The translations under genes were made by a program, and so were the position numbers. A DNA stretch of 37,713 nucleotides from Polaromonas sp. (GTDB taxonomy: Bacteria > Pseudomonadota > Gammaproteobacteria > Burkholderiales > Burkholderiaceae_C): positions 1-37,713 of the forward strand of contig PNNC01000106.1 in NCBI GenBank assembly GCA_013824015.1, read 5' to 3'. The notes under the pieces were generated by a model that worked only from the letters and a program-made list of their open reading frames with translations, did not search any database and was not told where the DNA came from. This document shows positions 1 to 37,713 of this stretch, piece by piece. Within the stretch, counting starts at the first letter, position 1, and the number at the start of each line of letters is the position of its first letter.

Positions 1-2
1 CC

Positions 3-1157
3 ACCGGGCACAAGGAAGCCGGTGGCTGCCTGTTCTTCCAGACCAGGGTGCTGGACTACTCGCTGCCCATGAGCCTGCCGCAGGGCAAGGCCGACAACCA
101 GATCCTCGGCGTGGTCGAAGCGCTGCGCAAGGAGTACGCGCCGCGCGAGGTGGTGCTGGTGTCCAAGGACATCAACATGCGCGTCAAGGCGCGCGCCCTG
201 GGCCTGGCCACTGACGACTACCAGAACGACAAGACACTGGAAGACGGCGACCTGCTCTACGCCGGCTCGCTGCCGCTGCCGGCCGATTTCTGGACGCGCC
301 AGAGCAAGACCATCGAAAGCTGGCAGCAGGGCAGCCACACTTTCTACCGCATCACCGGTCCCATCGTCGGCAGCCTGCTGATCAACCAGTTCGTGTTTTT
401 CGAGGCCCCCGGCGAGCCGCCGCTGTATGCCCGCGTGACCGAGATCCGCGCCAAAACGGCCGTGCTCAAGACGCTGAAGGACTACACCCACCTGAAGAAC
501 GCGGTCTGGGGCATCACCACGCGCAACCGCGAGCAGAACTTCGCGATGAACCTGCTGATGGACCCCGAGGTCGACTTCGTGACCCTGGCCGGCACGGCCG
601 GCACCGGCAAGACGCTGATGGCGCTGGCCAGCGGCCTGACGCAGGTGCTGGACGACCGCCGCTACACCGAGATCATCATGACCCGGGCCACCGTCAGCGT
701 CGGTGAAGACATCGGCTTCCTGCCCGGCACCGAAGAAGAAAAAATGGGCCCCTGGATGGGCGCGCTCGACGACAACCTCGAAGTGCTGGGCAAGAACGAC
801 AGCGGCTCCGGCGAATGGGGCCGCGCCGCCACCAACGAGCTGATCCGCTCGCGCATCAAGGTCAAGAGCATGAACTTCATGCGCGGCCGAACCTTCCTGA
901 ACAAGTACGTGATCATCGACGAAGCGCAAAACCTGACGCCCAAGCAGATGAAGACCCTGATCACCCGCGCCGGCCCCGGCACCAAGATCATCTGCATGGG
1001 CAACCTCGCGCAGATCGACACGCCCTACCTGACCGAAGGCTCATCCGGCATGACCTACGCCGTGGACCGCTTCAAGGGCTGGCCGCACGGCGGGCACATC
1101 ACGCTGGCACGCGGCGAGCGCTCACGCCTGGCCGACTTCGCCAGCGAGGTGTTGTGA
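3..1157 (+). CDS. PhoH-family PIN-domain ATPase (5' end outside window)
   Basis: The reading frame is open to the left edge, so the N-terminus is missing; a GTG at 48 is unlikely to be the true start because in-frame residues (TGHKEAGG...) precede it. The visible start resembles the end of a PIN nuclease domain (VVLVSKDINMRVKARALGL), followed by a linker and a PhoH ATPase domain. The P-loop is GTAGTGKT (codons near 592-615) and the Walker B-type motif is VIIDEAQNLTPKQMK (near 910-954). PIN-PhoH fusions are thought to act as RNA helicase/nuclease or toxin-like proteins in the cytoplasm; the substrate cannot be told from sequence. The next gene starts 30 bp downstream on the same strand, so they may be cotranscribed. 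The family call is firm, the biological role is not. Confidence 0.9.
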   Translation, partial: TGHKEAGGCLFFQTRVLDYSLPMSLPQGKADNQILGVVEALRKEYAPREVVLVSKDINMRVKARALGLATDDYQNDKTLEDGDLLYAGSLPLPADFWTRQSKTIESWQQGSHTFYRITGPIVGSLLINQFVFFEAPGEPPLYARVTEIRAKTAVLKTLKDYTHLKNAVWGITTRNREQNFAMNLLMDPEVDFVTLAGTAGTGKTLMALASGLTQVLDDRRYTEIIMTRATVSVGEDIGFLPGTEEEKMGPWMGALDDNLEVLGKNDSGSGEWGRAATNELIRSRIKVKSMNFMRGRTFLNKYVIIDEAQNLTPKQMKTLITRAGPGTKIICMGNLAQIDTPYLTEGSSGMTYAVDRFKGWPHGGHITLARGERSRLADFASEVL

Positions 1158-1187
1158 CGCGCTGACGAACAGACGCAGGGTCCGGCC

Positions 1188-1685
1188 ATGCAGCAGCCCT
1201 CCCCGCTTGACCTGGCCCTGCTGCGCCAGGCGATTGCGCTGTCGGCTGACTCGCGTGCCAGCGGACGCCACCCGTTCGCCGCGCTGGTCGCCGATGAAAA
1301 CGGCACCATCATCGCCCAGGCCGGCAACAACTCGATGCCGCCGCAAGGCGACCCGACCCAGCATGCCGAACTGGCCGCCGCCGCGCTGGCCGCCCGCGCA
1401 CTGCCGCCGGAACAGTTGCTCAGGTGCACGCTCTACACCAGCGCCGAGCCCTGCTGCATGTGCGCCGGCGCGATCTACTGGTGCAACATCGGCCGCGTGG
1501 TGTACGGCCTGTCCGAGCACCAGCTGCTGGAGCTGACAGGCGCCCATCCGGAAAACCCGACCCTGTCATTGCCCTGCAGGCATGTGTTTGCGACCGGGCA
1601 ACGGCCGGTCGAGGTGCTGGGCCCGCTGCTGGAGGGCGAAGCCGCCGAGCCGCACAGGGGCTTCTGGGACAGCAGCGGCAGCTAG
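1188..1685 (+). CDS. Zinc-dependent nucleoside/guanine deaminase-like protein (CDA superfamily)
   Basis: This 165-aa protein has the cytidine deaminase-like zinc site: H59-A-E61 supplies one zinc ligand and the proton-shuttle glutamate, and P88-C89-C-M-C92 supplies two cysteines. The following AGAIYWCNIGRVVYG stretch resembles bacterial guanine deaminases (GuaD type) more than tRNA adenosine deaminase TadA, because of the IYW segment. It should hydrolyse an exocyclic amino group of a purine or nucleoside in the cytoplasm; substrate is inferred only by resemblance. The ATG at 1188 gives a normal length for the family. Its TAG stop overlaps, tail to tail, the TAG stop of the RNase HI-like gene on the other strand, both reading the palindrome CTAG. 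Confidence 0.85.
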   Translation: MQQPSPLDLALLRQAIALSADSRASGRHPFAALVADENGTIIAQAGNNSMPPQGDPTQHAELAAAALAARALPPEQLLRCTLYTSAEPCCMCAGAIYWCNIGRVVYGLSEHQLLELTGAHPENPTLSLPCRHVFATGQRPVEVLGPLLEGEAAEPHRGFWDSSGS

Positions 1686-2146
1686 CGCCGCTTTTTAGCC
1701 TTCACCCGCTTGACCGGCGCCTTGGGCGCCAGACCCAGCGCCGCACGCGCCAGCGCATCGGCCTCGCCATTGCGGTGTCGCGGTATCCAGTGCAGCGAGG
1801 TGTACGCAAAGCTCGCCAACAGGGCGGCCACTTGGTCGTACAGCGCCGCCAGCCGCAGCACCGGCGGCGCAGCACCTGCGCCAAGCTGCGCGACCAGCAA
1901 GCTGTTGTCCGAGTAGATCTGCAACACCCTTGCCCCGCGCGCCTGCGCATCGCGCAGCGCCAGCATCAGTGCGCGAGCCTCCGCCTCGTTGTTGCAACCC
2001 CGCGCGTCGGCCGCCGTCGAGAGCACATGTCGCGTTCCCTCCGGCGCGACCAGCACCGCCCCCAGACCCATGCGGCCAGGATTGGGAACGGCGCTGCCGT
2101 CGCAGTGGATGACCCACGGGACAGACGCAGCGCAAGCGTCGTCCAT
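1682..2146 (-). CDS. RNase HI-family protein
   Basis: This 154-aa protein carries the acidic catalytic set of type I RNase H in the right order: D16 in HCDGSAVPNPG, E54 in CNNEAEA, D80 in YSDNSLL and D130 in NGEADALAR. These bind two metal ions and cleave the RNA strand of RNA-DNA hybrids. The N-terminal motif departs from classical housekeeping RnhA and the basic handle region is not obvious, so it fits the shorter RNase HI-like group often present next to a true rnhA; I give no symbol. The C-terminus is lysine/arginine rich (RVKAKKRR). It is transcribed toward and overlaps by 4 bp the deaminase gene. The 187 bp upstream contain no convincing gene. Confidence 0.87.
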   Translation of the reverse strand: MDDACAASVPWVIHCDGSAVPNPGRMGLGAVLVAPEGTRHVLSTAADARGCNNEAEARALMLALRDAQARGARVLQIYSDNSLLVAQLGAGAAPPVLRLAALYDQVAALLASFAYTSLHWIPRHRNGEADALARAALGLAPKAPVKRVKAKKRR

Positions 2147-2333
2147 CAGTCACGCCGCCGTGTTGAAGACTGAAACACGGCTGTCACGCTCACACCCAAG
2201 CCCGGACCACGCGCGAGGCCATGCTGACGGGACAAACGGCATACCTGCGCCCTGACGCCAGCGCCGCAGTGCTGCTCGACATGTGTTGCCATGGGTCGCC
2301 GGTCTGACAATCGTCGCCAACAGCGCCGTCGCA

Positions 2334-2813
2334 CTACTGCAGCGTTCCCTTGACCGCCTCGGGCAAAGGCAAGGGCATCACGTCGATGCCCTCCTCCAGC
2401 AACTCCATCGCTTCGGCCCGGCTGGTCTGGCCGCGGATGCTGCGCTGCTCGGCATCACCGTAAAACATGGCGCGCGCCTCATCGGCAAAACGTTCGCCCA
2501 CGTCTTCGGTGTTGGCCATGACCTCGCGCAGGGCTTTCAGGAAGGCCGCCGGGCTGGCAGGCGCGGCAGGTGGCGCGGCTTGCGGCAAGGCGCCGGTGGC
2601 CGGAACCGGGGGCTCGCGTGGGCCGGCCACCGCAGCCGGCGCCGGCGCGCCGAGATTGAGGCGCGGCGCGCTGGGCATTTTCTGGATGCCGGGATCTGCG
2701 CACAAGGGGCACGTCACCAGCCCGCGCGCGAGCTGACTCTGGAAATCGTCTTCCGAGGCAAACCAGCCTTCAAAGGCATGCTGGTGGGCGCACTGGAGGT
2801 TGAGGACTTTCAT
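2334..2813 (-). CDS. DUF1178 family protein
   Basis: This 159-aa protein starts MKVLNLQCAHQHAFEGWFAS; I chose the ATG at 2813 because family members start MKV/MIV. A longer in-frame start at 2873 would run into the upstream NUDIX gene. The N-terminal half has a zinc-ribbon-like cysteine pattern (C8, then CPLCAD about 30 residues later). An Ala/Pro-rich linker follows, then a conserved helical C-terminus containing FADEARAMFYGDAEQRSIRG. The function of the family is unknown. It lies 7 bp after the NUDIX stop, so it is very likely the last gene of the nuo transcription unit, an arrangement I recognise from other betaproteobacteria. Confidence 0.88.
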   Translation of the reverse strand: MKVLNLQCAHQHAFEGWFASEDDFQSQLARGLVTCPLCADPGIQKMPSAPRLNLGAPAPAAVAGPREPPVPATGALPQAAPPAAPASPAAFLKALREVMANTEDVGERFADEARAMFYGDAEQRSIRGQTSRAEAMELLEEGIDVMPLPLPEAVKGTLQ

Positions 2814-2820
2814 GGCCCGA

Positions 2821-3453
2821 TTATCGGGCCGCGCCGGCGTCTTCGCCATCCTGCCAGTCGAGAACCCATGCACCCGACAGCACGTTTTGCAGCCAGAGCG
2901 CGCCGGTCAGGGTCTTGCCGTCGGTCACCCGGCCATCGCCGCACCATTGCATCAGCTCGGACGGACTGGCGGTGAACACGTCCAGGAATTCGCCGGCGTC
3001 AAGCTGGCGCTTGCCAGCGCTCAGCTCCCTGGCGAACCAGATGTCGATAAATTCCGTGGAGTAGGAAATCACCGGGTGCATCACGCCGGCCCGGGCCCAG
3101 CGACGTGCGCGGTAACCGGTCTCTTCCAGCAACTCACGTTGTGCGCAGGCCAGCGGGTCTTCCCCGGCATCGAGTTTGCCCGCCGGGAATTCGACCATCA
3201 CCGCCTGCACCGGGTAGCGGTACTGGCGCTCCAGCACCAGCCGGCCGTCATCAAGCTGGGCGATGATCATCACCGCCCCGGGATGGCGCACGTACTCGCG
3301 GCAAGCTTCAGTGCCATCCGGCAAACGCACGGTGTCGCGGAAGGCGTGGAGGAAGTGCCCCTTGACCAGTTCACGGCTGTCGAGGGTATGTTCCCTGAGG
3401 TGAGCGTCGTCCGCAGGACAGGGAAGCGCTGAAGGTGTATCAGCCCCTGCCAT
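2821..3453 (-). CDS. NUDIX hydrolase, ADP-ribose pyrophosphatase-like
   Basis: This 210-aa protein has a full NUDIX box (G-x5-E-x7-RELLEETG) beginning GKLDAGEDPLACAQRELLEE near residue 110, which binds magnesium and hydrolyses nucleoside diphosphates linked to another moiety. The preceding VEFPAGK and the tyrosine-rich QYRYPVQ segment resemble ADP-ribose/NudF-type enzymes, so ADP-ribose is the likely substrate (family inference). It starts only 2 bp downstream of the DUF2818 stop and lies in the nuo downstream cluster. An enzyme that scavenges NAD-derived ADP-ribose next to NADH dehydrogenase genes is suggestive, but no functional link is proven. Confidence 0.9.
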   Translation of the reverse strand: MAGADTPSALPCPADDAHLREHTLDSRELVKGHFLHAFRDTVRLPDGTEACREYVRHPGAVMIIAQLDDGRLVLERQYRYPVQAVMVEFPAGKLDAGEDPLACAQRELLEETGYRARRWARAGVMHPVISYSTEFIDIWFARELSAGKRQLDAGEFLDVFTASPSELMQWCGDGRVTDGKTLTGALWLQNVLSGAWVLDWQDGEDAGAAR

Positions 3454-3455
3454 GC

Positions 3456-3755
3456 TTACCGGTGTTTGAACAGGTAGCGATACACAAAGCCCGGAAAGGC
3501 AAAGGTGATGAACAGGGTCGCGGTAATCGCGTAGAACTCCCAGCCCTGCGGCGCGATCTGCCCGGCGCGTTGTTCAAGGAGCAGGCCAATGCCGCCGACC
3601 ACCAGGTACCAGAACACCATTTCAGCCAGGCGCACAGCCAGCATCTTGGGCCGGGACAAGGGAAGCACCGCGAACAGGCGGTTGCTGACAAAAGGCAGGT
3701 TGGCCGCCAGCAGCGCCAGCGCCAGCACCAGCCACACCGAAGCAGTCTGGGTCAT
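3456..3755 (-). CDS. DUF2818 family small membrane protein
   Basis: This 99-aa protein has three likely membrane segments: residues about 7-27 (VWLVLALALLAANLPFV), 43-60 (AEMVFWYLVVGGIGLLL) and 76-92 (ITATLFITFAFPGFVYR), ending in a basic tail. It matches the DUF2818 family, which I know mainly from betaproteobacteria directly after nuoN. The gap to nuoN is 6 bp. It may help assemble or stabilise the membrane arm of complex I, but that is inferred only from position. Confidence 0.85.
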   Translation of the reverse strand: MTQTASVWLVLALALLAANLPFVSNRLFAVLPLSRPKMLAVRLAEMVFWYLVVGGIGLLLEQRAGQIAPQGWEFYAITATLFITFAFPGFVYRYLFKHR

Positions 3756-3761
3756 GCGGGC

Positions 3762-5264
3762 TCAGGCCCCCAGCGATTTCACGACGCTGGCAATCGCCTG
3801 GGTACAAAGCGTCATCAGCCCGCCGGGCATGAGACCCAGCAGCAGCACCAGCGCACCGTTGATGGACAGCACCACGCGGGCATCGGCCGGCGCATGGATG
3901 GCGGTGGGCATGCCGGGGTTGGGCGCGTCAAAGTACATCACCTTCACCACACGCAGGTAGTAGAAGGCGCCGACCAGCGACATCATCACGGCAAACACGG
4001 CCAGCACGATGTAGGTCGTGTGCTGGGAGGACACCAGCGCCTGCAGCACGCCCAGCTTGGCATAGAAGCCGACCACCGGCGGCACGCCCGCCAGCGAAAA
4101 CATGCAGACGGCCATGACACCGGCGAACAGCGGGCTGCGCTGGTTCAGACCGGCCAGGTCGGAGATTTCTTCGGACTCATGGCCCATACGCGACAGCAGC
4201 AGCATGATGCCGAACACCGCCAGTGTGGTCAGCACATAGGTGATGACGTAGAACATGGCCGCGCCGTAAGCGAACTCGGCGTTGAGCTTGTTGCCGTTGA
4301 CCACACCGGCCAGCAGCGCGAGCAACAAAAAGCCCATCTGCGAGATCGTCGAAAACGCCAGCATGCGCTTCAGGTTGGTCTGCGCGATGGCCGCCAGATT
4401 GCCCACCAGCAGCGAGCCTATCGCCAGGATGGCCAGCATCTGCTGCCAGTCGATCGCCAGCGGAAGCATGCCCTGCACCAGCAGGCGGATACAGATCGCG
4501 AAGGCCGCCAGTTGCGGCGCCGCGCCGATCAGCAGGGTGATGGCGGTCGGCGCGCCCTGGTAGACGTCGGGCAGCCACATGTGGAAAGGAACGGCCCCCA
4601 GCTTGAAGGCAAGGCCGGCCACAATGAACACCAGGCCAAAGACCAGCACCGAGTGTTTCACCTGGCGGCTGGCAATCGCGCGGTAGACCTCGTTGATGTC
4701 CAGCGAACCGGTGGCGCCGTACATCATGGACAGGCCATACAGCAGGAAGCCCGAGGCCAGTGCGCCAAGCACAAAATACTTCATGGCCGCCTCGGTGGCG
4801 GTGGCATTGTCGCGGCGCAGTGCCACCAGCGCGTAGCTGGACAGCGTCATCAGCTCCAGGCCCATGTAGAGCACCAGGAAATTGTGGCCGGAGATCATCA
4901 CGAACATGCCCAGCAACGCAAACATGCCCAGGGTGAACAGCTCGCCGCCACGCAGCATCTGGCGGTCTGCGGCATAGGGCCGCGCATACACCAGCGTGAC
5001 CATCATCGCGATGGATGCAAAACACTTGAGCCAGTTGGCCATCGGGTCGCTCACGACCATGTTGCCAAAGCCATACACCGTGTTGCCGCCAATGGCAAAG
5101 GCCGCCGTCAGCGCAGCCACCACCGCCAGCGTGAGCAGGGTCAGCACATAGGTCAGCGTGCGCTGCGGGCTTTTCACACCGAGGTCGACCAGCAGGATGA
5201 CGCAGGCCATCGCCAGCAGGACGATCTCGGGGGAAACCGCGATCCAGGATAGTTTGTCAATCAT
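3762..5264 (-). CDS. nuoN: NADH-quinone oxidoreductase subunit N
   Basis: This 500-aa polytopic protein is one of the three antiporter-like, proton-pumping subunits of the complex I membrane arm. Family hallmarks are seen: [26 protein letters not shown] with the key glutamate in the fifth helix region, [19 protein letters not shown], the pumping lysine regions, and [16 protein letters not shown]. Length is close to the usual 480-500 residues and no break is visible. It follows nuoM by 24 bp and is the last core nuo gene. Confidence 0.97.
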
Positions 5265-5288
5265 CTGAAATTCTTCTGGAAGGGTTGC

Positions 5289-6764
5289 TTACGGGAGCTT
5301 CGAGGCCGCGACATGCTTGAGCAGGCCGGCAACCGAGCTGTCCATCACATCGGTGAAGGGCTTGGGATAAATGCCCATGAACATCACTGCAATCGCCAGC
5401 AGGGACAACATCAGGAATTCGCGGCTGTTGATGTCGGTCAGGCCCTTGACGTCCTCATTGGTGACAGGCCCGAGGTAGACCCGCTTGAACATCCACAAGG
5501 TGTAAGCCGCGCCAAAGATCAGCGCCGTCGATGCGGCCAGGCCAATCCAGAAGTTGAACTTGATGGCGCCGAGGATGACCATCCACTCGCCGACAAAACC
5601 GGCGGTGGCCGGCAGGCCGCAATTGGCCATGGCAAACAGCAGCGCAAACGCGGCGAACTTGGGCATGGTGTTGACGACACCGCCATAACTGGCGATCTCG
5701 CGCGAATGCACGCGGTCATACAACACGCCGATGCACAGGAACATAGCGCCTGAAACAAAACCGTGCGCAATCATCTGCACGATGCCACCGGAAACACCGA
5801 GGTCGTTGAAGATGAAAAAGCCCAGGGTCACAAAACCCATGTGCGCCACGGAGGAATAGGCCACCAGCTTTTTCATGTCCTGCTGGACCATGGCCACCAG
5901 GCCCACATAAATCACCGCGATCAGCGACAGCGCAATCATCAGCCAGGCCCACTCACGCGCTGCGTCGGGTGCAATCGGCATCGAAAAGCGCAGGAAACCG
6001 TAGGCACCCAGCTTGAGCATGATGGCCGCCAGCACGGCGGAACCGCCGGTCGGCGCTTCCACGTGGACGTCGGGCAGCCAGGTGTGCACCGGCCACATCG
6101 GCACCTTGACGGCAAAGGCGGCAAAAAAAGCAAAGAACAGGAAAGTCTGCGCCGTGCCGCTCAATGGCAGCGTGTACCAGGTGGCCAGATCGAAACTGCC
6201 GCCGGACTTGACGTACAGGAAAATCAGGGCGATCAGCATCAGCAGCGAGCCGAGCAGCGTGTACAGGAAAAACTTGAAGGCGGCGTAAATCTTGCGCGGG
6301 CCGCCCCAGATACCGATGATCAGGTACATCGGGATCAGCGTTGCCTCGAAAAACACGTAGAACAACATCCCGTCAAGCGCGGTGAACACGCCGATCATCA
6401 GTCCGCTGAGGATCAGGAAGGCCGCCATGTACTGGTTGACGCGGCTGGTGATGGACTCCCAGCTCGCAATGATCACGACCACATTGATGAAGGCCGTGAG
6501 CAACACGAACCACATCGAGATGCCATCGACACCGAGGTGGTAATTGATGTCGAAACGGTCGATCCAGGCGGCCTTCTCGACAAACTGCATCGCAGCGGTG
6601 CCCAGCTCGAAGCCGCTGTACAGCGGCAGGGTCACCAGAAAACTGACCAGGGCGCCGATCAGCGCGATCCAGCGCACGCTGCGCGCCTGGTCGTCACGAC
6701 CCAACGCCAGCAGCACGACGCCGAAAAAAATCGGCGTCCAGATGGCAAGACTCAACAATCCCAT
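5289..6764 (-). CDS. nuoM: NADH-quinone oxidoreductase subunit M
   Basis: This 491-aa antiporter-like subunit begins MGLLSLAIWTPIFFG. It carries the NuoM signatures FFEATLIPMYLIIGIWGG (channel glutamate), KVPMWPVHTWLPDVHVEAPT and KKLVAYSSVAHMGFVTLG, and about 14 hydrophobic helices. It forms a proton channel in the distal membrane arm between NuoL and NuoN. It sits 18 bp downstream of nuoL. Nothing unusual is seen. Confidence 0.97.
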   Translation of the reverse strand: MGLLSLAIWTPIFFGVVLLALGRDDQARSVRWIALIGALVSFLVTLPLYSGFELGTAAMQFVEKAAWIDRFDINYHLGVDGISMWFVLLTAFINVVVIIASWESITSRVNQYMAAFLILSGLMIGVFTALDGMLFYVFFEATLIPMYLIIGIWGGPRKIYAAFKFFLYTLLGSLLMLIALIFLYVKSGGSFDLATWYTLPLSGTAQTFLFFAFFAAFAVKVPMWPVHTWLPDVHVEAPTGGSAVLAAIMLKLGAYGFLRFSMPIAPDAAREWAWLMIALSLIAVIYVGLVAMVQQDMKKLVAYSSVAHMGFVTLGFFIFNDLGVSGGIVQMIAHGFVSGAMFLCIGVLYDRVHSREIASYGGVVNTMPKFAAFALLFAMANCGLPATAGFVGEWMVILGAIKFNFWIGLAASTALIFGAAYTLWMFKRVYLGPVTNEDVKGLTDINSREFLMLSLLAIAVMFMGIYPKPFTDVMDSSVAGLLKHVAASKLP

Positions 6765-6782
6765 TTTTGTTATTCCTCTTGC

Positions 6783-8825
6783 TTATTTGCTGAGCAGTTC
6801 TTTGATCATCGGCCAGGTGGCGAAATAGCTGATCAGGATGAAGACACCCATGATCATGGCCAAAGCGTAGTGGTAGATGTAGCCGGTCTGGACCTTGCGC
6901 ACAACGCTGGAGACCCAGCCCACCAGCTTCCACGAGCCGTTGACCAGCGCGCCGTCGATGATTTTTTCGTCGCCGCCCTTCCAGAGGCCGAAACCCAGGG
7001 CCCGCGCGCCGCGTGCCAGCACGTTTTCGTTGAACCAGTCCATGTAGTACTTGTTCTCGAGCAGGGTGTAGATCGGTTCCACACGGCGCTTGATGGCGGC
7101 CGGCAATGCCGGATTGACCATGTACATGTAATACGCCGCTGCCACACCGGCCAGCGCCAGCCAGAACGGTGCTGTCATCAGGCCGTGTAATGCCATCTGG
7201 GCCGGACCATGGAAGATCTTGGCCAGCTCGGCCATGGCCGGATGTTTGTCCGCGTTGACGATGATGGCGTCTTTCAGGAAGTCGCCGAACAGCATCGCAT
7301 CAATGGTCAGGAAACCGATCACCACCGAAGGAATGGCCAGCAGCAGCAGCGGTGCGGTCACCACCCAGGGCGACTCGTGCGGGGCATGGTGCTCGTCGTG
7401 GTGGCCGTGTCCATGGTCATCATGGTGCGCATCCGGATTCTGGTCAAAGCGCTCCTTGCCGTGGAACACCAGGAAGTACATGCGGAAGGAATAAAAAGCC
7501 GTGACAAAAACGCCCGCAAGCACCGCGAAGTACGCAAACCCGGCGCCAGGCAGGTTGCTGAAATGCACCGCTTCGATGATGCTGTCCTTGGAGTAAAAGC
7601 CGGCGAACAGCGGCGTACCGATCAGCGCCAGCGATCCGAGCAAGGCAGTGATCCAGGTGATGGGCATGTATTTGCGCAAGCCACCCATCCAGCGGATGTC
7701 CTGATTGTGGTGCACACCCATGATCACGGACCCGGCCGCCAGGAACAGCAGGGCCTTGAAGAAGGCATGGGTCATCAGGTGGAAGACGGCGACCGAGTAG
7801 GCGGAAGCGCCCAGGGCAACCGTCATGTAGCCCAGTTGCGACAGGGTCGAATACGCGACAACGCGTTTGATGTCGTTCTGGATGATGCCGAGAAAGCCCA
7901 TGAACAGCGCGGTGATCGCGCCGATGATCATGATGAAGCTCAGGGCGGTGTCGCTCAACTCGAACAGTGGCGACATGCGCGCCACCATGAAAATGCCGGC
8001 GGTCACCATGGTGGCCGCGTGGATCAGTGCCGAAATCGGCGTCGGGCCTTCCATGGAGTCGGGCAGCCAGACATGCAGCGGAAACTGCGCCGACTTGCCC
8101 ATGGCGCCGATAAACAGGCAGATGCAGATCACGGTGATCAGCATCCAGTCGGTACCCGGCAGGCTGAGCGCGGAAATTTCGCCCGACTTGGCGAACACTT
8201 CGGTGTAGTTGAGTGTGCCGGCATAAGCGGCGAGCAGGCCGATGCCGAGGATGAAGCCGAAGTCGCCGACGCGATTGACCAGGAAGGCCTTCATGTTCGC
8301 AAAGATGGCTGTCGGCTTGTTGAACCAGAAACCGATCAGCAGGTAAGACACCAGGCCCACGGCTTCCCAGCCGAAGAACAGCTGCAGCATGTTGTTGCTC
8401 ATCACCAGCATCAGCATGGAGAAAGTGAACAGCGAGATGTAGGCGAAGAAACGGTTGTAGCCCTCGTCTTCCTCCATGTAGCCGATGGTGTAGATGTGAA
8501 CCATCAGCGAGACAAAGGTCACGACACACATCATCATCGCCGTCAGGCCATCGACCAGGAAGCCGATTTCCATCTTCAGCCCGCCCACCACCATCCAGGT
8601 GTAAAGCGTCTCGTTGAAGCGCGCGCCGTCGATCGCCACGCTCTTGAGGGTCATCGCGGAGATCACAAACGCCACCAGCACGCCGAGAATGGTCAGGGTG
8701 TGCGACAGGCGGCGGCCTATCCAGTTGCCGCCGAAGGTGGTGCCGAAAATACCGGCCAGCAGGGCGCCCGCCAGTGGCGCCAGGGGAACGGCCAGCAGCG
8801 TGGCAGCCGAAAGGGTTTGGCTCAT
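6783..8825 (-). CDS. nuoL: NADH-quinone oxidoreductase subunit L
   Basis: This 680-aa protein is the most distal antiporter-like subunit. I chose the ATG at 8825 (MSQTLSAATLLAVPLAPL), 7 bp after nuoK; longer in-frame starts would overlap nuoK. Motifs include GWEAVGLVSYLLIGFWF, KSAQFPLHVWLPDSMEGPTP and KRVVAYSTLSQLGYM. The C-terminus contains the long lateral helix region and a final membrane anchor (LAMIMGVFILISYFATW). A histidine/aspartate-rich cytoplasmic or periplasmic loop (HHDDHGHGHHDEHH, residues about 465-485, bases 7372-7433) stands out; such a loop can bind divalent metals, but no role is established here. Confidence 0.96.
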   Translation of the reverse strand: MSQTLSAATLLAVPLAPLAGALLAGIFGTTFGGNWIGRRLSHTLTILGVLVAFVISAMTLKSVAIDGARFNETLYTWMVVGGLKMEIGFLVDGLTAMMMCVVTFVSLMVHIYTIGYMEEDEGYNRFFAYISLFTFSMLMLVMSNNMLQLFFGWEAVGLVSYLLIGFWFNKPTAIFANMKAFLVNRVGDFGFILGIGLLAAYAGTLNYTEVFAKSGEISALSLPGTDWMLITVICICLFIGAMGKSAQFPLHVWLPDSMEGPTPISALIHAATMVTAGIFMVARMSPLFELSDTALSFIMIIGAITALFMGFLGIIQNDIKRVVAYSTLSQLGYMTVALGASAYSVAVFHLMTHAFFKALLFLAAGSVIMGVHHNQDIRWMGGLRKYMPITWITALLGSLALIGTPLFAGFYSKDSIIEAVHFSNLPGAGFAYFAVLAGVFVTAFYSFRMYFLVFHGKERFDQNPDAHHDDHGHGHHDEHHAPHESPWVVTAPLLLLAIPSVVIGFLTIDAMLFGDFLKDAIIVNADKHPAMAELAKIFHGPAQMALHGLMTAPFWLALAGVAAAYYMYMVNPALPAAIKRRVEPIYTLLENKYYMDWFNENVLARGARALGFGLWKGGDEKIIDGALVNGSWKLVGWVSSVVRKVQTGYIYHYALAMIMGVFILISYFATWPMIKELLSK

Positions 8826-8832
8826 GTTCTTC

Positions 8833-9141
8833 TTATCCCTTGAGCGTGTTGAGTTCGTCGACGTTGATGCTGGACTTGTTGCGGAACAACAGCACGAGGA
8901 TGGCCAGGCCAATCGCGGATTCAGCCGCCGCCACGGTCAGGATGAAAAACACAAAGATCTGACCGGCCATGTCGTTAAGGTAATAGGAGAAGGCCACGAA
9001 GTTCATGTTGACGGCCAGCAGCATCAACTCGATGGCCATCAGCAGCACGATCAGGTTTTTCCGGTTCAGGAAGATACCGATCACCGACAGGGCGAACAAA
9101 ATGGCGCCCAGGGTCAGGAAGTGTCCCAGCGTGACCATCAT
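8833..9141 (-). CDS. nuoK: NADH-quinone oxidoreductase subunit K
   Basis: This 102-aa, three-helix membrane subunit contains the two conserved membrane glutamates typical of NuoK: one in [17 protein letters not shown] and one in [16 protein letters not shown]. The first ATG (9141) overlaps the nuoJ stop as ATGA, indicating translational coupling; a second ATG directly follows, so the start could be one codon later. It lies on the proton path between the quinone site and the antiporter subunits. Confidence 0.96.
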
Positions 9142-9785
9142 GCTTTGTCCTCTGTGGCGGTGACCACCGGTGCCGTCACCGTTGGCTGGAGTTTCACCAG
9201 GCTGACCCGATCAGCGCTCTTGACGCGGATCTGGTCTGCCGGATTGATGTATTTGGAGTCCTTGCGCTCGCGCAGGGTCAGCGCAATGGCCGCAATGATG
9301 GCCACCAGCAGGATCACTGCCGCAATTTCCAGCGGGTAGAGGTACTCGGAGTAGAGCACCTTGCCGAGCTCCTTGGTGTTGGAAAACTGCTCAGCGGCCT
9401 GGCCGGCCACGGCGAGTGCGGCCTTGGGCTCCTGACTCGGGCGGAAACCACCGATCAGCACGGCTGCCATTTCGAGGGCAATCAGCGCGCCGACAGTGGC
9501 AGCGAGCGGAAAATGCTTCCAGAAATTCTTCCGGACACCATCCATGTTGACGTCCAGCATCATCACGACGAACAGGAAGAGCACCATCACCGCGCCCACG
9601 TACACCAGCACCAGCGTGATCGCCAGAAACTCGGCCTTCAGCAGTATCCAGACCGCAGCCGCCTGGAAGAAAGCCAGCACCAGGTAGAGGGCGGCATGCA
9701 CCGGGTTGCGGGCGGTGATCACCTTGAACGCCGCGAACAGCAGCACCAAAGCGAAGACATAAAAGAGACCTGTTCTAGCGTCCAT
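9138..9785 (-). CDS. nuoJ: NADH-quinone oxidoreductase subunit J
   Basis: This 215-aa protein starts at the ATG at 9785 ([17 protein letters not shown]); a TTG three codons upstream is less likely. The conserved third helix region [19 protein letters not shown], which controls the pi-bulge helix in the membrane arm, is present, followed by [22 protein letters not shown]. The C-terminal tail is longer than in E. coli and hydrophilic. A plausible ribosome site (AAGAAAG) lies about 11 bp upstream. The stop overlaps the nuoK start by 4 bp. Confidence 0.95.
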
Positions 9786-9826
9786 GTTCTGCAAATCTTT
9801 CTTGAGCCAGCATCTGTCTGGATTGT

Positions 9827-10324
9827 TCAGCGGTACTTGGCATCCGCAGCGCGGTTGGCTGCAATTTCTTTTTCATAACGGTCACCCACGGCCAGCAGCA
9901 TGTCCTTGGTGAAGTACAGGTCGCCGCGCTTTTCGCCGTGGTATTCAAAAATGTGCGTTTCAACGATGGAGTCCACCGGGCAGCTTTCCTCGCAAAAGCC
10001 GCAGAAAATGCATTTGGTCAGGTCGATGTCATACCGCGAGGTGCGGCGGCTGCCGTCGTCGCGGACGTCGGACTCGATCGTGATCGCCATCGCCGGGCAC
10101 ACAGCTTCGCAGAGTTTGCAGGCAATGCAGCGTTCCTCGCCGTTGTCATAACGGCGCAGTGCGTGCAGGCCGCGAAAGCGCGGGCTCAGCGGTGTTTTTT
10201 CTTCCGGAAACTGGATCGTGATCTTGCGGCTGAACATGTATTTGCCGGTCAGGGCCATGCCCTTGAACAGCTCGGTCAGCATGAAGCTGGATACGAAGTC
10301 TTTGACGGAGGCAACTGCACTCAT
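9827..10324 (-). CDS. nuoI: NADH-quinone oxidoreductase subunit I (two [4Fe-4S] clusters)
   Basis: This 165-aa ferredoxin-like subunit has two classic motifs, [16 protein letters not shown] and [16 protein letters not shown], holding clusters N6a and N6b that pass electrons toward N2. The ATG at 10324 ([10 protein letters not shown]) is preceded by GGAAATC as a modest ribosome site. Upstream codons in the same frame belong to a repeat-bearing spacer and are not family-like. The 217-bp distance to nuoH is exceptional within this otherwise compact operon. Confidence 0.96.
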
Positions 10325-10341
10325 GATGATTTCCTGAGAGC

Positions 10342-10524
10342 TACACGAAGTGAACGAACATGGAGGCGCATATTTTTCCGCCGGGCCGCCGCAAGGAAAC
10401 ATGCGGCCCCCTCGGGGCTGGAGCCTGCGGCTCCAAACCTGCTTGGGCAGGTTTGGACAGGCGACAGAAGCGAAGCCTCTGGCGAGCGGCGGCCTGCAAG
10501 GTGCAGCGCATTACACGAAGTGAA
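10342..10524. repeat. Structured repeat element between nuoI and nuoH
   Basis: The 217-bp nuoH-nuoI spacer holds a segment bounded by a 13-bp direct repeat, TACACGAAGTGAA (10342-10354 and 10512-10524). Between them lie several inverted repeats: GGGCCGC/GCGGCCC (10383-10389 with 10403-10409), GGAGCCTGCGGCTCC (10420-10434), and CCAAACCTGC-TTGG-GCAGGTTTGG split over two arms (10433-10456). No ORF of merit is present. From memory, sequences with CACTTCGTGTA ends and these GC palindromes recur between genes in Comamonadaceae, so I read it as a dispersed repeat. In the nuo mRNA it would fold into a hairpin cluster between two cistrons and could serve as a processing or partial termination point. 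Confidence 0.6.
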
Positions 10525-10541
10525 AAGCGTGGGAGCCATAC

Positions 10542-11615
10542 TCACTTCCAGATGTTGTAAGGGGTCTGCATCCAGGCCCCCACCACGACCAGCCAGACCA
10601 GCGTCACGGGAATGAAAATCTTCCAGCCCAGACGCATGATCTGGTCATAACGGAAGCGCGGGAAGGTGGCGCGCACCCACAGGAACATGGTCACGACCAC
10701 AAAGGTCTTGGCGCCCAGCCAGATCCAGCCCGGGATGAAGGACAGGAACTCGAAGGGAGGCAGCCAGCCGCCGAGGAACAGGATGACGGCCAGGATGGCC
10801 ACCAGCCACATGTTGGCGTATTCGGCCAGGAAGAACATGGCAAAGGACATGCCCGAGTATTCGACCATGTGACCGGCAACAATTTCGGACTCGCCTTCGA
10901 CCACGTCAAACGGGTGGCGGTTGGTCTCGGCCAGTCCGGAGATGAAATACACGACAAAAATCGGCAGCAGCGGCAACCAGTTCCAGGACAGGAAATTCAT
11001 GCCGTAACCGACGCCCATGCCCTTGGCCTGGCTCATCACGATGTCGGTCATGTTCAGGCTGGCAGACACCATGAGCACCACGACCAGGCAGAAGCCCATG
11101 GCGATCTCATAGCTGACCATCTGCGCCGAAGCACGCATCGCCCCCAGGAAAGCGTACTTGGAGTTGGAGGCCCAGCCCGCAATGATCACGCCGTACACCT
11201 CCAGCGAGGTGACCGCCATCAGGAACAGCAGACCGGCATTGATGTTGGCCAGCGCCACATCGGGACCAAAGGGGATCACCACCCAGGCCACCAGCGCCGG
11301 CATGATGGTCATGATCGGCCCCAGCACAAACAGGCCCTTGCTGGCCGCGGTCGGGATGATGATTTCCTTGGTCAGCAGCTTGAGCGCATCGGCGATCGGC
11401 TGCAACAGGCCAAACGGGCCGATCCGGTTCGGGCCCAGACGAATCTGGGTAAAGCCAATCGCCTTGCGTTCCCACAGGGTCAGGTAGGCCACGCAGCCCA
11501 TCAGGGGCGCCACCACACAGATGATCTTGATCAGGGTCCAGATGACCGGCCACACCGTGCCGGGCCAGATGCCGCCCATCAATCCCTGACCAGCGTTGAA
11601 GATCGTGTCAATCAT
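10542..11615 (-). CDS. nuoH: NADH-quinone oxidoreductase subunit H
   Basis: This 357-aa membrane subunit forms part of the quinone-binding chamber. Hallmarks are [21 protein letters not shown] in the first cytoplasmic loop, [20 protein letters not shown] carrying the acidic residues near the E-channel, and the terminal [20 protein letters not shown]. About eight hydrophobic helices are visible. The start (ATG at 11615) overlaps the nuoG stop by 4 bp (ATGA). The gene is followed by the 217-bp repeat spacer. Confidence 0.97.
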
Positions 11616-13750
11616 GCGGCGACTCCTTCAGCAGCCACTTGTCGTGCGTCGGCAGTCAACTGCAGCGAGGTCGCGCGCCGCACCAGGCTGTCGAGCTGGT
11701 AAATGCTGGCGACGGCCGGAACGCCCTGCCCGGCAGTCAATTCGATGGCCGATGTGCTGCTGTTGTCCAGACGCTCGGCCGGCACCTGCGCCGACTGTGC
11801 TCCTTCGATCTGCTTGAGCACTTCCTGCGAGGATTCGAAATCGAAACCAGGCAGTTCGAGCAGGTTGGCCAATACGCGCAACACCTTCCAGGCGGGGCGT
11901 GTTTCGCCCAAAGGCTTGACCACTGCGTGGAAACTCTGCACCCGGCCTTCGGCATTGACAAAGGTTCCGGGCGTTTCGGTGAACGGCGAAATCGGCAACA
12001 GCACATCGCTGAAGTCCATGTTGGCCTTGAAGGGACTCAGGGTCACGACCATTTGCGCGGCATTCAGCGCCGCCTTGGCTGCAGCACCGGCCGCCGAATC
12101 AAATTCAGGTTCGGTATTGAGCAGCAGCACCGCCTTGAGCTTGCCGGCCAGCATTTGCCCGGCGTCCATGCCCTCGCCTGTGGGCAGCGCGCCTGCGATC
12201 TGCGCGCCCACGGTGTTCGCCGCTTCGCTCAGGTAGCCGACACTGGCGCCGGTTTGCGCAGCGATCCAGCTGGCCAGGCCCAAAAGGCTGCTTGCATTGG
12301 CGTGATGTGCGGCGGCATTGCCCAGCAGGATGGCCTTGCGCTCACCACCCATCAAGGACTTGGCGATGGCTTTGGCAGCATCGGTGGCCTGGCCCGCAGC
12401 GGGCGCGCTCACACCCTTGTCCGCGGCAATCGCGGCGGCGACATCGGCCAGCGCCTGCGCCCAGCCGGCCGGCTCGGCCAGCACGCTGTTGCTGACAGGC
12501 ATGGCCCAGGCGTCAGGGGATGCCAGTTCCGCAATGGAATTAATAGCACTCAAGCCACAACCCTTGCGCACAGACTGGCGGATTCGCTGTGCGAACAGCG
12601 GATGGTCCTTGCGCAGGTTGGAACCCACCACCAGCACGCGCTGCAGTTGCGACAGCGAGGCGATCGAGGTCCCCAGCCAGCGCACACCGCCCTGTGCTGG
12701 GAATTCGGCGTTGCGCAGGCGGTAGTCAATGTTGCCGCTGCCCAGACCGCGCATCAGCGATGCCGCCAGGTACAACTCTTCGAGCGTGCTGTGCGGGCTG
12801 GCCAGCGTGCCAATGCTCTGAGCGCCGTGGTCGGCCTTGATCTGTTTCAGGCCATTGGCCACGTATTCGAGTGCGGTCTGCCAGTCCACAGCCTTCCACT
12901 GGCCGCCCTGCTTGATCATGGGTGTCTTCAGGCGCTCGTCACTGCCCAGCGCTTCGTAGGAGAAACGGTCACGGTCGGCAATCCAGCACTCGTTGACGTC
13001 TTCGTTTTCGAGCGGGACGACACGCATGACCTGGTTGTTCTTGACCTGGACGATCAGGTTTGCGCCGGTCGAATCGTGCGGGCTCACCGACTTGCGGCGA
13101 GACAGCTCCCAGGTGCGGGCGCTGTAACGGAAAGGCTTGCTGGTCAGCGCGCCGACCGGACAGATGTCGATCATGTTGCCGGACAGCTCGGAGTCTACCG
13201 ACATGCCGACAAAAGTCTCGATCTCTGCGTGTTCACCGCGGTGCGACATGCCGAGTTCCATCACGCCGGCCACTTCCTGGCCAAAACGCACGCAGCGTGT
13301 GCAGTGGATGCAGCGGCTCATCTCTTCCATGGAGATCAGCGGGCCCACGTTCTTGTGGAACACCACGCGTTTTTCTTCTTCGTAACGCGAACCGCTGCCG
13401 CCGTACCCGACGGCCAGGTCCTGCAACTGGCACTCGCCGCCCTGATCGCAGATCGGGCAATCGAGCGGATGGTTGATCAGCAGGAACTCCATCACACCCT
13501 TCTGGGCCTTGATGGCTTTGTCGCTCTTGGTGTGGACAATCATGCCCTGCGTCACGGGTGTGGCGCAGGCCGGCATGGGCTTGGGCGCCTTCTCCACGTC
13601 AACCAGGCACATGCGGCAATTGGCCGCGATGCTGAGCTTCTTGTGATAGCAGAAATGCGGAATGTAGGTGCCGGCCTTTTCGGCGGCATGCATCACCGTG
13701 CTGCCTTCGAGCACTTCCACTTTCTGGCCGTCGAGTTCTATTTCAACCAT
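11612..13750 (-). CDS. nuoG: NADH-quinone oxidoreductase subunit G
   Basis: This 712-aa iron-sulfur subunit starts at the ATG at 13750 ([13 protein letters not shown]) behind a good GGAAAG site; the TTG six codons upstream is rejected. The N-terminal [2Fe-2S] ferredoxin fold ([15 protein letters not shown]) is followed by the His/Cys N5 site ([14 protein letters not shown]) and two more cysteine groups ([18 protein letters not shown]). A molybdopterin oxidoreductase-like domain fills the C-terminal two thirds. It lies in the NADH-oxidising arm. The molybdopterin-like part is expected to be structural, as in other complex I enzymes. Confidence 0.96.
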
Positions 13751-13768
13751 ATGTATTTCTTTCCGCAA

Positions 13769-15169
13769 TCAAGCTTGCAGGGAAGCCTGAACCGGCGCGG
13801 GGGAAGCAGGAGGGGTTTGCGGCTTGATCATGGCCTCAAACTCGTGGCGGAAATGCTTGATCATGGCGCGCACCGGCATGGCGGCCGCATCACCAAGCGC
13901 ACAGATGGTGCGGCCCTGGATGTTGTCGGCCACCGAGTTGAGCAGGTCCAGGTCCGTCGGACGGCCCTGCCCCTTGTGAATGCGGTCCACCATGCGCCAC
14001 AGCCAGCCGGTGCCTTCGCGGCAAGGCGTGCACTGGCCGCATGATTCGTGCATGTAGAAGTAGGACAGGCGCTTGAGCGACTCGACCATGCAGCGGCTGT
14101 CGTCCATCACGATCACCGCGCCGGAGCCCAGCATGGAGCCGGCCTTGGCGATCGAGTCGTAGTCCATGGTGCATTCCATCATGATGGAAGCCGGCAGCAC
14201 CGGTGCGGAGGATCCGCCGGGGATCACCGCCTTGAGCGTGCGGCCCTTGCGCACGCCGCCGGCCAGTTCCAGCAGCTTGCTGAAGGGTGTGCCCATGGGC
14301 ACTTCGTAGTTGCCGGGCAACTCGACATCGCCGGACACCGAATAGATCTTGGTGCCGCCATTGTTGGGCTTGCCGCATTCGAGGTAGGCCTGGCCGCCGT
14401 TGCGGATGATCCAGGGCACGGCCGCAAAGGTTTCGGTGTTGTTGATGGTGGTCGGCTTGCCGTACAGGCCGAAGCTGGCGGGGAACGGCGGCTTGAAACG
14501 CGGCTGGCCTTTTTTGCCCTCCAGCGACTCGAGCAAGGCGGTTTCCTCGCCGCAGATGTAGGCACCGAAACCATGCGAGGCATGCAACTGGAAGCTGAAG
14601 GCGCTGCCGAGAATCCTGTCGCCCAGCAGGCCGGCGGCGCGGGCTTCTTCCAGCGCTTCTTCAAACCGCTGGTAGGTCGCAAAAATCTCGCCGTGGATGT
14701 AGTTGTAGCCGACGCTGATGCCCATGGCGTAAGCGGCAATCGCCATGCCTTCGATCACGCTGTGCGGGTTGTACTGCATGATGTCGCGATCTTTGCAGGT
14801 ACCCGGCTCGCCCTCGTCCGAATTGCAGACCAGGTACTTCTGGCCCGGGAACTGGCGCGGCATGAAGCTCCACTTGAGCCCGGTCGGAAAACCGGCACCG
14901 CCGCGGCCGCGCAGGCTGCCGGCCTTGACCTCTGCAATCACCTGATCCGGCGTCATGCCCTGGCCATCGCCTTGCGCCAGAATCTTGCGCAGGGCCTGGT
15001 AGCCGCCGCGCGCTTCGTAGTCCTTCAGGCGCCAGTTGTTGCCGTCGAGATCGGCCAGGATTTGCGGATTGATGTGGCGGCCGTGAAAGCAGGTCTGCAC
15101 ACCGGTCGCGGCGAACTGCGACAGCACATTCTGGGCGGCCTGGTTCACGGAATTGACGGAAAGCGTCAT
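13769..15169 (-). CDS. nuoF: NADH-quinone oxidoreductase subunit F (NADH/FMN-binding)
   Basis: This 466-aa subunit binds NADH and FMN and carries the [4Fe-4S] cluster N3. Seen are the glycine-rich nucleotide site [13 protein letters not shown], the FMN-region sequence [18 protein letters not shown], and the cluster motif [15 protein letters not shown] with a distal cysteine in [12 protein letters not shown]. The N-terminus is about 20 residues longer than in compact homologues, with an Ala/Asn/Gln-rich start. The C-terminal [14 protein letters not shown] tail is low complexity. It is 2 bp after nuoE. Confidence 0.96.
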
Positions 15170-15171
15170 GG

Positions 15172-15705
15172 TTATTTCGCCTCTGCAGATTTGAGACCAT
15201 CGATCAGCTGGTCCAGCTTGTCATTGCTCATGAAGCTGCACATGGTCAGGTCGTTGACCAGCATCACCGGGGAATCCGCGCAGGCGCCCAGGCACTCTGA
15301 CTGTTGCAGGGTGAACAGGCCGTCGGCGCTGGTCTCGCCCATCGAGATACCCAGCTTGTGCTCGAGATGATGCAGCGCTTTGGCGCCATCGCGCAGCTGG
15401 CAAGGCAGGTTGGTGCAGACGTTGAGCTTGTACTTGCCCACCGGGCGCTGGTTGTACATGTTGTAGAAGGTGGTCACCTCGTGCACGGCGATCGGCGCCA
15501 TGCCCAGGTAATCGGCCACGATTTTTTCGCTCTCGGCGCTGACAAACCCGAGCTCTTCCTGAACGATGGTGAGGCAGGCCATCACCGCCGACTGCTTGCC
15601 GTCGGCCGGGTATTTGGCCACTTCACGCGCAAAGCGCACAAAAGCCTGCTCGGACAGTGAAGCCGCTGGCGCCTGGGTGTGTGCTGGAATCATGTTGGAA
15701 CTCAT
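15172..15705 (-). CDS. nuoE: NADH-quinone oxidoreductase subunit E
   Basis: This 177-aa thioredoxin-like subunit binds the [2Fe-2S] cluster N1a through four cysteines, seen as CTNLPC and CLGACADSP. The [13 protein letters not shown] segment is typical. Two ATGs are possible (15705 and, four codons later, 15693); I use the first. It is 6 bp after nuoD and 2 bp before nuoF, so translation is probably coupled. Confidence 0.95.
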
Positions 15706-15711
15706 GCGGTT

Positions 15712-16965
15712 TTAGCGGTCAATCTCGCCGAACACAATGTCCATGGTGCCGATCACGGCAACCGCGTCGGCAATCATGTGCCCGCGTGACATTTCGTCCA
15801 TGGCGGCGAGGTGCGGAAAGCCGGGCGGGCGAATCTTCAGGCGATAGGGCTTGTTGGCGCCATCGCTGACGATGTAGATACCAAACTCGCCCTTGGGATG
15901 CTCCACCGCCGCGTAGGCTTCGCCCTCGGGCACATGAAAGCCTTCGGTGAACAGCTTGAAGTGGTGGATCAGCTCTTCCATGTTGGACTTCATGGACTCG
16001 CGATCAGGCGCCGCGACCTTGTGGTTGCTGGTGATCACCGGGCCGGGATTCACGCGCAGCCAGTCCACACACTGCTTGATGATGCGGTTGGACTGACGCA
16101 TTTCCTCGACGCGCACCAGGTAACGGTCGTAACAGTCGCCGGTCTTGCCGACAGGGACATCGAAGTCCATCTGGCTGTAAACGTCATACGGCTGCTGCTT
16201 GCGCAAATCCCAGGCGAAGCCGGAGCCACGCAGCATCGGGCCGGTGAAGCCGAGGTTGAGCGCACGCTCCGGCGACACCACGCCGACGCCGACCGTACGC
16301 TGCTTCCAGATGCGGTTGTCGGTCAGCAGGGTTTCGTATTCGTCGACCAGCTTCGGGAACTTGGCGGTGAAGTCCTCGATGAAGTCCAGCAGCGAACCCT
16401 GGCGGTTTTCATTGAGCGCCTCGATGGCCTTGGCGTTCTTGATCTTGCTGACCTTGTACTGCGACATGGTTTCCGGCAGGTCACGGTAAACGCCGCCCGG
16501 ACGGAAGTAGGCCGCATGCATGCGCGCGCCGGACACCGCCTCGTACATGTCGAACAGCGCCTCGCGCTCGCGGAAGCAGTAAATCAGGATGTTCATCGCG
16601 CCGCAGTCGAAACCGTGCGCACCCAGCCACAGCAGGTGGTTCAGCAGGCGCGTGATTTCCGAAAACATCACGCGGATGTACTGCGCACGCACCGGCACAT
16701 CGACGCCGATCAGTTTTTCGATGGCCAGACAGTAGGCGTGCTCGTTGGACATCATCGACACATAGTCGAGACGGTCCATGTAGGGCAGCGACTGGATGTA
16801 GGTCTTGCTCTCTGCCAGCTTTTCGGTAGCGCGGTGCAGCAAGCCAATGTGCGGATCGGCGCGCTGGATGACTTCGCCGTCGAGCTCGAGCACCAGGCGC
16901 AGCACACCGTGGGCCGCCGGGTGCTGGGGCCCGAAATTGAGCGTGTAGTTTTTGATTTCAGCCAT
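15712..16965 (-). CDS. nuoD: NADH-quinone oxidoreductase subunit D
   Basis: This 417-aa protein is homologous to the NiFe-hydrogenase large subunit and forms the quinone site with NuoB. It begins [24 protein letters not shown], which includes the conserved HPAAHG loop, and has the [21 protein letters not shown] segment and the C-terminal DIVFGEIDR. Length matches stand-alone NuoD. NuoC and NuoD are separate here, unlike the fused enterobacterial form. The spacer from nuoC is 24 bp. Confidence 0.97.
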
Positions 16966-16989
16966 GTGGGTATGTCCTGCCGGCGCCGC

Positions 16990-17601
16990 TTACTGGAGGC
17001 CGCCGTAGTTGTCTTCGCGGATCACGCGCGGCGTGATTTCGCGCGGCTCGATGGTGACCGGCTGGTAGATCACACGCTTCTGCTCGGGGTCGTAACGCAT
17101 CTCGACATGACCCGTGGTCGGGAAATCCTTGCGGAAAGGATGTCCGATAAAGCCGTAGTCGGTCAGGATGCGGCGCAGATCGTTGTGCCCCTCGAAAATG
17201 ATGCCAAACAGGTCGAAGGCTTCGCGCTCGAACCAGTTGGCAGAATTCCATACCGCATTCAGCGACGCCACCACCGGGAAGTCGTCATCGTCGCAGAACA
17301 CCTTCAGTCGCACGCGCTGGTTCAGGCTGACCGACAGCAAATGGGTGGCAACACAAAAGCGACGGCCATCGTAACGGCCGTCGGCGTACTCGGAATAATC
17401 AATGCCGCACAGGTCAATCAGCTGCTCGAACTGGCAGCCTGGTGCGTCGCGCAGAATCAGCGCGGCAGCGGTGTAGTCGGAAGCGCTCACGACCACGGTG
17501 ACTTCGCCGAGGGCGACCGTCACGCGTTTGGCCTTGTCACCCAGGGCTGAGCCAAGGGTGACCGCGAGCTGTTCAGCAGTGGCAGGATGCAGAGGACCCA
17601 T
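16990..17601 (-). CDS. nuoC: NADH-quinone oxidoreductase subunit C
   Basis: This 203-aa peripheral-arm subunit has the family signature [26 protein letters not shown] (given here only as the recognisable region; codons near 17130-17230). The family-type [15 protein letters not shown] follows. I chose the ATG at 17601 ([11 protein letters not shown]), whose A is shared with the nuoB stop (TGATG); a longer in-frame start would lie inside nuoB. The one-base overlap implies coupled translation with nuoB. Confidence 0.95.
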
Positions 17602-18080
17602 CAAGCCCTCGCAATGGTGTTGGTGCGGCGGATTTTCTGCTGCAGCTGGATGATGCCGTAGAGCAGCGCTTCGGCGGTGGGCGGACAGCCCGGCACATAG
17701 ACATCCACCGGCACGATACGGTCGCAGCCCCTGACCACCGAATAACTGTAGTGGTAGTAGCCGCCGCCATTGGCGCACGATCCCATGGACAGCACCCAGC
17801 GCGGCTCGGACATCTGGTCATACACCTTGCGCAGGGCCGGGCCCATCTTGTTGCACAGCGTGCCGGCGACGATCATCAGGTCGGACTGGCGCGGGCTGGG
17901 ACGGAACAACATGCCGAAACGGTCGATGTCGTAACGCGCTGCACCGGCATGCATCATCTCGACAGCGCAGCAGGCCAGACCGAAGGTCATGGGCCACAGC
18001 GATCCGGTTTTGGCCCAGTTGACCACCGAGTCGTAACTCGTGGTCATGAAGCCTTCGTTGAAAACACCTTCAAGTGACAT
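17601..18080 (-). CDS. nuoB: NADH-quinone oxidoreductase subunit B (cluster N2)
   Basis: This 159-aa subunit ligates the terminal [4Fe-4S] cluster N2 that reduces quinone. The tandem cysteines in [10 protein letters not shown], the cysteine in [18 protein letters not shown] and the one in [13 protein letters not shown] are all present. The start [11 protein letters not shown] is typical of betaproteobacteria. It is 60 bp from nuoA, the largest gap in the 5' half of the operon, and shares one base with nuoC. Confidence 0.97.
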
Positions 18081-18140
18081 AGCCGTGCCTTATTCGTGGA
18101 GCGCTGCGAACCTGTCGCGACAGAGCCTCGGACTCTTTTC

Positions 18141-18500
18141 CTATTCCCAGTCCAGGGCGCCTTTTTTCCACTCGTAGGCAAAACCCACGACCAGAATGCC
18201 CAGGAAAACCATCATCGACCAGAATCCCACCGCGCCAATTTCCTTGAGCGCCACGGCCCAGGGAAACAGGAAGGCGATTTCAAGGTCGAAAAGAATGAAC
18301 AGGATGGCGACGAGGTAGTAGCGCACGTCGAATTTCATGCGCGCATCCTCGAAGGCCTCGAAGCCGCACTCGTAAGGGGAATTTTTTTCGCTGTCCGGCT
18401 TGTTCGGACCGAGCAGGCGACCCAGCACCTGGGGCAACACGCCGACAGCAACGCCGACCAGAACAAACAACAGGACGGGAAGGTATTGGTCGAGGTTCAT
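18141..18500 (-). CDS. nuoA: NADH-quinone oxidoreductase subunit A
   Basis: This 119-aa protein has three membrane helices and the long first loop carrying the conserved [10 protein letters not shown] sequence and [22 protein letters not shown], both diagnostic for NuoA/ND3. I chose the ATG at 18500 (MNLDQYLPV) over a TTG two codons upstream. It is the first gene of the nuo operon and lies 95 bp downstream of tRNA-Leu on the same strand. I could not pick out a convincing sigma-70 promoter between them. Confidence 0.96.
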
Positions 18501-18554
18501 CGTCAATTCAACTTCTGGAAGCTGTTTTGCCTTGTGCCAGTATGCTGTTCAAGG

Positions 18555-18584
18555 TGATCAGCCTGGCCCGCGCAGTGCTGATCA
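18555..18584. repeat. Inverted repeat TGATCAGC upstream of nuoA
   Basis: TGATCAGC (18555-18562) and GCTGATCA (18577-18584) form perfect 8-bp arms around 14 bp, in the only stretch between the tRNA-Leu 3' end and nuoA. No T-tract follows on either strand, so it is not a standard intrinsic terminator. It could be a protein-binding palindrome controlling nuo or a processing hairpin separating tRNA from mRNA. Confidence 0.4.
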
Positions 18585-18595
18585 TTGCCTGTAAG

Positions 18596-18680
18596 TGGTG
18601 CGGACGGCGAGACTCGAACTCGCACAGCTTTCGCCACTACCCCCTCAAGATAGCGTGTCTACCAATTTCACCACGTCCGC
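18596..18680 (-). tRNA. tRNA-Leu (anticodon GAG)
   Basis: The minus strand folds as a class II tRNA: acceptor arms GCGGACG (5' end at 18680) and CGTCCGC, an A discriminator and an encoded CCA (18596-18598). It has the D-loop GGTGAAATTGGTAGACAC, anticodon stem CTATC/GGTAG with loop TTGAGGG (anticodon GAG), a variable arm, and T-arm CGAGTTCGAGTCTCG. It decodes CUC/CUU leucine codons. Its place between secG and nuoA is conserved in betaproteobacteria. Confidence 0.96.
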
Positions 18681-18758
18681 GGTTTTTAAGTGCCCGGATG
18701 GCATGAGGAACCTTGCGGTTTTGGCTTTCCGGGCAGTCTCAGAGTTTACCCTGAAATT

Positions 18759-18784
18759 GCGCCGCTCCCTGTGGAAAGCGGCGC
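18759..18784 (-). terminator. Candidate terminator hairpin after secG
   Basis: GCGCCGCT (18759-18766) and AGCGGCGC (18777-18784) form perfect 8-bp arms with a 10-nt loop, 10 bp past the secG stop. On the minus strand the stem is followed only by AATTTC, so termination is probably weak. Transcription from secG could read on into tRNA-Leu and nuo. Confidence 0.45.
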
Positions 18785-18794
18785 CATCCTGACT

Positions 18795-19211
18795 CTATTT
18801 CGTCGGAATTTGACCTGAGTCAGGAACACCCGGTGCAGGCGGCGCCGAAGTGGTGGCCGGTGCTGTCGCAGGTGTGGTGGTGCCCGGAATCTGGGCAGCG
18901 CCTGAAGCCGGCGTTGCCGGTGCGGGCGCCGTCATCGTGGAACCTTCGAGCACGCTGGAGCCGGTCTGGGGACGGGCGTTGCCGAAATAGGCGAGCGCCA
19001 GCGTGCAGACAAAAAATACCGCGGCCAGCACGGCCGTTGTACGCGACAGGAAGTTGGCGCTGCCGCTGGCACCGAACAGACTGCCGGAGCCGCCGCTGCC
19101 GAATGCCGCGCCCATGTCAGCGCCCTTCCCGTGCTGAACCAGAATCAAGCCAATCATGCCCAGCGCAGAAAGCATTTGGGCCGCCAGAACAACAGTCAGC
19201 AAAACGTTCAT
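18795..19211 (-). CDS. secG: Preprotein translocase subunit SecG
   Basis: This 138-aa inner-membrane subunit of the SecYEG channel has two hydrophobic helices (residues about 3-24 and 56-76) joined by the conserved glycine-rich loop with GADMGAAFGSGGSGSLFGASGSANFLSR. The C-terminal ~55 residues are an Ala/Pro/Thr-rich low-complexity tail, common in betaproteobacterial SecG and of unknown role. It lies 33 bp after tpiA on the same strand. Confidence 0.95.
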   Translation of the reverse strand: MNVLLTVVLAAQMLSALGMIGLILVQHGKGADMGAAFGSGGSGSLFGASGSANFLSRTTAVLAAVFFVCTLALAYFGNARPQTGSSVLEGSTMTAPAPATPASGAAQIPGTTTPATAPATTSAPPAPGVPDSGQIPTK

Positions 19212-19244
19212 ATCAACTCCTAATTTAATAGCGCACTATCCCCG

Positions 19245-19994
19245 TCAAACGGGGGCTGCTGCGATAATTTTCAAAAAATCCTGGGCCTTGAGCGAAGCGC
19301 CGCCTATCAGTCCGCCATCGATGTCGGCCTGGGCCAGCAGCGAGGCGGCATTGGCAGCATTCATGCTCCCGCCGTACAAAATCTTCACGCGCGCCGCCTG
19401 GTCGGTCGCCGCCTTGAGCTGGGTCCGCAACACGGCATGCACCGCCTGCGCCTCCTCCGGTGTTGCCGTCTTGCCCGTGCCTATGGCCCAGACCGGCTCG
19501 TAAGCCACGACGATTTCGCTGATGCAGTGGCCGTTGGTATGGATCACCGCCGCCAGCTGGCGCTTGACCACCTGCTCGGTCTGCCCGGCTTCGCGTTCGG
19601 CCAGGGTTTCACCGACACACACTATCGGCGTGATACCGGCGGCCAGCGCGGCTTTGGCCTTGTCGGCCACCAGCGCATCGGTCTCGGCGTGGTACTGGCG
19701 GCGCTCCGAGTGGCCCACAATCACATAACGGCAGCCGAACTCCCGCAGCATGGAGGCACTGACCTCACCGGTGAACGCACCGGACGCCTGACTGGAGACG
19801 TCCTGCGCGCCCAGCGCGAGCGCCGGCGTGTCTGCGACCAGGCCGTGAACCTGCGCCAGGTAAGGCGCAGGCACACACACGGCAATCGCGCAGGCCGGCT
19901 GCGTGGGCAGGCCAGCCGCGATCTCGCGCAGCAAGGCCTCATTGGCAGCCAGGCTGCCATTCATCTTCCAGTTTCCTGCAATCAGTTTTTTCAT
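19245..19994 (-). CDS. tpiA: Triose-phosphate isomerase
   Basis: This 249-aa TIM-barrel enzyme interconverts dihydroxyacetone phosphate and glyceraldehyde 3-phosphate. Active-site elements are all visible: the lysine in AGNWKMNG near the N-terminus, the histidine in [10 protein letters not shown], the glutamate in [16 protein letters not shown] with the flexible loop 6, and the phosphate-binding [11 protein letters not shown] and GGLIGGASL. Full length and intact. It begins 10 bp after the quinone oxidoreductase-like gene stop, so the two are probably cotranscribed. Confidence 0.97.
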
Positions 19995-20004
19995 GGCTTG
20001 TGGC

Positions 20005-20991
20005 TTACCAGGTCAACACGATCTTGCCAATGTGCTGGTTGGACTCCATCAGTACATGCGCCTGGGCCGCATCGGCCGCCGCGAAGGTGCTGTGGATCAC
20101 CGGCTTGATCGCGCCGCTGGCCAGCAAGGGCCAGACCTTGTCCTTCAAGGCCTGGGCGATCGCCGTCTTGAATTCAACAGAACGCGGGCGCAGTGTGGAA
20201 CCGGTGATGGTCAGGCGCTTGCGCAACACCAGACCGGCGTTGAACTCGGCCTTGGTGCCGCCTTGCACCGCGATGAAGACCAGCCGGCCGTCTTCGGCCA
20301 GGCAGCCGATCTCCCGCGCCACATAACTGCCGGCGACCATGTCCAGGATCACGTTCACGCCCTTGCCGGCGGTGATCGTCTTGATCGCTTCGGCAAAATC
20401 AGCCGTCTTGTAGTTGATGGCGTGGTCGGCGCCCAGCTTCAGGCAGGCAGCGCACTTGTCGTCACTGCCGGCCGTCACGATCACGGTGGCGCCCATGGCC
20501 CTGGCGATCTGGATCGCCGTCACACCAATGCCGCTGGAGCCGCCCTGGATCAGCAGCGTCTCGCCCTTTTGCAGGCGGGCCCGGTCGAACACATTGCTCC
20601 AGACCGTGAAAAAGGTTTCCGGCAGGGAAGCCGCCTCAATGTCGCTGAAACCTTCGGGCACCGGCAGGCATTGCCCCACCGGCGCGACGCACAAGCCGGC
20701 ATAACCGCCGCCGGCCACCAGCGCGCAAACGCGGTCGCCCACCTTGAGGCCGGCTTGCGCCATGGCCTGGGCATCACCGCTGACGATGGTCCCCGCCACT
20801 TCCAGCCCGGGAATGTCCGACGCGCCCGGCGGCACCGGGTAGTTGCCGGTGCGCTGCAGCACATCCGGACGGTTCACGCCGGAGGCTGTCACACGGATCA
20901 GCACCTCGCCCACGCCCGCCACGGCATCAGGCCGCTCGCCCAGGCGCAGCACCTCGGGTGCGCCATAGGAAGTGATTTCAACTGCTTTCAT
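20005..20991 (-). CDS. NAD(P)H:quinone oxidoreductase, zinc-free MDR (PIG3/QOR-like)
   Basis: This 328-aa medium-chain dehydrogenase/reductase starts [19 protein letters not shown]. It has the MDR N-terminal fold ([21 protein letters not shown]), a Rossmann motif [23 protein letters not shown] and the C-terminal [11 protein letters not shown] typical of PIG3-type quinone reductases. The cysteines and histidines that bind catalytic zinc in alcohol dehydrogenases are absent, so a one- or two-electron reduction of quinones using NADPH is the best family guess. It lies between pnp and tpiA, 71 bp after pnp across a hairpin repeat. Confidence 0.9.
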
Positions 20992-21004
20992 GGATTATCC
21001 AGGT

Positions 21005-21059
21005 GTTTTGTGGCCGCAGCCCATGTCGGACATGGGCTGGCAGCTACAAAATCAATAGC
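21005..21059. repeat. Dispersed hairpin repeat between pnp and the quinone oxidoreductase-like gene
   Basis: The minus strand reads GCTATTGATTTTGTAGCTG, then a perfect palindrome, then GCGGCCACAAAAC. The palindrome has 11-bp arms around one base (21017-21039; core AGCCCATGTC and GACATGGGCT). The pattern TAGCTG ... GCCCAT ... GGGCT ... GCC.CAAAA is shared with 31828-31884 inside nrtB, so two copies of one repeat family are in this window. In the transcript it would form a stable hairpin after pnp. Confidence 0.6.
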
Positions 21060-21062
21060 AAA

Positions 21063-23180
21063 TCAACCCTGGTCCTGGCCTTGGGCCGGACGCTCCAGCA
21101 ACGCCTTCATGGACAGCTTGACGCGGCCCTTTTCGTCGGTCTCCAGAACCTTGACCTTGACGATCTGGCCTTCGCTCAGGTAGTCGGTCACGCGCTCGAC
21201 ACGCTCGTGGGCGATCTGGCTGATGTGCAGCAGGCCATCCTTGCCGGGCATCAGGTTGACCAGCGCACCGAAGTCGAGGATCTTGGTGATGGCGCCTTCG
21301 TAGACCTTGCCGATTTCGACTTCCGCCGTGATCTCGGCGATGCGGCGTTTGGCTTCATCAGCCTTGGCGCTGTCGTTGGACGCGATGGTGATGGTGCCAT
21401 CTTCCTCGATGTTGATCTGCGTGCCGGTTTCTTCGGTCAGCGCGCGAATCACGGCGCCGCCCTTGCCGATCACGTCACGGATCTTCTCGGGGTTGATCTT
21501 CATGACATACAGGCGTGGCGCGAAGTCGGAGACCTCGGCCTTGGCTTCGCCCATGGCTTCCTGCATCTTGCCCAGGATGTGCATGCGGGCTTCCTTGGCC
21601 TGCGCCAGCGCAACCTGCATGATTTCCTTGGTGATGCCCTGGATCTTGATGTCCATCTGCAGCGCGGTGATGCCGGCGGTCGTGCCAGCCACCTTGAAGT
21701 CCATGTCACCCAGGTGATCCTCGTCACCCAGGATGTCGGTCAGCACCGCAAAGCGGTTGTCTTCCTTGATCAGGCCCATGGCGATGCCGGCCACATGGGC
21801 TTTCATCGGCACGCCGGCATCCATCAGCGACAGGCAGCCGCCGCAGACCGAAGCCATCGACGAGGAGCCGTTCGACTCGGTGATTTCCGAAACCACACGC
21901 ATGGTGTAAGGGAATTCTTCCTTGGTCGGCAGCACCGCGATCAGTGCGCGCTTGGCGAGGCGGCCGTGGCCGATTTCGCGGCGTTTTGGCGAGCCAACAC
22001 GGCCGGTTTCGCCGGTGGCGAACGGAGGCATGTTGTAGTGCAGCATGAAGCGGTCTTCATAGTCGCCCGACAAGGCGTCGATGCGTTGCGCGTCACGCTC
22101 GGTGCCCAGCGTGGTCACCACCAGTGCCTGGGTTTCGCCACGCGTGAACAGGGCTGAACCGTGGGTGCGCGGCAGCACGCTGTTGCGGATTTCAATGGCG
22201 CGCACGGTGCGGGTGTCGCGGCCGTCGATGCGTGGCTCACCCGACAGAATCTGGCTGCGCACGATTTTGGCTTCGATGTCGAACAGCATGCCTTCAACGG
22301 CCACACTGTCAAACGCAGCGCCGTCGGCCTTCAGGGCGGCCATGACTTCGGATGTCACCACGCGGCAAGCCTGGGTGCGGGCCTGCTTGGCGCGGATCTG
22401 GTAGGCGGCCTGCAGCTTGGCTGCAGCCAGTTCGTTGACCTTGGCGATCAGCGGCTCGTCCTTGGCGGGCGCTTGCCAGGCCCAGACCGGCTTGCCGGCG
22501 TCACGCACCAGTTCGTGGATCGCGTTGATGGCGATGTTGCCCTGCTCATGGCCAAACACCACGGCGCCCAGCATGATTTCTTCGGACAGTTGCTGGGCTT
22601 CGGACTCGACCATCAGCACGGCGGCTTCGGTGCCGGCCACGACCAGATCCATCTGCGAATCTTTCAGCTGGGTCTTGCCCGGGTTCAGCACATACTGGCC
22701 GTCGATGTAAGCCACACGTGCAGCGCCGATCGGGCCGTTGAACGGGATGCCCGAAATCGACAGCGCGGCGCTGGAGGCGATCAGCGCGGGAATGTCGCCT
22801 TCGACTTCAGGGTTCAGCGACAGCACGTGGATCACCACCTGCACTTCGTTGAAGAAGCCTTCAGGAAACAGCGGACGGATCGGGCGGTCGATCAGGCGCG
22901 AGGTCAGGGTCTCGAACTCGCTGGGACGGCCTTCGCGCTTGAAGAAGCTGCCTGGAATGCGGCCGGCGGCATAGGTCTTCTCAAGGTAATCGACGGTCAG
23001 CGGAAAAAAGTCCTGGCCAGGCTTGGCATCGGCCTTGGCCACCACGGTGGCCAGCACCACGGTGCCGTCCATGTCGACGATGACAGCGCCGCCGGACTGG
23101 CGCGCGATTTCGCCGGTTTCCATCGTGACCTTGTGCTGGCCCCACTGGAAGGACTTGGTGACTTTGTTGAAAATGCTCAT
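21063..23180 (-). CDS. pnp: Polynucleotide phosphorylase
   Basis: This 705-aa exoribonuclease degrades RNA 3' to 5' using phosphate and is part of the RNA degradosome. Domain order is as expected: two RNase PH domains flanking a helical domain, then a KH domain ([20 protein letters not shown], near residues 555-590) and an S1 domain ([21 protein letters not shown] onward, to the C-terminus). I chose the ATG at 23180 ([11 protein letters not shown]) behind GGAG at 6-bp spacing; the in-frame GTG four codons upstream overlaps that site. rpsO lies 261 bp upstream, the usual rpsO-pnp pairing. Confidence 0.97.
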
Positions 23181-23254
23181 GTTTTTCTCCACTAGTTTTC
23201 AAGCACTTGAGGCAGTGCAGGAGGCCCGGAGGGGTGGCTGGCAGAACACGATGC

Positions 23255-23299
23255 CATTCCACAAAATGCCTGCAAGTTCAGGGCTTTTCTTGTGGAATG
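23255..23299 (-). promoter_or_regulatory. Long hairpin in the pnp leader
   Basis: CATTCCACAA (23255-23264) and TTGTGGAATG (23290-23299) form 10-bp arms. Inside the 25-nt loop GCCCTG/CAGGC can add further pairs. It lies 75 bp upstream of the pnp start. In enterobacteria an RNase III-cut stem-loop in the pnp leader mediates pnp autoregulation; this hairpin is in the right place for such a role, which is inference. Confidence 0.5.
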
Positions 23300-23392
23300 A
23301 CACAGCGCGTGATCGTTTTGCCTTGCTCCGAAGTCAGTCAGCGGCGCCGCTGGCGCTTCTGAAATTGAATTTTTGGTTCTTTAAAGTGCAAA

Positions 23393-23422
23393 GCGCCTGA
23401 GCTAGTGAACTAACTCAGGCGC
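23393..23422 (-). terminator. Terminator/processing hairpin after rpsO
   Basis: GCGCCTGAG (23393-23401) and CTCAGGCGC (23414-23422) are perfect 9-bp arms; the inner bases pair further (TAG/CTA after a G-U wobble), leaving a tiny loop. On the minus strand it follows the rpsO stop by 19 bp and is trailed by TTTGCACTTT, so it may be a leaky intrinsic terminator or 3' stabiliser between rpsO and pnp. Confidence 0.65.
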
Positions 23423-23441
23423 CTTGCAATCGTTTTAGCGA

Positions 23442-23708
23442 TTATTTACGCAGGCCAAGTTTGGCAATCAGCGCAACATAACGGGCCGCGTCCTTGGACT
23501 TCAGGTAGTCCAGCAGCTTGCGGCGACGGCTCACCATGCGCAACAGGCCGCGACGGCCGTGGTGGTCCTTGGCATGGGTCTTGAAATGGGGCATCAGTTC
23601 ATTGATGCGGCCGGTCAGCAGTGCGACCTGGACTTCCGGGCTGCCGGTGTCGCCAGCAGCGCGCGCGTTGGCCTGGACAATCTCGGCCTTGATGGATTTT
23701 TCGATCAT
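23442..23708 (-). CDS. rpsO: 30S ribosomal protein S15
   Basis: This 88-aa protein starts [20 protein letters not shown] and contains the S15 signature [35 protein letters not shown] followed by [15 protein letters not shown] (key parts only). It binds 16S rRNA at the central-domain three-way junction early in 30S assembly. The frame is open much further upstream, but the ATG at 23708 with AAGGAATATCC in front gives exactly the family length. In E. coli S15 represses its own translation; the 5' leader here is about 110 nt, long enough for such a control element. Confidence 0.97.
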
Positions 23709-23828
23709 GGATATTCCTTGTGTAACTTGCGAGCGGCGCAGTGTTCCCGAAGTGGGAGTTGACCGGTACCGTCGTGTTCCGCAGCGTGTGCCCCCTGAGA
23801 AGCGCCCGCTTTTTATGCAGAGCCTTGG

Positions 23829-23834
23829 ATTATA
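23829..23834 (-). promoter_or_regulatory. Candidate rpsO -10 box
   Basis: The minus strand carries a perfect TATAAT (GGCTATAATCC) about 120 bp upstream of the rpsO ATG, just past the aminotransferase stop codon. No good -35 box is visible 16-18 bp upstream, so the promoter call rests on the -10 alone. Confidence 0.4.
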
Positions 23835-23844
23835 GCCCAGGCCA

Positions 23845-25026
23845 TCAGCGCCGCGCCAGCCAGCCGCTGAGGCGGCCCACGCCTTCACGCAAGCGGCCCG
23901 GATCCTGGCTGGCGAAACACCAGCGCAGCCAGCCCTGCATGGCCGGCGACCGGTCGGCACTGAAGGCATCGCCTGGCGCCAGCCCGAGCCCGGCTTCGAC
24001 CACCAGCCGTTTGGCGGTTTCAAACGAATCGCTGTGGCCGGCCAGCCGGAAGAAGGCGTACATGCCACCCGGCGCCGCGGACAATTCCACGCCTGGCACG
24101 GCCTGCAGCAGCGGCACCAGCGTATCCCGGCAGTGCTTCAGATGGGCGACCACCTGGGGCGTGACCTCGTCCGTGCGCTGCAGGGCCACCACCCCGGCAC
24201 GCTGGATGAACACCGGCGCGCAGGAGGTGTTGAACTCGATCAGCTTGCCCATGTGCGTGGTGCACGCCGCCGGCAGCACCAGCCAGCCCAGGCGCCAGCC
24301 GGTCATCAGAAAGCTCTTGGAAAAACTGTGGGCCACCATCAGCCGGTCGTCCGGCAGGGCAATGTCCAGAAAGCTCGGTGCGCAGCCATTCGGGCTGTTT
24401 TCGTAATAAAGGCGCTCGTAAACCTCGTCGGCCAGTATCCAGGTGCCGGTCTTGCGGCAATGCGCCAGCAGCACTTGCTGTTCGGCACGGCTCAGGGTCC
24501 AGCCGGTCGGGTTGTTGGGCGAATTGACGATCAGCAGCCGGGTGCGCGGGGTCACGGCCGCCAGCAGCTCGTCCATGTCGAGTTGCCATCGGCCAGCGAC
24601 AGGCTTGAGGCTCACGCAGCGCACCCGCGCCCCCATGATGGCCGGCTGCGCCGTCAGGTTGGGCCAGACCGGCGTCACCGCCACCACCTCGTCACCCGCA
24701 TCGACCACCGCCTGCACCGCCAGCATCAGCGCATTCACGCCGCCCGAGGTGACGGCAATCCGGTCCGCCCCCACGGGTGCTGCACCCTCGCAGCGCAAGG
24801 CGCTGCAATAGACGGCAATGGCTTCGCGCAGCTCGGCCAGCCCGAGGTTGTGGGCGTAAAAAGTCTCGCCTTCGCTGAGGGAGCGTGCAGCCGCTTCGCG
24901 GATAAACGCTGGCGTGACCTCGTCACTTTCGCCGAACCAGAACTTGAGCACATCAGTGCGTCCGATGCCGGCGTTGGCGACCTGGCGGATCAGGGATTCC
25001 TCGAGATCAACAACAACTTGTCGCAT
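23845..25026 (-). CDS. PLP-dependent aminotransferase class I/II
   Basis: This 393-aa fold-type I aminotransferase shows the full motif set: the [14 protein letters not shown] cofactor loop, [12 protein letters not shown], the Asp-Tyr pair in [10 protein letters not shown], the Schiff-base lysine in [16 protein letters not shown], and a C-terminal arginine region (GWLRWCFA). It transfers amino groups between an amino acid and a 2-oxo acid in the cytoplasm; the aspartate/aromatic/alanine class cannot be separated by eye. The start at 25026 lies 11 bp after the binding-protein gene, suggesting an operon in which a periplasmic amino-acid-type receptor and an aminotransferase act on related compounds. 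Confidence 0.92.
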
Positions 25027-25037
25027 GCCTGGCTCCT

Positions 25038-26321
25038 TCAGGGACGTGTCATTTTGCAGGTGTGCGGCTGCTCGGCGCGCGCGGCCGCGATGGTCTTGAT
25101 CACGCGAAAGCCGTAACCCGAACCCTCGACATCAAAACGCACGCCCGGTGTGCCCTGTTTGTCCATCACGGCCACCAGCAAAGGCTGCTGGAACTGGTGG
25201 TCGGCGCTGCGCATCACCCCCTGGTGACCGGCAAACAGCACGCTCGCCTTTTCCAGTTGTGCCGCCACCGCGGCGGCTTCCGTCGTGCCGGCTTTCTCGA
25301 TGCTTTGCACCAGCGCCTCCACCAGCAGCTGCATGCGCATGTGAACATAGTCGTCCTGGGGTTTGGGAAAACGCTGGCGGAAGGACTGGTAGAAAGCCTC
25401 GGACTGCGCACTGACCGCATTCGGAAACCAGTCGGCGACCGCGATCACCTTGCCGACACCGGCATCACCGAGCGCCGCCGGCACGCCGAGGGCGTTGCCG
25501 TAAAAGGTGTAGAACTTGCCCTCGAAACCGGCCTCCCGGGCGGCCTTGACCAGCAGGGTCAGGTCATTGCCCCAGTTGCCGGTCAACACGGCCTGCGCGC
25601 CGCTGGCCTTGATCTTGGCCACATACGGCAGGAAGTCCTTGACCCGGCCCATCGGATGCAGTTCGTCGCCGGCAATCTGCACATCCGGCCGCTGCAGGCC
25701 CAGCTGCTTGCGCGCCTCGCGCAGCACCGCCTGGCCGAAGCTGTAGTCCTGGCCAATCAGGTAGATGCTTTTGAGCGACCTGTCGTCCTTGAGCACGTCC
25801 ATCAGGGCGGCCATGCGCATGTCGGCATGGGCGTCGAAACGGAAGTGCCAATAGCTGCACTTCTCGTTGGTCAGCACCGGGTCCACCGCCGAGTAATTCA
25901 GGAACAGCGCGCGGCGTGAGGGCTCGCGGTCGTTGTGCTTGTTGATCGCATCGATCAGCGCGGCGGCGGTGGAGGACGAATTGCCTTGCGTGACCAGCGT
26001 GATGCCATCGTCCATGGCTGAACGCAGTGCCGACAAGGCCTCTTCGTTCTGGCCCTTGCTGTCGTAGCGCTCGAACACCAGCGGCCGGTTGCCGCCCGGC
26101 AGCCTGATGCCGCCACGCGCATTGACCCGTTCTGCCGCCCAGGCGAGGTTGCGAAACACGGCTTCGCCGGTGTTGGCAAACGGCCCGGACAGGCTTTCAA
26201 TCAGTGCAACCCGCACGGGTGGCTGAGCCGCCGGTTGCGCCAGCAATACCGAGGGTGACAGGCAGGCCGCCGCTAGGGCCAGCGCCACGCGTTTCAAGAG
26301 ACCGGTTCCAAAAATATACAT
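25038..26321 (-). CDS. Periplasmic binding protein, branched-chain amino acid (LivK) type
   Basis: This 427-aa protein has a Sec signal peptide (basic MYIFGTGLLKR, hydrophobic VALALAAACLSPSVLL, cleavage near AQPA). It continues with the type 1 periplasmic-binding fold: VRVALIESLSGPFANTGEAVFRNL, then VTQGNSSSTAAALIDAINKH and IYLIGQDYSFGQAVL (typical substrate-domain signatures). It should bind an amino acid or related small acid outside the inner membrane. No permease or ATPase gene is beside it, so it is an orphan receptor. AAGGA lies about 9 bp before the ATG and overlaps the -35 of the divergent Hsp20 gene. Confidence 0.9.
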   Translation of the reverse strand: MYIFGTGLLKRVALALAAACLSPSVLLAQPAAQPPVRVALIESLSGPFANTGEAVFRNLAWAAERVNARGGIRLPGGNRPLVFERYDSKGQNEEALSALRSAMDDGITLVTQGNSSSTAAALIDAINKHNDREPSRRALFLNYSAVDPVLTNEKCSYWHFRFDAHADMRMAALMDVLKDDRSLKSIYLIGQDYSFGQAVLREARKQLGLQRPDVQIAGDELHPMGRVKDFLPYVAKIKASGAQAVLTGNWGNDLTLLVKAAREAGFEGKFYTFYGNALGVPAALGDAGVGKVIAVADWFPNAVSAQSEAFYQSFRQRFPKPQDDYVHMRMQLLVEALVQSIEKAGTTEAAAVAAQLEKASVLFAGHQGVMRSADHQFQQPLLVAVMDKQGTPGVRFDVEGSGYGFRVIKTIAAARAEQPHTCKMTRP

Positions 26322-26332
26322 TCAACAATTTC

Positions 26333-26360
26333 CTTGAAATACACCGGTACACGCCTAGCT
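26333..26360 (+). promoter_or_regulatory. Candidate sigma-32 (heat-shock) promoter for the Hsp20 gene
   Basis: CTTGAAA (26333-26339) matches the heat-shock -35 consensus; after 14 bp, GCCTAGCT (26353-26360) is a partial match to CCCCATNT. This would start transcription near 26366 and give a leader of about 70 nt. A GGGGAATTTTCCCC palindrome (26402-26415) lies in that leader, followed by AGGAG at 26427, 6 bp before the ATG. Confidence 0.4.
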
Positions 26361-26437
26361 ACTGTGCATGCGGCGATCACGGTTGAGAGCCGCGAAGTGT
26401 AGGGGAATTTTCCCCGCTCAATCTTCAGGAGTCTTCC

Positions 26438-26839
26438 ATGTTTTACTCACTGGCCACCCGTCCCGCTTCCCGCTTCCAGCGCCACAACCCGGCCCTGATC
26501 AACAACGGCGCCCTCGACAAATTCCTGGACGACACCCTCGGTTCGCTGTCCGGCGCCCGCAGCAACCACGCGGCCACGGTGGAAGACGGCGACACCGCCT
26601 ATTCGCTGCAGCTCGATGTGCCCGGTCTGGCCAGGGAACAACTGGAGATCGGCATCGAAGGGGATGTGGTGCGCATCAGCAGCAAGGCGGAAGCACCGCG
26701 GACCGTCAAGGCCGCCTGGCGGTTTCCGCTGGAGATCGACACCGCAGCCAGCACCGCCAAACTGGAAAACGGCGTCTTGACCCTGACCTTGGCCAAGAAG
26801 ATCCCGGTCAGCAAGGTGACCCAGCTGGCCATCAACTGA
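26438..26839 (+). CDS. Small heat-shock protein, Hsp20/alpha-crystallin family
   Basis: This 133-aa protein has a short N-terminal arm (MFYSLATRPASRF) and an alpha-crystallin domain: YSLQLDVPGLAREQLEIGIEGDVVRISSKAE, then WRFPLEIDTAASTAKLENGVLTLTLAKK (key parts). The final IPVSKVTQLAIN resembles the I-x-I type C-terminal extension only loosely. Such proteins form oligomers that hold unfolding proteins for refolding by other chaperones. The usual A-x-x-x-n-G-v-L motif is present as AKLENGVL. A strong AGGAG ribosome site fixes the start. It is shorter than typical 145-165-aa family members and is transcribed divergently from the binding-protein gene. Confidence 0.88.
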   Translation: MFYSLATRPASRFQRHNPALINNGALDKFLDDTLGSLSGARSNHAATVEDGDTAYSLQLDVPGLAREQLEIGIEGDVVRISSKAEAPRTVKAAWRFPLEIDTAASTAKLENGVLTLTLAKKIPVSKVTQLAIN

Positions 26840-26874
26840 TCGCCAGGGCGGCGCCAGCCGCTGATTTTCCTGCT

Positions 26875-26903
26875 GACAAGACCGCCCCTGGGGCGGTCTT
26901 GTC
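26875..26903. terminator. GC-rich hairpin after the Hsp20 gene
   Basis: GACAAGACCGCCC (26875-26887) and GGGCGGTCTTGTC (26891-26903) are perfect 13-bp arms with a 3-nt centre, 35 bp after the Hsp20 stop. Neither side is followed by a clear T-run, so it may be a terminator of modest strength or a 3' stabilising hairpin. Confidence 0.55.
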
Positions 26904-26961
26904 ATGGGGGGATATCCACCCCCCACCGGCAGGCAAAGCCGGATCACCCCAGAATGCGGGC

Positions 26962-27729
26962 ATGACCTCTCTTTTCCGCATCCTTGGGCCCGCCGTCTGC
27001 GCCGGGCTGCTGCTGTCCGGCTGCAGCTTTTTGCGTCCTGCCAGCGTGCCACTGGCCACAGACTGGGATCGCGCATCCTGCAGCGCGAAGGCGGATACCC
27101 TGCTGGTGTTTCTGCCCGGCGCCTATTCCACGATCGACGAGTTTGTGCGCGAAGGTTTTGTGCAGGAAGTCCGGCAACGGCGTCTTGCCGCCGACATCGT
27201 GATGGCGGACGCACACATGGCTTATTACAACAACCGTACCGTGATTGACCGGCTCGAGGCCGATGTGTTGTTGCCGGCGCGCGCCGCGGGTTACCGGGCG
27301 ATCTGGCTGGTCGGCATTTCGGTCGGCGGTTTCGGCGCGCTGATCCACGAGGAGCAGATGCCCGGCGGCGTGACCGGCATCGTCGCACTGGCGCCCTATC
27401 TTGGCCAAGCCGAGCTGACCGGGCAGATTGCCAGGGCCGGTGGTCTGGCTGCCTGGCAGGCGCCCACCGGTCCCCTGCCATCGGAACAGGTCGAAACCCG
27501 GCTGTGGCGCTGGCTGCAGGCGCAGGCCAAGTTGCCGGCTGCGGCCGGCACGCCGGCACTGTATCTGGCCTATGGCACGGAAGACCGTTTCGCAGCCAGC
27601 CATCGCCTGCTCGCAGCTGCCCTGCCGCCGCAACATGTGTTCACCACGCCGGGCGGCCACGACTGGGCGCCCTGGCGGCGTCTCTGGCAGCAGGCGCTGG
27701 CGGTGTTGCCGCTGCCCGGCTGCCCCTGA
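26962..27729 (+). CDS. Alpha/beta-hydrolase-like lipoprotein
   Basis: This 255-aa protein begins MTSLFRILGPAVCAGLLLSGCSFLRPAS, where LLLSGC is a lipobox with the lipidated cysteine at position 21, so it should be anchored to a membrane facing the periplasm. The body looks like an alpha/beta hydrolase: LLVFLPGAYSTIDEF (oxyanion region), nucleophile elbow GISVGG, an acid candidate in YGTEDRF, and a histidine in TPGGHDW. Substrate unknown; esterase or peptidase activity is possible. I chose the ATG at 26962 because it starts the signal peptide; the frame is open upstream through the Hsp20 gene. Its stop is 9 bp from the tsaD stop on the other strand. Confidence 0.78.
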   Translation: MTSLFRILGPAVCAGLLLSGCSFLRPASVPLATDWDRASCSAKADTLLVFLPGAYSTIDEFVREGFVQEVRQRRLAADIVMADAHMAYYNNRTVIDRLEADVLLPARAAGYRAIWLVGISVGGFGALIHEEQMPGGVTGIVALAPYLGQAELTGQIARAGGLAAWQAPTGPLPSEQVETRLWRWLQAQAKLPAAAGTPALYLAYGTEDRFAASHRLLAAALPPQHVFTTPGGHDWAPWRRLWQQALAVLPLPGCP

Positions 27730-27738
27730 GCAGCGGCC

Positions 27739-28776
27739 CTAGGCGGCCAGCAGGCCCAGCGGCCAGCGCGGCTTGACGTCGAAGCTGTAGGCCCGGTTGG
27801 CCTGCTCCATGCCGGCCTGCAGGCGCATGCCGGCTGCCAGGGCGATCATGGCCCCGTTGTCGGTGCACAGGTGCAACTCGGGGTAATAGACACGGATGCC
27901 GCGCCGGTTGCAGGCGGCATTGAGCTGTTCGCGCAGCAAGGTGTTGGCGCCCACGCCGCCGGCAACCACCAGCCGCTTCAGCCCGGTTTGCTCCAGCGCC
28001 TTCAGTGATTTTTTGACCAGCACCTCGACAATCGCCGCCTGGGTCGAGGCGGCCAGGTCGGCCTTGTCCCTGTCGCTGATGACCTCGCCGAGTTTTTTGG
28101 CCTGGGTCAGCACCGCGGTTTTCAGGCCCGAGAAGGAAAAATCCAGATCGCCGCTGTGCAGCAAGGGGCGCGGCAGCTTGAAGGCGAGCGCGTCGCCCTG
28201 CTCTGCCAGCCGGGCCAGCGCCGGACCACCGGGATAAGGCAAACCCAGCAACTTGGCGGATTTGTCGAAGGCCTCGCCGGCCGCATCGTCAATCGTTTCA
28301 CCGAGCAATTCATAACTGCCGACCCGGTCCACCCGCATCAGCTGGGTATGGCCGCCGGACACCAGCAGGGCCACAAAAGCGAACTCGGGCGGATCGGCGC
28401 TCAGAAACGGCGACAGCAAATGGCCCTCGAGGTGATGCACGCCCACCACGGGTTTGCCCAGCGCCGCGGCCAGCGCGCAGGCCACGCCCGCGCCGACCAG
28501 CAGCGCGCCGGCCAGCCCGGGTCCGCGCGTGTAGGCGACCACGTCGACCTGCGCCAGCGTGCGCTGCGCGCGGCCTGCGACCTCATCGATCAGCGGCAAC
28601 ACGCGGCGGATGTGGTCGCGGCTGGCGAGTTCGGGCACCACGCCACCATAGGCCTGGTGCATGGCGATCTGGCTGTGCAGTGCGTGCGCCAGCAAGCGCG
28701 GAACACCCGCGCCCGAGGCGTCCACCAGCGCCACGCCGGTTTCATCACAACTCGATTCAATTCCAAGGACAAGCAT
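27739..28776 (-). CDS. tsaD: tRNA N6-threonylcarbamoyladenosine transferase (TsaD)
   Basis: This 345-aa ASKHA-fold enzyme transfers threonylcarbamoyl to A37 of tRNAs reading ANN codons, in complex with TsaB and TsaE. It starts [19 protein letters not shown] (ATG 28776) and shows the metal-binding HxxxH as GVHHLEGH, the SGGHTQL segment, and [16 protein letters not shown]. Length is normal. It is convergent with the lipoprotein gene and divergent from the NasR-like regulator, 104 bp apart. Confidence 0.96.
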
Positions 28777-28880
28777 GCAGCCAGTGTAAATCGCATGCCT
28801 GCCTGCAACCGCGGGCAGGGCGGCATGGATGTTGCACGACAATGGCGTTCCGCCTTCTTTTCGCCTTTTTGACTGCCACG

Positions 28881-30122
28881 ATGAAATCCGGACTGAGCTT
28901 TCTGATCGCCGCCCGGCGTTGCGAAATCAACGACCTCGAGCAACTCACACGCACAAGCGCGCTGGTGAACGTGGTCGGGCGCCTGGTGCACGCGCTGCAA
29001 AAGGAACGCGGTATCTCCAACGTCTTCCTGAGCTCCCGCGGTGCCCGTTTTGCCGGGCAGTTGCCAGCGCAGGTCAAGGAGTGCCGCCAGGTCGAGGCCG
29101 AGCTGCGCGCCAGCTTCGACCACCTGGACACCGATGCCGGTCACCTGAGCAATGGTGCCAGGCTGTTCAGCCGGATTGCCTTTGTGCTGCACGAACTGGA
29201 CGCCCTGCCGGACTTGCGCCAGCGCATTGCCGACCAGGCCGTCGCGGCCGCCGATGCCACGGCCGCTTTTGTCAAACTGATCACCGGCTTGCTGGCCGTG
29301 GTGTTTGAAGCGGCCGACAGCGCGACCAACCCCGAAATCTCGCGCCTGCTGGTGGCCATGTTCAATTTCATGCAGGGCAAGGAATTTGCCGGCCAGGAGC
29401 GCGCTTTTGGCGCGGCCAGCTTTGCCTCGGGACAAACCGACAGCCAGAGCCAGCAGCAGTGGCTGCACCTGATCCAGCAGCAGGAACGCTGTGTCCAGGT
29501 GTTCAGCGACTTTTCCACCCCGGCGCTGCGTGAACGCTGGCAGAACAGCCAGGCTGCCGCCACCCTGGCCGAGCTGGAACGGCTGCGTCGCATCGCCTGC
29601 TCGGCGGCCGCCGGGGCGCTGGACCCCAACCTGAGCCAGAGCTGGTTCGACTGCTGCACGCGCCGCATCGACGCCATGAAAACCGTCGAAGACCAGCTGG
29701 CCGCCGACCTGCTGCTGCTGTGCGACCAGAAGATCGCGCAGGCGCGCGCCGAACTGCAAAACCACCAGATGATTCTGGCGGCCCTGACCAGCCAGACCGC
29801 TCCGGCGGGCGGCGCCGAGCGCCTGAACCCGGCGGTGATGCCGTACGGACCGCACCTGGACCGCTCCATCCTCGAGCTGGTGCAGGACCAGGCCAGCCGC
29901 CTGCAGGTCATGAGTGACGAACTCGAGACAGCACGCGCTTCGCTCAACGAGAGAAAAATCGTCGAGCGCGCGAAAGGCCTGCTGATGGCGCACCGCAAGC
30001 TCAGCGAGGAAGAGGCTTACAAAATGCTGCGCCAGACCGCGATGAGCCAGAACCGCCGGCTGACCGACGTCGCCGAAGCGGTGCTGGCGATGGCCGACTA
30101 CCTGGCTGCCGGCACGCCCTGA
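28881..30122 (+). CDS. nasR: Nitrate/nitrite-responsive antiterminator, NIT plus ANTAR domains (NasR-like)
   Basis: This ~413-aa regulator has an N-terminal all-helical NIT sensor domain and a C-terminal ANTAR RNA-binding domain. The NIT part includes [18 protein letters not shown], the characteristic nitrate/nitrite-sensing helix with its arginine, and [16 protein letters not shown]. The ANTAR part includes [29 protein letters not shown] followed by [11 protein letters not shown] (key parts). In Klebsiella NasR, nitrate or nitrite binding lets the ANTAR domain bind leader RNA and prevent termination ahead of nas genes. Starts at 28842 (MAFRLL) or 28881 (MKSGLS) are both possible; I prefer 28881 because family members begin shortly before the FLxxARRxEI helix. 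It directly precedes the nrt control region, and two fitting RNA targets are seen downstream. Confidence 0.93.
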
Positions 30123-30175
30123 TCCGGCAGCTCCCGGACCCGCAACGCACCGGCTTTGGTCGGATCCGGCGCGTT

Positions 30176-30192
30176 CGCACCACGATGGCGCG
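30176..30192 (+). promoter_or_regulatory. NtrC-like enhancer site upstream of nrtA
   Basis: CGCACCACGATGGCGCG matches the NtrC consensus TGCACYA-N3-TGGTGCA at 11 of 14 defined positions. Its centre is about 128 bp before the predicted sigma-54 transcription start, a normal enhancer distance. A weaker GCACC/TGGT pair with one extra base between halves lies at 30147-30161. Confidence 0.55.
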
Positions 30193-30285
30193 CCCGCACC
30201 CGCCGCCCGCAAGCCCGCGCCCTGACACGCCAGCAGGCCTGTTTCACAGGCAGAAAGCGGGTATTTTCGCTGCAGTGCAACATGC

Positions 30286-30301
30286 TGGCACGGTTGCTGC
30301 T
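30286..30301 (+). promoter_or_regulatory. Sigma-54 promoter of the nrt operon
   Basis: TGGCACG-GTTG-CTGCT matches the -24/-12 consensus TGGCACG-N4-TTGCW at 11 of 12 positions, with the essential GG and GC correctly 10 bp apart. Transcription should start about 12 bp past the -12 GC, near 30312. It lies in the 348-bp gap between the NasR-like gene and nrtA, which holds only control elements. Confidence 0.75.
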
Positions 30302-30315
30302 TTAGTTCTCCCATG

Positions 30316-30376
30316 AATGGGCCAACGGCGGTCCGTTTCAAAAGTCAGCAACGACTTGCCCCGGACAACGGCGTCC
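30316..30376 (+). ncRNA. ANTAR-target leader RNA (dual hexaloop) of nrtA
   Basis: P1 is GGGCC-AACGGC-GGTCC (30319-30334, one G-U pair), extendable outward to AAT/GTT (30316-30337). P2 is GGAC-AACGGC-GTCC (30363-30376). Both loops are the same hexamer, AACGGC, with A at position 1 and G at position 4, as known for ANTAR-binding RNAs. The 28-nt linker contains a third hairpin, AAGTC-AGCAAC-GACTT (30342-30357). The P2 loop and right stem are also the left arm of the terminator, so P2 and the terminator are mutually exclusive. Binding of the NasR-like protein is inferred. Confidence 0.8.
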
Positions 30377-30416
30377 ATTTCCAGCTTGCTTGTGCAGGTC
30401 CGAAATGGACGCCGTT
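30367..30416 (+). terminator. Intrinsic terminator (attenuator) in the nrtA leader
   Basis: AACGGCGTCCATTTC (30367-30381) and GAAATGGACGCCGTT (30402-30416) form a perfect 15-bp stem followed by TTCGTTTT. It lies 54 bp before the nrtA ATG, with no gene before it to end. Its left arm overlaps ANTAR hairpin P2 by 10 bases, and an upstream near-copy (30324-30339) can also pair with the right arm. Confidence 0.85.
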
Positions 30417-30470
30417 TTCGTTTTCCGCTCTGGTTCCTGTTCTTCTGTTTTGTCACTCAAGGAGTTCCAC

Positions 30471-31724
30471 ATGACGCAAGCTTTCCCCACCCCGGCCAAG
30501 CCGACCCGCCGTGACTTCATCCGCCAGGCCGGCGCCCTGGGCGGCGCCGCCACCTTCGGCCTGGGCAACCCGGGCGCCTGGGCGGCCGGCTCCGACGCGC
30601 CGGAGAAGAAGGAAGTCAAGATCGGCTTCATCCCGCTGACCGATTGCGCCAGCGTGGTCATGGCCTCGGTTCTGGGCTTCGACAAGAAATACGGCGTCAC
30701 CATCATCCCCAGCAAGGAGGCCAGCTGGCCCGGCGTGCGCGACAAGCTGGTCAATGGCGAACTGGATCTGGCCCACGTGCTGTACGGCCTGATCTACGGC
30801 GTGCACATGGGCACGGCCGGACCGAAAAAGGACATGGCCGTGCTGATGAACCTGAACCACAACGGCCAGGCCATTACGCTGTCGAAAAAGCTGGCCGACA
30901 AAGGCGCCGTGGACGGCCCCTCGCTGGCCAAGGTGATGAGCACCGACAAGCGCGAATACACCTTTGCGCAGACCTTCCCCACCGGCACCCACGCGATGTG
31001 GCTGTATTACTGGCTGGCGACCTACGGCATCAACCCGATGAAGGATGCCAAGGTCATCACGGTGCCGCCGCCCCAAATGGTGGCCAACATGCGCATCGGC
31101 AACATGGACGGTTACTGCGTGGGCGAACCCTGGAACCACCGCGCCATCATCGACGGCATCGGTGTGACCGGCGTCACCACCCAGGACATCTGGAAGGACC
31201 ACCCCGAGAAGGTGCTGGGCACCACTGCCGAGTTCGTCAAGAAATACCCGAACACGGCACGTGCCGTCACCGCCGCCATCATCGACGCCGGCAAATGGAT
31301 TGACGCCAGCCTGTCCAACAAGAACAAGATGGCCGAGACGATTGCCGAAAAGAGCTATGTCAACACCAGCGTGGACGCGATCAACCAGCGCATCCTGGGG
31401 CGCTACCAGAACGGCATGGGCAAGACCTGGGACGACCCGAACTACATGAAGTTTTTCAATGACGGCTCGGTCAACTTCCCCTACCTGTCCGACGGCATGT
31501 GGTTCCTGACCCAGCACAAGCGCTGGGGCCTGATCAAGGACCACCCGGATTACCTCGGCATTGCCAAACAGATCAACCAGATCGACATCTACAAGGACGC
31601 CGCGGCCGCCGCCAAGGTCAGCGTACCCAAGGACGTGATGCGCAGCCACAAGCTGGTGGACGGCACGGTCTGGGACGGCAAGGACCCGAAAAAGTACGCG
31701 GATTCCTTCAAAATCCGCGCCTGA
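30471..31724 (+). CDS. nrtA: Nitrate ABC transporter substrate-binding protein (NrtA/CmpA family)
   Basis: This 417-aa protein starts at the ATG at 30471 behind AAGGAG. It has a Tat signal (twin arginine in TRRDFIRQAGALGGAATFGLG) and then the NrtA/NasF-type fold: KEVKIGFIPLTDCASVVMAS, SWPGVRDKLVNGELDLAHVLYG, and GNMDGYCVGEPWNH, the ligand-binding region. It should capture nitrate (perhaps nitrite or bicarbonate-like anions in relatives) in the periplasm and pass it to NrtB. Nitrate is the best call from the neighbouring regulator and nirB. It is the first gene behind the sigma-54 promoter and attenuator. Confidence 0.92.
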   Translation: MTQAFPTPAKPTRRDFIRQAGALGGAATFGLGNPGAWAAGSDAPEKKEVKIGFIPLTDCASVVMASVLGFDKKYGVTIIPSKEASWPGVRDKLVNGELDLAHVLYGLIYGVHMGTAGPKKDMAVLMNLNHNGQAITLSKKLADKGAVDGPSLAKVMSTDKREYTFAQTFPTGTHAMWLYYWLATYGINPMKDAKVITVPPPQMVANMRIGNMDGYCVGEPWNHRAIIDGIGVTGVTTQDIWKDHPEKVLGTTAEFVKKYPNTARAVTAAIIDAGKWIDASLSNKNKMAETIAEKSYVNTSVDAINQRILGRYQNGMGKTWDDPNYMKFFNDGSVNFPYLSDGMWFLTQHKRWGLIKDHPDYLGIAKQINQIDIYKDAAAAAKVSVPKDVMRSHKLVDGTVWDGKDPKKYADSFKIRA

Positions 31725-31746
31725 TCACGGCACCAAGGAGATCACC

Positions 31747-32712
31747 ATGGTCAGTGCCGTGTTCCACAGCCCGCTCGACGCCGCCACCCCGGCAGCCCGC
31801 AGCGGGGACAAACCCCGAGAAGCATCCGCTACACATTTGATAGCTGGTGACGCCCATCCCACAGGGGCTACAGCCCAAAATGACATGAAAAACAGCCCTC
31901 CGGCGGCGGCCGCCGCCAAATCCTCACGCGATGCTTCCTGGCTGTGGCTGGGCGTGCTGCCGCCGCTGCTGGGCCTGGGCCTGCTGCTGCTGGTCTGGGA
32001 GCTGGTCTCCATGGGCACCGGTGCCAGCATCCCTTCGCCGAAGGACACCTTCAGGCAGGCGGTGGAAATTTTCAGCGACCCGTTCTACAGCAAGGGACCG
32101 AACGACCAGGGCATTGGCTGGAACGTGCTGTCCTCGCTCAAGCGCGTGGCGATGGGCTTCGGCCTGGCGGCCGTGGTCGGCATTCCGGTCGGTTTCATGA
32201 TTGGCCGCTTCGGCTTCCTGAGCCGCATGTTCAACCCGCTGATCAGCCTGCTGCGCCCGGTGTCGCCGCTGGCCTGGCTGCCGATCGGCCTGCTGGTGTT
32301 CAAGGGCGCCGACCCGGCCGCCATCTGGACCATCTTCATCTGCTCGATCTGGCCGATGATCATCAACACCGCTGTCGGCGTACAGCGCGTGCCGCAGGAC
32401 TACATGAACGTGGCGCGCGTGCTCAACCTGAGCGAGTGGAAGATCGTCACCAAGATCCTGTTCCCGGCCGTGCTGCCCTACATGCTGACCGGTGTGCGGC
32501 TGGCCGTCGGCACCGCCTGGCTGGTGATCGTCGCGGCCGAGATGCTGACCGGCGGCGTCGGCATCGGCTTCTGGGTCTGGGACGAGTGGAACAACCTGAA
32601 CGTCAAGAACATCATCATCGCGATTTTCGTGATCGGCATCGTCGGCCTGGTGCTGGAATTCGCGCTGATCAAGATCGCCACGGCGTTTACTTTCGAGGAA
32701 GTGAAATCATGA
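31747..32712 (+). CDS. nrtB: Nitrate ABC transporter permease
   Basis: This 321-aa inner-membrane protein has about six helices and the permease EAA loop in VPQDYMNVARVLNLSEWKIV, followed by FPAVLPYMLTGVRLAVGTAWLVIVAAEM. The ATG at 31747 has an ideal AAGGAG. Residues ~28-46 are encoded by a copy of a dispersed repeat (31828-31884), and homologue-like sequence only begins at about residue 60. An in-frame ATG at 31885 (MKNSPP) comes straight after the repeat but lacks a ribosome site, so I keep the longer form with an odd N-terminal extension. The TGA overlaps the next ATG by 4 bp. Confidence 0.9.
   Translation: MVSAVFHSPLDAATPAARSGDKPREASATHLIAGDAHPTGATAQNDMKNSPPAAAAAKSSRDASWLWLGVLPPLLGLGLLLLVWELVSMGTGASIPSPKDTFRQAVEIFSDPFYSKGPNDQGIGWNVLSSLKRVAMGFGLAAVVGIPVGFMIGRFGFLSRMFNPLISLLRPVSPLAWLPIGLLVFKGADPAAIWTIFICSIWPMIINTAVGVQRVPQDYMNVARVLNLSEWKIVTKILFPAVLPYMLTGVRLAVGTAWLVIVAAEMLTGGVGIGFWVWDEWNNLNVKNIIIAIFVIGIVGLVLEFALIKIATAFTFEEVKS
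31828..31884 (+). repeat. Dispersed repeat within the nrtB 5' coding region
   Basis: GCTACACATTTGATAGCTGG, then GCCCATCCCACAGGGGCTACAGCCCAAAATGAC in pieces, matches the repeat at 21005-21059 read on the minus strand (shared blocks GCTA, ATTT, TAGCTG, GCCCAT, GGGCT, GCC, CAAAA). Here the copy stays open in the nrtB frame and would encode ATHLIAGDAHPTGATAQND. Confidence 0.6.
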
Positions 32713-33518
32713 GCAGCCTGACCACCAAATACATCGAAATCCAGAACGTCGAACAGACCTTCAAGACCAAAAAGGGCCCGTTCTGCGCCTTGCAGGACAT
32801 CAACCTGACGGTCGCCAAGGGCGAGTTCGTCGCGCTGATCGGCCACTCGGGCTGCGGCAAGTCGACGCTGCTCAATCTGCTCGCCGGCCTGACCATGCCC
32901 ACCCAGGGCACGCTGCTGTGTGCCAACCGCGAGATCGCCGGGCCCGGCCCGGAGCGCGCCGTGGTGTTCCAGAACCATTCACTGCTGCCCTGGCTGACCT
33001 GTTTTGAAAATGTCTACCTGGCGGTCGAGCGGGTGTTTGCCGCCACCGAGAACAAGGCCCACCTCAAGGCCCGCACCGACGCCGCGCTGGCCATGGTCGG
33101 CCTGACAGCGGCCGCCCAGAAGCGCCCGGGCGAAATTTCCGGCGGCATGAAGCAGCGTGTCGGCATCGCCCGCGCGCTGTCGATGGAGCCCAAGGTGCTG
33201 CTGCTGGACGAACCCTTCGGCGCGCTCGACGCGCTGACCCGCGCCAAGCTGCAGGACGAGTTGCTGCAGATCGTCGCTACCACCCACAGCACGGTGGTGA
33301 TGGTGACGCACGACGTGGATGAAGCGGTGCTGCTGTCCGACCGCATCGTGATGATGACCAACGGCCCCTCGGCCACCATCGGCGAGGTGCTCAGCGTCGA
33401 TCTGCCGCGACCGCGTGACCGGGTGGCGCTGGCCGAAAGTTCGCAGTACCTGCACTACCGCAAGGCGGTCATCGATTTCCTCTACACCCGCCAGGGCCAC
33501 GTCGAAAAAGCCGCCTGA
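32709..33518 (+). CDS. nrtD: Nitrate ABC transporter ATP-binding protein (NrtD/NasD-like)
   Basis: This 269-aa ATPase drives nitrate import. Motifs: Walker A GHSGCGKST, Q-loop VVFQNHSLLPWLT, signature ISGGMKQRVGIARAL, Walker B VLLLDEPFGALD, and switch histidine VMVTHDVDEA. It is the short form without the NrtA-like C-terminal domain of cyanobacterial NrtC, so NrtD is the closest name; such genes are also labelled nrtC or nasD. ATG at 32709 overlaps the nrtB stop (ATGA). It ends 81 bp before the response regulator gene. Confidence 0.92.
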   Translation: MSSLTTKYIEIQNVEQTFKTKKGPFCALQDINLTVAKGEFVALIGHSGCGKSTLLNLLAGLTMPTQGTLLCANREIAGPGPERAVVFQNHSLLPWLTCFENVYLAVERVFAATENKAHLKARTDAALAMVGLTAAAQKRPGEISGGMKQRVGIARALSMEPKVLLLDEPFGALDALTRAKLQDELLQIVATTHSTVVMVTHDVDEAVLLSDRIVMMTNGPSATIGEVLSVDLPRPRDRVALAESSQYLHYRKAVIDFLYTRQGHVEKAA

Positions 33519-33568
33519 CCCGGCCCAGGCACCGCAGACCGCCGCTGGCGGCACTGTTAAGCTTCATG

Positions 33569-33587
33569 CCATTGACATTTTCAATGG
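33569..33587 (+). repeat. Small inverted repeat before the response regulator gene
   Basis: CCATTGA (33569-33575) and TCAATGG (33581-33587) are 7-bp arms with a 5-bp loop, ending 12 bp before the ATG. It could be an operator or a hairpin affecting translation start. A GCCGC-TG-GCGGC hairpin lies just upstream (33541-33552) without a T-run. Confidence 0.35.
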
Positions 33588-33599
33588 AATGACCGACCG

Positions 33600-34715
33600 A
33601 TGGCCCTGATTGTGGTGATCGACGACGACGAGGCGATCCGCACCCTGATCGCCGCCGCCCTGCGCTTCGAGGGCTACGAGGTGCTGGAAGCCGAAGACGG
33701 GGCCGAGGGCCTCGCCATGATCCGCGACAACCGGCCGGACCTGGTCGTCAGCGACGTCAACATGCCGGTGATGGACGGTTTTGCGATGTGCCAGGCCTTG
33801 CGCACCGAACCTGCCATCCAGGCCACACCGGTGATCCTGCTGACCTCGCTGCAGGAGCGTGCCCATGTGCGTGCCGGCATGACCAGCGGCGCCGACGACT
33901 GCCTGACCAAACCCATCGACTTTGACGACCTGCTGGCGGCCACCGCCACCCAGCTCAACAAACAGCTGATGCGCCAGTCGGTGCAGGACAGCGCGGTCGG
34001 CTCCGCCATCGACGAAGCCTTGCGGGCGCAGGAAAAAAAGCTGAGCCAGTTGTACGAGAAACGCCTGCTGGCCGAGCTTGCGGACAAATGGCCGACCGCG
34101 CAATCGCTGGTGACCGACCAGAAGTTCTCCAGCGCCAGCGTGCTGTTTGTGGACGTGGTGAATTTCCCGATGTTGTCCGAGAAGTTGTCCAGCACAGAGC
34201 TCAGCGAGGTGGTGCGCCAGTTCTACAAAAACGCCGGCGACACCCTGTACCTGTTCGGCGCCTTCGACATGCAATTTGTCGGGGAAGGCCTGCTGGCCGT
34301 GTTTGTCGACAGCACCGATACCGACACCGTCAACCACGGGCTGCGCGCGGTCCGGGCCGCGCTCGGCCTGATCGATTCGGCGCAGCGCGTTCAGGTGTTC
34401 CTGCAAACCCATTTTGCGGGGCGCGCGCTGCCGCGGTTTGAAGTCTGCGTCGCGCTCAACAGCGGCGCGGTCACGCTGACCCGTCTGGAAGACCCGCTGT
34501 GGGGCAAGCCGCAAACCCTGCCGGTGGGTGATGCCGTCAGCACCACCCTGCTGCTGCAAAAACAGGCGACGCAGGCGGACTGGAAGATCGCCGCCAGCGC
34601 GTCCATGCTGCGGGCCGTGGCGGGTGCGCTGAAAACCGGCAGGCGCAAACGGTTTTCCCTGCCGGGCCGCAGCAGTGCCATGGATGCCGCCGAGGTGCTG
34701 GGCATCTCCAGCTAG
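33600..34715 (+). CDS. Response regulator with degenerate adenylate/guanylate cyclase-like output domain
   Basis: This 371-aa protein has an N-terminal receiver domain (VVIDDDEA acidic pocket, phosphoacceptor D52 in VVSDVNMPVMDG, switch lysine in CLTKPID). A linker coiled coil (residues ~140-165, EEKKLSQLYEKRL-like) follows, then a class III nucleotidyl cyclase homology domain. The first metal aspartate is kept (D185 in LFVDVVNF), but the second is glutamate (E229 in FVGEGLLAVF), and the Asn/Arg substrate-orienting pair is replaced (GDAVSTTLLLQ, S314). It is probably catalytically weak or inactive, perhaps a phosphorylation-controlled binding module. No histidine kinase is adjacent. It sits between the nrt genes and a MHYT sensor. 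Confidence 0.85.
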   Translation: MALIVVIDDDEAIRTLIAAALRFEGYEVLEAEDGAEGLAMIRDNRPDLVVSDVNMPVMDGFAMCQALRTEPAIQATPVILLTSLQERAHVRAGMTSGADDCLTKPIDFDDLLAATATQLNKQLMRQSVQDSAVGSAIDEALRAQEKKLSQLYEKRLLAELADKWPTAQSLVTDQKFSSASVLFVDVVNFPMLSEKLSSTELSEVVRQFYKNAGDTLYLFGAFDMQFVGEGLLAVFVDSTDTDTVNHGLRAVRAALGLIDSAQRVQVFLQTHFAGRALPRFEVCVALNSGAVTLTRLEDPLWGKPQTLPVGDAVSTTLLLQKQATQADWKIAASASMLRAVAGALKTGRRKRFSLPGRSSAMDAAEVLGISS

Positions 34716-34989
34716 GGCGCCGTCGCTCCGCTATCGTTTCAGGAGCACGCCAGGCCCTGCCGACAAGGGCCACCACCCGATTCACGTCCTGCCATCAAGG
34801 CTTTTTCGAAAGCGGGCGGAAGCCGGGGCTGCGTGCTCGCGCCAACAACGCACTTGTTTGGTGCGATTTCAGTCGCTGGGCCAGCCCCGGGCCGGCAAAA
34901 AACACAGCGATTCGAGGGCTTTTGCAGTCGCACGCGGAATTGGTAACAAAACGATACACTCGCGCTGTCATTAATTCATAAGTACTCAT

Positions 34990-35766
34990 ATGAACCCTAT
35001 AGTTCTAAGCAACTACCAGCCTGCCTACATCGCGATTTCCTTTCTGATCGCAGTCGCCGGTTCTTTTGTGGCCATCATGGCCGCCAACCGGATCAAGCAG
35101 CCGGACGGCAGTTTCAGCACCGCCAACACCCTGACCGCCGGCCTGGCGCTGGGCGGCATCGGCGTGTGGGCCATGCACTTTGTTGGCATGCTCGCGCTCA
35201 AGCTGGACCTGGCCAACAGCTACGCGATGGTCGAAACCGGTGTATCGCTGGTCGCCGCCATCCTGGCCGCCTCGCTCGCTTTGGGCTTTGTCGCGCGCGC
35301 ACCGGAGCGCCTGGGACGGATGCTGGTGGCCGGCGCCCTGCTCGGCATGAGCGTGGTGGTGATGCACTACCTGGGCATGTACGGCATGAAATTCGGCGGC
35401 TATATCCAGTGGGACTATGCCCTGATCGCCGCGTCCATCGCGATTGCCATCGTCGCCGCGACCGCGGCCCTCTGGCTGGCCTTCAACACCGCGACCCTGG
35501 CCACACGTTTCGGCGCAGCCCTGGTCATGGGGGTGGCCGTCTGCGCGATGCACTACACCGGCATGGCGGCTGCGGAATTTGTCTGCACCACGGCCAACCG
35601 CAGCGCGATCCCCCAGGGATTTGGCTACGTGAGCTCGTTCAGCATTTCATCGCTGGTGATCATCGCTGCCTTGTCGATGGGCTTTCTGATCGCCATGAGC
35701 ATGCTGTTCCAGCCGAACGCCGCAGCAGCCAGGCAAAAGCTGCAGGCCAAACCGTCACGCAGCTAA
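34990..35766 (+). CDS. Stand-alone MHYT-domain membrane sensor protein
   Basis: This 258-aa integral membrane protein has about seven helices and three MHYT-type motifs at the ends of helices: MHFVGM (residue 62), MHYLGM (125) and MHYTGM (187). The Met/His residues are proposed in the family to bind copper and sense oxygen, CO or NO. Unlike most family members it has no GGDEF, EAL or other output domain, only a short basic tail. No ribosome site is obvious before the ATG at 34990. The preceding 274-bp gap shows no gene. Position between nrt and nirB suggests gas or redox sensing linked to nitrate use (inference). Confidence 0.9.
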   Translation: MNPIVLSNYQPAYIAISFLIAVAGSFVAIMAANRIKQPDGSFSTANTLTAGLALGGIGVWAMHFVGMLALKLDLANSYAMVETGVSLVAAILAASLALGFVARAPERLGRMLVAGALLGMSVVVMHYLGMYGMKFGGYIQWDYALIAASIAIAIVAATAALWLAFNTATLATRFGAALVMGVAVCAMHYTGMAAAEFVCTTANRSAIPQGFGYVSSFSISSLVIIAALSMGFLIAMSMLFQPNAAAARQKLQAKPSRS

Positions 35767-35891
35767 GCCGACAGCGCACCGCCGGCCGCGCCGCAAACGC
35801 CTTTTTGGTGCGCGGCGCAGCGCTTGCACCACCGGTCCCGAAACGCGCAGCGCGGCAGGCAGGCCTGTCCTGCCAGCGCTGACAAGCAACA

Positions 35892-35925
35892 ACGCCCCCC
35901 GCTGGAGCTGATCCACGGGGGGCGT
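35892..35925. terminator. Very stable hairpin between the MHYT gene and nirB control region
   Basis: ACGCCCCCCG (35892-35901) and CGGGGGGCGT (35916-35925) are perfect 10-bp arms. TGGA/TCCA extends the stem after one bulged C, leaving a GCTGA loop. No T-run follows. It lies in the 365-bp gene-free stretch 35767-36131 and may insulate the nirB promoter from read-through. Confidence 0.55.
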
Positions 35926-35985
35926 CGTCCATCAACGGCGCGCAAACCGCCCGCCTGGCCCCTGCCGCCGGGCGGCCACCCGTGG

Positions 35986-36001
35986 TGGCACAGGTTTTGC
36001 A
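35986..36001 (+). promoter_or_regulatory. Sigma-54 promoter of nirB
   Basis: TGGCACA-GGTT-TTGCA matches TGGCACG-N4-TTGCW at 11 of 12 positions, with GG and GC 10 bp apart. Transcription should start near 36012, immediately before the first leader hairpin. NtrC-like half-sites TGGTGC (35806-35811) and TGCACCA (35825-35831) lie far upstream but do not form a full site. Confidence 0.75.
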
Positions 36002-36012
36002 TGAGTACTTGC

Positions 36013-36074
36013 GGGCGCAACGCCGCGCCCACCCCGGTCTCCACACCGCGGGTTCTGCGCATAACGACGTGTGC
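36013..36074 (+). ncRNA. ANTAR-target leader RNA (dual hexaloop) of nirB
   Basis: P1 is GGGCGC-AACGCC-GCGCCC (36013-36030), a perfect 6-bp stem. P2 is GCGCAT-AACGAC-GTGTGC (36057-36074), a 6-bp stem with two G-U pairs. Both hexaloops have A1 and G4 and begin AACG, like the nrtA leader loops. The 26-nt linker holds a hairpin CGGT-CTCCAC-ACCG (36035-36048). Layout, spacing and position right at the predicted transcript start match the nrtA leader, which supports a shared ANTAR regulator. Confidence 0.75.
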
Positions 36075-36115
36075 ATTGGTGTCCCTCAGCACCGGCAACA
36101 GCCGGGTCCCTGTTC

Positions 36116-36153
36116 AACAGGAGAGAGCATCATGGTTTTTACCTCCTGTTTTT
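36116..36153 (+). terminator. Attenuator/SD-masking hairpin before nirB
   Basis: AACAGGAG (36116-36123) and CTCCTGTT (36143-36150) form an 8-bp stem, and TTTTT ends at 36153, so it can act as an intrinsic terminator. Its left arm contains the AGGAG ribosome site of the 28-codon ORF. The competing local hairpin CCTG-TTCAA-CAGG (36109-36121) uses the same left arm. Confidence 0.6.
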
Positions 36154-36218
36154 CGAAAGCCAGCATGGCTTCGGCGCCTGCGCCGGCAACACCGCATCCC
36201 ATTGGAGTGGCACGATGA
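36132..36218 (+). CDS. 28-codon leader ORF overlapping the nirB start
   Basis: A small ORF starts at ATG 36132 behind AGGAG (36119-36123, 8-bp spacing) and ends TGA at 36216-36218, sharing ATGA with the nirB ATG at 36215. The peptide begins MVFTSCFSKA and ends HPIGVAR; it has no recognisable family, is Ala/Pro/Ser rich, and has a single cysteine. The strong ribosome site and the exact overlap suggest it is translated to couple ribosomes into nirB. A hairpin can mask its ribosome site. It could instead be fortuitous; nirB also has its own TGGAG. Confidence 0.5.
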   Translation: MVFTSCFSKASMASAPAPATPHPIGVAR

Positions 36219-37713
36219 AAAAATCCAGACTGGTCATGGTCGGCAACGGCATGGCAGGTGTACGCACACTTGAGGAACTGCTCAAGGTCGCGCCCGATCT
36301 TTACGACATCACCGTTTTCGGCGCCGAGCCGCACCCCAACTACAACCGCATCCTGCTGTCGCCGGTGCTGGCCGGCGAGCAGACGCTGGACGAGATTGTG
36401 CTCAACAGCTGGGACTGGTACACCGACAACCACATCACGCTGCATGCCGGCAAGAAGGTCGTTGAAGTGGACCGCATCAAGCGCATCGTGCGCGCCGAAG
36501 ACGGCACCGAAGAGGAGTACGACCGCCTGCTGATGTGCACCGGCTCCAACCCCTTCATGCTGCCGGTGCCCGGCAAGGACCTGCTGGGCGTGATCGCCTA
36601 CCGCGACATCGCCGACACCAACGCGATGATTGACGCGGCGACAAAGTACAAAAAGGCCGTGGTGATCGGCGGCGGCCTGCTCGGGCTGGAGGCCGCCAAC
36701 GGCCTGATGCTGCGCGGCATGGAGGTCAGCGTGGTGCATGTGATGCCCACGCTGATGGAGCGCCAGCTCGACAGCGTGGCCGGCAAGCTGCTGCAGAAGT
36801 CGCTGGAGAGCCGCGGCCTGAAGTTCCTGATGGGCGCGCAGACCCAGGAACTCGTGGGCGGCCCGGACGGGCGTGTGACCGCCATCAAATTCAAGGACGG
36901 CAGCGAAGTGGCCGCTGACCTTGTGGTCATGGCGGTCGGCATACGCCCGAACACCGAACTGGCCGAAAAAATGCGCCTGCACTGCAACAAGGGCATCGTC
37001 GTCAACGACACCATGCAGACGGTCACCGACGCGCGTATCTACTCGGTCGGCGAATGTGCGGCGCACCGCGGCATCGCCTACGGTCTGGTCGCGCCGCTGT
37101 TCGAGCAGGCCAAGGTGGCGGCCAACCACCTGGCGCAATTCGGCATTGGCCGCTACACCGGCTCGCTGACCTCGACCAAGCTCAAGGTCACCGGCATCGA
37201 CCTGTTTTCCGCCGGTGAATTCCTGGGCGGCGAAGGCACCGAAGAAATTGTCATGAGCGACCCTTTCGGCGGCGTCTACAAGAAGCTGGTGATCAAGGAC
37301 GACAAGCTGATCGGTGCCTGCCTCTACGGCGACACCGTCGACGGCTCGTATTACTTCAAGCTGCTGCGCGACGGCCGAAGTGTCGGCGACATTCGCGACC
37401 GCCTGATGTTCGGCGAGTCCAACATCGGCGATGCCGGCCACGAAGGCCACAACAAGGCGGCCGCCATGCCCGACGAGGCCGAGGTCTGCGGCTGTAACGG
37501 CGTCAGCAAGGGAGCGATCTGCAAGGCCATCAAGGAAAAGGGCCTGTTCACCCTCGACGAGGTGCGCAAACACACCAAGGCCAGCGCCTCCTGCGGATCC
37601 TGCACCGGCCTGGTCGAACAGATTTTGATGGCCACCGCCGGCGGCGACTACTCGGCCACGCCCAAGCTCAAGGCCATGTGCGGCTGCACCGACCATGGCC
37701 ACCAGGCCGTGCG
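36215..37713 (+). CDS. nirB: Nitrite reductase [NAD(P)H] large subunit (3' end outside window)
   Basis: About 499 codons are present, open to the right edge. The product reduces nitrite to ammonium in the cytoplasm with NAD(P)H. Seen are the N-terminal FAD site MVGNGMAGVRTLEEL, the NAD(P) site VVIGGGLLGLEAANGL, and the FAD-associated YSVGECAAHRG. A BFD-like [2Fe-2S] domain with CGCNGVSKGAIC and CGSCTGLVEQ follows. The siroheme/[4Fe-4S] half should follow beyond the window. ATG 36215 has TGGAG 6-7 bp upstream and overlaps the leader ORF stop. With the nrt genes and the NasR-like regulator it fits assimilatory nitrate use; a nitrate reductase gene is expected to the right. Confidence 0.95.
   Translation, partial: MKKSRLVMVGNGMAGVRTLEELLKVAPDLYDITVFGAEPHPNYNRILLSPVLAGEQTLDEIVLNSWDWYTDNHITLHAGKKVVEVDRIKRIVRAEDGTEEEYDRLLMCTGSNPFMLPVPGKDLLGVIAYRDIADTNAMIDAATKYKKAVVIGGGLLGLEAANGLMLRGMEVSVVHVMPTLMERQLDSVAGKLLQKSLESRGLKFLMGAQTQELVGGPDGRVTAIKFKDGSEVAADLVVMAVGIRPNTELAEKMRLHCNKGIVVNDTMQTVTDARIYSVGECAAHRGIAYGLVAPLFEQAKVAANHLAQFGIGRYTGSLTSTKLKVTGIDLFSAGEFLGGEGTEEIVMSDPFGGVYKKLVIKDDKLIGACLYGDTVDGSYYFKLLRDGRSVGDIRDRLMFGESNIGDAGHEGHNKAAAMPDEAEVCGCNGVSKGAICKAIKEKGLFTLDEVRKHTKASASCGSCTGLVEQILMATAGGDYSATPKLKAMCGCTDHGHQAV

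Follow-up and report, generated by a model that had tools for sequence, protein, structure and literature searches.

A conserved ANTAR-type dual-hexaloop leader upstream of nirB in Polaromonas and its relatives, with a possible translational output

Leaders read by ANTAR proteins are known mostly as terminator switches; the published accounts are cited here from excerpts. Nitrite reductase and nitrate transporters figure among the ANTAR-RNA genes of Ramesh et al. (2012), who also described regulons with several such RNAs, suggested translation control for some of them, and let the linker between the two hairpins, P1 and P2, vary in length in their search model (PMC3369931). ANTAR leaders upstream of nirB are already known: a review describes the Pseudomonas nirBD leader NalA as transcribed from a sigma-54 promoter and as controlling a terminator through NasS-NasT, with NasT as the protein that reads it (PMC12830290). 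In Klebsiella oxytoca, read-through of the nasF terminator rises from 5% to 52% with nitrate (PMC7496416), and a further paper mentions the protein concerned, NasR, only in general terms in the excerpt cited (PMC8467165). The eut leaders of E. faecalis, read by EutV, have linkers of 5-12 nt; a length of 14 nt already strongly reduces induction (PMC3369931), and an extension by 20 nt abolishes EutV antitermination (PMC8934654). Translational repression by ANTAR proteins has been reported in mycobacteria and proposed for other actinobacteria, where the ribosome-binding site or the start codon overlaps the dual stem-loop and binding represses (PMC8164766).

We analysed a stretch of 37,713 nucleotides from Polaromonas sp., hereafter the window, which holds one candidate ANTAR leader before nrtA, of a kind that we call type A, and another before nirB, of a kind that we call type B. 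The relevant features, all on the plus strand, are listed below.

28881-30122, plus strand: NIT-ANTAR protein beside nrtA (Pfam; start placed where similarity to relatives begins)
30286-30421, plus strand: nrtA leader, type A, with a sigma-54 promoter, P1 (30319-30334) and P2 (30363-30376) overlapping a terminator
35986-36001, plus strand: sigma-54 (-24/-12) promoter TGGCACAGGTTTTGCA, from pattern reading of the sequence
36013-36030, plus strand: P1 hairpin GGGCGC-AACGCC-GCGCCC, 6 bp, hexaloop AACGCC (A1, G4)
36031-36053, plus strand: inner hairpin within the P1-P2 linker, from predicted folds
36056-36075, plus strand: P2 hairpin TGCGCAU-AACGAC-GUGUGCA, 7 bp, hexaloop AACGAC (A1, G4)
36077-36087, plus strand: anti-initiator segment, predicted partner 36123-36132 (end of the Shine-Dalgarno sequence, spacer and first base of the ATG)
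36092-36105, plus strand: hairpin CCGGC-AACA-GCCGG inside the anti-initiator helix, from predicted folds
36117-36153, plus strand: terminator-like hairpin ACAGGAG...CTCCTGT followed by Ts, also an alternative pairing partner of the Shine-Dalgarno sequence (-12.5 kcal/mol)
36119-36123, plus strand: Shine-Dalgarno sequence AGGAG of the leader ORF
36132-36218, plus strand: 28-codon leader ORF MVFTSCFSKASMASAPAPATPHPIGVAR, whose stop TGA overlaps the nirB ATG (ATGA)
36215-37711, plus strand: 5' part of nirB, ATG at 36215, leaving the window (Pfam Pyr_redox_2, Rubredoxin_C, Fer2_BFD)

How does the nirB leader compare with the described systems? Its likeness to NalA would lie in an ANTAR-read leader directly before nirB, a sigma-54 promoter under NtrC and a response to nitrate (PMC12830290), but it presents no conserved terminator, goes with a NIT-ANTAR protein, and has a fixed downstream start codon and a leader ORF apparently coupled to nirB. 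The type-A nirB leaders of the host's family are closer to NalA than type B is. With nasF and NasR it shares a NIT-ANTAR protein (Pfam), nitrate assimilation and two A1/G4 hexaloop hairpins (PMC7496416); unlike nasF, it has a long linker with an inner hairpin and no conserved terminator. The dual hexaloop is also that of the eut leaders, whereas type-B linkers measure 21-33 nt and contain an inner hairpin. Control of ribosome access has likewise been proposed for the actinobacterial RNAs (PMC8164766), but here the start is some 56 nt further downstream and is preceded by a separate segment. In a literature search of limited depth, we came across neither the type-B class nor an ANTAR-coupled leader ORF nor a PilJ-ANTAR protein.

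The preliminary description of the nrtA leader (sigma-54 promoter, AACGGC twice, inner hairpin, terminator overlapping P2) proved accurate; the plain minimum free energy (MFE) fold of its P1-P2 stretch has other pairings for P1 and P2. Types A and B have the sigma-54 promoter and the dual hexaloop in common, and nirB type B shares the inner hairpin with the nrtA leaders of the window and of L217. They differ in that P2 forms part of the terminator in type A and not in type B. The type-A P2 pattern GGAC-RANGGC-GTCC is itself a piece of the terminator, and in its strict form occurs in 108 of 399 genomes of the family. Cross-reading of our two surveys puts both types together in 20 of 43 type-B genomes, and a second leader before nirB as such is not unusual. 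By eye, a hairpin in a long P1-P2 linker is seen in the nrtA leaders of the window (30335-30362) and L217, the linkers of type-A nirB leaders looking shorter.

The preliminary description had placed two A1/G4 hexaloops right behind a sigma-54 promoter upstream of nirB, and this is borne out by the sequence, the predicted folds and the family model described below. Transcription from such promoters usually starts 11-12 nt from the -12 element, and would thus begin at or just before P1. P1, the inner hairpin and P2 are all found in the MFE fold of six window transcript lengths, with pairing probabilities of at least 0.93. The window stretch at the nirB leader is strongly structured (z -2.63), and the 76-nt motif alone is not unusually stable (z -1.19). 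A search of the whole window against Rfam at gathering score returned tRNA only and no leader. The element presents two tandem stem-loops exceeding the 3 bp expected of ANTAR target RNAs (6 and 7 bp, with covariation), the A1/G4 hexaloops AACGCC and AACGAC, and one ANTAR protein in the genome, the NIT-ANTAR protein. Among the usual but not strictly defining features, it has a nitrogen-metabolism gene downstream (nirB) and lacks a short linker. This linker folds into the hairpin reported earlier but counts 25 nt rather than 26. That the nirB leader is an ANTAR-type dual-hexaloop RNA, and a probable ANTAR target, is well supported by these features.

Sequence comparison places the nirB leader in a conserved class, type B, distinct in kind from the nrtA leader. 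We found nirB in 112 of 150 genomes of the host's family and inspected 110 upstream regions, one per genome; where a sigma-54 pattern lay 95-330 nt before nirB, the two kinds of ANTAR leader were assigned visually. At least 21 of the 110 carry an ANTAR-like leader: 11 type A, 8 type B and 2 with P1 only. In the remaining upstream regions that we viewed, nirB either has a simple sigma-54 promoter close by or follows another gene. A scan demanding A1 and contiguous stems missed P1 loops with G1. The eight type-B leaders, the window included, were aligned (96.2% of cells paired) and served as the seed of a first covariance model, R1. At E<=0.01 and with 12 candidates scored per genome, R1 matched 54 of 399 family genomes in 26 of 141 genera, the weakest matches being partly false. 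Across the host's order it matched 3 of 200 genomes, two of them in the host's own family. The family survey yielded 56 places; 50 loci were examined and 44 kept as type B, leaving out L179 (contig end) and L189, L190, L192, L194 and L195 (no promoter pattern, no gene). By our tally the 44 loci span 17 genera, many loci being congeneric, so that counts over them are not independent.

A second model, R2, was built from 41 loci excluding the window, G109 and G097; it is not fully independent of the window, since R1 served both to collect and to align its rows. On the window genome, R2 scores positions 36010-36079 at 73.2 bits (E 6e-9), the runner-up among 150 scored candidates reaching 26.2, and R1 gives 74.2 bits against 23.2 (also 150 candidates). 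The window genome, in an assembly that is 88.8% complete, thus holds one clear match to the class. Elsewhere R2 scores L224 at 66.4, L220 at 64.6, G109 at 63.6 and G097 at 63.1 bits. In the 41-locus alignment, 9 of 13 stem pairs show double changes (51 cells), a result reached by 0 of 500 shuffles, although fitting the alignment to the R1 structure favours it; slid structures are only 25-52% paired. Among 40 distinct relatives, P1 is paired in 98.7% of cells, with double changes at 4 of 6 pairs, and P2 in 94.3%, with double changes at 5 of 7. The hexaloop stems, whose possible lack of conservation had been raised as a ground for doubt, are therefore kept with covariation. The R2 score and the covariation of P1 and P2 argue that the ANTAR RNA is more than a chance resemblance.

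Other features of the class are equally regular. The hexaloop G4 is invariant (44/44 in P1, 41/41 in P2), and position 1 is A or G in proportions of 24:20 in P1 and 31:10 in P2. A promoter TGG[CA]N8TGC stands 23-28 nt before the motif start in all 44 loci, with 0.003 expected per 6-nt window. The linkers fold at a mean of -10.0 versus -6.7 for mononucleotide shuffles (median rank 0.13, 44 loci). Downstream of 43 of the 44 loci, tblastn identifies nirB or nasA, the gene of an MFS nitrate transporter; the first gene is nasA in 22 and nirB in 21, and L178 has a transporter-like ORF. The nirB of the window finds its nearest named counterpart in Polaromonas (97% over 200 residues), and R2 matches 21 of the 80 loci from named records.

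What is the output of this leader? In the classical scheme, the hairpin at 36117-36153 would terminate transcription and an ANTAR protein bound at P1-P2 would let the polymerase pass, with no stem shared between P2 and the terminator. The characterised ANTAR systems act on transcription attenuation (PMC3369931), the Pseudomonas nirBD leader among them (PMC12830290), and the window does have a hairpin followed by Ts, whose Shine-Dalgarno/CTCCTGT pairing reaches 0.6 in long transcripts. This hairpin is nonetheless weak, no better than shuffles (-12.5 kcal/mol, z -0.59), and its 3' arm is changed without compensation in the two closest relatives, L220 and L224, although hardly anything else differs between P2 and the ATG; the homologous stretches reach -7.5 and -7.3 kcal/mol, respectively. 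Values of -9.8 to -5.2 are found in L222, L229, L250 and L255. A terminator scan found nothing at 36117-36153, but its loop rule also misses the nrtA terminator, which makes the scan uninformative; a sigma-70 scan found nothing at either leader. No TTTT lies between P2 and the start codon in 25 of the 26 type-B loci with a fixed-spacing start (see below), while TTTT follows P2 in 10 of 11 type-A leaders. We consider classical antitermination unlikely for the window. Some nirB-type type-B leaders may carry a terminator, since TTTT occurs within 100 nt after P2 in 12 of 44 loci, the window among them. The preliminary description was thus right that coupling should differ from that of the nrtA leader, but the terminator that it proposed does not overlap P2 and is not conserved; the conserved features point to translation initiation instead.

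The nirB leader element extends beyond P2 up to nirB, with a Shine-Dalgarno sequence and the 28-codon ORF. In 26 of 44 type-B loci (12 of 17 genera by our tally), a Shine-Dalgarno sequence and start codon stand 47-63 nt after P2 (mean 56.7, sd 4.1); the same search at 45-65 nt in shuffled sequences yields a mean of 0.74 and a maximum of 3 loci, and 18 of the 44 loci have no such start. This start belongs to nasA, to nirB (in G109 and G097) or to a short ORF. P2 is directly followed by a segment, here called the anti-initiator, that is complementary to the Shine-Dalgarno sequence plus start; with up to 3 mismatches allowed, it fits the consensus AUGUGCCUCC in 31 of the 44 loci, versus 6.9% of shuffles, the consensus being derived from the very loci in which it was counted. 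Predicted pairing between the anti-initiator and the start region is 0.37, compared with 0.17 when the segment is shuffled (mean rank 0.20, 27 loci, L171 being shifted by hand); the window values are 0.51 and 0.24 (rank 0.10). In the window, the predicted helix encloses two hairpins and appears in the MFE folds of transcripts ending at 36140, 36150, 36156 and 36170. By eye, the CCGG-type hairpin is also present in L159, L173, L220 and L224. We also weighed a helix between the 5' arm of P2 and the anti-initiator but discarded it on visual inspection, the P2 arms varying while the anti-initiator is constant.

Several results weigh on the other side. The helix is absent from the MFE folds of window transcripts ending at 36217 or 36260, and beyond 36150 the Shine-Dalgarno sequence mostly pairs with the downstream CTCCTGT (0.47-0.61) or within a local hairpin (about 0.3). 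We found no lineage-specific covariation of the helix: partners swapped between genera give -11.07, versus -11.16 for true partners (L147 and L148, both negative in the pairing prediction, were not in this test). In G109 and G097, nirB itself sits at the fixed position and anti-initiator pairing is 0.00. The upstream leader lowers mean Shine-Dalgarno accessibility over 25 loci (0.145 versus 0.229), but not in the window (0.185 versus 0.021), L159 or L173. P2 is misparsed in L171, and perhaps in L161, L170 and L185, in the Shine-Dalgarno/start counts and in the swap and accessibility tests. Control of the ribosome site is thus suggested by the fixed spacing and the anti-initiator in the class, and more weakly in the window taken alone.

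In Polaromonas L220 and L224, a leader ORF of identical length overlaps nirB by the same ATGA, and in L149, L173, L191 and L229 other peptides also end at -1 (ATGA overlap). The stop lies at +6 in L188, +21 in L154, +22 in L152 and +8 in L250, and at +42 to +46 in L255 and in L159 and L222, which are near-copies of each other. Of eight nirB loci that carry such an ORF, seven have the stop at -1 to +22 of nirB (P 6e-5 under a lenient shuffle preserving ORF length and frame); the ATGA overlap of the window ORF alone is common (0.40) in length-keeping shuffles. Where a short ORF is found at nasA loci (seven cases), it ends 15-21 nt ahead of the next ATG in six and 46 nt ahead of it in one. Codon differences number 1 synonymous and 10 non-synonymous between the window and L220, and 0 and 9 between the window and L224. 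A function of the peptide itself is unsupported, the peptide being unconserved while frame, length and overlap are kept in L220 and L224; this pattern fits coupling rather than peptide function. Only in genus g53 may the peptide itself be conserved: before nasA in L176, L183, L184 and L187, ORFs of 17-18 codons share the start MR.LS or MRRTLS.

Could the same arrangement serve Rho polarity? Rho would then act on the untranslated leader and be blocked either by the ANTAR protein itself or by translation of the short ORF under ANTAR control. Leader ORFs do end close to the next gene, and C-rich stretches follow P2 in L050 and L085 (by eye); the strong structure of the window stretch (z -2.63) speaks against it, and we hold it to be very unlikely.

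We favour translation-level gating of nirB through the ANTAR leader and a coupled leader ORF, to which we give about even belief. The sigma-54 transcript would start at or just before P1 and fold into P1, inner hairpin and P2, to which an ANTAR protein that senses nitrate or nitrite would bind, in this genome presumably NIT-ANTAR. The segment at 36077-36087 would fold back onto the Shine-Dalgarno-to-start region of the short ORF and help to hide its start; binding next to this segment would alter the exposure of that start, and ribosomes finishing the 28 codons would stop at the ATGA and re-initiate on nirB. The promoter, the P1/P2 covariation, the P2-to-start spacing, the anti-initiator and the ORF end in the closest relatives are drawn from comparison of sequences, whereas the anti-initiator helix is a prediction. 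From the conserved spacing and anti-initiator and the unconserved terminator we infer control at translation, with coupling and ANTAR binding as probable parts of it. The equal scores of swapped partners, the missing helix in G109 and G097 and the other Shine-Dalgarno partners in long RNA lower our belief in gating for the window. There is also no visible way for the ANTAR protein to open the anti-initiator helix, which counts against this explanation. As to sign, activation would be expected by analogy with NasR and NasT; repression is what has been reported for actinobacterial translational ANTAR RNAs.

Which protein reads the leader? NIT-ANTAR is the only ANTAR gene found in the window genome. 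The L220 and L224 genomes have one ANTAR match each, a NIT-ANTAR 85-86% identical to that of the window, beside nrtA. The gene order in G109 and G097 is NIT-ANTAR, type-A P2, nrt genes, type B, nirB; in the genus-mate G099 it is NIT-ANTAR, type A, nrtABC, nirB, with no type B. In the window genome, G109, G097 and G099, our search for the REC-ANTAR-PilJ protein described below hits only the ANTAR part of NIT-ANTAR. Five genomes from three genera (window, L220, L224, G109, G097) thus combine a lone NIT-ANTAR with a type-B nirB leader, which, the leader being intact, argues that NIT-ANTAR reads it and supports the earlier proposal of one sensor for two leaders. Retention of type B is not special to NIT-ANTAR: five other genomes that keep it (G129, G091, G330, G103, G276) yielded a NasT-like REC-ANTAR only, two of these leaders scoring low (41.0 and 35.9 bits).

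A further partner is common in the class. At 35 of the 44 type-B loci the upstream side carries a divergent ANTAR gene, whose matched part starts 350-631 nt away. As a candidate NIT-ANTAR it was rejected, its reading frame being that of a REC-ANTAR-PilJ protein; it is REC-ANTAR-PilJ-like in all 7 loci inspected, and Pfam gives one such protein 74.6 bits for PilJ, 66.8 for ANTAR and 24.6 for REC (below the cut-off). The full-length protein is found in 12 of 23 genomes tested, adjoins type B and nirB in G395 and G200, and was not found in the window genome. The leader could therefore be a relic that came with REC-ANTAR-PilJ and nasA, both since lost from the locus, and that no protein reads any more; by eye, the leader ORF of genus g92 in L152 and L154 resembles a decayed nasA start. 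Yet the R2 scores of the window, L224, L220, G109 and G097 are no worse than those of many genomes with the partner, and we see no second sigma-54 promoter between P2 and nirB in the window, unlike in several relatives (by eye). We judge the relic explanation quite unlikely. Second sigma-54-like promoters are seen by eye between P2 and nirB in L026, L030, L152, L159 and L173, where the type-B leader may act on read-through only, or be a separate short RNA.

Returning to translational gating, one NIT-ANTAR may act at two levels, antitermination at nrtABC and translation of the leader ORF before nirB, with type B as a proteobacterial ANTAR translation switch; this wider proposal is tentative and, in our estimate, falls somewhat short of an even chance. 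One protein would then appear to serve two RNAs with the same recognition and a different output within a single pathway. If so, the cell could set nitrate uptake and nitrite removal separately, and the ANTAR site would be a portable module. A genome that has both leaders and a single NIT-ANTAR offers a clean test pair, with one protein and two predicted levels of control.

The REC-ANTAR-PilJ protein represents an ANTAR architecture with a NarX/PilJ-type sensor. In L159 (96-1376, minus strand) it comprises, in 427 amino acids, a REC-like part, an ANTAR domain and two PilJ stretches, and it is likewise found upstream of other type-B loci; its PilJ stretches carry RxGxxRMLSQR motifs that we take to be P-box-like. 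The limited literature search found no paper that mentions PilJ and ANTAR domains together. At 33600-35766 the window encodes a cyclase-like response regulator (weak domain match) and an MHYT protein, which separate nrtC from the nirB leader; the same response regulator is found upstream of the leader in L220 and L224. Finally, the half sites GGTGCG and TGCACC at 35796-35835, about 160-190 nt upstream of the nirB promoter, are presumably NtrC-like, and similar sites are seen by eye in some relatives.
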